Below, one piece after another: positions 1 to 64,000 of a stretch of 64,000 nucleotides of DNA; the stretch's first letter is position 1; the number at the start of each line of letters is the position of its first letter. The stretch is from an uncultured SAR86 cluster bacterium (GTDB lineage: Bacteria; Pseudomonadota; Gammaproteobacteria; Magnimaribacterales; Magnimaribacteraceae). The DNA lies in NCBI GenBank assembly GCA_902517565.1, contig CABYCU010000004.1, positions 27,514 to 91,513 on the forward strand. Reading direction: 5' to 3'. Position numbers and translations under genes: made by a program. The notes below the pieces were generated by a model. The model worked only from the letters and a program-made list of their open reading frames with translations. It did not search any database and had not been told where the DNA came from.

Positions 1-2
1 TA

Positions 3-416
3 TTAAGAGATATACTTCATCTAATTATTAGAGATGAAGCTAGACATGTAACATTTGGAGTTAATTATCTAGAAGATTTCTTGGAGAATCTATCAGATGA
101 AGAAAGAGAAGACAGGGCAATGTTTGCTTATGAGGCGTGCGTGATAAGCAAAGAAAGACTTTTTCCAACAGATGTTTTTAGAAAATTTGGTTGGGACGAA
201 GATGAGGCTAGAGAATTTTCAAATCAGGCTGGATTTGCAACGGAATTTCAAAGATTACTTTTTTCAAGGGTAGTACCTAATCTATCTAGAATTGGTTTGC
301 TTACAGAGAAAGTGAGACCTTTATATGATGAACTTGGAGTCCTTGAATTTGAATCTCATACCTCTGATGATATCTCATGGGCTGAGTTAGAAAAACCATT
401 AGATAGATCAGCTTAA
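3..416 (+). CDS. C-terminal part of a ferritin-like/di-iron protein (5' truncated by window)
   Basis: Frame is open from base 3: LRDILHLIIRDEARHVTFGVNYLEDFLENL...; the DEARHVTFG motif resembles the di-iron ligand helix of ferritin-like proteins. The ORF-track start at 81 is internal. Confidence 0.55.
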   Translation, partial: LRDILHLIIRDEARHVTFGVNYLEDFLENLSDEEREDRAMFAYEACVISKERLFPTDVFRKFGWDEDEAREFSNQAGFATEFQRLLFSRVVPNLSRIGLLTEKVRPLYDELGVLEFESHTSDDISWAELEKPLDRSA

Positions 417-510
417 TTTTCTAATCCTATTGTTCCTTAGGCAGGTTTTTGTTAACCTGTAATCCCATCGTTAAGAAGTTATTTTTTATTCAGCTTCTAA
501 TGGTCAATAG

Positions 511-2978
<2,468 letters not shown>

Positions 2979-2986
2979 GAATATTA

Positions 2987-4261
2987 ATGAAAATTAAATC
3001 TATTGATGGCTTTGAGGTTATTGACTCTAGAGGTAATCCTACAGTTGGAGCAAAGGTCAATCTAGATAATTCTATTAGCGGTATTGCCTTCGTCCCTTCT
3101 GGAGCATCTACTGGCCAACATGAAGCAAATGAAAAACGTGATGGAGACGAAAATAGATATTTAGGTAAAGGGGTCCTTAATGCGGTCAACTCTATTAAGA
3201 ATGAGATTGGATCTATATTAGAAGGTAAAGATGTAGAAGACCTCTTATCTAATGATCAACTGATGATTGATTTGGATGGTTCGGGCAATAAGAGTAATCT
3301 CGGAGCTAATGCAATCCTAGCCGTATCTATGGCTTCAGCTAAGGCTGCATCTTCTTCAAGAAACATATCTTTATATCAATTCTTAAATGAAAAATATTCA
3401 GAATTCTGCAAGGAAGAGATAGTTCCTTCATTACCAATTCCCATGATGAATATACTTAATGGAGGAGCTCACGCAGATAATCCAATCGATTTCCAAGAAT
3501 TTATGATTCAACCAAGAGGGTTTTCTTCTTTTTCTGAATCCTTAAGGGCTGGTGTTGAAATATTTCACACTCTCAAGACAATTTTAAAATCAAAAGGATT
3601 AAATACTGCAGTAGGTGATGAAGGTGGGTTTGCTCCAAATTTAAAATCAGCTGAAGAGGCTCTAGATCTTATAATGGATGCCATTAATGTAGCTGGTTAT
3701 AAGCCCGGGGATCAAGTTGCATTATGTTTAGATATTGCAGCTACAGAATTTTACGGCAACTCAGTTTATAGTCTGGAAGGTATGAATACAAAACTTAATG
3801 CTTCGGATATGATTGAATACATTCAAGAACTTTGTAAAAAATATCCAATTAGTTCTGTTGAAGATGGACTTGATGAAGATGACTGGGATGGTTGGACTGA
3901 ACTTACAAGAACATTAGGTTCCGAAGTACAACTTGTAGGGGATGATTTATTTGTAACCAATCCAACACGAATCTCAAGAGGAATAAAACAAAAATCTGCA
4001 AATGCAGTTTTGATCAAAGTAAATCAAATTGGTACTCTTGCAGAAACTTTTGAATCAGTTAGAACGTCAATCAATAATAACTTTAATACGGTTATCTCAC
4101 ATAGATCTGGAGAGACAGAAGACACATTCATAGCTGATCTAGTTGTAGGCTTGGCTTCAGGACAAATCAAAACAGGCGCACCATCTAGATCTGATAGAGT
4201 AGCAAAATATAATAGACTTTTGATGATAGAGTCGGAATCAGGCCTATGTCTAGGATCTTAA
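2987..4261 (+). CDS. eno: Enolase
   Basis: EVIDSRGNPTVGAKV, GDEGGFAPN, SHRSGETED motifs. Confidence 0.98.
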   Translation: MKIKSIDGFEVIDSRGNPTVGAKVNLDNSISGIAFVPSGASTGQHEANEKRDGDENRYLGKGVLNAVNSIKNEIGSILEGKDVEDLLSNDQLMIDLDGSGNKSNLGANAILAVSMASAKAASSSRNISLYQFLNEKYSEFCKEEIVPSLPIPMMNILNGGAHADNPIDFQEFMIQPRGFSSFSESLRAGVEIFHTLKTILKSKGLNTAVGDEGGFAPNLKSAEEALDLIMDAINVAGYKPGDQVALCLDIAATEFYGNSVYSLEGMNTKLNASDMIEYIQELCKKYPISSVEDGLDEDDWDGWTELTRTLGSEVQLVGDDLFVTNPTRISRGIKQKSANAVLIKVNQIGTLAETFESVRTSINNNFNTVISHRSGETEDTFIADLVVGLASGQIKTGAPSRSDRVAKYNRLLMIESESGLCLGS

Positions 4262-4596
4262 AAAAAATTATTAAATTTTTTAGACAAGAACCATTTTTCT
4301 TATCTTCTTTTGTGATTCTGAGCTTAATAATTGGTTTTACCCAATATCAATCTTGGTTTGGAGATCACAGCAAAAGTGAATTACGTGGTCTAAAAGAAGA
4401 GATGGCAATGATTAAATTAGAGACTGATATCATTAAGAAATACAATGAAGGACTTTCAAGAGAAAAAGAAAAATTAAATTCTGGAAAAGAAGCGATAGAG
4501 GGAGTTGCCAGAATCGAACTAGGAATGATAAAACCTGGCGAAACTTTTTATGTCTTCAAAGAAGAAAACAAAATTGAAACTTTAAAAGATAACTAA
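4246..4596 (+). CDS. ftsB: Cell division protein FtsB-like septum formation initiator
   Basis: Short protein with one N-terminal TM segment and a coiled coil, located between eno and ispD. Confidence 0.8.
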   Translation: MSRILKKIIKFFRQEPFFLSSFVILSLIIGFTQYQSWFGDHSKSELRGLKEEMAMIKLETDIIKKYNEGLSREKEKLNSGKEAIEGVARIELGMIKPGETFYVFKEENKIETLKDN

Positions 4597-4597
4597 A

Positions 4598-5290
4598 TTG
4601 ATAAATCCATTTGTAGTAATACTGCCTTGCGCTGGATCTGGATCAAGATTAGGTTCAGATACTCCTAAGCAATATATAAAAATAAATGGAAAAACTGTCC
4701 TTCAATATTCTATAGATCTTTTTTTAACCTTTGACGAATGCGTAAAGATTGTCGTAGCAATATCTGAATCAGGTCAACTCCATAAAGATTTAATAGAAAA
4801 CGGCAAGATAGATATTGTTCAAGGAGGCAAATCTCGAGCACAATCTGTAAAGCTATGCTTCAATCACTTGGTTGGTAATGGTTATATAGAAGATGTCTTA
4901 ATTCATGATGCAGCAAGACCCTGTTTAGAAAAATCTGAAGTTAAAGAATTCTTAGAACTTTTTTCATTATCAAAATACGATGGCTCTATTTTTGCTCATC
5001 ATGCAACAGATACAGTAAAAACATCTATCGATGGGAAGGTTATAGATAACACAGTAAATAGATCTCAGTTATGGCATGCTGAAACTCCGCAAATATTTAA
5101 TTCTTCTAAACTTTCTAAGGCCTACCATTATTATAAAGATGATATCTGTGACCTTACCGATGAATCTTCTCTGTTCGATAAAACAGAAGATAAAATTCAT
5201 CTATATGCTCACTCTTTCAATAACTTGAAAATCACATTTAAAGAAGACTTACAATTGGCAGAATATTTAATTAATAACATTAAGGATTAA
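4598..5290 (+). CDS. ispD: 2-C-methyl-D-erythritol 4-phosphate cytidylyltransferase
   Basis: LPCAGSGSRLGSDTPKQY and HDAARPC motifs; TTG start. Confidence 0.95.
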   Translation: MINPFVVILPCAGSGSRLGSDTPKQYIKINGKTVLQYSIDLFLTFDECVKIVVAISESGQLHKDLIENGKIDIVQGGKSRAQSVKLCFNHLVGNGYIEDVLIHDAARPCLEKSEVKEFLELFSLSKYDGSIFAHHATDTVKTSIDGKVIDNTVNRSQLWHAETPQIFNSSKLSKAYHYYKDDICDLTDESSLFDKTEDKIHLYAHSFNNLKITFKEDLQLAEYLINNIKD

Positions 5291-5294
5291 GGAA

Positions 5295-5765
5295 ATGAGA
5301 ATTGGACAGGGTTATGATGCCCATAAAATAATACCCGGATCAGGGATGACTTTAGGAGGTGTTGTAATTGAATGTAATTATTCCATTGAAGCTTATTCTG
5401 ACGGCGATATCATTATCCATTCACTTATCGATGCTTTACTCGGAGCCGCCGCATACGGTGACCTTGGAGCTATTTTTCCTTCTGATGATAAATTAATTGA
5501 AGGTATTTCTAGCACCTCCATGTTATCAACCGTATTAGAGAAAATGAAAGAAGATCAGTATAAAATAATCAACATCGATCTTACTTATATTGGACAAGTG
5601 CCTAAATTGATATCTTACCGAGAAGAAATACGCAGCAGTTTGTCAAGATTATTAGGGGTAGATATCGGAGATATAAGCTGTAAGGCAACTACCACTGATG
5701 GCTTGGGTTTTGAAGGAAAAACTGAAGGAATATCTTGTCACTGTGTTGTGCTTATAGATAGGTAA
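5295..5765 (+). CDS. ispF: 2-C-methyl-D-erythritol 2,4-cyclodiphosphate synthase
   Basis: RIGQGYDAHKI, YSDGDIIIHSLIDALLGA, KATTTDGLGFEG motifs. Confidence 0.96.
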   Translation: MRIGQGYDAHKIIPGSGMTLGGVVIECNYSIEAYSDGDIIIHSLIDALLGAAAYGDLGAIFPSDDKLIEGISSTSMLSTVLEKMKEDQYKIINIDLTYIGQVPKLISYREEIRSSLSRLLGVDIGDISCKATTTDGLGFEGKTEGISCHCVVLIDR

Positions 5766-5774
5766 AATAATCTG

Positions 5775-6545
5775 ATGCTTAAAATATTACTTTCTAATGA
5801 TGATGGATATGATGCTCCGGGGATAAAAGTGATTTTTGAAATACTCAAAGATTTTGCTGAAATCTTTGTTGTTGCGCCGGAAGTAAATCATAGTGGAGCA
5901 GGATGCTCCATAACTACCAACAAACCAATGACGGTTCAGAAACATAAAAACGGCTTTCTATCACTAACTGGAAAACCAGCTGACTGTGTCTATGTTGGTA
6001 TTCATGAGTTAGCTCCGTGGACGCCGGATATCGTTATTAGTGGAGTCAATTTAGGAGCAAATATGGGTGAAGACCTACTTTATTCAGGAACTGTTGGAGC
6101 AGCTCTGGAAGCTAGAGGGCTCAATTATCCATCTATCGCTATTTCTGCTGCTGCTTTTCATCAACCAGGTTCTCAAGATTATATGGATCCTAATTATGAA
6201 ACGGCAGCATATGTGGTTAGAGACTTACTCCACAATTATAAATTAGAAGAGATTGACTCTTCTTTAGTATTAAACATCAATACACCAAATGTAGATTTTT
6301 CAAAAGATCTCCAATATGTAATCACTACTGTCGGTACTTGGGACTCTAGAAGCCCTCCAGAAGTACAACAAGATGAAACAGGACTGAAGACATACTGGAC
6401 TACTCATAGAGATAAGCTGCCAAAAAATGAAGAAAATTCTGATATTAAGACACTTCAGGATAATAAGGTTTCCATTTCTCCTATCTTTCCTGAATTCTCA
6501 ATAAATAATAAACGAAATATCAGTTTTCAATTGGAAAAAAGATGA
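5775..6545 (+). CDS. surE: 5'-nucleotidase SurE
   Basis: ILLSNDDGYDAPGI, VAPEVNHSGAGCSIT, VISGVNLGANMGEDLLYSGTVGAA motifs. Confidence 0.96.
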   Translation: MLKILLSNDDGYDAPGIKVIFEILKDFAEIFVVAPEVNHSGAGCSITTNKPMTVQKHKNGFLSLTGKPADCVYVGIHELAPWTPDIVISGVNLGANMGEDLLYSGTVGAALEARGLNYPSIAISAAAFHQPGSQDYMDPNYETAAYVVRDLLHNYKLEEIDSSLVLNINTPNVDFSKDLQYVITTVGTWDSRSPPEVQQDETGLKTYWTTHRDKLPKNEENSDIKTLQDNKVSISPIFPEFSINNKRNISFQLEKR

Positions 6546-7225
6546 GTGTAGATAAAGAATCTTACCAAGGTCAAGGCATGACCTCTCTGCGAACAAGGCA
6601 GAGACTCATTCAAAGATTGACCGAAAAAGGCATTTCTGACGTGAGGGTCTTAGAAGCCATGAGGGACACCCCGAGACATCTTTTCTTAGACGAAGCAATT
6701 TCAAGCAGAGCTTACGAGGATTTGGCTTTACCAATTGGGTATCAACAAACAATATCCCAACCTTATGTTGTAGCTAAAATGACCGAGCACCTCATTTCTG
6801 ATGAGCGCTTGACCGCAATACCACTTAAAGACACTCTTGAAATAGGAACTGGATGTGGATATCAAACCTATTTACTTTCTATATTTTCAAAAAAAGTCAC
6901 TACCATCGAACGAATCAAACCTTTGCAAGAGAAAGCAAAAAAGACACTCGAAGAATTGAAAGTTAAAAATGTTAATTTCATATTAGATGATGGGAATGGC
7001 TTAGATAATAGAAAGTATGATGCGATTCTATCGGCTGCAGCTCCTCTAGAAGTACCCTTAAATTTAAAAGAAAGACTTAATATTGGTGGAAAATTAATAC
7101 TACCCGTTGGAGATAGTAAGCAACAAAATCTGATTTTCATCAAAAGAATAAGTAAGGATAAATATACGGAAGAAAAACTAGAAGATGTTTTATTCGTGCC
7201 CTTACTCAAAGGAGTGGTTTCATAG
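6542..7225 (+). CDS. pcm: Protein-L-isoaspartate O-methyltransferase
   Basis: TPRHLFLDEA, IGYQQTISQPYVVAKM, LEIGTGCGYQT motifs; overlaps surE stop. Confidence 0.94.
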   Translation: MSVDKESYQGQGMTSLRTRQRLIQRLTEKGISDVRVLEAMRDTPRHLFLDEAISSRAYEDLALPIGYQQTISQPYVVAKMTEHLISDERLTAIPLKDTLEIGTGCGYQTYLLSIFSKKVTTIERIKPLQEKAKKTLEELKVKNVNFILDDGNGLDNRKYDAILSAAAPLEVPLNLKERLNIGGKLILPVGDSKQQNLIFIKRISKDKYTEEKLEDVLFVPLLKGVVS

Positions 7226-7263
7226 ATTCTAGAATAAAAAAAATTACTTTTTTCTTCAAAGGT

Positions 7264-8067
7264 ATGGCTTTGGGGATTGCGGAAGTTATACCCGGTATTT
7301 CTGGAGGAACCTTAGCATTAATTTTAGGAATTTATGAAAGGCTTATAAACGCTATCCACTCTTTCGATCTTTCACTTTTACGTTCCTTGAAAGAAAGGAG
7401 AATGTCATTAGCTTGGAAGCAAGTGGATGGAAATTTTATTTTTATACTCCTTGCGGGTATGCTAATTTCAATTTTTAGTCTTTCATCAATAATTTTATTT
7501 ATCATGAAAGAGTACCCGATTGCGTTCAAATCCTTTCTCTCAGCACTTTTAATCTTTTCAGCTTTTTTAGAGCCATTAAAGCCAAAGATTTCGAAAACAT
7601 TTCTCTTGGGAATAGTAATATCTTTTATTATATGTAGTCTTCTTTATTTTTTACCAGAAAGTGAAATGACAGAAATCGATAACTGGTATTTATTCTTTTC
7701 CGGGTTTTTAGCCATAACGGCACTGGTCGTCCCTGGAATATCAGGGAGTTTTATCTTACTATTAATGGGCTCTTATTCATCTATATTAACTGCAGTTAGA
7801 GATTTCGATATTTCGATACTTATTACTTTTATTTTTGGAGCCGCTCTTGGACTGCTCACAATTGTAAGATTAATAAAGTTGTTCTATGAGAAGAAAAAAG
7901 ACTTACTGATGGCAATATTCTTTGGATTAATAGTTTTTTGTGTGCCTCTTATTTGGATTAATGAATCTGTTGATATTTTTTCATCCTTCGAAGTTACTCC
8001 ATTTTTATTTGGAATATTTCTTGGAGGTCTTTTAATCTTTTTGCTTCAAAAAGTAAGAGAAAGTTAA
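7264..8067 (+). CDS. DUF368 family membrane protein
   Basis: [25 protein letters not shown] and [15 protein letters not shown] motifs with multiple TM segments; true start uncertain. Confidence 0.82.
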
Positions 8068-8387
8068 CGTTCAATCATTTCAAATTTACCTTGCACTTCC
8101 TTCCATTCGTCAGAATCTGGTAAAGGTTCCTTTTGCTCCACTATATTTGGCCATTCTAAGCAAAGTTCTGCATTCAGTTCTATATATTTTATTTGGTCAT
8201 CTGGCACTTCATCCTCAGAATAAATAGCCTCAATAGGACATTCTGGCTCACACAAAGCGCAGTCTATGCATTCATCAGGATTAATAACCAGCATGTTTGG
8301 TCCCTCGTAGAAACAGTCTACTGGGCATACTTCAACACAGTCTGTTAGCTTACATTTAACGCAAGCATCTCCAACAATGAAAGCCAT
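8064..8387 (-). CDS. fdxA: 7Fe/8Fe ferredoxin FdxA
   Basis: [21 protein letters not shown]...[16 protein letters not shown] cluster ligands; start taken at MAFIVGDAC rather than the ORF-track start at 8396. Confidence 0.92.
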
Positions 8388-8482
8388 GTAGAACATTTTA
8401 TCAGCTAACCAATATTTCAGTAACCATCATCTAGACAAAGACATGATTTCTGTTCTAATACTTATTATTAATATTTTGTAAA

Positions 8483-8971
8483 TTGGAATTAAAAAAATTA
8501 GAAACTCTTAGTGCCGATTTGGGTGCATTGCTGCAGAAAAATGAGATGTATTTTACCGCTGCAGAGTCTTGTACAGGAGGATTACTGTCCCAGTCTATTG
8601 TGTCTGTCCCTGGAAGTTCAGCATGGTTTGGTTGTAGTTTTGTAACATATTCAAACATCTCAAAACACAAAATTCTTGGTGTTTCTAAAGAGACCTTAAA
8701 CTCATACGGGGCAGTTAGTGAAGAAGTAGTCGGGGAAATGGTTAGTGGAGCTTTGAAAGAAAGTAGGGCTAATCTTGGAGTGTCTATAAGTGGTATCGCT
8801 GGACCTGGTGGAGGATCTATAGAAAGACCGGTCGGTACAGTTTGTATAGCTTGGAAGTTAAATGATGAATCAGAAATTAAGAAGACTTTCCTATTTGAAG
8901 GAGATAGGAATCAAGTACGACATGCAACAGTCGTTAAAGCATTAGAGGGGGCTATAGCTTTATTAAAATAA
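8483..8971 (+). CDS. pncC: Nicotinamide-nucleotide amidase, CinA C-terminal domain protein
   Basis: TAAESCTGGLLSQSIVSVPGSS and SISGIAGPGGG motifs; 162 aa, only the C-terminal domain; TTG start; adjacent to recA. Confidence 0.88.
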   Translation: MELKKLETLSADLGALLQKNEMYFTAAESCTGGLLSQSIVSVPGSSAWFGCSFVTYSNISKHKILGVSKETLNSYGAVSEEVVGEMVSGALKESRANLGVSISGIAGPGGGSIERPVGTVCIAWKLNDESEIKKTFLFEGDRNQVRHATVVKALEGAIALLK

Positions 8972-8983
8972 ATTTAAATAATA

Positions 8984-8999
8984 CTGTTTATTTATACAG
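8984..8999. promoter_or_regulatory. LexA (SOS) box upstream of recA
   Basis: CTGTTTATTTATACAG matches CTG-N10-CAG, 41 bp before the recA ATG. Confidence 0.75.
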
Positions 9000-9040
9000 T
9001 ATTTTGTATAATGCGATGATATTCAAGATGGAGAAATATT

Positions 9041-10060
9041 ATGGCTCAAAAAAAGGTGACAGACATAAAAGAAGTAGATAAGTCGAAACAACTAGATAGT
9101 GCCCTAGGTCAAATTGAAAGACAGTTTGGTTCTGGCACTGTAATGCGTATGGGTGAAAAAAGGCGTGAAAAAATACCTGCTATACCAACAGGCTCTTATG
9201 GACTTGATATAGCCTTAGGAATAGGTGGACTGCCTAGAGGAAGAATAGTAGAGATTTATGGCCCTGAATCTTCTGGAAAAACAACACTCACACTTGAGGT
9301 GATAGCACAATGTCAAAAATTAGGTGGAACAGCTGCATTTATAGATGCTGAACATGCATTGGATCCTATTTATGCAGAAAAACTAGGAGTTAATGTAGAT
9401 GAGTTGCTAGTTTCTCAACCAGATACAGGAGAACAGGCTCTTGAAGTCGCTGACATAATGGTTTCATCTGGTGGAATTGATATCTTGGTTATTGATTCAG
9501 TCGCAGCTTTAGTCCCTAAGGCCGAAATAGAAGGTGAAATGGGAGACCATCATGTAGGGTTGCAAGCAAGGCTCATGTCTCAAGCTCTCAGAAAAATTAC
9601 AGGTAATGTTCAAAAATCAGGTACTTTAGTTATCTTTATTAATCAAATTAGGCACAAAATAGGAGTAATGTTCGGTAGCCCTGAAACAACGGCAGGGGGA
9701 AATGCCCTTAAATTTTATTCTTCAGTAAGAATGGACATAAGACGGATCGGTACCGTCAAAGATGGTGATGAAGCCGTAGGCAATGAAACAAGAGTTAAAG
9801 TAGTTAAAAATAAAGTATCGCCTCCTTTCAAACAGGCAGAGTTTCAAATCCTATATAACAAGGGTATAAACCGATTGGGAGAGCTAATAGATAAAGGTGC
9901 TGATCTAGATATCATAGAAAAAGCGGGAGCTTGGTATAGTTACAATGGTGAAAAAATCGGGCAAGGTAAGGCTAACTCGATCGAATTCCTTGAGCAAAAT
10001 CCTAAGCTACTCAAGACAATAGAGAAGCAAGTAATAGAGGCAATCACTAAAGAAGACTAA
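9041..10060 (+). CDS. recA: Recombinase A
   Basis: [17 protein letters not shown] Walker [33 protein letters not shown]. Confidence 0.99.
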
Positions 10061-10102
10061 TTTCCCTTTCTCTTAGAGCCTATTTTGTTATAGGATTCAA
10101 TT

Positions 10103-10125
10103 GTGGCGACTATATAGGTCGCCAC
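10103..10125. terminator. Hairpin downstream of recA, possible terminator
   Basis: Perfect 8-bp stem GTGGCGAC-TATATAG-GTCGCCAC; only a short T-tract follows. Confidence 0.5.
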
Positions 10126-10149
10126 TTTCATAAAATAATAGGAGAGATT

Positions 10150-11328
10150 ATGGGAAATGCATACATAGTTGGTGCGGTAAGGACACCAGGTGGCAGAAAA
10201 AATGGAAAGTTAAGTCAATGGCATCCTACTGACTTAGGTGCATTAGTTTTGGATGAGATCGTTCAAAGGACGGGAGTTAAACCAGATTTAATAGATGATG
10301 TAATATTTGGATGTGTAAGTCAGTCAGGCGCTCAATCAGGTAATGTCGCAAGAAACGCTGTTCTAGCATCTTCTTTACCAGAATCAGTTCCTGGAACAAC
10401 TGTAGATAGACAATGCGGCTCTTCTCAACAAGCCATTCATTTTGCAGCTCAGGCAGTAATGTCCGAAACACAAGATATAGTAATTGCTGGTGGAGTAGAG
10501 GTTATGAGCCAAGTTCCTATAGGTGCAGCAATAATAGATAGTTTCAAAGCAGGACATGGTCAACCATACGGCGGTAAGGGCACTAGTGAAAGATATCCAG
10601 GTATCCAATTTAGTCAATTTACTGGAGCCGAAATGATGGCAGATAGATGGAATATGTCTAGAGAAGAATTAGACTCATTTGCATTAGCCAGTCATCAAAA
10701 GGCTGTTAATGCTACTGAAGGTGGCTACTTCGATAGAGAGATAGTTCCTGTTGAGGGAGATCTACCAAATGGTGATAAAGAAATGGTAACTATAGACGAA
10801 GGTATAAGATTTGATGCCAGCGAAGAGAGCCTTTCTGGCTTAAATACTTTATCTGAAGATGGTGTCTTAACAGCGGGTACATCCAGTCAAATATGTGATG
10901 GTGCTGCGGCAGTAATGCTTGTTAATGATGCTGGACTAAAAAAACTTGGAATAAATCCAAGAGCTAAAGTAGTTGCATTAGCTTTAGCTGGTGATGATCC
11001 TGTAATAATGCTTACAGGTCCCATACCTGCTTCAAGAACTGTTCTTGAAAAAGCTTCGATGTCCATAGAAGATGTTGATCTTTATGAAGTAAATGAAGCG
11101 TTTGCTCCGGTACCGTTAGCTTGGGCTAAAGAGTTGAATGCAGATTTAAATAAATTAAATGTAAATGGTGGTGCTATGGCATTAGGTCATCCTTTAGGAG
11201 GAACAGGCGCGAAGCTTATGACTACTCTCTTGCATGAGCTTGAGCGAAGGGAAGCTAAGTTTGGCTTACAAGCAATTTGTGAAGGCGGAGGTACTGCTAA
11301 CGCAATGATCATTGAGAGACTAAGTTAA
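10150..11328 (+). CDS. Acetyl-CoA C-acyltransferase (thiolase)
   Basis: DRQCGSSQQAIHFAAQAV, NVNGGAMALGHPLGGTGAKL, CEGGGTANAMIIE motifs. Confidence 0.95.
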   Translation: MGNAYIVGAVRTPGGRKNGKLSQWHPTDLGALVLDEIVQRTGVKPDLIDDVIFGCVSQSGAQSGNVARNAVLASSLPESVPGTTVDRQCGSSQQAIHFAAQAVMSETQDIVIAGGVEVMSQVPIGAAIIDSFKAGHGQPYGGKGTSERYPGIQFSQFTGAEMMADRWNMSREELDSFALASHQKAVNATEGGYFDREIVPVEGDLPNGDKEMVTIDEGIRFDASEESLSGLNTLSEDGVLTAGTSSQICDGAAAVMLVNDAGLKKLGINPRAKVVALALAGDDPVIMLTGPIPASRTVLEKASMSIEDVDLYEVNEAFAPVPLAWAKELNADLNKLNVNGGAMALGHPLGGTGAKLMTTLLHELERREAKFGLQAICEGGGTANAMIIERLS

Positions 11329-12599
11329 CCCTTTACTATTGATATCAGATCTTGATGAGAAACTAGCTTTGGTTTCTCATCTTGCCTTCCTTTAACTTCA
11401 ATTTCTCCTGTTTCAAGAGTTCTGTCTCCGATAATAACTGTCAATGGCATACCTATTACTTCCATATCAGTAAACTTAACCCCTGGCCTTTTATCGCGAT
11501 CATCCCACAGAACTTCTATTTCATTATCTTTAAAGAGTTGATAAATCTCTAAACACTTCTTATGGATATCATCCTTTTTCTTTGGGTTCACTTCTACTAT
11601 AGCAACCGCAAAAGGTGCTAAGGACTTAGGCCATATTATTCCCTTATCGTCATGATTTTGTTCTATTGAAGCTGCAACTATCCTAGAAGCTCCTATTCCG
11701 TAGCAACCCATCTCTGGATTTACTTCTTGATCTTCTCCTTGTATTTTTAAATTCATAACTTCAGAATATTTTTTCCCTAGTTTAAAAATGTGTCCAACTT
11801 CTATACCTTTTTTTAGCTTAAGAGAACCTTTTCCATCAGGACTAGGCTTACCATCAAGAGAATACGGGTCTTGACCCTCTTGTAGCTCATTTAAGAGTTC
11901 TGCATTTATTGCGTAATCACTTTTATCGCTAAATGCCAAAAGGTCCTCACCAGAGTCTGCTAACACATGGAATTCTTCAGAATCAGATCCTCCTATTGCT
12001 CCACTATCTGCTTTGACAACTCTGTAGTCTAAGCCCAAAGAATCAAATATCCTTACATACGCTTCTTTCATATTTGAATAACTTCTTTCTAAGCTTTCTT
12101 TATCCAGATCGAAAGAATAAGCATCTTTCATTATGAATTCTCTAGACCTCATTACACCAAATCTCGGTCTTATCTCATCACGGAATTTAGTTTGAATTTG
12201 ATATAAAGTTATGGGTAGCTGCTTGTAGCTTGTTAATAGGTTCTTGCATAAATCAGTTATTATTTCTTCATGCGTAGGACCCAAACAAAATTTGTTTTCA
12301 TGTCTATCTGAAAAAGTAAGAAGTTCTTGCCCGTATTGATTAATTCTTCCTGAATCTTCCCATAAAGAGGCTGGTTGAACCATAGGCATCAGGATCTCTT
12401 GTGCTCCTGCATTATCCATCTCGGTACGAATAATATTTTCAACCTTCTGAAGAACTTTTTTTCCCATTGGAAGCCAGTTATATATTCCAGAAGACACTTG
12501 CCTTACTAAACCTGCTCTTATCATCATTTTATGGCTGATTATCTCTGCATCAGCAGGATTTTCTCTTTGTGTGCCTAAAATAAATTGTGAAGCTTTCAT
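11325..12599 (-). CDS. proS: Prolyl-tRNA synthetase, short form without a large editing insertion
   Basis: ASGIYNWLPMGKKVLQKVENIIRTEMDNAGAQEILMPMVQPASLW, FRDEIRPRFGVMRSREFIMKDAYSF; 424 aa. Confidence 0.95.
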   Translation of the reverse strand: MKASQFILGTQRENPADAEIISHKMMIRAGLVRQVSSGIYNWLPMGKKVLQKVENIIRTEMDNAGAQEILMPMVQPASLWEDSGRINQYGQELLTFSDRHENKFCLGPTHEEIITDLCKNLLTSYKQLPITLYQIQTKFRDEIRPRFGVMRSREFIMKDAYSFDLDKESLERSYSNMKEAYVRIFDSLGLDYRVVKADSGAIGGSDSEEFHVLADSGEDLLAFSDKSDYAINAELLNELQEGQDPYSLDGKPSPDGKGSLKLKKGIEVGHIFKLGKKYSEVMNLKIQGEDQEVNPEMGCYGIGASRIVAASIEQNHDDKGIIWPKSLAPFAVAIVEVNPKKKDDIHKKCLEIYQLFKDNEIEVLWDDRDKRPGVKFTDMEVIGMPLTVIIGDRTLETGEIEVKGRQDEKPKLVSHQDLISIVKG

Positions 12600-12712
12600 A
12601 AAATTTCTTTAATAATACTAACATATAGCTAGTTTTAGAGAATCTATATAATTAAAATAGGTATAATTAAACAAAAGTCAGTAAAACACACCTTTTTATC
12701 GAGTAATCTTTT

Positions 12713-13003
12713 ATGCCAACATATATTTTTAAGAATACAAAAACTGATGAGATTTTCGAAAAACTGATGAGAATCTCAGAATTAGATGAATTCAAGAAGA
12801 AAAATCCAGATTTGGTACAAATGCCTACAGCTCCATCCTTTCGACTGAAGGGAACTGGCTGGTATGAAACTGACTTCAAAACAGGAAACAAAAAAAATAT
12901 TGCCAAGAGTGATAATGAAGGACAATCATCTAAAAAATCCAAAGATAATCAGGAACCTTCAACCAAAAAACCATCCTCAAAATTAAATGAAAAGAACACA
13001 TAA
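12713..13003 (+). CDS. FmdB-like small protein lacking zinc-ribbon cysteines
   Basis: MPTYIFKN...[18 protein letters not shown] resembles FmdB ends ([17 protein letters not shown]) but contains no Cys; directly upstream of aspS. Confidence 0.7.
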
Positions 13004-14762
13004 ATGTAGAGAAGTAACTCGCGATTTGATCGGAAAGGAAATTTCTGTGAGTGGCTGGATTCACAGAAGAAGAGATCATGGCGGTGTAATCTTTTTTGAC
13101 TTGCGTGATGAAGATGGATTAGTGCAAGTTGTCTATAACCCAGAGTCCAAAGCAATGTTCTCTCTTGCTGAAACTTGTCGGAATGAATATGTAATTTTTT
13201 CTAAAGGTGAAGTAAGAGAAAGGCCAGAAGGAACTGCAAATGATAATCTATTAACAGGCCAGGTAGAGATAATTGCCTCGGATCTTGAGATTATCAATTC
13301 ATCCTTACCAACACCATTTCAACTTGATGAATATGCTTCAGTTGGCGAAGAGACACGCCTTAAATACAGATTTCTAGACTTAAGAAGGTCTGAGATGCAG
13401 GATAATCTCAGATTAAGATCAAAAGTTTCTACTGCACTAAGAAGTCATTTAGATAAAGAAAATTTTGTTGAGATAGAAACACCATTATTAACGAAAGCTA
13501 CACCTGAAGGCGCAAGAGACTATTTAGTACCAAGCAGAACTTTTCCTGGTCAATTTTTTGCATTGCCCCAATCTCCTCAGTTATTCAAACAAACACTCAT
13601 GGCTTCAGGGTTTGAAAAATATTTTCAATTCGCTAAATGCTTCAGAGACGAAGATTTACGAGCTGATAGACAGCCAGAATTTACACAACTAGATATTGAG
13701 GTATCTTTTGCTGATTCCGAAGAAGTTATAAACTTGATAACTGAAATGATAAGGCGGGTTTTCAAGGAAACTCTATCAATTGATTTAGGTGAATTTCCAA
13801 AGATTTCCTATCATGAAGCTATTGAAAAATATGGAATAGATAAGCCTGATCTTAGAAACCCTCTCCAATTAGTTGAGGTTAAAGAAATATTCAAGGATTG
13901 TGAATTTAAGGTTTTCAGTGAACCAGCAAACGACAAAGATTCAAGAATTGCTGCCATGAAAGTCCCCAATGGTAAACTTCTTACCAGAAAACAAATTGAT
14001 GACTACACAGATTATGTTGGAACTTATGGTGCAAAAGGTCTTGCCTACATAAGAATAGATGACCCAACTAAAGGTAGGGAAGGTCTGCAATCTCCAATCA
14101 TAAAATTTATTGAAGATCCTATTCTTGAATCTTTATTATCTATTCTTGAAGTTAAAGAAGGCGATATTGTATTTTTTGGAGCGGGTAAAAATAACATAGT
14201 GAATGATTCTTTGGCAGCATTAAGAGATCTAGTTGCTAAAGATCTAGATTTATTGACATGTGATTGGGCACCTTGCTGGGTCGTAGACTTTCCAATGTTT
14301 GAAAAAAATAAGAATGGTGATCTCACACCTCTTCATCATCCTTTCACGGCCCCTAATTGCTCAATTGAAGAATTAATAAAGGATCCTCTGGCGGCTTTAA
14401 CAGATGCTTATGATGTTGTTCTGAACGGGACTGAACTTGGAGGCGGTTCAGTAAGAATTCATGATAAGGAGATGCAACAGACTGTACTAAATCTTCTTAG
14501 AATAAGTAATGACGAGGCAGAAGAGAAGTTTGGCTTTCTAATTTCTGCTTTACAGTATGGTTGTCCGCCCCATGCAGGCTTGGCAATTGGATTTGACAGA
14601 ATGATAATGCTAATGACTGGTTCAGAATCTATAAGAGACGTTATAGCCTTTCCAAAAACTCAAACCGCTTCATGTCTATTAACAGAGGCGCCTGGTGAGG
14701 CAGCATTAGATCAATTGGAAGAACTGCATATAAGATTCCATGGACTAGATAAGGAGGAATAG
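12987..14762 (+). CDS. aspS: Aspartyl-tRNA synthetase
   Basis: [72 protein letters not shown]. Confidence 0.98.
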
Positions 14763-14763
14763 G

Positions 14764-15510
14764 GTGGCTGGTCATTCAAAATGGGCAAATATCAAGCATC
14801 GTAAAGGTAGACAAGATGCCAAAAGAGGAAAGGTTTTTTCGGTTTTAATAAGGGAATTAACGGTAGCCGCTAAATTAGGTGGTGGTGTTACAGATGACAA
14901 TCCTAGATTAAGAACAGCAGTCGATAAAGCGCTAGCTGCAAATATGACTAAAGATACTATTGAAAGAGCAATTCAAAGAGGTGCAGGTGGTCTTGAGGGA
15001 GAAAACCTAGAAGAAGTGAGTTTTGAAGGTTACGGCCCTGGTGGAATAGCAATAATAGTTGAATCCATGACTGATAATAACAATAGAACAGTTGCTGAGG
15101 TTAGACATGCATTTACAAAATCAGGAGGTAATCTAGGAACAAATGGTTCAGTCAGTTACCTTTTTGAAAAAAAAGGAATTATCACCGCTTCGTCTAACCA
15201 AGATGCTGACAATATCATGGAACTATCAATTGAGTCAGGCGCAGAAGATATCGAGTTGAATGATGATGAGACAGTTACTATTAGTTCTTCTCCTGAAGAC
15301 TTCGAGAACATTAAAAATTTGTTGATAGAAAATGAGATTAAGATTGATGACTCTGAAGTTTCTTTAATACCTGAAACAACAATTCAAGCTGACTTGGATA
15401 CTTCTTTAAAAGTTTTCAAATTATTAGAGATGCTTGAAGATTTAGATGATACTCAAAATGTTACTTCTAATATTGAGTTTGCAGAAGGTATGCTGGATCA
15501 ACTGGACTGA
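14764..15510 (+). CDS. yebC: YebC/PmpR family regulator/translation factor
   Basis: AGHSKWANIKHRKGRQDAKRGKVFSVLIRELTVAAKLGG; GTG start. Confidence 0.97.
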   Translation: MAGHSKWANIKHRKGRQDAKRGKVFSVLIRELTVAAKLGGGVTDDNPRLRTAVDKALAANMTKDTIERAIQRGAGGLEGENLEEVSFEGYGPGGIAIIVESMTDNNNRTVAEVRHAFTKSGGNLGTNGSVSYLFEKKGIITASSNQDADNIMELSIESGAEDIELNDDETVTISSSPEDFENIKNLLIENEIKIDDSEVSLIPETTIQADLDTSLKVFKLLEMLEDLDDTQNVTSNIEFAEGMLDQLD

Positions 15511-15511
15511 T

Positions 15512-15928
15512 ATGACTAATTCAAGAAATAAAGGAGCTTCTTTTGAAAGAGAAGTTGCTAACTTACTTACTAATGACTTGAATTTAAATAACAATATCAG
15601 AAGGATTCTCGAGCAAACAAGAGAAAAACATTTACCTGATTTAATGCTAGGAAGATGGTATCTCGAATGCAAAAGATATGGTTCAGGAGCTGAACCATTA
15701 GAAGCATGGTGGCAACAGGTATTAGATGCTACTAGGAATAAAGGTATACCAGCCTTGGTTTATAAGTTTGATAGACGACCAATTAAAGTTAGGGTGCCTC
15801 TGGGATCTATTAATCCTCAATTACATTTAGACTCTCCATTTACAGCAGATTTACTTTGGGATGATTTTATTTTCTTATTAAAGGAACTTTATGCTGAGGA
15901 TATTGCTGATCACGAAAATATTGAATAA
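15512..15928 (+). CDS. PDDEXK-like nuclease / Holliday-junction-resolvase-like protein
   Basis: NKGASFEREVANLL...LPDLMLGRWYLECKRYG pattern (E...D...E-C-K) typical of PDDEXK nucleases. Start taken at the ATG at 15512, not the ORF-track start at 15446 inside yebC. Confidence 0.7.
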   Translation: MTNSRNKGASFEREVANLLTNDLNLNNNIRRILEQTREKHLPDLMLGRWYLECKRYGSGAEPLEAWWQQVLDATRNKGIPALVYKFDRRPIKVRVPLGSINPQLHLDSPFTADLLWDDFIFLLKELYAEDIADHENIE

Positions 15929-16323
15929 TGCAAGACTATAATTTGACTGTATATTATGAGGACACTGACGCGCAAGGTGTTGTTTATTATGCTAACTACT
16001 TAAAATTCTTTGAAAGAGCAAGGACCGAATATTTAAGAGAATGCGGCTACGAACAGATGAAGCTTATGCAGGAAGGCATCATATTTGTTGTAAGGGGGGT
16101 AGAGATGAAGCTACAAAAACCAGCAAGATTAGACGATGTCCTAGTTATAAAATCTCAATTGATTAAATTAGGAAAGGTAAGTTTTGATTTTTTACAGAAA
16201 GCTTATTTAGAAAAAGAATTAATCACTCAGGCCAAAATACAATGCGGCAGTTTGGATGTTAAATCTTTTAAGCCGTCTGCTTTGCCTGAATATTTACAAT
16301 CAAGCATGAAAAAACTACTCTAA
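15928..16323 (+). CDS. ybgC: Tol-Pal system acyl-CoA thioesterase YbgC
   Basis: YYEDTDAQGVVYYANYLKFFERARTEYLRE hot-dog thioesterase motif; precedes tolQ. Confidence 0.93.
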   Translation: MQDYNLTVYYEDTDAQGVVYYANYLKFFERARTEYLRECGYEQMKLMQEGIIFVVRGVEMKLQKPARLDDVLVIKSQLIKLGKVSFDFLQKAYLEKELITQAKIQCGSLDVKSFKPSALPEYLQSSMKKLL

Positions 16324-16327
16324 AGAT

Positions 16328-16996
16328 ATGGAACTTTCAATATTAGAACTCTTTTTAAACGCCAGCTTTGTTGTGAAATCAGTAATTTTGATCCTGATCT
16401 TGGCTTCAATTTTATCTTGGATGATTATCTTTGAACGTTGGTTATACATCAAAAGAGTAAAACAAGAATTTGAAGAATTTGAATTACGGTTTTGGTCTGA
16501 CGAAGGTGTGGAAGCTTTACTGGAGTCTAGTCAGGAAGAAGGGCATGAGCCCATAGGTGCCGAATGTATATTCCAAATAGGTTACCTTGATTACAAGAGA
16601 TTGTATGCCGAAAATATTGATCCTGAAGTGATTATGGAGAGTGTTCAAAGAAATATGAGAGCTACTCTTTCAAAGGAACAGGGCTTACTTGAGAAACATC
16701 TGCCTTTTTTAGCTACCGTAGCATCAGTAAGTCCTTACATAGGCCTTTTTGGCACTGTTTGGGGGATTATGAACTCTTTTAGAGGGTTAGCTGGAGCTTC
16801 TCAAGCAACTCTCTCAGCGGTTGCTCCTGGCATATCTGAAGCTTTAATAGCAACTGCTATAGGTCTGTTTGCAGCGATACCAGCGCTTATAGCATACAAC
16901 CGTTTCATTTCCGAATCTGATAGCCTTTATTCAAAATTTGAGGGTTTTAAAGAAGAGTTTTCTGCTGTTTTACAAAGAGACATTCATTCAAATTAA
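16328..16996 (+). CDS. tolQ: Tol-Pal system protein TolQ
   Basis: PFLATVASVSPYIGLFGTVWGIMNSFRGL, APGISEALIATAIGLFAAIPALIAYN. Confidence 0.95.
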   Translation: MELSILELFLNASFVVKSVILILILASILSWMIIFERWLYIKRVKQEFEEFELRFWSDEGVEALLESSQEEGHEPIGAECIFQIGYLDYKRLYAENIDPEVIMESVQRNMRATLSKEQGLLEKHLPFLATVASVSPYIGLFGTVWGIMNSFRGLAGASQATLSAVAPGISEALIATAIGLFAAIPALIAYNRFISESDSLYSKFEGFKEEFSAVLQRDIHSN

Positions 16997-17000
16997 GATA

Positions 17001-17420
17001 ATGAAAAGAAGAAATCTAATATCAGATATAAATGTTGTTCCATACATAGATGTGATGTTGGTTCTTTTGGTTATTTTTATGATTTCAGCTCCTTTGATGG
17101 TTCAAGGTATTCAAGTAAATTTACCACAAGCTTCTTCTGAAGCCCTGCCTGTAAAGAACAACGAACCACTCATAGTATCTATACAAAAAGATGGAGCCTT
17201 ATTCCTTGAATCTGATTCAACTAAAAATACATCATTGAGTTTAAAGGACCTAAATAACGCTACGAAAAAAATATTAGAAGTTAATCCTGGGCTGCAAGTA
17301 GTCATCAGAGGAGATGGGCAAGTTAAATATGAAAGGGTCATGACTGTTATGGCTGAACTGCAAACTGCTGGTGCAACAGACATAGGTCTTATTTCTCAAC
17401 CTAAAAAAACGGAGCGATGA
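17001..17420 (+). CDS. tolR: Tol-Pal system protein TolR
   Basis: SDINVVPYIDVMLVLLVIFMISAPLMVQGIQVNLP; start set at MKRRNLIS (17001). Confidence 0.94.
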   Translation: MKRRNLISDINVVPYIDVMLVLLVIFMISAPLMVQGIQVNLPQASSEALPVKNNEPLIVSIQKDGALFLESDSTKNTSLSLKDLNNATKKILEVNPGLQVVIRGDGQVKYERVMTVMAELQTAGATDIGLISQPKKTER

Positions 17421-18022
17421 ATTATTTTGCTCCATTTTTTCTATCTATCTTTATACATCTTGGCATAGTTCTATCTTTCTCAAATCTTTTTAATATAGAT
17501 TTCGATACTTTTAATATCGAGGCAGCTAGACCCATACAGGCTTATCTGTTCTTTGAAGAAGAAAAGCCTTCTCCACAAAAGAAGCAGTTCATTCAGAATG
17601 ACAACACAAAAGAAGTAATCGTTTCAAAAGAACCTGAAAAGATATTACTTTCTGATATTAATAAAGCTATTGAGCAAGTTAATAAGACTGAAAATAATAA
17701 TATTTCTTTCGCTATAAATAATAAAGAAATAGCTAAGAGTGATCTTATTAAATACTCATCAATAATAAAGAATCAAGTTATGGATAATTGGAAAAGACCT
17801 TCTAATTTAAACCTTAATTTGAAGACAGAAATTGAAATTATACTCGTACCTACAGGTGAAATTATATCTTCTACAATAATCCGAGGCAGTGGAAATGATA
17901 TTTTTGATGAATCAGCTTTGAGAGCAATTTCTAGGGTAAACTCTTTTGAAGGTTTGAATATGCAAATGAATTTATTTGATGAACACTTTAGAAATTTTAT
18001 TCTAATTTTTAGACCAGAGTAG
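17417..18022 (+). CDS. tolA: TolA-like energy transducer (short)
   Basis: N-terminal TM segment, C-terminal TolA/TonB-like domain (VPTGEIISSTIIRGSGNDIFDESALRAISRV), between tolR and tolB. Confidence 0.82.
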   Translation: MNYFAPFFLSIFIHLGIVLSFSNLFNIDFDTFNIEAARPIQAYLFFEEEKPSPQKKQFIQNDNTKEVIVSKEPEKILLSDINKAIEQVNKTENNNISFAINNKEIAKSDLIKYSSIIKNQVMDNWKRPSNLNLNLKTEIEIILVPTGEIISSTIIRGSGNDIFDESALRAISRVNSFEGLNMQMNLFDEHFRNFILIFRPE

Positions 18023-18035
18023 AGCTAAATACTTA

Positions 18036-19322
18036 ATGCTTAAAAATATCTTAATAACTACTACAATTTTTTTTATTGCTGTTATTCATTCACAATTAAG
18101 GATAGAGATTAAAGGAGGAATAGAAGATCCAATAACTCTAGCCGTTGTCCCTTTAGAGTGGAATATAGAATTAACTCAAAGAGACTATGTTCATAGAATT
18201 ATAAAATCCGATCTTGAATCTTTTGGAGAATTTAAGGTTTTGTCTCCAGAGAATATGCTCAGTTTGCCCACTAATCAGGAGGAGGTATTTTATAAGGATT
18301 GGAGAATGCTTGGTGTAGATTATCTTGTAATAGGTAGTATCAGTTCTACAGAGATCGAAGATGAAATAGTAGCAGACTACATAATTTTTGATGTCATTAG
18401 AGAAAGAATTCTTCACAAAGGAAATGTAATTGGACCTCCCAAAACATTACGTAAAATAGGACATAAGATTAGTGACAAAATTTATTCCCGTATTCAAGGA
18501 ATTCCTGGAATCTTTTCCACAAAGATTGCTTATATTGATAAACCTTCGGCAGAAGATCAAAATTATAATCTCAGAATTTCAGATGTAGATGGTTATGATA
18601 GCTTGTCATTATTTTCTTCTCCTCAACCATTGATGTCCCCAAGCTGGTCTCCTGATAGAGAAAATATAGCTTATGTTTCTTTTGAAGAAGGTACTTCTAG
18701 GATATTTCTTCAAAAATTGACTACTGCAGAAAGGCGAGGATTGAAGCTTGAGGAAGGAATAAACAGCTCACCCAATTGGTCTCCCAATGGAGATAAAATC
18801 TCAGCAGTTTTATCTAAATCTGGAAATCCTGACATCTTTACTTATGATTTAAACTTAGATGAATGGACTCAAGTGACTAAGCATTTTGGCATAGATACAG
18901 AACCAGATTGGTCTCCAAATTCTAAAAAAATTCTTTTTACTTCTAACCGTTCTGGATCTCCTCAGATTTATGAAGTAAATATAAGATCTAATCGAATAAA
19001 AAGATTAACATTTGAAGGAACTTATAATGCAAGGGGACGATATCTTCCCAATGGAAAAGGTATTGTTTTTGTGCATAGAAGGAATGGTATCTTTCACATC
19101 GCAACGCAAAATCTAAAAACCGGCAAGATAAGAATACTCACTGATACCTTTTTAGATGAATCCCCCACTGTTTCTCCAAATGGCAATGTAGTTATTTACG
19201 CTACTAAAGATGGAGATAAGGATACGCTTGCAGGTATAACTATTGACGGTAAAACAAAATTTATAATGTTGTCTATAAAAGGAGAGGCCAGAGAACCAGC
19301 GTGGTCACCACTAATAGATTAG
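18036..19322 (+). CDS. tolB: Tol-Pal system beta-propeller TolB
   Basis: SPSWSPDRENIAYVSFE, SPNWSPNGDKISAVLSKSGNPDI, EPDWSPNSKKILFTSNRSGSPQIY repeats. Confidence 0.96.
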   Translation: MLKNILITTTIFFIAVIHSQLRIEIKGGIEDPITLAVVPLEWNIELTQRDYVHRIIKSDLESFGEFKVLSPENMLSLPTNQEEVFYKDWRMLGVDYLVIGSISSTEIEDEIVADYIIFDVIRERILHKGNVIGPPKTLRKIGHKISDKIYSRIQGIPGIFSTKIAYIDKPSAEDQNYNLRISDVDGYDSLSLFSSPQPLMSPSWSPDRENIAYVSFEEGTSRIFLQKLTTAERRGLKLEEGINSSPNWSPNGDKISAVLSKSGNPDIFTYDLNLDEWTQVTKHFGIDTEPDWSPNSKKILFTSNRSGSPQIYEVNIRSNRIKRLTFEGTYNARGRYLPNGKGIVFVHRRNGIFHIATQNLKTGKIRILTDTFLDESPTVSPNGNVVIYATKDGDKDTLAGITIDGKTKFIMLSIKGEAREPAWSPLID

Positions 19323-19359
19323 AATCGAAATAAAAGTATAATAAGCACAGGAGGCTTAA

Positions 19360-19824
19360 ATGAATACTACTCACAAATTTTTATTAACTTTAATGGTTTT
19401 TTTCCTTGCATCTTGTACCTCGGTCTCTAGTGATCGAACGAATGATGCTACTGCAATATCAGCAACGGCTAGTGGCGCTTATTCTGATACCGGGGTGACT
19501 TCAAACAATGTTTTGTACTTTGCTTATGATAAATCAGATATAAATTCTGAAGGGAGAACTAAAATCAGAACTTTAGCAAGATTGATCAATGAAAATAACT
19601 TAAGCGTTAGAGTTGAAGGCCATTGTGATGAAAGAGGTACCAGAGAATATAACTTGGCTTTAGGCGAGATGAGAGCAAAAACAGTTACGGAACTTTTAAT
19701 TATTAATGGAGTTTCTTCAGAGAAAATTTCTACTGTTAGTTACGGAGAAGAGAAACCAGTTTCATCAGGGTCAAACGAACGATCTTGGTCTCAAAACAGA
19801 AGAGCATTAGTTAAAACTTTCTAA
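19360..19824 (+). CDS. pal: Peptidoglycan-associated lipoprotein
   Basis: Lipobox FFLASC; OmpA-like VRVEGHCDERGTREYNLALGEMRAKTV. Confidence 0.95.
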   Translation: MNTTHKFLLTLMVFFLASCTSVSSDRTNDATAISATASGAYSDTGVTSNNVLYFAYDKSDINSEGRTKIRTLARLINENNLSVRVEGHCDERGTREYNLALGEMRAKTVTELLIINGVSSEKISTVSYGEEKPVSSGSNERSWSQNRRALVKTF

Positions 19825-19828
19825 AGAA

Positions 19829-20506
19829 TTGAATAGACTCTTTTTAATTACTCTTATACTCATATCACCTAATTTTATTTCTTCTGAAACAGAGGAAAGC
19901 CTTGAGCTGCTTTATCAGAAAATCCAGGTACTTGAAAATGAGATTCAGGATTTAAGAAATATATTGGAAGAAAACTCTATCCTTGTAGATAGGTCCTTGG
20001 AGCTGCAACAACAGAGATATCTAGATTTAGATGCAAGAATATTAGAAATCTCTAAGCTTGAATCAGAGGAAGTAATGATTATTGAATCTGATAACTTGGA
20101 TCAGACAGATGAACTAGAAAGAAACTTATATAAACAAGCTTTGACTCTCTTTGAAGAATCAAGATTTGCTGAAGCTTTAGAAATTTTTTCTGAAATTATA
20201 ATTTCTTTTCCTGAGGGCTCTTATACTCCTGAAGCTTATTTCTGGTCAGGTGAGTTATTTTTAGCTCAGGAAATGTTCGAAGATGCAAAGATAAGCTACC
20301 AAAATGTGGTTGATCAATTCCCTGATCACCAAAGATCTCCCGACTCTTTGTTTAAAATAGCAGAAATACTTAGAGCACAAGGTGAGCTAGATCTAGCAAC
20401 TATTCTATATAGTAATGTGATAGAGAATTATCCTGACACTGGCGCTTCTCAACTATCAATAAAATCTAAAGAAAAATTAAAAGAAGAGTCGAATTTAATT
20501 GATTAA
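19829..20506 (+). CDS. cpoB: Tol-Pal associated TPR protein CpoB (YbgF)
   Basis: N-terminal coiled coil plus TPRs (YFWSGELFLAQEMFEDAKISYQNVVDQFPDHQRSPDSLFKIAEI); follows pal; TTG start. Confidence 0.88.
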   Translation: MNRLFLITLILISPNFISSETEESLELLYQKIQVLENEIQDLRNILEENSILVDRSLELQQQRYLDLDARILEISKLESEEVMIIESDNLDQTDELERNLYKQALTLFEESRFAEALEIFSEIIISFPEGSYTPEAYFWSGELFLAQEMFEDAKISYQNVVDQFPDHQRSPDSLFKIAEILRAQGELDLATILYSNVIENYPDTGASQLSIKSKEKLKEESNLID

Positions 20507-20531
20507 ACCTTTAATATACGCTTTTTTTTTC

Positions 20532-20607
20532 GGGCCGTTAGCTCAGTCGGTAGAGCAGTTCGCTTTTAACGAATTGGTCCTGCGTTCGAGTCGCAGACGG
20601 CCCACCA
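20532..20607 (+). tRNA. tRNA-Lys (anticodon TTT), CCA encoded
   Basis: Acceptor GGGCCGT/ACGGCCC, D-arm GCTCAGTCGGTAGAGC, anticodon loop CTTTTAA, T-loop GTTCGAGTC, 3' ACCA. Confidence 0.95.
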
Positions 20608-20614
20608 ACCTAAG

Positions 20615-20977
20615 ATGAATATATTCCTGATTTGCCTTGGTGCTTCCCTAGGAGCTCTCAGCAGATTCTATGTGTCCAATCTTTTTCTTAAAAGTGAGAC
20701 TACTCATCTACCTATAGGTATTTTGATAGTGAACATACTAGGCTGTTTCCTTATCGGATTCTTTTATAACTTAATGAATACAGATTTAGAGAAGATATAC
20801 ACACCTTTGCTATTTGTAGGTTTCTTGGGAGCTTTTACTACTTTTTCTGCATTTACAAAGGAGACTTTAGAATTAATTAATTCAGGTAACTTTTTGTATG
20901 CTTCCTTTTATGTATTAATTTCTGTTTTTTCTTGTCTTGTAGCCACTTGGTTAGGAATGTACATAACTAAAACATAA
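20615..20977 (+). CDS. crcB: Fluoride ion channel CrcB/Fluc
   Basis: GASLGALSRFYVSN, GILIVNILGCFLIGFF, GFLGAFTTFSAFTKET motifs. Confidence 0.93.
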   Translation: MNIFLICLGASLGALSRFYVSNLFLKSETTHLPIGILIVNILGCFLIGFFYNLMNTDLEKIYTPLLFVGFLGAFTTFSAFTKETLELINSGNFLYASFYVLISVFSCLVATWLGMYITKT

Positions 20978-21541
20978 CTATTTTATTTTTAACCCTCTGG
21001 TATCTCTCATTATTTGCCTATAACTATATCCTTTCAATCCCTCTGAAGTTAGCAGCTTAGAGGCCTCCCTTCTTAACCAAGTTATACCTTTTCCAGGATT
21101 TTCAGACTGTAGGTCCTGAATCAAATGTAACAATCTTTCTTTTTTGAGAGCAGACTCCATTGAATTATTTTCAGAACCCAGAGCTTGAAAACCTGGAATT
21201 GATTTGTCAAAAATGTAGCCTTTTATATTTGATACTTCTAAGGCGTCCATCATCAGCATAGTGTTATATACAAGAGTTTTGGCAATAGGATTTCTGTCCA
21301 TTTCATCTAGAATTAGCTTCCCTCTAAATATTATGTGTGCTGCTAGTCTAATTCTTTCGGATATGTCCTCACTATCAAGCATACCAATAACATCATCCCA
21401 TTTTGTAGATAGGTCAGATTCTGCTAAAACCTCAGCGGCAGCTGCAGCAATGTTCCTGATACTTTTTTTAGGATCCATATCTTCAACAGCTTCCTGAAGT
21501 TGCGTTTGACTTATATCAAGAGTTGATTCTTTTGGATCCAT
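20978..21541 (-). CDS. Hypothetical protein
   Basis: Intact 187-aa ORF filling the space between crcB and the DUF1543 gene; no family recognised. Confidence 0.6.
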   Translation of the reverse strand: MDPKESTLDISQTQLQEAVEDMDPKKSIRNIAAAAAEVLAESDLSTKWDDVIGMLDSEDISERIRLAAHIIFRGKLILDEMDRNPIAKTLVYNTMLMMDALEVSNIKGYIFDKSIPGFQALGSENNSMESALKKERLLHLIQDLQSENPGKGITWLRREASKLLTSEGLKGYSYRQIMRDTRGLKIK

Positions 21542-21647
21542 ATTTCTAATGTTAGCTCATTAATCTACATTATTTCTTCTACCGTTGTCTATTGGCTATA
21601 TTGGTATATATTAGTTTGATATAACTTTATTTAGGAAAAGTAGGGAT

Positions 21648-23700
<2,053 letters not shown>

Positions 23701-23784
23701 GCTATTTTCTTTCTAAGAAACCAGATACTATATTAATAGAACTTCTTAGATTTACTAAAATAAAGATAGTTCCAATTCAAGGTA

Positions 23785-24831
23785 ATGCAAAATTTATTAA
23801 GCAAATTTATAAGTCGTTTCTTCTCTAACGAGGAATCGGTATATTTCGCTATTCTTTTATTTATAACCTTTATTTTCATATTATTTTTCGGAAGTATTCT
23901 TCTGCCTGTTATTGTAAGCATTGTTATAGCCTTCCTTTTGAATGGTCTTTTGAGGACATTAGTAGAGTTAAATATATCTTATAGATTGTCCCTATTAATT
24001 ACATTATTAATTTTTTTCGGGTTTTATCTTAGTTTATTTCTTGCTCTTCCCTCTCTAGGCACTCAAATCAATAATCTTCTACAGAATTTACCCAGCATAG
24101 TAAGCTCTTTCCAGTCCACATTGACCGATATGAATAATTACTTCTCACAAGAGGACCTAGATTTAATTTTTTCTAATTTAAGTAATCAGATAAATAGCTT
24201 ATTAGGTTCTGCCTTAGGACAATTAGCAGGCACTATATCTCTAATGTTTAATGCCATTCTCTATGCGATCATGATCCCTCTGATGGTGTTCTTTTTTTTG
24301 AAGGACAAAGATCAATTGCTACCTTTAGCCTCAGTTTTGCTTCCGAAAGAAAATGGATTTATGCAATCTGTATTTTCTGAAATGAACGACCAATTGTTTA
24401 ATTATGTCACAGGTAAATTTTTGGAAATGATTATAGTCGCTTCCGTATCTTATGGTTTATTTGCAATTTTAGGCTTACCTTACGCAGTATTGATAGCTAT
24501 CCTGGTTGGCTTATCAGTAATTATCCCGATATTTGGAGCAATTCTTGTGACCATTCCTGTTGTCTTGATAGGCTTATATGAATGGGGATTGTCTGATAAT
24601 TTCTATTGGCTACTTGGCATGTACTTAGCTATACAAATGTTAGATGGAAATGTCCTGGTTCCTATTCTTTTCTCAAATAGGAATAATCTTCATCCTGTTA
24701 TCATCATCATCTCAGTATTATTTTTTGGCGGATTGTGGGGTTTTTGGGGTTTATTCTTCGCAATCCCTTTAGCAACCTTTATAAAAGCAATCATCAATTC
24801 TTGGCCCGAACCAAAAAATTTAGGAGCCTAG
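23785..24831 (+). CDS. perM: AI-2E family transporter (PerM-like)
   Basis: Multi-TM protein with PYAVLIAILVGLSVIIPIFGAILVTIPVV and QMLDGNVLVPILFSNRNNLHPVIIIISVLFFGGLWGFWG; adjacent to bepA. Confidence 0.88.
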   Translation: MQNLLSKFISRFFSNEESVYFAILLFITFIFILFFGSILLPVIVSIVIAFLLNGLLRTLVELNISYRLSLLITLLIFFGFYLSLFLALPSLGTQINNLLQNLPSIVSSFQSTLTDMNNYFSQEDLDLIFSNLSNQINSLLGSALGQLAGTISLMFNAILYAIMIPLMVFFFLKDKDQLLPLASVLLPKENGFMQSVFSEMNDQLFNYVTGKFLEMIIVASVSYGLFAILGLPYAVLIAILVGLSVIIPIFGAILVTIPVVLIGLYEWGLSDNFYWLLGMYLAIQMLDGNVLVPILFSNRNNLHPVIIIISVLFFGGLWGFWGLFFAIPLATFIKAIINSWPEPKNLGA

Positions 24832-25293
24832 ATTTTTTATTGCTTCTAAGACCTCCTTGGCATGACCAGAAACCTTAACTTTTCTCCATTCCTGTCTAAG
24901 TTTTCCAGTTGCGTCTATTAAGAAAGTACTTCTTTCGATTCCCATATACTTTTTTCCATACATACTTTTTTCTTTAATAACATCATATTGCTTACAGATT
25001 TTCTCATCAGCATCAGAGATGAGATCAAAGTTAAATTTCTCTTTCTGCTTAAAATTTTCATGAGATTTTATAGATTCTCGAGAAAGACCAAAGATAATGG
25101 TATTTTCTCTTGTGAATTGTCCTTTTAAATCTCTAAAGTCCTGCCCCTCGGTTGTGCAACCTGGTGTACTATCTTTTGGATAAAAATATAGCACCACATT
25201 CTTACCTTTTAGCTCACTTAAACTTATACTTTTGTTACCTGTACATTCTCCTTTAAAATTTGGTGCTTTATTATTAATCTTAGGTGTTGTCAT
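24820..25293 (-). CDS. bcp: Thioredoxin-dependent peroxiredoxin Bcp
   Basis: VVLYFYPKDSTPGCTTEGQDFRDL motif. Confidence 0.95.
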   Translation of the reverse strand: MTTPKINNKAPNFKGECTGNKSISLSELKGKNVVLYFYPKDSTPGCTTEGQDFRDLKGQFTRENTIIFGLSRESIKSHENFKQKEKFNFDLISDADEKICKQYDVIKEKSMYGKKYMGIERSTFLIDATGKLRQEWRKVKVSGHAKEVLEAIKNLGS

Positions 25294-25355
25294 ATTTCCT
25301 CCTTATTAAACAATTTATAATGATAGAATTCTAACATCGAGAAAAAATAAAAATA

Positions 25356-26252
25356 ATGTTTAATGTTAAGGGCTCAATTGTTGCATTAGTAACCCCCATG
25401 GACTCTGATGGAGAAATAAATTGGCAGGGGTTAAAGGATCTAATTGAATGGCATATCGGTTCTAATACAGCTGGTCTCGTTATGGTGGGCACTACCGGAG
25501 AGTCCGCCACGATAGATGTTGTTGAACATGTACAGATCATAGAAAGATCAGTTGGGATAGCGGAAGGAAGAATAAAAATTATTGCTGGCACAGGTGCTAA
25601 TTCAACAAAGGAAGCTGTATACCTTACTAGCTCAGCAAAATCAGCTGGGGCTGATGCAGCACTTTTAGTGACCCCTTATTACAATAAACCTACTCAAGAA
25701 GGCTTGTATAGACACTATATGTTAGTCGCTGATGAAGTTGACTTGCCCCAGATTCTTTACAATGTTCCTTCTAGAACTGGTTGTGATTTAATGAATGATA
25801 CTGTTCTCAAACTAGCACCTCACGAAAATATCGCAGGCTTAAAAGATGCAACTGGCGATCTTAATAGGCTAAAGGATCTTATAATAGAGTTGGATAAAGA
25901 AGAATTGAACAGCTTCCTTTTATATTCTGGTGACGATCCTACTTCAACAGAGTTTATTCTTAATGGTGGTAACGGAACAATTTCCGTAACTGCTAATATC
26001 GTACCTAAGATAATAGCTGACATTTGCCAACTTGCCTTGATGGGCAATTCAGAAGAGTCTTTAAAATTAGATTCACAATTAAGAGAATTAAATAAGATTT
26101 TATTTATTGAATCTAATCCAATTCCTATAAAATGGATGTTAAATAGAATTGGAAGGATAGCAGAAGGAATAAGACTACCGTTAACAGCATTAAATGAAAA
26201 GTATCATTCTGATGCTGAAGTTATTCTAAAAGACTTAAAACTATTGAATTAA
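25356..26252 (+). CDS. dapA: 4-hydroxy-tetrahydrodipicolinate synthase
   Basis: GTTGESATIDVVEH, TPYYNKPTQEGLYRHY, YNVPSRTGCD, GLKDATGD. Confidence 0.97.
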   Translation: MFNVKGSIVALVTPMDSDGEINWQGLKDLIEWHIGSNTAGLVMVGTTGESATIDVVEHVQIIERSVGIAEGRIKIIAGTGANSTKEAVYLTSSAKSAGADAALLVTPYYNKPTQEGLYRHYMLVADEVDLPQILYNVPSRTGCDLMNDTVLKLAPHENIAGLKDATGDLNRLKDLIIELDKEELNSFLLYSGDDPTSTEFILNGGNGTISVTANIVPKIIADICQLALMGNSEESLKLDSQLRELNKILFIESNPIPIKWMLNRIGRIAEGIRLPLTALNEKYHSDAEVILKDLKLLN

Positions 26253-26254
26253 TT

Positions 26255-27226
26255 ATGCTTAAAAAAACTTTAATTATTTTACTCTCAGTTTCGTTGACTT
26301 CATGTGGTTATTTCTTAACGGATCATAAATATGATTATTTAAAAGAAAGGGAAGAGTCACCTCTTAACATACCTGGCAATATTGAAACCCGACCAATAAT
26401 AGATTACTACCCAATTAATTCTGCTGAAGTGAATTCTGTAGAAAATGAATATAATATTCCCAGACCGCAGCAAGTTTTTTCGTCAGGAACTTCAAACGAA
26501 GTAAGGATGCATAAACTTGGAGAAATTCGATGGGTTTACGTAGAAACATTACCTAGCAGCGCTTGGCCTATGATGAACGATTTTTGGGTGTCCAGTACCT
26601 ATGGTTTGTCCCAGTCAAATCCCAATACAGGAATAATTGAAAGTAAGTTGATCGATTATGAAGGCAAAGAATCGAAGTTGGTTATGAAGATTGAACATGG
26701 GATCAGGCAGGCTAGTTCGGAGATTTTTGTAACTCATTTGGTTAAACAAGAAGAGGATTGGGTAAGGGTGTCCGGAGAAGAAAATTTAGAACAGAAAGCT
26801 TTAAGGAATGTACTGGACTATTTTGCCTCAACACCTCCTAGTGGCGGAACGTCACTTGTGGCTTTAAATCTAAATTATGGACAAAAAGCAGCTCTAAAGC
26901 AGGGTGATGATAATACTAGTTTTATCGAACTTAATCTTGAGTATGCTCGGGCTTGGGCTGCGGTGGATAGAGCACTTAAAGAAGCCTTAATAGAAGTCAG
27001 TGACCTAGATAGGGAGAAAGGAACTTTCTACGTAAATTTTTCTAGGAATGAAGAAAGAGGATTTCTTAGAAGAATGATTTCAAATAATTCTTTTATAGGT
27101 GAATTTAAAATCGAAGTGAAAGAAATTAATTCAAATACATGCTGGGTTACTATCACTTCTAAAGAAGACGAAACAAAATTATTTGAAAGAGATCTCCTCT
27201 CTGAAATTAATCAATCATTATCTTAA
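26255..27226 (+). CDS. bamC: Outer membrane assembly lipoprotein BamC
   Basis: Lipobox VSLTSCG; between dapA and purC as in gammaproteobacteria; two helix-grip-like regions. Confidence 0.85.
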   Translation: MLKKTLIILLSVSLTSCGYFLTDHKYDYLKEREESPLNIPGNIETRPIIDYYPINSAEVNSVENEYNIPRPQQVFSSGTSNEVRMHKLGEIRWVYVETLPSSAWPMMNDFWVSSTYGLSQSNPNTGIIESKLIDYEGKESKLVMKIEHGIRQASSEIFVTHLVKQEEDWVRVSGEENLEQKALRNVLDYFASTPPSGGTSLVALNLNYGQKAALKQGDDNTSFIELNLEYARAWAAVDRALKEALIEVSDLDREKGTFYVNFSRNEERGFLRRMISNNSFIGEFKIEVKEINSNTCWVTITSKEDETKLFERDLLSEINQSLS

Positions 27227-27232
27227 ATTATT

Positions 27233-27949
27233 ATGGAAAATATAGAAAAGGGTGAACTTATAACAACTGGTAAAGCAAAATCTCTTTATCAATCGAATCA
27301 AATTGATTATCTGGTAATGCATTACAGGGATGATACATCCGCTTTTGATGGAAAAAAGATTGAAAGCTTAGAAGGTAAAGGGACAATTAATAATAAATTC
27401 AATGCATTTATTATGAATTATCTTGAAAGTGAAGGTATATCTACTCATTTTATTGAACTTTTAAATGAAACTGATAGCTTGGTCAAAAGACTTGATATGG
27501 CTCCTGTAGAGTGTGTAGTAAGAAATGTTGCTGCTGGAAGTATTTGTAAAAGGCTGGGATTAGAAGAAGGGATTGACTTAAATCCTCCTACTTTTGAGTT
27601 CTTTTATAAAGATGATGAACTTGGAGACCCTATGATCAATGAATATCACATTAAATCGTTTGGCTGGGCAACGGAGGATCAAGTTAAACAAATGCAAACC
27701 AAAACATTTGAAGTTAATGAAGCCTTAAAAAAACTTTTTTCTAATGCTGGCATGATTCTAGTCGATTACAAATTAGAATTTGGAGATTTTCAAGGTAACC
27801 TCCTATTGGGAGATGAATTTACTCCAGACGGATGTAGGGTTTGGGATGCAGAAACAAGAGAAAAGTTAGACAAGGATAGATTTAGACAAGGTTTGGGAGA
27901 TGTTGTAGAGTCATATCAAATAATGGCTAAGAGACTTGGAGTAATTTAA
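27233..27949 (+). CDS. purC: Phosphoribosylaminoimidazole-succinocarboxamide synthase
   Basis: [39 protein letters not shown] motifs. Confidence 0.97.
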
Positions 27950-27993
27950 GTTACCAAATTCATAGATTTTAATCTAAGTCTATATAGTTCTAA

Positions 27994-28018
27994 TCTTGAC
28001 AATTTTTGTCGGGAATAG
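27994..28018 (+). promoter_or_regulatory. Putative IscR type-1 operator / isc promoter
   Basis: TCTTGACAATTTTTGTCGGGAATAG just upstream of iscR resembles the type-1 IscR site half-motifs TTGAC...GTCGGGAA. Confidence 0.45.
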
Positions 28019-28034
28019 TATCATTCTCACGCTA

Positions 28035-28487
28035 ATGAATCTGACCACTAAAGGTAAATACGCGGTTACGGCTTCTCTAGATCTTGCGATACACAACAAA
28101 GACTCTTCGTACGTTGCAATTTCTTCTATTGCTGCAAGACAGTCTATACCTGCACCATATCTAGAACAATTATTCCGCTTTCTCAGGAAAGCAGGAATTT
28201 TAGATTCTTTGAGAGGGCCAAGCGGAGGATACAGACTAAGAAGACCCAGCTCGGAAATAAAGATAGGTGAGATAATAGCTGCGGTTGAGAAAAGAATGGA
28301 CGCAACTCAATGCGGTGGGGTTGGAGACTGTAATGGGGGCTCTACTTGTTTAGCCCATAACCTTTGGATGGAGTTAAATAGCGAAGTTGATTATTTTTTG
28401 ATGAATATCTCCCTTGAAGATGTCATAAAAAATAAAACAAGAAATAAAGACAGAAACTTAGATAAATTACTAATTGCATCAGGATAA
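28035..28487 (+). CDS. iscR: Fe-S cluster regulator IscR
   Basis: [20 protein letters not shown], Rrf2 HTH, C-x7-C-x5-C-like cluster [13 protein letters not shown]; start set to 28035. Confidence 0.93.
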
Positions 28488-28492
28488 AAATA

Positions 28493-29707
28493 ATGAAATT
28501 GCCTATATACTTTGACTACGCTTCCACAACCCCTGCTGACCCCAGAGTTGTTGCTAAAATGCAAGATTGCCTTTCTCTAGATGGAAATTTTGGCAACCCA
28601 GCATCAAGATCCCATGCGTTTGGATGGAAAGCAGAAGAGGCCGTAGAAGAGGCTAGACTGCACGTAGCTAACCTTGTTAATTGTGACCCAAGAGAGATTG
28701 TGTGGACATCTGGGGCTACCGAATCTGATAACCTTGCAATCAAAGGTGCTGCTCTTTTTAATAAGTCTAAGGGAAATCACATCATAACTTCCAAAGTTGA
28801 ACATAAGGCTGTTCTAGATAGTTGCAGACAACTTGAAAGAGAAGGTTTCGAAGTTACTTATTTAGACCCTGGTGAAAATGGAATAGTAACGCCTGAATTG
28901 GTAGAAAATGCTATTACAGATAAAACAATTCTAGTTACTCTGATGCATATTAATAATGAAATTGGAACCATAAATGATATTAAATCTATAGCTACCCTAA
29001 CAAGAAAACGAGGAATAATATTTCATGTTGATGCAGCGCAAAGTACAGGCAAGCTAGAAATTGATTTGTCAGAATTGGAAGTAGATTTGATGTCCTTTTC
29101 AGCTCATAAAACCTACGGTCCAAAAGGTATTGGTGCCCTCTATGCCTCCAGAAAACCTCGAGTAAGACTGGAAGCACAGATTCACGGTGGCGGTCATGAA
29201 AGAGGTATGCGCTCGGGTACCTTAGCTACTCACCAGATTGTGGGAATGGGAGAGGCTTTTAGGGTTGCTAAAGAAGACCTCAATAAAGATAATAAAAGAA
29301 TCAAGAAACTTAGAGATAAGTTCTGGGATGGACTTAAAGACATGGAAGAAGTTTATCTTAACGGGGATGAAGAAAATCGAGCCTCTGGATTCTTGAATGT
29401 TAGCTTCAATTTCGTTGAAGGAGAATCATTGATTATGGCACTTAAGGACATTGCGGTTTCTTCAGGATCTGCTTGTACCTCAGCTAGCCTCGAACCTTCC
29501 TATGTTTTAAGGGCAATAGGCTTAAAAGATGAGTTGGCTCATAGCTCAATCAGGTTTGCTGTTGGAAGATTTACTACAGAAGAAGAAGTTGATTACACAA
29601 TAGAATTAGTTAGAGATTCTGTTGATAAATTAAGAACATTATCACCCCTTTGGGATATGTATAAAGACGGGGTTGATCTTGACTCAGTTGAGTGGGTCCA
29701 ACATTAA
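28493..29707 (+). CDS. iscS: Cysteine desulfurase IscS
   Basis: [50 protein letters not shown]. Confidence 0.98.
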
Positions 29708-29728
29708 TTTAACTAAATAGAGAAAGAT

Positions 29729-30133
29729 ATGGCATACAGTAAAAAAGTTATAGATAAATTTGAAAAAACTCTGAAAAATCCAGAAGAAAATAATGTTGGA
29801 AGATGGGATCCAACTGATTCAGATATAGGTACGGGAATGGTAGGTGCTCCTGCTTGTGGAGACGTTATGCGGATTCAGATAAAGTGCGAAAAGAGAGACA
29901 ATAGTCATATCATTAACGATGTAAAATTTAAGACTTATGGTTGTGGATCTGCAATAGCATCCTCCAGCGAACTGGTAGATATGTTAAAGGGGAAGACACT
30001 AGAAGAGGCCAAAGAAATAAAAAATAAAGATATTGCAGAAGCACTTGATTTGCCCCCAATTAAGATTCACTGTTCGGTACTTGCAGAAGATAGCATTCAT
30101 CAAGCAGTTGAAGATTATGAATCTAAGCTTTAG
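29729..30133 (+). CDS. iscU: Fe-S cluster scaffold IscU
   Basis: VGAPACGDVMRIQIK, KTYGCGSAIASSS, IKIHCSVLAED. Confidence 0.98.
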   Translation: MAYSKKVIDKFEKTLKNPEENNVGRWDPTDSDIGTGMVGAPACGDVMRIQIKCEKRDNSHIINDVKFKTYGCGSAIASSSELVDMLKGKTLEEAKEIKNKDIAEALDLPPIKIHCSVLAEDSIHQAVEDYESKL

Positions 30134-30135
30134 AA

Positions 30136-30510
30136 ATGGACAAAAATTCACTTAGTAACCCAAAATCTTTTGATCCAAGCACTTTTCTGTTAAGCGATAA
30201 AGCTATAGAGCACTTCTCAAGAAGTTTAAAAAATATGGAAAAGGCGAAAGGAATTAGGTTCGCTGTTTCGGAAGCTTCCGGTTGTTCTGGCTATACTTAC
30301 GAACTTGATTATGTTCTAGAGTCCTCCGAAAATGATCACGTCTTTGATTTTAAAAATATAAAGGTATTTATAGACACTAATTCTTTCAAGTATTTGAGAG
30401 GGACAACGGTTGATTTCGAAGTTGACGGAGTCAATCAAGGTATTAAATTTCTAAATCCCAATGTAAAAGCTGTGTGCGGTTGTGGTGAAAGCTTTGAAGT
30501 CGAACTTTAA
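30136..30510 (+). CDS. iscA: A-type Fe-S carrier (IscA/SufA-like)
   Basis: ASGCSGYTYEL and AVCGCGESFEV Cys motifs; between iscU and fdx. Confidence 0.88.
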   Translation: MDKNSLSNPKSFDPSTFLLSDKAIEHFSRSLKNMEKAKGIRFAVSEASGCSGYTYELDYVLESSENDHVFDFKNIKVFIDTNSFKYLRGTTVDFEVDGVNQGIKFLNPNVKAVCGCGESFEVEL

Positions 30511-30532
30511 ACAATTACTCTTTCGAATGTAA

Positions 30533-30871
30533 ATGACAATTATCAAGGTGTATCCTCATCCAGAAATATGCCCTGAAGGTGCTGAAATTCAAGCCAAACC
30601 AGGAGATACTGTTTGCGAAACGCTCCTAGACAACAAAATCTCTATTGAACACGCATGTGAACTATCATGTGCATGCACTACTTGCCATGTTCTGGTGAGA
30701 AAAGGGTTCTCTGATCTAGATGATGCCTCAGAAGCTGAAGAAGATATGCTGGATAAGGCTTGGGGGCTAGAAGCGCAATCTAGATTAAGTTGTCAGGTGG
30801 TCATAGGTGAAGAAGATCTTGAGATAGAATTACCAAAATACACCATTAATATGGTTTCTGAGCAAAACTGA
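30533..30871 (+). CDS. fdx: ISC-type 2Fe-2S ferredoxin
   Basis: CELSCACTTCHVLVRKG and RLSCQVV ligands. Confidence 0.95.
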   Translation: MTIIKVYPHPEICPEGAEIQAKPGDTVCETLLDNKISIEHACELSCACTTCHVLVRKGFSDLDDASEAEEDMLDKAWGLEAQSRLSCQVVIGEEDLEIELPKYTINMVSEQN

Positions 30872-31068
30872 TGATGATTTGGACCGATGTAAATGAGATT
30901 GCAATCGAATTGTATGACAAGTATCCTGATATGGATCCTACTTATATACTTTTCACAGATTTGCAAAAGTTAGTTATGGAACTTGAAGGTTTTGAAGATC
31001 AGAAGGATAGAGTAAATGAAAGGATTTTAGAGACCATACAAATGCTATGGATCGAGGAAAGGAATTAA
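30871..31068 (+). CDS. iscX: IscX
   Basis: WTDVNEIAIELYDKYPDMDPTYILFTDLQKLVMEL. Confidence 0.93.
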   Translation: MMIWTDVNEIAIELYDKYPDMDPTYILFTDLQKLVMELEGFEDQKDRVNERILETIQMLWIEERN

Positions 31069-31099
31069 TTAAGTTTATAAATATAAAAGGGAATTGAAT

Positions 31100-32746
31100 A
31101 TGGTCAAAGGATCAGATCTCCTACTGTCATGTCTTGAAGAAGAGGGAGTTGAGTATATATTTGGGCTTCCAGGTGAAGAAAATCTAGACTTTCTTCAAAG
31201 CTTGTCCAAGTCAAAGAAAATAAAATTAATATTGACTCGTCATGAACAGGCTGCTGGATTTATGGCAGCTACTTATGGCCGTTTAACTGGAAAAGCAGGA
31301 GTCTGTCTTACAACTCTGGGTCCTGGAGCTACCAATTTAGTCACTGCTGCAGCATATGCTCAACTTGGAGGTATGCCGCTTGTAATGATCACTGGCCAAA
31401 AGCCTATAAAAAGCTCAAAACAAGGCAAATTCCAAATATTAGATGTTGTAGATGTAATGGGTCCTATTACTAAGTCCAGTTATCAACTAACTTCTGCAGA
31501 TATTATTTCAGCAAGGGTAAGAGAGGCATTTAGGTTAGCAGAGGAAGAAAGACCAGGAGCTGTCCATTTAGAGCTTCCAGAGGACATTGCCGTTGAAGAA
31601 ACTGATCAACAACCAATAGCAAGAAGTATTTCCAGAAGACCTATTGCTGAGGGCAAGGCAATTGCAACAGCAGTTAAGTTGATAGAGGAAGCAAATTCAC
31701 CAGTTTTAGTTTTAGGTGGAGGTGCTAACAGAACCCTAACTAGGAAGATGCTATTCGAGTTTATTGATAAGACTAAAATTCCGTTTGTCACAACTCAACT
31801 GGGCAAAGGAGTAGTTGATGAGAGGCATTTGTGTTTTCTAGGTTGCGCAGCTTTATCAGCTGGTGATTTTGTTCATGCTGGAATAGAGAAATCTGATCTA
31901 GTAATTACAGTAGGACATGATGATATAGAAAAACCCCCATTTTTTATGAAGCACGATGGCCCTAAAGTTATTCATATAAATCATACCTCTGCAGAGGTAG
32001 ACCCAGTTTATTTTCCTCAAGTCGAGGTTGTTGGAGATATTGCTAATGCCATTTGGCAGATTAAAGAAAATATTCAAGTTCAAGATAACTGGAATTTCCA
32101 AGCAATGCTTGCAACTAGATTTGCGCATTTAGAGCACTCTAAGGAAATTAGAAGCGATGATAGATTTCCACTTTTCCCTCCTTATCTGGTAAGACAACTT
32201 AGAAATGTTGTCCCTAATGATGGAATCATCTCTTTAGATAATGGTGTTTATAAAATCTGGTTTGCTCGCGGTTACCCTGCTTTATTTCCTAGTACAGTTT
32301 TGTTAGATAATGCTCTCGCCAGCATGGGAGCAGGTCTACCCACCGCAATGGCTGCGAAGATGCTTAATCCAGATAAGGTTGTTATTGCTGTGTGCGGAGA
32401 TGGCGGGTTTATGATGAATAGCCAAGAACTCGAGACTGCAGTGAGATTAAAATTGAACATTATAGTTCTAATTTTGAATGATTCTGCTTACGGGATGGTT
32501 AAATGGAAGCAAGAAAATCAAGGTTTTGATGATTTTGGACTTTCATTCGAAAACCCAGATTTTGTTAAATATGCTGAAAGTTATGGTGCTAAAGGTCATA
32601 GAGTCAGTAATTCCAATGAATTTAAAGAAATCATTGAAGACTGTATTGCAACTCAAGGTGTTCATCTGATTGATTGTCCGGTAGATTATTCTGAAAATGA
32701 TGAAATTTTGAACAAAACCATCAAAGAAAAGAGCGCTAAACTTTAA
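31100..32746 (+). CDS. Acetolactate-synthase-like thiamine-diphosphate enzyme
   Basis: EGVEYIFGLPGEENLDFLQSL, RHEQAAGFMAATYGRLTGKAGVCLTTLGPGATNL, ThDP motif CGDGGFMMNSQELETAVRLKLNIIVLILND. Confidence 0.88.
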   Translation: MVKGSDLLLSCLEEEGVEYIFGLPGEENLDFLQSLSKSKKIKLILTRHEQAAGFMAATYGRLTGKAGVCLTTLGPGATNLVTAAAYAQLGGMPLVMITGQKPIKSSKQGKFQILDVVDVMGPITKSSYQLTSADIISARVREAFRLAEEERPGAVHLELPEDIAVEETDQQPIARSISRRPIAEGKAIATAVKLIEEANSPVLVLGGGANRTLTRKMLFEFIDKTKIPFVTTQLGKGVVDERHLCFLGCAALSAGDFVHAGIEKSDLVITVGHDDIEKPPFFMKHDGPKVIHINHTSAEVDPVYFPQVEVVGDIANAIWQIKENIQVQDNWNFQAMLATRFAHLEHSKEIRSDDRFPLFPPYLVRQLRNVVPNDGIISLDNGVYKIWFARGYPALFPSTVLLDNALASMGAGLPTAMAAKMLNPDKVVIAVCGDGGFMMNSQELETAVRLKLNIIVLILNDSAYGMVKWKQENQGFDDFGLSFENPDFVKYAESYGAKGHRVSNSNEFKEIIEDCIATQGVHLIDCPVDYSENDEILNKTIKEKSAKL

Positions 32747-32799
32747 ATAGAAAAGAGTTATAATTATTTAAGTAAAGTTATCCAAATTGGAGTTTAAAC

Positions 32800-34188
32800 A
32801 TGAGTACAGCAGAGTCTCAAACACCTAACGATTCATCTATTCAAAAACTTGTTGCAAATGCACATAATGCTCAGATGATATTTGAATCATTCACTCAAGA
32901 GCAAGTTGATGCAATTGTTCGTGATATTGGCAAATTTGTCTATGATAATGCGGAGTCATTAGCAAGGATGGCTGTCGATGAAACCGATATGGGTTCCTAT
33001 GAAGACAAGATTCTCAAAAATAAGGGCAAAGCACGTGTTATATGGAACAATTTAAAGAACAAGAAATCTCGAGGAGTGATTGGCGAAGATACCGATAATA
33101 ATCTCATGCTTGTTGCTAAACCGATGGGTGTTGTTGCGGCCGTTACACCTGTTACTAATCCTATCGTCACACCAATGTGTAATGGTATGTTTGCGCTTAA
33201 AACAGGCAATGCTGTTATCTTTGCATCTCACCCTAAAGCACAGAAATGTACTGAGCATTTAGCCACAGAATTTATGAAGATTATAAAATCTCATGGTGGA
33301 CCCGATGATCTGGTTCAGGTTGTCACAAAAGGTTCCGTTGAAAAGACACAAGAACTGATGCAGTCTGCGGATGTTGTAGTCGCTACTGGCGGAGCTGCGA
33401 TGGTCAAATCAGCTTATTCATCTGGTAAACCTTCATATGGAGTAGGGGCTGGTAACGTTCCTGTGATCATAGATAGAAACATAGATTTAAAAGAAGCTGT
33501 TGAAAAAATCGTTGATGGAGCCTCTTTTGATCATGGCATTATTTGCTCACACGAACAGTTTGTTATAGCTCCAGAAGAAAACTATGATGAAACAGTCCAA
33601 AAATTTACGGACACAGGCAAGGTGTGGTTTACAGATGACCAAGAACAGATACAGAAGTTACGTGATGTAGTTTTTCTAGATGGACACTTAAACAAAGACG
33701 TCGTAGGTAGATCTGCCAGTGAGGTAGGCCACATGGCTGGAATTGATGTTCCTGAGACTGCTAGGCTTATTCTGTTACCAGCTGATGGCTCTGGAACTGA
33801 GGATATCTTAGCCAAAGAGAAACTCTGTCCCGTTATCGCTATTGTTCCTTATTCAACTTTTGATGAAGCAGTCGCAATGGCTAAAGCAAATCTTCTTGTT
33901 GAGGGGGCTGGTCATTCAGCAGCTTTACATTCAAATAGTGATGATCATATAGAACAAGCTGGCCTTGAGTTACCGATTAGTCGTCTTGTTATCAATCAAC
34001 CAAGTTCAACAACAGCTGGAGGTTCATTAACAAATGGTTTTGCACCTACAACTACTCTTGGATGTGGCTCTTGGGGAGGCAATTCAATATCTGAGAATCT
34101 TGATTATAAACACCTCATGAATGTTTCTCGCATTGGGAAAATAATCCCAGATAAGAAAGTACCGACGGATGAAGAAATTTGGGCATAA
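32800..34188 (+). CDS. CoA-acylating-type aldehyde dehydrogenase (acetaldehyde/sulfoacetaldehyde DH-like)
   Basis: PMGVVAAVTPVTNPIVTPM, VVATGGAAMVKSAYSSGKPSYGVGAGNVPVII, catalytic region FDHGIICSHEQFVI as in AdhE/SauS-like enzymes. Confidence 0.85.
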   Translation: MSTAESQTPNDSSIQKLVANAHNAQMIFESFTQEQVDAIVRDIGKFVYDNAESLARMAVDETDMGSYEDKILKNKGKARVIWNNLKNKKSRGVIGEDTDNNLMLVAKPMGVVAAVTPVTNPIVTPMCNGMFALKTGNAVIFASHPKAQKCTEHLATEFMKIIKSHGGPDDLVQVVTKGSVEKTQELMQSADVVVATGGAAMVKSAYSSGKPSYGVGAGNVPVIIDRNIDLKEAVEKIVDGASFDHGIICSHEQFVIAPEENYDETVQKFTDTGKVWFTDDQEQIQKLRDVVFLDGHLNKDVVGRSASEVGHMAGIDVPETARLILLPADGSGTEDILAKEKLCPVIAIVPYSTFDEAVAMAKANLLVEGAGHSAALHSNSDDHIEQAGLELPISRLVINQPSSTTAGGSLTNGFAPTTTLGCGSWGGNSISENLDYKHLMNVSRIGKIIPDKKVPTDEEIWA

Positions 34189-34380
34189 TACTTGTTTAAT
34201 TAAACCTAGTATCTGCTTAAAGCTATACATAAGATTAATTCAAATAAATCTTACATCATTAAAGGATTGGCACCCTTAGCAGTGGTTTAATGAACCTAAT
34301 TTAGACAATTAAAGCCCTTTAAACTTTTGGTGAATACTCCATCTTGAGTATAATGCCGACACTCAAACACTAGGAAGAAT

Positions 34381-34785
34381 ATGTCATTAGAAAATACCTT
34401 ATCAATAATAAAGCCCGACGCTTACAAGAAAGGACACGTCGAAGAAATTTGCTCAAGACTTGAACAAGCTGGCTTAGCCATTAAAGAGAAAAAAACACTT
34501 CATTTAAGCGCCGATCAGGCAGAAGGTTTTTACATAGAGCACAAGGGAAAACCTTTTTTTGAAGATTTAATTTCATTCATGACCTCAGGTCCTATACAAG
34601 TACAAATCCTGGAAGGTGAAAATGCTATTTCAAATTACAGAGAAGTAATGGGTAATACAAATCCTAAAGAAGCTGCTTCCGGAACAATTAGGGCAGATTT
34701 CGCTGATTCAATTGATGCAAATGCAGTTCATGGTTCAGATTCTCCTGAGTCAGCAAAAAGAGAAATTGACTATTTCTTTGGATAA
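34381..34785 (+). CDS. ndk: Nucleoside diphosphate kinase
   Basis: [32 protein letters not shown]. Confidence 0.97.
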
Positions 34786-34795
34786 ATAGTAAGTT

Positions 34796-35635
34796 GTGAC
34801 TGATTCGAAAGATATTCCTATTGGGGAAAGGCTTACTTCAGCTCGAAAGAAAAAGAGACTACGTTACAAAAAACTTTCTTCAGAATTAAATATAGAAGAG
34901 TCTTATTTAATTGCTTTAGAAGAAGAAAATTATGATTATATTCCTGGAGGTGAAGCCTATGTAAAAGGCTTCTTAAGGTCTTATTCAAAGAAACTAAATT
35001 TAGATCCTGATGAGATAATCTCTCAATATATAGATTCAAACTATAAAATTCATAAAGGCAAAAAATCTAACTATTCGTATAAGAAATTTGAATCTCCTAC
35101 AAATTATCCAATAATTTTTACCTCCATAGGCATTCTCTTAATAATATTGATTTTTATAGCTCTATTTCAAGAGGCTTCCAAAGACTCAATAGAAGACACT
35201 ACTGGATCAGAACCTTCTGAAGAAAAAAAGCAAGAAATTGAAAAAGATACCCAAGAAAATTCAGTAATTCTGAAACAAATTCACCAGAATTCTTTATCTT
35301 TAGATAAAATCGAAGAAAAAAAAATAATAGAAAAAAAGGAAGAGAAGATACTATCTTCAACAACAACATCAACAATTAATATAGAGGTTTACGATGATTG
35401 TTGGGTCGAAGTATTTACAAAAAAAGATAGACTGTTATATAAACTTGCAAAGTCAGGTGATACTTTTAATTTTTCTGTAGAGCATATAAAAATCATTGTT
35501 GGAAATTATAAAAATGTTCAAGTTTCATTTAATGATAAAATAGTTGAACTAGGAAAGTATGCAAACACCAATCAAGTAAGTTGTGTTGTTTTACCTCTAG
35601 GGGATTGTAGTGAATTCAGAACAACAAATAATTAG
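34796..35635 (+). CDS. rodZ: RodZ-like HTH/DUF4115 membrane protein
   Basis: [54 protein letters not shown], one TM, C-terminal beta domain; upstream of ispG; GTG start. Confidence 0.85.
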
Positions 35636-36722
35636 AAAGAAAACTAGAAAAATCTATATTGGAGATGTTCCGGTAGGGGGAGATTCTCCCATAACAGTCC
35701 AGAGTATGACCAATACTAAGACAAATGATGTTTCTTCAACCCTAAAGCAAATCATGGAACTCTCCGAAGCAGGAGCAGACATAGTCAGAGTTTCTGTACC
35801 TGATCAAGGCGCTGCTGATGCTTTTAAGTTAATAAAGAAAAAATCGCCTGTACCTCTTGTAGCTGATATACATTTTGATTACACGATGGCTCTTGAAGCC
35901 ATAAAAGGTGGGGCTGACTGTATAAGAATCAATCCAGGAAACATTGGAAAAGAAGAAAAAATAAAAGAAGTTATTACTGCAGCAAAGGATACTGGTACTC
36001 CAATAAGAGTTGGAATAAATGCTGGTTCTCTAGAGAGAAAATTACAAATAAAGTATGGAGAACCTAATGCAGATGCTTTAGTCGAATCAGCCTTAAGTCA
36101 TATAAATATATTAAAAAGATTAAATTTTGAAGACTTTAAATTAAGCATGAAAGCCTCAGATGTTCAGATGACTGTAGAAAGCTATAGAAAAATCTCAAAG
36201 TTAATTGATCAACCACTTCATCTAGGAATTACGGAAGCCGGTGGTTTTAGGTCTGGAACAGTTAAATCTGCAATGGGCTTAGGCTCTCTGTTAATGGATG
36301 GTATTGGTGATACTCTAAGGATATCACTTGCTTCAGATCCAGTAGACGAGATAAAAGTAGGATGGGATATCCTTAGAGGATTAAAGATAAGATCAAGAGG
36401 CATAAATTTTATAGCTTGCCCCAGTTGCTCTCGAATGAACTTCGATGTGATCGGAACCATGAATAAACTAGAGTCGAGGTTAGAAGATATTAAAGAAAAT
36501 ATCGATGTCGCTGTAATAGGCTGTTATGTCAATGGTCCAGGGGAATCAAAACATACTGATATAGGAGTCACGGGAGGATCTCCCAAGAATCTTATTTATG
36601 TTGATGGAAAGCCTGATCATAAGATCGAGAGTGGAGACTTGGCAGATCATCTAGAAAAAATGATTCGACAGAAAGTGAAAGAAAAGACCGAAGACGAAGA
36701 AAACCTAATTTTAAAAAGCTGA
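35610..36722 (+). CDS. ispG: 4-hydroxy-3-methylbut-2-en-1-yl diphosphate synthase
   Basis: [66 protein letters not shown] start. Confidence 0.97.
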
Positions 36723-37984
36723 TGTCTAAGATACAAACCCTTAGAGGTATGAATGACCTCAACCCTCAAGAGGCTAAGGAATGGTCTTATGTAGAAGGTA
36801 TTATCAAGTCCATGGTTGAGTCTTATGGATACGAAGAGATTAGATTTCCGATAGTAGAAAAAACTGAACTCTATACAAGATCAAATGAGATTGCTGATAT
36901 TGTCATTAAAGAAATGTATACCTTTGAAGATAAAGGCGGAGAAAGTATTTCATTACGACCTGAAGGAACTGCCGGTTGTGTTAGGGCAGCTATTGATAAT
37001 GATCTGTTGAGAACAGATAAACCCAGGCTATGGTATTCAGGGCCAATGTTTCGCTACGAGCGCCCTCAAAAAGGAAGAACACGACAATTCCATCAATTTA
37101 GTGCCGAAGTCTTTGGACATGATTCTCCTGAAATAGATGCAGAATTGATTATTATGTCTAATAATTTATGGAGAAATCTGAGTATTGAAAAGGATATATT
37201 CTTAGAGATAAATAATTTAGGAAGTACCCAATCAAGACATTTATATTCAGCCTCGTTGGTAGATTTTCTTACAAAACAAAAAAAAGATTTTGATGAAGAT
37301 ACCCAAAGAAAACTAAAAGATAATCCATTAAGGATCTTAGATTCTAAATCCTCAGCGATTCAAGAGATCTTAAAAGACGCTCCTTCACTAGATGATTATA
37401 TTGATGATGATTCTAAGCAATATCACAAGAAACTTTTGAGTATTCTTGAATCAGCTGGTGTTGAGTATATAGAAAATAATAAACTTGTAAGAGGTTTGGA
37501 CTATTACAATCAGACAGTATTTGAATGGAAAACAAAGTTATTAGGCTCACAGGATACTGTTGCTGGTGGTGGACGTTACGATGGTTTAGTAGCTGAACTT
37601 GGAGGTAAAGAATGCCCTGCAGTAGGATTTTCCATAGGCTTAGAAAGATTAATTCTCTTACTTACGCAACAAGATAAGATTACTTTAAATAGTGACCTAG
37701 ATATTTATTTTATTTGCCAGTCGGAAAGAGCCACACAAGAAGCTATAATAATTAGAGAAAATCTCAAGGTAGATCATCCTTCTTTGAGTATAAAGATAAA
37801 TCTGGGTCTTGAAAGCTTAAGTTCTCAATTTAAAAAAGCTGATAAGTCAGGGGCCTCAATGGCCATTATTCTTGGAGAAGAGGAGCTAGAAAGAAATATG
37901 TTGTCTTTAAAGAATTTAAGAACTAAATCAGAGCAGGAACTCCTTACTTTCAAAGAATTAACACGCAAACTAAAAGAACTTTAA
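36722..37984 (+). CDS. hisS: Histidyl-tRNA synthetase
   Basis: LRGMNDLNPQEAKEWSYVE, LRPEGTAGCVRAAI, VRGLDYYNQTVFEWKT. Confidence 0.97.
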   Translation: MSKIQTLRGMNDLNPQEAKEWSYVEGIIKSMVESYGYEEIRFPIVEKTELYTRSNEIADIVIKEMYTFEDKGGESISLRPEGTAGCVRAAIDNDLLRTDKPRLWYSGPMFRYERPQKGRTRQFHQFSAEVFGHDSPEIDAELIIMSNNLWRNLSIEKDIFLEINNLGSTQSRHLYSASLVDFLTKQKKDFDEDTQRKLKDNPLRILDSKSSAIQEILKDAPSLDDYIDDDSKQYHKKLLSILESAGVEYIENNKLVRGLDYYNQTVFEWKTKLLGSQDTVAGGGRYDGLVAELGGKECPAVGFSIGLERLILLLTQQDKITLNSDLDIYFICQSERATQEAIIIRENLKVDHPSLSIKINLGLESLSSQFKKADKSGASMAIILGEEELERNMLSLKNLRTKSEQELLTFKELTRKLKEL

Positions 37985-37995
37985 AATAAAGAAAT

Positions 37996-38634
37996 ATGGC
38001 AAACTTTTTTTCAGCTTCACAAGAAGAACAACAAGAAATCCTTTTGAATTTTTGGCAGACTTATAAATATTTGCTAGTAGTTGGACTGATGCTTGTAGTT
38101 CTAGTTATAGTAGGCAGAGATTACTACCAAAGCGCATCTTTAGAAAAGAATTTAGATTCTGCCACCCAATATCAGGCTTATATAGAAGCTGAAATCGATC
38201 AATCTGCCATTGGAGATGACATATTACAATCTTATCCGGCAACTATTTATTCTGATTTTGTTCTGCTGAACGAAGCTAAGAAGAACTATCTTCAAGGCCA
38301 ATCCAATATAGCAATTGATCTTTTAAAATCTGTTATTGAAAATAAGCAGTTAGATTCAAATGAATTTGATCCGATACTTGCTACTGCCCAAACAAGACTG
38401 GCTAAAATTTATCTTGAACAAAAAAATTATGATGAAGTTTTAAATATATTTGAATCAAATGGAGACATGACTTCATCAATGCATGAATTGAATGGTGATG
38501 CTCATAACGGTTTAAATCAGTTTAATATGGCCAGGACAAGTTTCATGCTTGCACTCCAAAGCAGCACTAATCAAACTGCACGTGCTCTAATCAATATGAA
38601 GATTTCAGATCTAGAAAGCGAAGAAGTTGAATAG
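37996..38634 (+). CDS. yfgM: YfgM family TPR membrane protein
   Basis: Single N-terminal TM plus TPR-like region; between hisS and bamB. Confidence 0.85.
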   Translation: MANFFSASQEEQQEILLNFWQTYKYLLVVGLMLVVLVIVGRDYYQSASLEKNLDSATQYQAYIEAEIDQSAIGDDILQSYPATIYSDFVLLNEAKKNYLQGQSNIAIDLLKSVIENKQLDSNEFDPILATAQTRLAKIYLEQKNYDEVLNIFESNGDMTSSMHELNGDAHNGLNQFNMARTSFMLALQSSTNQTARALINMKISDLESEEVE

Positions 38635-39784
38635 TACAAAAATAATTATCCTATTTTTTACCCTGATATCCTTATCAGGTTGCTCCTCTTTAAGCTGGAT
38701 TAATTTTTGGCAAGATGAGGATGAAGTAGAAGGTCCGTCAGAACTTTATTCTGTTACAAATAATATACAGCTTGAGAAAGAGTGGTCTTATTCTGCTGGC
38801 AATGATCAAATATATGGGAGACTCTTACCAGATATATACGAAGGCAATCTTTTCTTCATCAATTCCATCGGTAACTTGTCTACTTTGGATTTAAACTCAG
38901 GAAATAGAATTTGGTACGAGGAAACTAATGATGTTGTTTCTTCAGGAGTTGATGTTAATTTTAAAACAGTAACATATAGTACTTTAGATGGTTTCTTAGT
39001 TGCTCTTGATCATAAGAGTGGAAAAGAGTTATGGAGAACACAGACCTCAAGTGAAGGCCTTTCTCCTCCAGCAAATTCGGGCAAACATATCATACTTCAG
39101 ACAGTAGACGGAAGGGTATCTGGTTATAATTTAAAGAGTGGTGAGCTTGAATGGTTTCATCAAACAGTGCTGCCAAGCTTAACACTAAGAGGAACCTCCA
39201 GTCCTTTTATAGATAAAGGATTTATCTTTACTGGGTTTGCCAACGGAAAAGTTGCAATGATTTATCCAGACTCTGGAGCCATAAGACTTGAGCTTCCAGT
39301 TACCATAAATGAAGGAAAATCAGAATTAGAAAGAATAGTGGATGTGGATGGAAAGCCTGTAATAACCAATGAATTATTAATAGCAGCATCCTATCAGGGT
39401 AATATTTCAGCGATCAATCTAAGAGATGGAAGACCAACTTGGCAGGAAAAATTATCAACGGTTAAGGATTTAGCTGTGAATGGCTCAAGAGTTATTGCAG
39501 TTAACGATAAAGGTATCTTGAAAGCATTTGGAATTGCAACCGGAGCAATAATATGGGAGCAAGAAGACCTTAAGTTAAGGAATCTAACTTCTCCTGCTTC
39601 AGTAAGAAATCTGGTGGCAGTTGGAGATTTTGAAGGTTACATTCATCTTCTTAATGCACAAAATGGTGATTTCGAGGGAAGAAAGAAAGTTTCTAGAAAT
39701 TCCATAGTAGAGATTATCCCTGACGGAAACAATCTCATTATTGTTGATTCAACTGGAAGAATCCAAAAATTTACAACCAACTAA
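38627..39784 (+). CDS. bamB: Outer membrane assembly lipoprotein BamB
   Basis: Lipobox ISLSGCSS, PQQ-like repeats (LYSVTNN..., ALDHKSGKELWRTQT, AFGIATGAIIWEQE); upstream of der; TTG start. Confidence 0.92.
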   Translation: MNSTKIIILFFTLISLSGCSSLSWINFWQDEDEVEGPSELYSVTNNIQLEKEWSYSAGNDQIYGRLLPDIYEGNLFFINSIGNLSTLDLNSGNRIWYEETNDVVSSGVDVNFKTVTYSTLDGFLVALDHKSGKELWRTQTSSEGLSPPANSGKHIILQTVDGRVSGYNLKSGELEWFHQTVLPSLTLRGTSSPFIDKGFIFTGFANGKVAMIYPDSGAIRLELPVTINEGKSELERIVDVDGKPVITNELLIAASYQGNISAINLRDGRPTWQEKLSTVKDLAVNGSRVIAVNDKGILKAFGIATGAIIWEQEDLKLRNLTSPASVRNLVAVGDFEGYIHLLNAQNGDFEGRKKVSRNSIVEIIPDGNNLIIVDSTGRIQKFTTN

Positions 39785-39809
39785 ATGATTTTGGAATCAG
39801 AGGAAAATC

Positions 39810-41189
39810 ATGTCTGTAGTAGCAATTGTTGGCCGTCCTAATGTAGGTAAGTCAACAATATTCAATATTCTTACTGCCTCTAAATCTGCAATAGTGGCAG
39901 ACTTTTCTGGGTTAACCAGAGATAGACAATACGGAAATCTTAAAAACTCCAATATCACTTTAATAGATACTGGCGGTATTAATGACAGTTCTGATGATAT
40001 ATCTCGAGCTATAAAGCAACAGACTGACCTTGCCATAGAAGAGGCTGATACTCTTCTTTTTGTTGTTGATGCTTTGGATGGATTAGTTTCTATGGATCAT
40101 GAGTTAGCTCAAAATCTCCGAAAATATGACAAGAAAACCATATTGCTTATAAACAAAGCAGATAACACTAAAATAGAGGAGTCATCTTCAGAATTTAACA
40201 GTTTTGGTTTTCAAGAAGTCATTTTCTTATCTGCTTCACATAATAAAGGTTTCGGTACTTTAAGAGAATGTTTGATGGATTTAGAAGATTCTGAAGCTTC
40301 AAGAGTAGAGGAAGTTGGAGATACTTCGTTAAAGATTTCCATAATTGGACGACCCAATGCCGGTAAATCAACTTTGATTAATGCTCTAATTGGAGAAGAT
40401 AGGTTAGTAGTTTCATCAGAATCTGGGACTACAAGAGATTCTATAGACGTCCCAATAGACACCGGTAAAAGAAAAGCTACTTTGATTGATACTGCTGGCA
40501 TGAGAAGGAAAAGATCTATTAAGGAAATAACAGAAAAATTTTCTGTATCAAAATCAGTTGAATCAATTAAAAGAGCTGATGTTGTGATACTACTGCTTGA
40601 CGCGTCTGAGAGCATTGTAGATCAGGACATACATCTTTTAGGCTTGACTCTAGCTATTGGTAGACCGGTTATTGTTGTTGCAAATAAGATGGACCTTTTA
40701 AAGAATCAAGATAAGGACAATTTGGAACATAAGATTAATCGTAAATTAAGGTTTGCCAGTTATTTATCATTACATTACATATCAGCCCAAGAAGGACGGG
40801 GGTTAAAGAAACTCCTCAATTTAGTTGAAAATATTTATCAAAACTCCCTTAAAGACCTCGATACATCAATTCTTAATAAAATTTTGAAAATAGCGCTTTC
40901 TAATCAACAACCTTCTATGTCTGGAAGGTTCAGACCAAAGCTTCGATATGTACACTCTGGAGGAAATAATCCTCCAAGGATAGTTATTCATGGAAATAAT
41001 CTCAAAGAGATACAGTCAAGTTATACGCGTTATCTAGAAAATTTCTTTAGGAATGAACTTAAGCTCGGTTCAACTCCTTTGGAGGTCATATACAAGGAAC
41101 AAAATAATCCCTTTAAGAATAAACCTAATCAACTAAATGAAAGGCAAATTAAAAAAAGAAAAAGATTGATTAAGAGACGAAAAAAATAA
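39810..41189 (+). CDS. der: GTPase Der (EngA)
   Basis: Two G1 motifs GRPNVGKSTIFN and GRPNAGKSTLIN; C-terminal KH-like domain. Confidence 0.97.
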   Translation: MSVVAIVGRPNVGKSTIFNILTASKSAIVADFSGLTRDRQYGNLKNSNITLIDTGGINDSSDDISRAIKQQTDLAIEEADTLLFVVDALDGLVSMDHELAQNLRKYDKKTILLINKADNTKIEESSSEFNSFGFQEVIFLSASHNKGFGTLRECLMDLEDSEASRVEEVGDTSLKISIIGRPNAGKSTLINALIGEDRLVVSSESGTTRDSIDVPIDTGKRKATLIDTAGMRRKRSIKEITEKFSVSKSVESIKRADVVILLLDASESIVDQDIHLLGLTLAIGRPVIVVANKMDLLKNQDKDNLEHKINRKLRFASYLSLHYISAQEGRGLKKLLNLVENIYQNSLKDLDTSILNKILKIALSNQQPSMSGRFRPKLRYVHSGGNNPPRIVIHGNNLKEIQSSYTRYLENFFRNELKLGSTPLEVIYKEQNNPFKNKPNQLNERQIKKRKRLIKRRKK

Positions 41190-41192
41190 AAC

Positions 41193-43322
41193 ATGATTAA
41201 GTTTATTTATACTTTTCTGTTACTCTACTTTTCCTTATTACACTTCAGTGAAAATCAAATAAAAGACTTGAAAAACTTAAAACCTTCACCAGAAAAAATT
41301 CCAGTAACCTTTGAGGCTCATGGGGTAAAAAGAGTTGATAATTATTACTGGATGAGGGACGACTCTCGAAAAGATAGAAAGATTTTAACTCATCTAAATT
41401 CAGAAAATGACTACCTAGAGGACTGGTTTCTTTCAGGTAAAGATATCCGGTCCAAGCTCTTTGATGAAATCACAAGTCGAATACCGAAAAAGGAGGATTC
41501 TGTTCCGGTTAGGTTAAAGAATTATGAATATTTTAGAAGATATAAACCTGGAAATGAGCACGCTATTTATATTAGAAGAAGAGATAAGAATTCTAGAGAA
41601 TTTGTTTTACTTGATGTTAATGAACTTGCAAAAGGTGAGGACTTCTATCAATTAGCAAACTGGAGTATTTCCCCGCAAGAGAATCTTTTGGCTTTTGCTG
41701 AAGATCTTAACGGACGCAGACAATACAAAATAAAATTTAAAGATCTTGATACTGATTCAACGTATGACTATTCCATTGAGAATACTTCAGGCGACATGGC
41801 CTGGTCTAAAGATGGAAGATTTTTGTTTTATGTTCTTCGAGATGAAGAAACTTTGTTACCTTATAAAGTAAAAAGGCATGAGATAGGTACTTCGTTTGAA
41901 AAAGATACTATTGTCTATGAAGAAAATGATTCAACCTTTCATTTATCGGTAGGCAACACAAGATCCATGGAGTTTATTGAACTTAACAGCTCTTCAACTA
42001 CTAGTTCTGAGGTGAGACTAATTTATTCAGATGATCCGAAGATGGAGCCTTTAATCTTTCTAGAACGTGAAGACGATCATCTTTATTCAGTAGACCATGA
42101 TCCTGCGAGCAATAGATTTATTGTGGAGTCCAATTGGAATGCTATCAATTTCAGGCTTCTAGAAGCTAATTTAGAAAATTCAAATAATAAGAAGCTGTGG
42201 AAAGAATTGATTCCTCATAGAAAGGATGTGCTTCTGCAGTCAGTTATTCCATTTCCTCAACATCTTGTAATAATGGAAAGAGAGAACGGATTAAAAAATC
42301 TTAAAATTTTAGATAAGAAATCTCAATCTATAAAAAATATTAACTTTAATGATCCTACCTATACGGCATATCTAGCTGCTAATCCAGAATATGATACCGA
42401 CAGGTTTTATTTTGGATATTCCAGCATGAGGACCCCGGATAGTTTATTCTCTGTGGGGCTGTCCAGTGGTCGCAAGAGGCTTTTAAAGGAAGCTGAAGTC
42501 AAAGGACAATTTTCAAGTAGTGATTACAAAGTAGATCGTAAGTTTATTGAGGCTAGAGACGGAACTTTAGTGCCAGTGTCGCTGGTATATAAAAGAACTA
42601 AATTTAAGAAGAATAAAAATCCTTTGTTTGTGTATGGTTATGGTTCATATGGACTTTCTGTAGATGCTGGTTTTAGTTCCACTAGATTATCTCTTCTAGA
42701 TAGAGGTTTTGTTTTCGCGATAGCGCACATAAGAGGTGGTCAAGAAATGGGCCGACCTTGGTATGAAGACGGAAAAATATTTAACAAGTTAAATACCTTT
42801 TATGATTTCATTGATGTCACAAAAGGCTTACTTGATGAAGGTTTTGGTGATCCCGGGAGAGTTTACGCCGGAGGAGGTAGTGCCGGGGGATTGCTAATGG
42901 GTGCAATAGTGAACATGGAACCAAAACTCTATAAAGGAATTATTTCGAATGTTCCTTTTGTTGACGTAATTACGACTATGTCAGATCCAAGCATTCCTCT
43001 GACTACTGGAGAGTATAGCGAATGGGGCAATCCAGAGAATAAAGATGAATTTGAATATATTATGCAATATTCACCTTATGACAATATAGATGAGCATGAA
43101 TATCCTAGTATTTTAGTAACAGCAGGATTGTGGGATTCACAGGTTCAATATTACGAACCTGCCAAATATGTTGCTAAGTTAAGAGATTTTAATCAAAGCG
43201 ATAAACCAATTTTATTTAAAGTAAACATGAGCGCTGGTCATAGCGGTGTAAGTGGAAGATTCGAGAGTTTAAGGGAAGTCGCAATGGAATATGCTTTTTT
43301 GTTAAGGATAGATTCTGAATAA
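41193..43322 (+). CDS. Prolyl oligopeptidase family / oligopeptidase B-like peptidase, likely exported
   Basis: YYWMRDDSRKD, IAHIRGGQEMGRPWYEDGK, GGSAGGLLMGAIVNMEPKLYKGIISNVPFVD; N-terminal hydrophobic segment. Confidence 0.93.
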   Translation: MIKFIYTFLLLYFSLLHFSENQIKDLKNLKPSPEKIPVTFEAHGVKRVDNYYWMRDDSRKDRKILTHLNSENDYLEDWFLSGKDIRSKLFDEITSRIPKKEDSVPVRLKNYEYFRRYKPGNEHAIYIRRRDKNSREFVLLDVNELAKGEDFYQLANWSISPQENLLAFAEDLNGRRQYKIKFKDLDTDSTYDYSIENTSGDMAWSKDGRFLFYVLRDEETLLPYKVKRHEIGTSFEKDTIVYEENDSTFHLSVGNTRSMEFIELNSSSTTSSEVRLIYSDDPKMEPLIFLEREDDHLYSVDHDPASNRFIVESNWNAINFRLLEANLENSNNKKLWKELIPHRKDVLLQSVIPFPQHLVIMERENGLKNLKILDKKSQSIKNINFNDPTYTAYLAANPEYDTDRFYFGYSSMRTPDSLFSVGLSSGRKRLLKEAEVKGQFSSSDYKVDRKFIEARDGTLVPVSLVYKRTKFKKNKNPLFVYGYGSYGLSVDAGFSSTRLSLLDRGFVFAIAHIRGGQEMGRPWYEDGKIFNKLNTFYDFIDVTKGLLDEGFGDPGRVYAGGGSAGGLLMGAIVNMEPKLYKGIISNVPFVDVITTMSDPSIPLTTGEYSEWGNPENKDEFEYIMQYSPYDNIDEHEYPSILVTAGLWDSQVQYYEPAKYVAKLRDFNQSDKPILFKVNMSAGHSGVSGRFESLREVAMEYAFLLRIDSE

Positions 43323-44557
43323 TGGAAACTAATAGTAAAGAAGCTGTTAATAGCAATCAAAAGATTTTATCGAGTTTAATGTTGGTAATATTATTTGTTA
43401 GTATGGGCCAATCTGTTTACTGGCAAACAATGCCAATTATTGGCAGAGAATTTAACTTTACTGAAATCGAGATTAATACTTTAGTTTCTATTTCAGCTGC
43501 AATGTTTATTGTGTTTACTCCTTTCTGGGGAAAACTGAGTGACAGAATAGGCAGAAAGAAAGTACTTTTAATAGGTCTATCTGGATATGTCTTATCAAAT
43601 ATAGTCTTTCTTTATTCAGCTTCTTTAGGACTAATAGGAACTTTTACTGGATTTTCGCTATTGATGATTTTACTGATATCGCGTGTTATCAATTCAGCTA
43701 TTGGAGCTGCTTCTAGGCCTGCTTCAGGTGCTTACGTCGCCGATGTAACTTCTGAAGAAGACAGATCTTCAGGAATGGGTAAGTTTGGGGCGGCTAACAA
43801 CATTGGAACAATACTTGGTCCAGTACTAGTAGGGTCATTAGTCGGATTAAATATTTTTAATATCCAAATACAAGAGTTTGGATTGCTAACCCCGCTTATT
43901 GTTATGTCGATGATCATGGCATTGGCGGCTATTTTTGTTTATGTCTATCTTCCCAATAATAAAATAGCTTCTAGTGAAGAAGTAAAAGAAACAAAAATAG
44001 TATTAGATTTCAATCTAAAACTACTCATATCAATCGGCGTCATTATCTTTACTGCATTCGCGATAGTGCAGTCAGTCACCGCTTTTTATATTCAAGACAG
44101 GTTTGGATATAACCTTGATCAAACAGCTAAAACAACTGCTCTTTTGTTGGGTACTATGGCTTTTATGTCTATAGTTTCTCAGCTAACTATAGTCCAGAAA
44201 TATAAAGGTGGACCATTAAACTTAATTAAATTTTCCATTCCTCTCTTTGTCTTAAGTAGTCTTCTTATTATTTTTTCCCCTAATTTCTTATTTATTTACT
44301 CTGGTATGGCCGCAATGGGACTAGCTATGGGACTGGCTTCGCCAGGGTATACTGCAGCTGCGTCTTTAAATGCAGATAAAGATAATCAAGGAGCTGCAGT
44401 AGGTCTAGCGATGGTAGCCCCGGGTATTGGTTTTGCATTAGGGCCCTTCTTGAGCGGTCTACTTTATAGCTCATCTATGAATATGCCCTTTATTTTTATT
44501 CTTCCTCTTTTCTTAATATTAATTCTGCTAATCAGAAAATTAGAGAAGAGTTATTAA
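43322..44557 (+). CDS. MFS transporter (TetA-like)
   Basis: GKLSDRIGRKKVLLIGL motif A and about 12 hydrophobic segments. Confidence 0.88.
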   Translation: METNSKEAVNSNQKILSSLMLVILFVSMGQSVYWQTMPIIGREFNFTEIEINTLVSISAAMFIVFTPFWGKLSDRIGRKKVLLIGLSGYVLSNIVFLYSASLGLIGTFTGFSLLMILLISRVINSAIGAASRPASGAYVADVTSEEDRSSGMGKFGAANNIGTILGPVLVGSLVGLNIFNIQIQEFGLLTPLIVMSMIMALAAIFVYVYLPNNKIASSEEVKETKIVLDFNLKLLISIGVIIFTAFAIVQSVTAFYIQDRFGYNLDQTAKTTALLLGTMAFMSIVSQLTIVQKYKGGPLNLIKFSIPLFVLSSLLIIFSPNFLFIYSGMAAMGLAMGLASPGYTAAASLNADKDNQGAAVGLAMVAPGIGFALGPFLSGLLYSSSMNMPFIFILPLFLILILLIRKLEKSY

Positions 44558-44639
44558 ACAAAAGTGGTATTTGAGCTATCAAATAACTATAATGGCCATG
44601 CTTTTATACGCCCAAAAAGCAAATTCTTGATTTAAATAA

Positions 44640-45026
44640 GTGATTGAAAAAGACAACCGACCAGTAAACTTAAATTTACTAACAATTAGCCTTCCTATTA
44701 TAGGAGTTTCTTCTATTCTTCATAGAATATCTGGGCTAGCTGTTTTCTTTAGCTTTCCCCTGGTGGTTTGGTTGTTCAGTATTTCACTGAAGTCTGAGGA
44801 GAGTTTTGTGGTACTTACCAATCTATATGAAAATTCCTTGTTCTTAAAAATTATTACCTATCTAATTTTAGTTGGCTTTAGCTATCATTTACTGGCAGGT
44901 TCAAAGAAGTTATTAAGTGATGCCTTTGGTATAGGTGAAACTTTAGAGTCTGGACGATTCCTTTCTTGGTTAGTGTTTGGTTTGACTTTTATTATAGCTA
45001 TTTTCTTTTTAATCCAGGTATTTTGA
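44640..45026 (+). CDS. sdhC: Succinate dehydrogenase cytochrome b subunit
   Basis: RPVNLNLLTISLPIIGVSSILHRISGLAVFF and SYHLLAGSKKLLSD; GTG start. Confidence 0.92.
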   Translation: MIEKDNRPVNLNLLTISLPIIGVSSILHRISGLAVFFSFPLVVWLFSISLKSEESFVVLTNLYENSLFLKIITYLILVGFSYHLLAGSKKLLSDAFGIGETLESGRFLSWLVFGLTFIIAIFFLIQVF

Positions 45027-45028
45027 TA

Positions 45029-45379
45029 ATGTTTTCAAGGCTTGGACATGGATCCAAAGAATTTCTGATAATAAGGGCGTGTGCTCTCTTAATGCTTTTT
45101 TATACTCTTTATCTGGGAGGTTTTGTAGTTGTTACAGATGAACTGAATTTTACTCTATGGTCTACATTTTTTGACAATGCCCTTAATAAAATACTTACTT
45201 CAGTATTCTTTCTGGCATTTGCAGTTCATACTTGGCTTGGTACTTGGGCAGTATCTAGCGATTACCTTACACCAAGAATATTTGGTAATTTAGGAAGAAT
45301 TTTAAACGTTAGTTTTAGGGGCATTGTTGCTGCGATCATAGTCTTAATCTTAACTTGGGCAATAATAATTATCTGGTAA
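45029..45379 (+). CDS. sdhD: Succinate dehydrogenase membrane anchor subunit
   Basis: Three TM segments, between sdhC and sdhA; start set at MFSRLGHG (45029). Confidence 0.85.
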
Positions 45380-45384
45380 AAAAT

Positions 45385-47178
45385 ATGTTAGTAAATGAAA
45401 TAATAAATGCTAAAGATCTCCCGGTCATGGAATTTGACGGAATTATAGTAGGCGGTGGTGGTGCAGGCATGAGAGCCTCTCTTCAGCTTGCCGAATCAGG
45501 TCTTAATACAGCGGTCATATCAAAGGTTTTTCCTACTCGTTCTCATACTGTATCTGCCCAAGGTGGAATAACATGTGCGATTCAAAGCGACGATCCTGAT
45601 GACGATTGGAGATGGCACATGTTCGATACCGTGAAGGGATCTGATTATATAGGCGATCAAGAGGCGATTGAGTATATGTGCAGTGAAGGACCTAAAGCTG
45701 TTTTTGAGCTTGAGCATATGGGCCTGCCTTTTTCAAGAACAGAAGAAGGAAGGATTTATCAAAGACCCTTTGGAGGGCAATCCAAGGATTACGGAAAAGG
45801 AGGGCAGGCAACTAGAACCTGTGCTGCAGCAGATAGAACTGGTCATAGTCTTCTTCATACTTTATATCAAGCCAACTTGAAGGCAGGTACAAACTTCTTG
45901 AATGAGTGGTTTGCAGTAGATTTAGTACTCAACACAGATAAGGCTGTTGTGGGTGTAATAGCTTTTAAGATAGAAACAGGTGAAATTTACTATATCAAAT
46001 CAAAAGCAACAGTATTGGCTACTGGTGGTGCCGGTAGAATATACTCTTCGACTACTAATGCACTAATCAATTCTGGTGATGGAATAGGCATGGCTCTAAG
46101 AGCTGGAATGCCTGTTCAGGACATAGAGATGTGGCAATTTCACCCAACTGGAATACATGGAGCAGGTACCCTAGTTACAGAAGGATGTAGAGGAGAAGGC
46201 GGCTACCTTTTAAATAAAGATGGTGAGAGGTTCATGGAAAGGTATGCTCCGAATGCTAAAGATTTAGCTAGCAGAGATGTTGTTGCTAGATCGATGGCAC
46301 TAGAAATTCTAGAAGGCCGAGGATGTGGACCAAATGCAGATCATATTTTCTTAAGATTAGATCACTTAGGTCCTGAAGTGGTTCATAAACGACTTCCTGG
46401 AATTACAGAATTATCTAAGACATTTGCAGGTGTAGACCCTGCTGTAACTCCAATACCGGTTGTTCCGACTTGTCACTATATGATGGGCGGAATACCTACA
46501 AATATTAATGGGCAGGTGATTTCTGTTGCTAATGGCGAAGATACAATAATTGATGGTCTATACGCAGCTGGAGAGGTTGCATGTGTTTCAGTCCACGGTG
46601 GCAATAGACTTGGTGGAAATTCACTCTTAGACCTAGTTGTATTTGGAAGAGCGGCTGGTCTTTATATTGAAGAGGCAATGAAACAGGGTGTTGATCTTAA
46701 GGATGCCTCTCATGATGATATAGATAAAGCATTAGAGAGACTCAATAAATTAAATGCTTCTACAGAAGGAGATCAAGTGTCGGTACTAAAAGAAAAAATG
46801 CAGCAAAATATGCAAAATAATTTTGGTGTATTTAGAAGAGGCGATTTGATGGAAAAAGGTATAGGAGAACTAGCAAAGACTAGAGAAGAGGTTGATGCTA
46901 TTTTCTTACAGGATAAATCAGCTACATTCAATACCGCAAGGATTGAAGCTTTAGAAATGCAGAATCTATTTGAAGTGGCCGAGGCCACTGCTATAACTGC
47001 CAACGAAAGAAAAGAAAGTCGTGGTGCTCATGCAAGAGATGACTTTACAGAGCGCGACGATGATAATTGGTTAAAACACTCAATTTATTTTGCTGAAACA
47101 AAAGAAGTCAGTAAAAGAGATGTTAATTACAGACCTAAAACAGTCCAGGCATTTCAACCCATGGTAAGGAGTTATTAA
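45385..47178 (+). CDS. sdhA: Succinate dehydrogenase flavoprotein subunit
   Basis: [66 protein letters not shown]. Confidence 0.98.
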
Positions 47179-47927
47179 TGAGCGCAGCGGTAATACCTGT
47201 AGCACAAATTAAAACAATAACGATGAGTATTTATCGTTACGATCCTACTGTGGATAAGAAACCATATATGCAGGATGTTGTAATAGAAATACCCACCGAT
47301 AAAGACATCATGGTCTTAGATGCCCTCCATCTAGCAAAGGCACAAGAACCTTCTTTATCATATAGAAGATCATGTAGAGAAGGTGTTTGTGGATCAGATG
47401 GGATGAATATCAATGGCAAGAATGGCCTTGCCTGTGTAACACCACTATCTGACGTTATAAAAAGGAATAAAATCACTCTTCGTCCAATGCCTGGTCTTCC
47501 TGTTGTGAGGGATTTGATAGTAGATATGAAGCAGTTCTTTGATCAACTTGAAAAGGTAAAACCTTATTTGATAACTAAAAGTGATTCACCAGATATTGAA
47601 AGAAAGCAGACGCCCGAAGATAGAGAAGAGCTAGATGGTCTTTACGAATGCATACTTTGTGGTTGTTGCTCAACTTCATGTCCTTCTTTTTGGTGGAACC
47701 CAGACAAATTTCTTGGTCCTGCTGCTTTACTGCAGTCTTGGAGATTTATTGCCGATACTCGCGATGAAGCAACTGAAGAAAGGCTTGACGACTTGGAAGA
47801 TGCATTTAGTCTATATAGATGCCATGGAATTATGAACTGCGTATCTGTTTGTCCGAAAGGTTTAAATCCCACTGAAGCAATCTCAAATATTAGAAATAAA
47901 TTACTCACTAGAGAAAAATCTAAGTAA
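47178..47927 (+). CDS. sdhB: Succinate dehydrogenase iron-sulfur subunit
   Basis: SCREGVCGSDGMNINGKNGLAC, CILCGCCSTSCPSFWWN, CVSVCPKGLNP. Confidence 0.98.
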   Translation: MSAAVIPVAQIKTITMSIYRYDPTVDKKPYMQDVVIEIPTDKDIMVLDALHLAKAQEPSLSYRRSCREGVCGSDGMNINGKNGLACVTPLSDVIKRNKITLRPMPGLPVVRDLIVDMKQFFDQLEKVKPYLITKSDSPDIERKQTPEDREELDGLYECILCGCCSTSCPSFWWNPDKFLGPAALLQSWRFIADTRDEATEERLDDLEDAFSLYRCHGIMNCVSVCPKGLNPTEAISNIRNKLLTREKSK

Positions 47928-48035
47928 TATTCCTTTTCTTACTTTCAGACTCCTAAGTTCTTCATTTATCCTCTACAATGTTTGTCAAGAGTGACATGTT
48001 AGGGGGCTGTAAATTTTGAGTTTTAGGGAGAAAAA

Positions 48036-49208
48036 ATGAATCTGCACGAATACCAATCTAAACAACTATTCAGAGAATACAAAATATCTGTATCAGAAGG
48101 TTTAGCTGCAGCTTCAGTAGAAGAAGCAGAAAAAATAGCTAAGTCTTTAAATGTGAATAAATGGGTTGTGAAAGCTCAAGTTCATGCCGGAGGAAGAGGA
48201 AAGGCAGGAGGTGTTGAAGTTGTAGACAGCATTGAAAAAGTAAAAGAATTTGCTGATAAATGGTTAGGACAAAATCTAGTTACTTTTCAAACTGATGAAA
48301 AGGGCCAACCTGTGAACGAGATACTGATAGAAACGTGCACTGAAATTGATAAAGAACTTTATCTAGGGGCTGTTATAGATAGAGCTTCTCAAAGATTGGT
48401 TGTTATGGCATCAACTGAAGGAGGCGTGAATATAGAAGAGGTCGCTGAAGAAACTCCTGAAAAGATATTCAAAGCAGAAATAGATCCCATTACAGGTCCT
48501 AAACTATCACAAGCAACAGATCTTTCAGATAGGCTTGGATTAAATCAAACTCAGACCTCTCAATTTCAAGAAATATTCGATGGCTTGATAAAACTTTTTA
48601 TAGAGAAAGACTTATCCCTGGTCGAAGTTAACCCTCTTGTTATAACTTCTTCTGGAGACTTAATTTGCTTAGATGCAAAGATAAATGTAGATAGTAATGC
48701 TATTTATAGGCAAGATCAGATTGCAGCTTTGAGGGATCCATCCCAAGAAGACCAAAGAGAAGCTAAAGCTGCTGAGTGGGATTTAAGTTATGTTGCTTTA
48801 GACGGATCTATAGGCTGCATGGTCAATGGTGCAGGATTGGCTATGGGCACCATGGATATAATAAAACTGCATGGGGGAGAACCTGCAAATTTCCTAGATG
48901 TAGGTGGCACAGCTGATTCTAAGAGAGTCGCTGAAGCTTTTAAGATCATTCTTTCAGATAAGAATGTCAACACAGTTTTAATCAATATATTTGGAGGAAT
49001 AGTTAGATGTGATGTTATAGCTAACGGGATAGTTGAAGCTTTAACTGTCATGGGAGTATCAGTCCCCGTAGTTGTTAGATTGGAAGGAAACAGTGCTGAA
49101 AAAGGCTTAAGAATTCTTGATCAGTGTGAACTTAATATTATTCCGGCGTCTAATTTAGAAGAAGCTGCTAGCTTGGCTGTAAAAGCTTCGACAGGAGATA
49201 TTGCATGA
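48036..49208 (+). CDS. sucC: Succinyl-CoA synthetase beta subunit
   Basis: [47 protein letters not shown]. Confidence 0.98.
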
Positions 49209-50077
49209 GCATTCTTATTGATAAAACTACAAAAGTTATTTGCCAGGGCTTTACTGGTGGCCAAGCCACTCAACACTGTATTCAGTGCATTGATTATGGA
49301 ACCGCTTTGGTTGGAGGAGTTACTCCTGGAAAAGGAGGGCAAACTCATTTAGATCTTCCTGTATTTAATACTGTTAAAGAAGCTGTGGAAAATACAGACG
49401 CAACAGCTAGCTTAATTTTTGTGCCAGCAAGGTTTTGTAAGTCATCAATCCTTGAAGCGGCTGAATCAGGTATTTCCTTGATTGTATGCATCACTGAAGG
49501 TATTCCAATAATTGATATGTTAGAAGTAAAAGCAAAATGTGATGATCTTGGAGTTAGGTTAATAGGGCCAAATTGTCCAGGAATTATTACACCAGGCGAA
49601 TCTAAGATGGGTATTATGCCTGGAGATATACATTTACCAGGCAGAGTAGGTATTATCTCTAGATCTGGAACTTTGACCTATGAGGCAGTAAAACAAACAT
49701 CTGACCTCGGCTTTGGCCAGACTAGTTGTGTTGGAATAGGTGGTGACCCAATACCGGGAACAAGCTTTATAGATGTTCTAGATTTATTTGAAAATGATAG
49801 TTCCACTGAAGCTATTGTCATGGTCGGTGAAATAGGCGGAACTGCCGAAGAGGCAGCTGCTGAATTTATTCAATCCAATGTAACTAAACCAGTTGTTTCT
49901 TATATTGCCGGTGTTACCGCTCCTCCTGGAAAAAGAATGGGGCATGCTGGAGCTATAATTGCAGGAGGTAAAGGTACTGCAGATGATAAATTTAAAGCGC
50001 TTGAAGCTGCAGGTGTTCATACAGTTAAAAGTCCTGCAGATATAGGGAAAGGTATTGCAGAGGTGACAGGATGGTAG
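49205..50077 (+). CDS. sucD: Succinyl-CoA synthetase alpha subunit
   Basis: [62 protein letters not shown]. Confidence 0.98.
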
Positions 50078-50904
50078 AGAACTTTAAACATTTAAGAGTT
50101 GAAGATAATGGTCATTACATAATCTGTTATTTATCTAATCCACCTACTCATACCTTAACTTCTTCGGGAGTAGCAGAGATTCATGAACTCTTAGACCTTG
50201 TAGAAAAAAGAAAGGATTTAAGAGTTTTAGCTTTTACGGGAGAAGGCAAAGGAGTATTTATAAAACATTATGAAGTTGGTGAATTGGCAGATTCTGCAGA
50301 AAAAAACCTAGAATCTACAGAAACAAAAAAAGATACAGAAGAGCTCCATGCCTTTCATAAAATGCTATTACGTCTTAGGGATTTAGAAGCAATAGTAGTT
50401 GCGGGAATAAATGGAAGTACTGCAGGAGGTGGGTGCGAGTTCTCTTTGGGATGCGACTTAAGAATCATGTCGGAAGGAGACTATTTAATTGGTCTTCCAG
50501 AAACTTCTGTTGGTATACTTCCTGGAGGTGGTGGTACGCAGCGATTATCAAGGCTTATAGGATCTTCAAGAGCACTAGATTTAATTCTTCATGCTAAATT
50601 ACTTACATCAGACGAAGCTCATAATTTAGGAATTATCAATAAGCTAATTCCTGAAGAAAAATTTGAGGATGAGCTTGCAGCTTACTGCAAAGATCTTGCA
50701 AATCGGGCACCAATTGCTTTAAGTCAGGTAAAAAAAATCATTCATCAGGGTCTGGAAATGACCTTAGAAGAGAGTTTACTTCTAGAGCAAAAAGCCTTTG
50801 ACGTCACGATGAACTCTAAAGACGCGGCAACAGCTATGAGATCTTTGCTAAATTCTCAGGAGAATATTGAGAACGTATTAGAATTTAAATGGGAAGGAGA
50901 ATAG
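50071..50904 (+). CDS. Enoyl-CoA hydratase/isomerase family protein
   Basis: [47 protein letters not shown] crotonase motifs. Confidence 0.93.
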
Positions 50905-51927
50905 TTATTCCTCTGCTACTCTAATAAGCTGTTTTCCAAAATTCTTTCCACTTAAAACGTCTCTAAGACCCTGCGGCGCATTTTCAAAACCTTCTGTAAT
51001 TGTTTCTTCATATTTAATTTTGCCTTCAGATATCCATTGAGATAATTCTTCAGTAGCTTCTCTCCATTCTTTAAACCATTCTGTAACCACAAAAAATCTA
51101 TGTTCAGGAGCGGGATCAACAGCACCAAAAATATGAAATGGTGTTTCTTCTTTAGTCATATCTTCAGAGTTATAAGCTGATATAAATCCGCAAATAGGAA
51201 CACGTGATCCTTCATTCAGAAGATTAGCAACTGCCTTACTTACAGGACCTCCTACATTTTCAAAATAAATATCAATCCCATCCGGACAAGCTTTAGTTAA
51301 GTCTTCTTGGATGTTGCCTGCTTTGTAGTCGACGCATTCGTCAAAACCCAGTTCATCTTTAACATAAGAACATTTCTTCTCACCACCAGCCACTCCGACA
51401 ACTCTGCAGCCCAAAATTTTTCCCATCTGCCCAACAACCGTCCCTACAGCTCCTGATGCAGCAGAAACCACTATAGTTTCACCTGATTTGGGTAAGCCAA
51501 CCCTTAAGAGACCAAAATAAGCTGTTCTTCCGGGCATGCCAACTGTTCCTAGATATGTTTGAAGAGGCACCTTAGACGGATCTGCTTTAAATAACGCAGG
51601 CTCTTCATCGCTCGCAATAATGTAAGTTTGCCATCCTTTGTGAACGCAAAGATAGTCACCCTTCATATATTTATCTGATTCACTTTCTACGACAACTCCA
51701 ACAGACTCACCAGTCATAGGTTCTCCCAAAGCAGCAGGATCAGCATAAGACTCTCCGTCATTCATTCTTCCTCTCATGTAAGGATCAATTGATAGGTAAA
51801 GTATTTTTATTAACACTTCCCCTTTCTTAAGAGGACGAACTTCTTCTTCATTTAGTTTCCAGCATTCGTCTCCAGGCATGCCTTTTGGTCTTTGATCAAG
51901 TAACCATTGTTGATTTATATATGTCAT
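50905..51927 (-). CDS. NADP-dependent oxidoreductase (MDR superfamily, CurA-like)
   Basis: LSIDPYMRGRMND, ETIVVSAASGAVGTVVGQMGKILGCRVVGVAGG, VDYKAGN, YFENVGG. Confidence 0.93.
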   Translation of the reverse strand: MTYINQQWLLDQRPKGMPGDECWKLNEEEVRPLKKGEVLIKILYLSIDPYMRGRMNDGESYADPAALGEPMTGESVGVVVESESDKYMKGDYLCVHKGWQTYIIASDEEPALFKADPSKVPLQTYLGTVGMPGRTAYFGLLRVGLPKSGETIVVSAASGAVGTVVGQMGKILGCRVVGVAGGEKKCSYVKDELGFDECVDYKAGNIQEDLTKACPDGIDIYFENVGGPVSKAVANLLNEGSRVPICGFISAYNSEDMTKEETPFHIFGAVDPAPEHRFFVVTEWFKEWREATEELSQWISEGKIKYEETITEGFENAPQGLRDVLSGKNFGKQLIRVAEE

Positions 51928-51940
51928 TAACTTCTCCTAT

Positions 51941-52177
51941 TTAAATTATATTCTTATCTTTCTTTTGAACAACAAAATAAAGACTCTGTTTGGTGATTTC
52001 TTTCTCAATAAGTTTGTGGCCTAGAAAATCACAAAATTTCTCTACATCTCTTTCGGTGCTGATATCTGTAGCATTGAGATGTATGCAGTCTCCCGGATTA
52101 GATTCTTTAATTGCTTTATGAAGCAGCATAATCGGCTCTGGGCATTTTAACCCTTTAGCATCTATATCAATTTTCAT
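51941..52177 (-). CDS. tusA: TusA family sulfurtransferase
   Basis: IDAKGLKCPEPIMLLHKAIKE (CPxP) motif. Confidence 0.92.
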   Translation of the reverse strand: MKIDIDAKGLKCPEPIMLLHKAIKESNPGDCIHLNATDISTERDVEKFCDFLGHKLIEKEITKQSLYFVVQKKDKNII

Positions 52178-53552
52178 TAATGAACATCGTTGAAATTTTT
52201 CTCACCCTTCTTACCATAAGTATTGCTGCAACCAATAAACCTGCTGCCATGCCTGTCCACATTCCTACAGCCCCCATTTGCTCAGTAATGATATCTGTAA
52301 TGGCAAGGACTATACCTAAAGGTAAACCTACACCCCAATATGAAACCGCCATTATTTTCATAGGACCAAACGTATCTTTATAGCCCCGCATACTTCCAAT
52401 ACTTGCCATTGCAAGTCCATCGGCTACTTGGAAGAAAGCAGCAAAACCCAGAAGCACCACTGCAAGCGCAACAACTTCAGGGTTATCATTGAGAAGAGTT
52501 GCTAAAAGTTCAGCATTTAAGACAATCATTACACTCATGAAAAGCCCACAAATAGTTGCTAGCCTTAATGAAAAGTAAGAGCTGTACTTAGCTCCCTTCA
52601 TATTATTTGCTCCTACATTATTTCCAACTCTCACTGCAGCAGCATTACCTATAGATAAAGGAACCATGAAAAATAAACCTCCAAGGGTTAGGGCAATTCC
52701 ATTTGCTGCTATAACTTCACTACCAAATCTACCCAAAATAATTCCCGCACCGCTGAACATACTCAGTTCAATAAAGTTGCCAAGTCCGACAGGAATGCCT
52801 CCTATAAGAATTTCTTTAAGTTTTTGTATATTAGGTAAGTCGAATCTGGAGAAAAATTCTGTACCAAATGCTGATTCGTACTTTAAGTATATGATGAGCA
52901 AGACAAATGTAGTCCATGTACCTATAACTGCAGAGAGGCCGGCACCTTTAGCACCCATTTCGGGGAAACCAAAATTACCATATATGAAAGTGTAATTACC
53001 AATTATGGCTATTAACAGCATCAGAACATTTAATAAAGTTATAGGAAGTGGCCTTGTTACACCTTCGCACAATGAACGTAAAGGTTGGCTTAACATGATT
53101 GCAGGCAAGGCGAAGATAAAATAACTTAGATATTCTTCAGAATATCTAATGATAGATGGATCAACCTTGGCAATAGTTAAAATTACGGATGCTTGCGACA
53201 AGATAAACATTCCAAATAAAACAATAGGTAAGGATAGCCATACAGCCTGTCTAACGAGTGGTCCAATATCTTTAAGGCTTTTTGCACCATAAAGCTGAGC
53301 AACCATAGGAGTTACGAAAAATAGAACGCCGCCAATACCAACCATTACTGGAAACCATAAATTTCCTGCCAACATAATGCCAGCTTGCACATCAGTAGAA
53401 TAATTCCCACTTTGCACAACTGAATTAATTTGAATTAGTTGCAAAGCTAATTGGGTGAGGAACATTGGTATAGCTAGCTTGAAAAAGCTAGAAGCTTCAC
53501 TTGCTGCTCTTCTAGAAAAAAGCGTATTTTTTGAGTCCAAGGGTTGTTCCAT
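52167..53552 (-). CDS. MATE family efflux transporter
   Basis: About 12 TM segments, [38 protein letters not shown]; start set at MEQPLDSK (53552). Confidence 0.92.
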
Positions 53553-54314
53553 AGAAGGCGCGTATCTTATCATGTACGTTGGAGGCAAGATATTAGAAAA
53601 GATCACAGACCATATTGGCTGAAAAAGCTATTTGCTAAATATAATAATTTTTATGTAGATAATTATTTAGCACCTCAATTTGAATATTTTGGTAAGGGTC
53701 ATAACGTGATGGGTGCCAAATATTTTGACATCTATGGGAGTAATATTTCTATAGGGGACTATCCAACTATGGTTGCCTCGCCAGATAATTACATACATCT
53801 AACTACATGGAATTTAGAAGATCATGAAGGAGAAATAAATATTGGTAAGTATTGTTTACTTACTCCTGGAGTGAGAATTGCATCTGCTTCATCAATCACT
53901 ATTGGAGACGGTTGTATGTTTGCAAATAGTGCTTATATATCAGACGCAGATTGGCATGGCATTTATGATAGAGCTATTCCTGTAGGCAAGACAAGTCCAA
54001 TAACTCTAGAAGAAAATGTTTGGATAGGTGACAGAGCAGTAGTAGGAAAAGGAGTTACCATAGGCAAAAATAGTATAGTGGCTGCTGGATCAGTAGTTGT
54101 TAAAGATGTCCCAGCTGATGTTGTTGTAGGAGGAAATCCTGCAAGAGTTATTAAAGAACTTGACCCTTCTGTGGATGGAGTAACAAGGATGAAGCTTTTT
54201 GAAGATCCTAAAGGTCTTGCAAATCTATACGACCAAATTGATCTTTATACCTTAAAAGAAAATACTGTTATCAATTACCTAAAGAGTATTTTTAAAAGAA
54301 ACAAAACACACTAA
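53544..54314 (+). CDS. Hexapeptide-repeat (left-handed beta-helix) acyltransferase
   Basis: [41 protein letters not shown]...[45 protein letters not shown]; start (TTG 53544) uncertain. Confidence 0.88.
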
Positions 54315-54472
54315 TTACGGAAAAATTACTCTAGACATTTTGCACTTGCATCTATATTGTTTATTCAAGTATTAAGTATTTTGAGAGAGTTGGGGAGCAT
54401 TCTTAAAATGTAACTTAAATTTTTAACTGATTCTTGATACTAGTTATTGAGAATCTTATTTGGAGAGTATTA

Positions 54473-55228
54473 ATGACCAACTCAATCAAGATATTTCTAG
54501 TATCTATTCTTTCAATTTCATTTTCTTTATCAGCCTATTCGGATGATACGCCGCCAGCTTTCATTCCTTTAGAAGGTTACGCTTGTAATTTTTCAAAAGG
54601 GAAGGATATGGATGATCTTTATAAAGTTGTGGATAAATGGAATGACTATATAGATGAAGGTGGCACGCAATATAACTCATGGGTGTTTACACCATTTTAT
54701 TTCAGTGAAGAGGAAGCTGCTGATGTTTATTGGATAGGAGTCTCACCAACATGGGAAGAGATGCTCAAAACGGATGAACATATGGCAGAACCCGAAGGAC
54801 AAAAACTTCAAGCTGAATTTAATAGAGTCTCTCCTTGTTTCGATCATACAAATTGGGGCTATGAAGATGTAAGAAACGGTTCTGATTCTGACGATGATGG
54901 GGTGGTTACTTTGATGTGGTGTGATCTAACGGAAGGCGCAACTAGAGATCAGGTACTAGCAGCCGATAAAAAATATAATGAATATATGGACTCAACAGAT
55001 TCATCTGCTGGAGCTGGTAGATGGTGGCCGGGTTCAGGCATACCTACAAGATTTACTGCAGACTTTCTTTGGGGCGTAGGCGTAGATAGCCTTGCTGAAT
55101 GGGGAAGAGGAGCAGATAGGGCAGTAAATGGCGGGGGTAATCAAGCCATGCAATCTATATACGGCGATTTAATGACATGCAGTAATCGAGCTGTATATAC
55201 AGTTAAAGCGGCTAGAACCTCTAACTAG
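54473..55228 (+). CDS. Secreted tandem-domain Cys protein, paralogue 1 of cluster
   Basis: Signal peptide; YACNFSKGKDMDDLYKVVDKWNDYID...; SAGAGRWWPGSGIP; LMTCSNRAVYTVKAART. Start set at MTNSIKIFLVS. Confidence 0.85.
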   Translation: MTNSIKIFLVSILSISFSLSAYSDDTPPAFIPLEGYACNFSKGKDMDDLYKVVDKWNDYIDEGGTQYNSWVFTPFYFSEEEAADVYWIGVSPTWEEMLKTDEHMAEPEGQKLQAEFNRVSPCFDHTNWGYEDVRNGSDSDDDGVVTLMWCDLTEGATRDQVLAADKKYNEYMDSTDSSAGAGRWWPGSGIPTRFTADFLWGVGVDSLAEWGRGADRAVNGGGNQAMQSIYGDLMTCSNRAVYTVKAARTSN

Positions 55229-55237
55229 GAAAAAGAC

Positions 55238-55939
55238 ATGAAAAAATTATTTAAAACTTTATTAATTGGTCTTTTTACTATGGCAATTAATGCAGAAGGG
55301 GGATTAAGCGTAATAACGATTAATACAGATGATGCTGCTGGGTATGTTTCTTGGCTGAAGGAAAATAGTCCTTTATTCGCAAATGCATGGGGCGATAACG
55401 TAGCTTCATCAGGGATTTGTTCTCCTATTTCCGGCGGAGAGCAGGAAGGTAATCATTATGTTTGGAATTTAGGACCTAGTCTTGCAGCAACAATGTCTGC
55501 TGTTCCTGGAAATGATTCAAGCACTGCTAATGCCATTCGTAAGATATCAAAAAAACGAACAGTTGAACGCAGAGATATTTACGAAGTCTTGAAACAAACT
55601 TCTCAAGTTAGTACGGCAGGACAAACTTCAGCTCAATATAATTTGCTTTCTACACCTTCCAATGTAAATGATTATATTGAAGCAGTTACTGCTATGGAGG
55701 CAGCTGCAGCTAGTAATGGATTCTCAGATGTGGAAATAGCTGTTTTTTCAGCTTCCGGGGCAGGAGATAGAGCTGGAATGGTAATGGCAAGCGTTCAAGC
55801 TCCTTCAACTGAAAGGTTAGGTTTATTTCTAGGAGCTAGAGATTCAGATTGGATGTCAGAAGCCATGAAAGATTTTTCTAATTTAAGAACACCAGAGTAT
55901 GAATGGCTTCTAAATTGTGAAGTTATCTACAGTAATTAA
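55238..55939 (+). CDS. Secreted hypothetical protein, divergent member of cluster
   Basis: Signal peptide MKKLFKTLLIGLFTMAINAEGG; C-terminal EWLLNCEVIYSN resembles paralogue C-termini. Confidence 0.75.
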   Translation: MKKLFKTLLIGLFTMAINAEGGLSVITINTDDAAGYVSWLKENSPLFANAWGDNVASSGICSPISGGEQEGNHYVWNLGPSLAATMSAVPGNDSSTANAIRKISKKRTVERRDIYEVLKQTSQVSTAGQTSAQYNLLSTPSNVNDYIEAVTAMEAAAASNGFSDVEIAVFSASGAGDRAGMVMASVQAPSTERLGLFLGARDSDWMSEAMKDFSNLRTPEYEWLLNCEVIYSN

Positions 55940-55954
55940 AAAAAGGTAAAAAAT

Positions 55955-56707
55955 ATGAAAAAATTAAATATAGTATTAGCGCTTCTAATTTCTATTTCTG
56001 TATCGGGAGTTAATGCTAATGATGATCAACCTTCTTTTTTTCCAATTGAAGGTGTTCAATGCAAATTTAATGCAGGTAAGGGCTTCGAAGATCTAGAGAG
56101 AGTTGTTGCAAAATGGAATAAATATATGGATCAAAGTGTCGCTGAAGGAAATCCAGACTATACAGCTTATCTCTTAACTCCTTATATGGTGAATGAGTCT
56201 GAAATAGATTTAGATTTTGTCTGGTTAGGAATGTGGTCTAATTTCTCTGATCTAAGAGGTATCACTCAATATTTTTCTGAAGCTTCAGAAATTGAAAGAG
56301 ATTTCAATGACTTGAGTACTTGCAAGACTAGGCAATTGGCCCCAACTCTCCAAGTTAGAGACCTTAAAGTTTCTGCACATAATGCTGAAGGAAATATAGT
56401 TCAATTAAGGTCTTGTAGTAATGTTGGTACTGTACAAGAGACTTTAGCTGCATATCAGGAATTCAATCAAAGAATGGATAAGATAGGTTCTGATATGGGA
56501 ATCTGGCTTTTAGCTAAGGGTCCTGGCTCAGCTACTAATGCTGATTATGATTTTATGCAAATGAGTGTAAGCACGGCAGAAGTCTACGGCAATACTCTAG
56601 AAGCTGCATGGAATGGACAAGCTTTTCAAGGTATGCAAATCGCAGATAAAATTGATTGCGGACCTTCTAGAGTATATCTAGGAAGAGGCCTTAGGACTAA
56701 CGATTAA
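55955..56707 (+). CDS. Secreted tandem-domain Cys protein, paralogue 2
   Basis: Signal peptide; VNANDDQPSFFPIEGVQCKFNAGKGFEDLERVVAKWNKYMD; KIDCGPSRVYLGRGLRTN. Confidence 0.85.
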   Translation: MKKLNIVLALLISISVSGVNANDDQPSFFPIEGVQCKFNAGKGFEDLERVVAKWNKYMDQSVAEGNPDYTAYLLTPYMVNESEIDLDFVWLGMWSNFSDLRGITQYFSEASEIERDFNDLSTCKTRQLAPTLQVRDLKVSAHNAEGNIVQLRSCSNVGTVQETLAAYQEFNQRMDKIGSDMGIWLLAKGPGSATNADYDFMQMSVSTAEVYGNTLEAAWNGQAFQGMQIADKIDCGPSRVYLGRGLRTND

Positions 56708-56721
56708 GTAAGGAGGATATT

Positions 56722-57492
56722 ATGAAGAACCTATTAACGATTCTTTTTTGTTCAATACTAACTCTAGGTAATTTATCTGCCGATGATCATGTCATTTCTT
56801 ACGGGATGGAGGGTTATCAATGTAATTACAAGGATGATGTGAATTTTGATGATTTGGTTTCTTTTATGCAAGATGATTTAAATCCTTATGCAGACGAAAA
56901 CTGGCCTGTTCCTTATAGTGGATTCTATCTAACTCCATTTTTAAGATCAGGTGACGAAGTATCATTTGATGTAGGTTGGGTAGGTTTTACGAATAATCAT
57001 AAAGATATGGGCAGAGTACAAGATTCTTGGTTTTCTGATGAAGCCTCTGAAACATTTGCAAAATGGGAATCTTTAACTGACTGTTCTTCACAAGGCTACT
57101 ACATGGCTATTGAAGCTAGAACACCTACAATTCAGTTTGTTGAAGGGGAGAATACATTTTGGGCCATAAGAAGTTGTTCTCTTAATGAAGGAAAATCTGT
57201 TCAAGACCTTTTAGCCAGTGATAAGGAATGGAATGAATATATGAATAAGTTAGGTCATACAGGCGGAGTTTGGAGGTGGGTACCAGTTGCCGGTACTTCA
57301 AATGCATCTGAAAGTGACTTTCTCATGAATATCTCTTTTAATTCATGGGAGGAATACGGATCAATACAGGATGATTCTTTTTGGGGTGTTACCGAACAAC
57401 CTGAAAGTGTTATAAGTTGTGATAATCCAAGAGTTTACACAGCCTTTAACGCTAGAAATCGTCCATTTAATGAAGAAACAAATGAGGAATAA
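56722..57492 (+). CDS. Secreted tandem-domain Cys protein, paralogue 3
   Basis: Signal peptide; SADDHVISYGMEGYQCNY; RSCSLNEGKSVQDLLASDKEWNEYMNKLGHTGGVWRWVP; VISCDNPRVYTAFNAR. Confidence 0.87.
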   Translation: MKNLLTILFCSILTLGNLSADDHVISYGMEGYQCNYKDDVNFDDLVSFMQDDLNPYADENWPVPYSGFYLTPFLRSGDEVSFDVGWVGFTNNHKDMGRVQDSWFSDEASETFAKWESLTDCSSQGYYMAIEARTPTIQFVEGENTFWAIRSCSLNEGKSVQDLLASDKEWNEYMNKLGHTGGVWRWVPVAGTSNASESDFLMNISFNSWEEYGSIQDDSFWGVTEQPESVISCDNPRVYTAFNARNRPFNEETNEE

Positions 57493-57493
57493 A

Positions 57494-58249
57494 ATGAAAA
57501 TAAAAAAAATATTACTACCAATAATTTTATCTTTCGTAGCTTTTATCAACGCTGATGATCATATAGATATTAGCGGCATGACAGCTTTACAGTGTCAATT
57601 CGCTGAAGGTAAGGATATGGATGACGTTATGAAAGTTCTTGACGAATGGAATGAATATGGCGATGAGAACTTTTCTGAGCCTTTTAGTGCTTGGGTTATG
57701 ACACCAGTATTCATGTCCACTGCAGATTTTGATTTAGATTTCGTATTCTTAGGATTTGCTGATTCGCTTGCAAGCATAGGCAGGGCTGAAGATGAATTTA
57801 GACCGGGTGGATCTAAGATTGGAGCTAAATGGGAAAGAGTAACTAACTGCTCAGGACAGTCACTTAGTTTCAATGTTGAGGCCAGAGCGCCAAAAAACCC
57901 TTGGGTTGCAGGAGGCACAAACTATACCATGATTCAATCATGCACTTTTAAAGATGGTAAGACAGCTGATGACCTTCAGGCAAATGATAAGATCTGGAAT
58001 AAATATCTAGACGAATCTGGTTACGAAGGTGGTTATTGGAGGTGGTGGCCTGAAACAGGTACACCTACTGATACAGACTACGACTATCTATTGGCTGTAG
58101 CATTTCCATCTGTTGAGGCATATGGTGCATCTAGAGATACTAGATTACAGACCATGATGAATGGAACTAGGCCGGAAGAGATACATAATTGCAATACTCC
58201 TAGGTTATATGAATCAACAAATATAAGACTTGTGCAACAAGAGGGATAA
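57494..58249 (+). CDS. Secreted tandem-domain Cys protein, paralogue 4
   Basis: Signal peptide; NADDHIDISGMTALQCQFAEGKDMDDVMKVLDEWNEYGD; QSCTFKDGKTADDLQANDKIWNKYLDESGYEGGYWRWWP; IHNCNTPRLYESTNIR. Start set at 57494. Confidence 0.87.
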   Translation: MKIKKILLPIILSFVAFINADDHIDISGMTALQCQFAEGKDMDDVMKVLDEWNEYGDENFSEPFSAWVMTPVFMSTADFDLDFVFLGFADSLASIGRAEDEFRPGGSKIGAKWERVTNCSGQSLSFNVEARAPKNPWVAGGTNYTMIQSCTFKDGKTADDLQANDKIWNKYLDESGYEGGYWRWWPETGTPTDTDYDYLLAVAFPSVEAYGASRDTRLQTMMNGTRPEEIHNCNTPRLYESTNIRLVQQEG

Positions 58250-58252
58250 AAA

Positions 58253-59002
58253 ATGACGAAAAAATATGTACTATTAATTTTATTCAGTTCCATAAGCACC
58301 TTTTGCTTTTCTGATGATCACTTAACTTATAGAACTGCCACGGGTGAAGTCCTGCAATGCAATCTAAACGATGGGAAGGATGCAGACGATGTGATGAAGA
58401 TGGTTAAGAATGATTGGTATGACTTAGATTATCCTGTTCAATACGAAGGATGGGTCTTAACACCAACTTTATTCGCATCTACCGACGGAGGCTATGATCT
58501 ATTTTGGGCTGGATTTACCTTAAATAACTCAGATATGGGAGCATCCCTTGATTGGTTTAATAATAATGCTTCTAAAGTGTTTGCTAAGTGGCAAAATTTA
58601 GTTAGTTGTGCTTCATGGAGTCAATGGGATATCTTTGAAGCTAGGAGACCGACTGTAGAGCTTGTAGAAGGTGATAATAATTTTTGGGCATTTCATAGTT
58701 GTGATTTTAAAGAAGGAAAAGGTGTATCCGATCTGCGAGATAACGACAAACTATGGAATAATTTCTTGGATAATCTTGGACATAAAGGCGGCGTTTGGAG
58801 ATGGTGGGCTGGAGGAGGTTCTGATACTCAAAACTCAACAGACTATTACGTGAATATCTCGTTCCCAACTATGAAGGAATATGGTGATTATAGAGACGCT
58901 AGAATGCAATCTATGATGGACGGCTCAATGCCTGAACAGATAGCCAACTGCCAGACACCTAGAGTCTATTCGGCAAATAATATAAAAACTATGAGTAATT
59001 AA
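58253..59002 (+). CDS. Secreted tandem-domain Cys protein, paralogue 5
   Basis: Signal peptide; SDDHLTYRTATGEVLQCNLNDGKDADDVMKMV; HSCDFKEGKGVSDLRDNDKLWNNFLDNLGHKGGVWRWWA; IANCQTPRVYSANNIK. Confidence 0.87.
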   Translation: MTKKYVLLILFSSISTFCFSDDHLTYRTATGEVLQCNLNDGKDADDVMKMVKNDWYDLDYPVQYEGWVLTPTLFASTDGGYDLFWAGFTLNNSDMGASLDWFNNNASKVFAKWQNLVSCASWSQWDIFEARRPTVELVEGDNNFWAFHSCDFKEGKGVSDLRDNDKLWNNFLDNLGHKGGVWRWWAGGGSDTQNSTDYYVNISFPTMKEYGDYRDARMQSMMDGSMPEQIANCQTPRVYSANNIKTMSN

Positions 59003-59018
59003 TTTACAAGTAAAATTA

Positions 59019-59046
59019 AACGGCCACATAAGTGGCCGTTTTTTTT
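59019..59046 (+). terminator. Rho-independent terminator closing the paralogue cluster
   Basis: AACGGCCAC-ATAA-GTGGCCGTT followed by a T-run. Confidence 0.92.
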
Positions 59047-59069
59047 ACTAATTTGATACCATGTAAATA

Positions 59070-60065
59070 GTGAATTATTTTTCAAAACCAGTCTCTATAT
59101 CGATCTTTACATTACTTGTTTCATTCTATCTTCCTTCTTCGCAAGATAACCCTGAACTCTACGAGTATTTAGAAAGCAGAAACACCACCAGTTTTATCCT
59201 CGCAAAAGAAGGACAGGTCCTATACGAGTATGAATTTAATCCTAATAAAACTATCTTCTTGCGCATGATGCAAGATGGTCTAATTGAAGGAAGAAGTCAT
59301 GAAGATGTTGCTTCTATCCAAAAAAGTTTTATATCAATTTTAATTGGTTTAGCTCAGCAAAAGGGTTATTTAAAAATTTCTGATTCTGTCAGCACGTACT
59401 TAGGTAGCTGGACTAAATTAAAAAAAGAGGAAGAAGAAAAAATAACCATAAGACATCTCTTAACTATGACCTCAGGATTAGATGACGATTTAGACTCTAA
59501 TATAGAACCAGGCACTGAATGGAAGTATGAAAGTCGATCCTACGGACAGCTTCTATATGTATTAGAATCTTCAACAAAGAAGAGCATCCAAGATTTATCA
59601 TCAGAATGGTTATTTGTGCCACTCAATATGGAGGAAACATTTTGGAAAAAAAGAGTAAAAGGCCTTCTGGGATTTTCTAAAAATTCCAGTGATTATGGGC
59701 TGGTCACTTCAGCTAGAGACTTGCTAAAATTTGGAGATTTCATTTTGAATGGCGGTGAAGTTGGAACTACTCACATTATTACAGACATAGATTTCTTTGA
59801 TGATTCCTTCACTCAATCTCAACAATACAATCCTGCCTATGGCTATCTGTGGTGGTTAAATAATTCTGAATATTTCATTAAATCTAACACTCAAGGAGAG
59901 GGAAATTTATATCCTTATGCTCCTCGTGAAACTGTATTAGCTCAGGGCGCGGGATCAAGGTTTCTTGCAATAGTCCCTTCAGAAGAACTGATAGTAATTC
60001 GGTTGGGTGATAACCCTAAAGATTCAAACTTTATCAATAACTTATGGAAATATATTCAAAATTAA
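59070..60065 (+). CDS. Beta-lactamase family serine hydrolase (class C-like), exported
   Basis: HEDVASIQKSFISILIGLAQQKGYL (SxxK), RHLLTMTSGLDDD, YGYLWWLNN; N-terminal signal; GTG start. Confidence 0.88.
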   Translation: MNYFSKPVSISIFTLLVSFYLPSSQDNPELYEYLESRNTTSFILAKEGQVLYEYEFNPNKTIFLRMMQDGLIEGRSHEDVASIQKSFISILIGLAQQKGYLKISDSVSTYLGSWTKLKKEEEEKITIRHLLTMTSGLDDDLDSNIEPGTEWKYESRSYGQLLYVLESSTKKSIQDLSSEWLFVPLNMEETFWKKRVKGLLGFSKNSSDYGLVTSARDLLKFGDFILNGGEVGTTHIITDIDFFDDSFTQSQQYNPAYGYLWWLNNSEYFIKSNTQGEGNLYPYAPRETVLAQGAGSRFLAIVPSEELIVIRLGDNPKDSNFINNLWKYIQN

Positions 60066-61396
60066 TATTCTTTTTATTTAGTCTCTTATTTTTCCCCTTA
60101 TTAAGTTCTGAAAATCAAATTTCTTGGAAAGAACATATCATAGATGATTCATCGTTAGGTCCTCCAGATCTCGCCGGAAGTGATGGTCTTGAGATAGCAG
60201 ATTTAGATAAAGATGGATTTATAGATATTGTTTCAGTACATGAGCTTGATACTGAGTATGGTGTTCCAAAAGGGTATGTCAGAATAGCATGGGGCTCTGA
60301 TGACCCTAATAAATGGGAGTTAACCACTTTAGCTGCAGGTTCTGATGCACCCTCTGCTGAAGATGTAGATATTGCTGACGCTGATGGAGATGGTTGGCTA
60401 GACATTGTTGTCGCATGTGAATTAGCCCACCTTATCTATTTTAAGAACCCCGGTACTAATCATCGCACGATAAGATGGAATAGATCCATACCAGAAATAA
60501 CCCTCAATCGAGGATCTTTCATTAGAGTTTTCTTCGCTGATTTCAATAATGATGGAAAAGTGGAGGTTGTAGCAGCGAATAAAGGTGGAGAGAACCCTGA
60601 CATTGAAAATGCGCCGCTTAATAACATTTCTATTTACAAGCTTCCTAAAGAACCACTGCAAGGCGATTGGGAGGAACTTGTTTTAACACAAGTGAGAATT
60701 CCAATTAATTCTCAACCCGTAGATTTAGATTCAGATGGAGATATGGATATTGTAGTTGGCTCAAGAGGCGAGGCTAGGATTTTATGGTTAGAAAACATAG
60801 GAAATTTTGATTTTGAAAAACATGATATCAACTTAGCCTCCAAGCTTGATAAAGGTTCATGGTTAACAGGCTTCAATATGGATTATGCTGATATGAATGA
60901 AGATGGCAGATTGGATATTATTAGTTCAGTCTGGCCTAGTTCCGTTTACATACTTTTTCAGCCTAAATTCCCTAATGAGATATGGAAGATAAAAAAGGTA
61001 GGCGATATCAATCCTGATAGATTGGTTAGTGTTTCAATTGCTGACATAGATCAAGATGGGGATAATGACATTTTTTCGGGGTCATACAGTCTTGGGAGTA
61101 GAGATAAGGATGATACTGAGAGCAGTAATAGATCTTATGGTAGTGTTGTTTGGTTCAAGAATAATGGCGCTAAATGGGAAAAGAATAATATTCTTCGAAG
61201 GAAAAGAGGAATGTATGATAAGTGGATACCTATTGATCTAGACAAAGATGAGGATATTGATTTTATCGGTACCAGAGGTAACAGCGAACCCTATGATGGA
61301 GTTATCTGGCTTGAACAAATGGACTCAGATCATTCAGAAAGTGTATTTCTTCCTGCAAGAGACAAGGATAGCGCTACAGTTCCATTTGATGATTAA
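60044..61396 (+). CDS. FG-GAP/VCBS repeat protein, exported
   Basis: Seven DxDxDG-type motifs (DLDKDGFIDIV, DADGDGWLDIV, DFNNDGKVEVV, DLDSDGDMDIV, DMNEDGRLDII, DIDQDGDNDIF, DLDKDEDIDFI) and a signal peptide. Confidence 0.9.
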   Translation: MEIYSKLIFFLFSLLFFPLLSSENQISWKEHIIDDSSLGPPDLAGSDGLEIADLDKDGFIDIVSVHELDTEYGVPKGYVRIAWGSDDPNKWELTTLAAGSDAPSAEDVDIADADGDGWLDIVVACELAHLIYFKNPGTNHRTIRWNRSIPEITLNRGSFIRVFFADFNNDGKVEVVAANKGGENPDIENAPLNNISIYKLPKEPLQGDWEELVLTQVRIPINSQPVDLDSDGDMDIVVGSRGEARILWLENIGNFDFEKHDINLASKLDKGSWLTGFNMDYADMNEDGRLDIISSVWPSSVYILFQPKFPNEIWKIKKVGDINPDRLVSVSIADIDQDGDNDIFSGSYSLGSRDKDDTESSNRSYGSVVWFKNNGAKWEKNNILRRKRGMYDKWIPIDLDKDEDIDFIGTRGNSEPYDGVIWLEQMDSDHSESVFLPARDKDSATVPFDD

Positions 61397-61432
61397 ATTT
61401 TCATCAGCTCAAACCTTCGCTATAATTAGTAA

Positions 61433-62359
61433 ATGGATTCTAGTAAGACCAAACCTTTAGACCTTCTAGATAAGTCTCAAATTTCTGAACTACGTCAGAA
61501 AAAAGATTTTAGAAATGTCTTAGCCCTGAGTTTTGATTGGGGGATGATGGCTTTTGGTTTCTATATTTTTTATGCATACCCAAGTGTGATCACTTTTTTA
61601 GTTGCTGTAATTATAATTGGTTCAAGACAATTTGCTTTGGCGGTACTGGCTCATGATGGAGCGCATAATCTTTTATTCTCAAATTTAAAGGTTAATGATT
61701 TTGTAGCCCAATGGTTCTGTGCTTATCCAATTTTTCAGGATAATAGGGTTTATAGGCCTTATCATCTAAAACATCACCGATACACTGAAACAGATGAAGA
61801 TCCTGATTTATCCTTGAGTGCACCATTTCCCATTACAAAAAAAAGTTTTTTGAGGAAAGTTTTCCGTGACCTAACAGGTTTAACAGGTTTAAAGAGATAT
61901 TCTTCTTCAATATTATCTATCCTTCATACTGATTCTTCAGGTCCACTAGATAAGCTATTCAAAGTATGGAATAAGATTCATGGTTTTCTGATATCTAATA
62001 TCATTATTTTCTTGCTACTCTCACTATTCTTTCACTGGTACTTTTATTTTTTATTGTGGTGGATACCTGCTTTCACCTACTATAGTCTTATTATTAGAAT
62101 TAGAAATATAGCTGAGCACTGCGTAACTCCAGGAGATAGCGGGTTTGATAATACAAGGACTACACAAGCAACTCTGTTGGTCAGGTTTTTGATGGCACCA
62201 CATAGAGTCAATTATCATCTTGAGCATCATCTTTTTATGATGTGTCCTTGGTACAACCTGCCAAAAGCCCATTCAATGATGATTGAAAATGGATATAAAG
62301 ATAAGATGTGTATGGAGACTTCCTATAGAAATGTTTTGTTAAAAGCAGTGAGTGCATGA
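61433..62359 (+). CDS. Fatty acid desaturase family protein
   Basis: His boxes HDGAH, HLKHHRYT, HLEHH; TM segments. Confidence 0.92.
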   Translation: MDSSKTKPLDLLDKSQISELRQKKDFRNVLALSFDWGMMAFGFYIFYAYPSVITFLVAVIIIGSRQFALAVLAHDGAHNLLFSNLKVNDFVAQWFCAYPIFQDNRVYRPYHLKHHRYTETDEDPDLSLSAPFPITKKSFLRKVFRDLTGLTGLKRYSSSILSILHTDSSGPLDKLFKVWNKIHGFLISNIIIFLLLSLFFHWYFYFLLWWIPAFTYYSLIIRIRNIAEHCVTPGDSGFDNTRTTQATLLVRFLMAPHRVNYHLEHHLFMMCPWYNLPKAHSMMIENGYKDKMCMETSYRNVLLKAVSA

Positions 62360-62751
62360 CCATGAAAGATAATGAAGATTTAAAGAATCAACTAACTCCT
62401 GAAGAATTTTATGTCACACAGAATCAAGGCACTGAACCTGCTTTTAGTGGAAAATATGATGGTGTTAAGATACCAGGCACTTATCATTGCATAGTTTGTG
62501 ATATTGAGTTGTTTAGCTCAGATTCAAAATATGATTCTGGATCTGGTTGGCCAAGCTTTTGGGAGCCCTCAGAAGGAGATAATGTTGAAACTGAAGAAGA
62601 CTACTCTGCAGGTATGGTAAGAACAGAAGTTCATTGCAGCAAATGCCAAGCTCACTTAGGTCATGTATTTCCAGATGGACCTCAACCAACCGGGCTTCGA
62701 TACTGTATCAATTCAGTTTCCTTAGATTTAAAGCCTTCTGAAGAGGAATAA
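62356..62751 (+). CDS. msrB: Peptide-methionine (R)-S-oxide reductase
   Basis: GSGWPSFWEP, VHCSKCQAHLGHVFPDGP, GLRYCINSVSL. Confidence 0.96.
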   Translation: MTMKDNEDLKNQLTPEEFYVTQNQGTEPAFSGKYDGVKIPGTYHCIVCDIELFSSDSKYDSGSGWPSFWEPSEGDNVETEEDYSAGMVRTEVHCSKCQAHLGHVFPDGPQPTGLRYCINSVSLDLKPSEEE

Positions 62752-62753
62752 GT

Positions 62754-64000
62754 CTGAAGCAAGACAGTCAGTCCAATACAAAATCTCTAAAGCTTTTAGC
62801 TAGAAGTGGATTAGTATCTTTCTGGACTTTTATCTCAAGAATACTTGGCTTAGTAAGAGACATAGTCATCACAGGATTGTTAGGCGCTGGTGTCGCCTTG
62901 GATGCCTTCGTAGTCATAATGAAAATACCCAGCGTCTTTAGAAGACTATTTGCTGAAGGAGCCTTTAATCAGGCCTTCGTACCTGTTCTGGCTGAGTACA
63001 AAGAGAAAGACAGCATTGAAGTTCAAGGCTTAATTAATTACACGTTCGGTGCTCTGACGAGTGTTATCTTAGTATTTACAACACTTGCATTATTATTTGC
63101 TCCTATATTTGTAATGATTTTTGCTCCGGGGTTTTATTTAGAGCCAATAAAAAAAGACTTAGCAATTGATATATTGCAAATTACTTTCCCTTACTTATTT
63201 TTTGTTTCTTTAGTTGCATTTTCAGGTTCAATACTTAACTCTTATCAAAAATTCTCTCTACCTGCTTTAACCCCTTTATTCTATAACTTGAGCCTAATAA
63301 TCGCTGCCATTTGGTTTGCACCAAAATTAGAAATGCCAATTTATGCCATAGCATGGGGCGTCTTTGCAGCAGGCATAATACAGGTTCTGATTCAAATACC
63401 TGCTTTATCGGGCATGGGTTTACTACCTAAATTTAGAATTAACTTCAATCATGCGGGAGTAAGAAAAGTTATGTATCTAATGATTCCAGGGATAATTGCA
63501 GGCGGAGTTAGCCAGCTCAATATGCTGGTAGATACAATTCTTGCTTCTCTTCTGCCAACAGGGAGTCCAAGCTGGCTTTATGTTTCAGATAGATTAATGC
63601 AGTTACCTTTAGGAATATTTGCAATAGCAATAGCTACTGTAATTTTACCTCGCTTATCGTCATTATTTGTAATCGAAGATAAGAGATCATTTTCAGATAC
63701 TCTAGATTGGTCGATCAAATTGATTTTACTTATTGGTGTTCCGGCAGTTATCGGATTGATAATGCTTGCGGAGCCTATAATTCTTACATTGTTCGAGCGT
63801 GGACAATTTAATGCAGGTGATTCTTTACAAGCTTCATATAGTTTAATTGCACTTGCATTTGGTCTAGTTGCTTTTATGTTAATAAAGATTCTTACACCTA
63901 GTTTTTTTGCAAGACAAGAACCGAAAAAACCTATGTATATTGCTTTTGCTTCAATGATCTTAAATGCAGTTCTGGCATGGGTTCTAGGATTTAGTTTGGG
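62754..64000 (+). CDS. murJ: Lipid II flippase MurJ (3' truncated by window)
   Basis: KLLARSGLVSFWTFISRILGLVRDIVITGLLGAGVALDAFVVIMKIPSVFRRLFAEGAFNQAFVPVLAEY; frame open to window end; start codon unclear, CTG at 62754 suggested. Confidence 0.93.
   Translation, partial: MKQDSQSNTKSLKLLARSGLVSFWTFISRILGLVRDIVITGLLGAGVALDAFVVIMKIPSVFRRLFAEGAFNQAFVPVLAEYKEKDSIEVQGLINYTFGALTSVILVFTTLALLFAPIFVMIFAPGFYLEPIKKDLAIDILQITFPYLFFVSLVAFSGSILNSYQKFSLPALTPLFYNLSLIIAAIWFAPKLEMPIYAIAWGVFAAGIIQVLIQIPALSGMGLLPKFRINFNHAGVRKVMYLMIPGIIAGGVSQLNMLVDTILASLLPTGSPSWLYVSDRLMQLPLGIFAIAIATVILPRLSSLFVIEDKRSFSDTLDWSIKLILLIGVPAVIGLIMLAEPIILTLFERGQFNAGDSLQASYSLIALAFGLVAFMLIKILTPSFFARQEPKKPMYIAFASMILNAVLAWVLGFSL

Follow-up and report, generated by a model that had tools for sequence, protein, structure and literature searches.

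The window, a 64,000-nucleotide stretch of DNA from a SAR86 cluster gammaproteobacterium, contains six closely packed co-directional genes (54473-59002, forward strand) whose products all possess export-type N-termini. According to structure prediction, their fold is almost certainly a pseudo-dimer of tandem ferredoxin-like repeats, i.e. a dimeric alpha/beta barrel (DABB). Five products constitute one subfamily, designated FAM, and the remaining one belongs to a divergent subfamily, P2. The array probably serves to bind small molecules, or to modify them, in an extracytoplasmic location. The array and its borders are organized as follows.

53544..54314, +: hexapeptide acyltransferase-like gene, left edge of the variable site; synteny conserved
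54381..54409, +: top-scoring promoter-like site 5' of gene 1, TTGAGA-17-TAAAAT; identified by resemblance to the consensus alone
54473..55228, +: gene 1 (P0001), FAM, slot A; predicted exported tandem-DABB protein, 251 aa; orthologues from different genera form a separate clade
55238..55939, +: gene 2 (P0002), P2, divergent sixth member; predicted exported tandem-DABB protein, 233 aa (AF2, Foldseek, profile link to a third subfamily, T3)
55899..56785, strand not applicable: gene-sized recombination tract of ~890 bp containing P0003 (identity to genome G006)
55955..56707, +: gene 3 (P0003), FAM, slot B; 250 aa (BLASTP, tree, dS)
56722..57492, +: gene 4 (P0004), FAM, slot C; 256 aa (BLASTP, tree)
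57494..58249, +: gene 5 (P0005), FAM, slot D; 251 aa; FAM copy with predicted structure (BLASTP, AF2, Foldseek, tree)
58253..59002, +: gene 6 (P0006), FAM, slot E; 249 aa (BLASTP, tree)
59018..59041, +: intrinsic terminator at the array's end; hairpin with 10-bp stem and loop of 4, then T run
59070..60065, +: PF00144 serine beta-lactamase-family gene; adjoins many, not all, arrays
60044..61396, +: FG-GAP-repeat protein gene; adjoins most, not all, arrays
61433..62359, +: fatty acid desaturase gene, right edge of the variable site

Array genes are separated by 9, 15, 14, 1 and 3 bp, in this order, and plausible Shine-Dalgarno sequences precede most of their starts. Promoter-like matches in the region upstream of gene 1 are no more frequent than in shuffled sequence. 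An earlier note had described six same-strand, closely spaced genes closed by a terminator in a marine gammaproteobacterium; open reading frame coordinates and the hairpin with its T run bear this out, the host being a member of the SAR86 cluster. At least five of the genes were proposed to be paralogous. In all-against-all BLASTP, products of genes 1 and 3-6 indeed match one another over nearly full length (E 1e-15 to 6e-66; pairwise identity 24-41%), a sequence similarity far exceeding chance, and pairwise alignment thus does not refute the proposal. For P0002, BLAST finds nothing significant among the other five, an outcome for which the wording "at least five" in the note leaves room. The second "SC.F..GK" motif pointed out in the same note reflects a real internal duplication: FAM halves match each other in BLAST with E values down to 8e-7, and profiles of the N and C halves compared by HHalign reach 99.4% across 108 columns, whereas reversing one as a control yields 0.8%. 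On these comparisons, each of the five FAM proteins is an internal duplication. Homologues consisting of one repeat (125-134 aa) were also found.

Structure of P0005 was predicted by AF2 from 45 aligned sequences (pLDDT 89, pTM 0.82) and shows elements E-H-E-E-HH-E followed by E-H-E-E-H-E. The P0002 model, for which only 8 sequences were available as input (pLDDT 76.8), contains two b-a-b-b-a-b repeats with the same topology as P0005. The b-a-b-b-a-b topology characteristic of DABB proteins is thus present twice in both predicted structures. Foldseek returned 2PGC as the top match for both models (E 7e-8 and 5e-9), with TM-scores, normalized by target, of 0.76 for P0005 and 0.72-0.74 for P0002. 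Next in the ranking come further DABB proteins, namely chlorite dismutase/HemQ, DyP and monooxygenases of the ABM type; of the 125 and 135 matches at E<=0.001 for the two models, the top ones listed are DABB. The suggestion that the proteins fall into no characterised family holds at the level of sequence, where Pfam, NCBIfam and PHROG are empty, and needs correction at the level of fold, the predicted one being known. The search with predicted structures, which the note had advised, has an uncharacterised protein as its best match.

No array protein scored above curated cut-offs in Pfam, NCBIfam or PHROG, and none of 45 scanned FAM members exceeded the cut-off of ABM, NIPSNAP or any other Pfam model. 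Sub-threshold matches to reprolysin, PanZ and AsnC in these scans were dismissed as chance. PDB sequence searches with 5-row and 45-row FAM profiles gave no significant match, including to 2PGC or any DABB family, and the P2 profile did not match 2PGC. The link is provided by T3, a subfamily found in sister arrays. With its profile, 2PGC is recovered at E 3.3e-4, and members of the T3 group hit the models NIPSNAP (best 2.8e-11), DUF6854 (2.3e-4) and ABM (0.005). Small-alignment profile-profile comparisons were negative; deep full-length ones were positive. As full-length scores are inflated by signal peptides, values for mature regions with shuffled controls were used: 95.4% for P2-T3 and 71% for FAM-T3, reversed and shuffled controls reaching at most 1.2%. 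The direct FAM-P2 comparison of mature regions (4%) is not significant alone. Judged by profiles and modelled structure together, P0002 is a remote member of the array family, linked to FAM via T3. The BLAST-based view of the sixth gene as an unrelated passenger was rejected on this evidence.

In all six proteins a few polar residues at the N-terminus lead into a strongly hydrophobic segment, after which comes a cleavage-like site. The best 11-residue Kyte-Doolittle mean, located near residue 6, is 2.2-3.05, compared with at most 1.74 elsewhere, compatible with the signal peptides originally proposed for all six. Among 94 FAM proteins, 77 possess all four conserved cysteines, 16 only C150 and C233, and one row is truncated. 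C150/C233 are hence never lost, and this pattern means that C34/C119 are lost only as a pair (16/94). The four cysteines, as far as the alignment tells, act as two co-inherited pairs, as exported disulfides would. In FAM, a separate disulfide probably fastens each repeat (C34-C119 and C150-C233). As a separate observation, many of the conserved residues (Cys, Gly, Pro, Trp) seem to have a structural role.

Profile searches for genome-wide counts detected FAM in 105 of 121 SAR86 genomes versus 1 of 383 other gammaproteobacterial genomes, and P2 in 56 of the 121. FAM and T3 genes lie adjacent or close to each other in SAR86 families f1, f2 and f3 as well as on two high-GC non-SAR86 contigs. A phage-carried origin was rejected on the basis of IMG/VR, in which no relative was found. 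The array occupies one chromosomal site, between the acyltransferase and desaturase genes. The survey of copy number and synteny proposed earlier revealed that the site is fixed and the copies held there vary (0-6 genes): it is empty in some genera (empty sites in L129 and L130), and the array drops to one to three copies in some genomes. Single copies are also located alone elsewhere in genomes. Homologues outside the array lie in the vicinity of genes for PHB-type esterases, an alkylsulfatase-like hydrolase and a putative cyclase. Gene neighbours vary between families, and context does not fix a pathway.

The local expansion of an exported protein family is real. Its supposed origin in a recent lineage-specific burst is contradicted by the tree, which separates A, C, D and E copies into distinct clades of orthologues, each spanning genera of the family. 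Nor does the anticipated diversification appear: dN/dS in orthologue comparisons is about 0.05-0.2 for all copies tested, which means that purifying selection dominates, with no sign of positive diversification. What changes fast is which copies a genome holds, as shown by the empty site, slot swapping and one recent gene-sized recombination. In G004 and G016, flanks are 88-95% identical and the slot 3 genes differ. P0003 was found only in the window genome and its relative G006. Its tract is 95.4% identical to G006, with flanks of 76% and 79%; the tract model brings a log-likelihood gain of 69, and dS of P0003 is 0.20 versus at least 1.1 for neighbours. These sequence comparisons identify the P0003 tract as recent recombination.

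The results established here comprise the export-type N-termini, the internal duplication, the links within the family, the co-inheritance of cysteine pairs, the distribution and the gene turnover; the mechanism that we tentatively favour, with a nearly even chance of being correct as a whole, goes beyond them. The array would be an operon-like cassette of six exported covalent pseudo-dimers, each made of two ferredoxin-like DABB repeats, with copies gained, lost and replaced singly by homologous recombination at a fixed SAR86 site. Together the two repeats may enclose a central pocket like that of other DABB proteins, and this pocket would bind, and perhaps chemically convert, small molecules. 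The ligands, probably hydrophobic (aromatic, steroid-like or lipid-like), are suggested entirely by analogy with the DABB superfamily and general SAR86 metabolism. TonB-dependent transporters abound in SAR86 genomes, as do functions for the catabolism of lipids, steroids and aromatic compounds (PMC11582366). The proteins would presumably act in the periplasm, at a stage after TonB-dependent uptake and ahead of the inner membrane; paralogues could supply parallel specificities, and FAM and T3 types may act as partners. The roles suggested in the note, periplasmic ligand binders or interacting oligomeric components, may still apply.

An unlikely but serious competitor is that the paralogues together build an exported hetero-oligomer, the mix of copies tuning an outer-surface or periplasmic complex instead of binding small ligands. 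DABB proteins often oligomerise, and chlorite dismutase and HemQ form rings. Such an assembly would fit the retention of several non-identical copies in one unit, the adjacency of FAM and T3 genes even outside SAR86, the five chains in the 2PGC entry and the copy swapping at a fixed site, which resembles variable surface loci. However, genomes with one to three copies and copies standing alone argue against it, as does the pocket that DABB oligomers usually carry, and among the neighbouring genes inspected none encodes export machinery or an anchor. Somewhat less probable again is a purely enzymatic role, in which each copy would be a cofactor-free oxygenase, isomerase or similar enzyme (in the style of ABM, anthrone oxidase or NIPSNAP) with its own specificity for aromatic or lipid substrates in the periplasm. 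Tandem ABM-type monooxygenases among structural neighbours and the ABM and NIPSNAP matches of T3-group members point in this direction. So does a histidine that T3 conserves where strand b3 begins, in one repeat as in the other (H74 95%, H182 90%); FAM has aspartate there (D82, D197). Yet the paired positions differ in residue between subfamilies, and only those of domain 2 align directly, D82 and H74 being off by one; no catalytic residue set could be recognised, and none is conserved across FAM, P2 and T3.

The remaining two explanations are far less probable. Heme or porphyrin binding of the chlorite dismutase/HemQ/DyP type, e.g. in iron or heme scavenging, is suggested by the presence of these enzymes among many top structural neighbours, but TM-scores to them are about 0.5 versus 0.76 to 2PGC. 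Moreover, the only His-rich FAM column (>=30% His) is H23 of the N-terminal ADDH (55%). With no conserved histidine inside the FAM fold, the proximal heme ligand of these enzymes is missing, and this type of binding is disfavoured by the sequences. Selfish or decaying duplicates without selected function, the least probable of all, could explain why genes turn over and copy numbers vary at the site, and why a few copies elsewhere have a single repeat. This reading is largely refuted by purifying selection; frames are intact, cysteine pairs are conserved, and FAM persists in most genomes of these streamlined bacteria.

SAR86 bacteria are among the most abundant in the surface ocean and combine a genome of roughly 1.2-1.7 Mb with a diet centred on lipids, aromatics and steroids (PMC11582366). 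From a genome so streamlined, about nine genes, six of them in one array, are devoted to an unnamed exported superfamily. The main subfamily, found in nearly all SAR86 and nearly absent from other Gammaproteobacteria, implies a clade-defining function missed by databases, and in the array, species exchange single genes at an unchanging chromosomal position. Literature searches yielded no description of this protein family, nor does it appear, under the terms tried, in the paper on the SAR86 isolate (PMC11582366). Since a cultured isolate, HIMB1674, exists (PMC11582366) and the proteins are small and soluble-looking, the question of function is directly testable.

The dimeric alpha/beta barrel fold itself is known; new, as far as the models indicate, is an uncharacterised exported SAR86 protein set built from two copies of it. 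Periplasmic solute-binding proteins of ABC and TRAP systems are likewise exported and possibly comparable as ligand binders, but array proteins have another predicted fold, no Pfam solute-binding match and no such transporter adjoining the array. NIPSNAP and DUF6854 are matched by several T3-group members, FAM and P0002 being unmatched. Chlorite dismutase, HemQ and DyP share the tandem DABB architecture (Foldseek E about 1e-5), with lower TM-scores and a conserved histidine that FAM lacks. Tandem ABM-type monooxygenases (3F44, 3MCS, 5F9P, 9KDP) consist of two fused ferredoxin-like repeats of similar length (TM 0.5-0.6); unlike them, FAM has two disulfide-like cysteine pairs and an export-type N-terminus. 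The structural-genomics entry 2PGC, the uncharacterised marine metagenome protein JCVI_PEP_1096685590403, which presumably belongs to the structural family "marine metagenome DABB", is only 12-13% identical to array proteins in structural alignment. It is nevertheless the top PDB match of both predicted structures, marine in origin and, at ~207 residues, alike in size.

The assembly that contains the window is 1.21 Mb long, about 75% complete and has 36% GC; this base composition and the small genome agree with SAR86. The earlier note's cluster of six genes closed by a terminator was confirmed, and its neighbourhood is organized as follows (window positions):

54381-54409, promoter-like site, a consensus match only, with no excess of such sites in the region
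54473-59002, six-gene array, co-directional, intergenic gaps 1-15 bp
59018-59041, strong intrinsic terminator that ends the array
59070-60065, beta-lactamase-family gene
60044-61396, FG-GAP gene, overlapping the preceding gene by 22 bp

All six array proteins have Sec signal peptide-like N-termini, as judged by hydropathy calculation only. At least five had been proposed to be paralogous, and all-vs-all BLAST bears this out: five genes are mutually related (24-41% identity), and the product of the second gene, P0002, is not alignable by BLAST with the other five. We refer to the five paralogues and their kin as FAM and to P0002 and its kin as P2. The window genome encodes two clear and one weak additional FAM copies elsewhere, and a single P2. 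The aligned stretch of one distant FAM copy (G000:C14:8191-8919; L022 5192-5950) was flagged with TAG; because the reading frame is open for 252 aa, the TAG is probably not a sign of decay but the regular stop codon of the gene, which the aligned range includes.

The N-terminal halves of the five FAM array proteins are homologous to their C-terminal halves (BLAST E down to 8e-7; profile-profile comparison gives 99.4% across 108 columns and 0.8% for the reversed control). The AlphaFold2 model of FAM protein P0005 (45-row alignment, pLDDT 89, pTM 0.82) consists of two consecutive b-a-b-b-a(a)-b units, and that of P0002, built from 8 rows only (pLDDT 77), has the same order of elements. Array proteins are thus predicted to adopt a tandem dimeric alpha/beta barrel (DABB) fold. 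Exported FAM homologues with a single repeat (125-134 aa) occur in other SAR86 genomes (L034 5265, L060 6996, L126 5678, L041 4338) and likely represent an unduplicated form or a remnant. In L034 and L060 the single-repeat gene is followed immediately by a two-repeat copy.

Sister arrays contain a third type, T3, an exported protein of ~245 aa that is absent from the window. With deep mature-only profiles, P2 is linked to T3 (95.4%, 184 columns) and FAM to T3 (71%, 165 columns), all reversed and column-shuffled controls being at or below 1.2%; since one-against-one HHalign E-values are uncalibrated, these links are argued from the controls. Direct comparison of FAM and P2 mature-sequence profiles was not significant (4%), so we place P0002 together with FAM and T3 in one superfamily through the T3 chain and predicted structure. 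The T3 profile (31 rows) matches 2PGC, an uncharacterised marine metagenome protein of solved structure (E 3.3e-4). Members of the T3 alignment match Pfam NIPSNAP (2.8e-11), DUF6854 and ABM, the NIPSNAP matches coming from 4 of the 31 rows, which could be outlying. By sequence, T3 would be the anchor of the whole set.

Cysteines were surveyed in 94 FAM proteins at positions 34, 119, 150 and 233 (P0005 numbering). All four are present in 77 proteins and only 150 and 233 in 16; one truncated row lacks cysteine 34. C34 (repeat 1) and C150 (repeat 2) lie on strand b1, C119 and C233 on b4. Because b1 and b4 are adjacent strands in the ferredoxin-like DABB fold, each repeat probably contains a b1-b4 disulfide. 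The start of b3 carries Asp in both FAM repeats (D82 86%, D197 94%), His in both T3 repeats (H74 95%, H182 90%) and His in the first P2 repeat (H73 70%). In the FAM-T3 profile alignment D197 falls on T3 His and D82 is one residue off. These pseudo-symmetric positions can be regarded as no more than a candidate functional site.

In SAR86 family f1 the array occupies a fixed site, bordered on one side by a MATE/acyltransferase pair and on the other by a desaturase-MsrB-MurJ block. The survey of copy number and synteny proposed earlier gave 1 to 6 genes per array, for example six in G000 and G006 (the latter split over two contigs), five in G003, G004, G016, G017, G487 and G492, four in G001 and G013, three in G462 and two in G441. 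In G022 and G019 (L129, L130) the site is empty, the acyltransferase directly adjoining the desaturase (gaps 127 and 220 bp). The beta-lactamase-family and FG-GAP genes are optional companions in f1; both are missing in G004, G016 and G017, and FG-GAP alone is kept in G003 and G002. The same slot holds a FAM slot-C gene in G004 and a T3 gene in G016, with flanks 88-95% identical. P0003 (slot B) is found only in the window genome and G006. Its tract (55899-56785) begins in the 3' end of P0002 and stops in the part of P0004 that encodes the signal peptide. The two genomes share 95.4% identity within the tract but 76% and 79% in the adjoining sequence (log-likelihood gain 69), and P0003 dS is 0.20 against at least 1.1 in neighbouring genes; the tract is hence a recent gene-sized exchange. 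In a quick-search tree with SH-aLRT support, copies A, C, D and E each form a clade of their own that spans genera, so the paralogues predate the genus. The lineage-specific diversification suggested earlier is not a recent burst of paralogues; what turns over quickly is the set of copies held at the site. Orthologue dN/dS of about 0.05-0.2, rough ratios since several dS values are near saturation, points to purifying selection.

Of 121 genomes sampled from the order, 105 carry FAM (20/20 genera), 60 carry T3 (13/20) and 56 carry P2 (14/20). Among 383 sampled gammaproteobacterial genomes, FAM occurs in one outside the order, the remaining four positives all belonging to SAR86 (three genomes plus that of the window); T3 was found in none outside the order in this sample. 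IMG/VR yielded no relative. An adjacent FAM-T3 pair is present on two high-GC (61%) non-SAR86 contigs (L076, L077). FAM and T3 genes also stand side by side or close together in SAR86 families f1, f2 and f3, and this recurrence suggests that they work together. The superfamily has also expanded independently at sites other than the array: f3 contigs L115, L116 and L117 carry separate four-gene clusters of T3-type exported tandem-DABB proteins around an enoyl-CoA hydratase-like gene. Tandem P2-P2(-T3) groups occur in f3 (L120 4289-6404; similar pairs in G032, G456, G035, G436 and G486), and in f2 a secreted-looking PDZ-domain protein is encoded between two FAM genes (L102 3297-4052, L103 6275-7030).

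DABB proteins usually bind small, often aromatic or hydrophobic molecules in the inter-repeat pocket. Homologues encoded outside the array have a putative cyclase, PHB-type esterases and an alkylsulfatase-like hydrolase in their vicinity. SAR86 possesses abundant TonB-dependent transporters and genes for lipid, steroid and aromatic degradation (PMC11582366). The reading that fits best is that the array proteins would form a periplasmic layer binding small molecules in such a pocket, or converting them, the compounds being of lipid, steroid or aromatic type and each copy providing one specificity. Two rivals are live, namely that the proteins build a structural hetero-oligomer or that they are cofactor-free enzymes. 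Heme binding of the chlorite dismutase/HemQ/DyP type is argued against, as no conserved histidine was found inside the fold in FAM alignment columns.

The earlier note recognised no characterised family. Likewise, the libraries searched hold no entry for this exported cysteine-paired tandem family, and no description of it, of its recombining arrays or of how nearly it is confined to SAR86 was found in the literature searched. The tandem DABB fold itself is already known. In Foldseek searches against PDB, 2PGC was the top match for both P0005 (E 6.6e-8, target-normalised TM 0.76) and P0002 (E 4.9e-9, 0.72-0.74). Next in rank were chlorite dismutase/HemQ, DyP and ABM-type monooxygenases; all of these matches are tandem DABB proteins.
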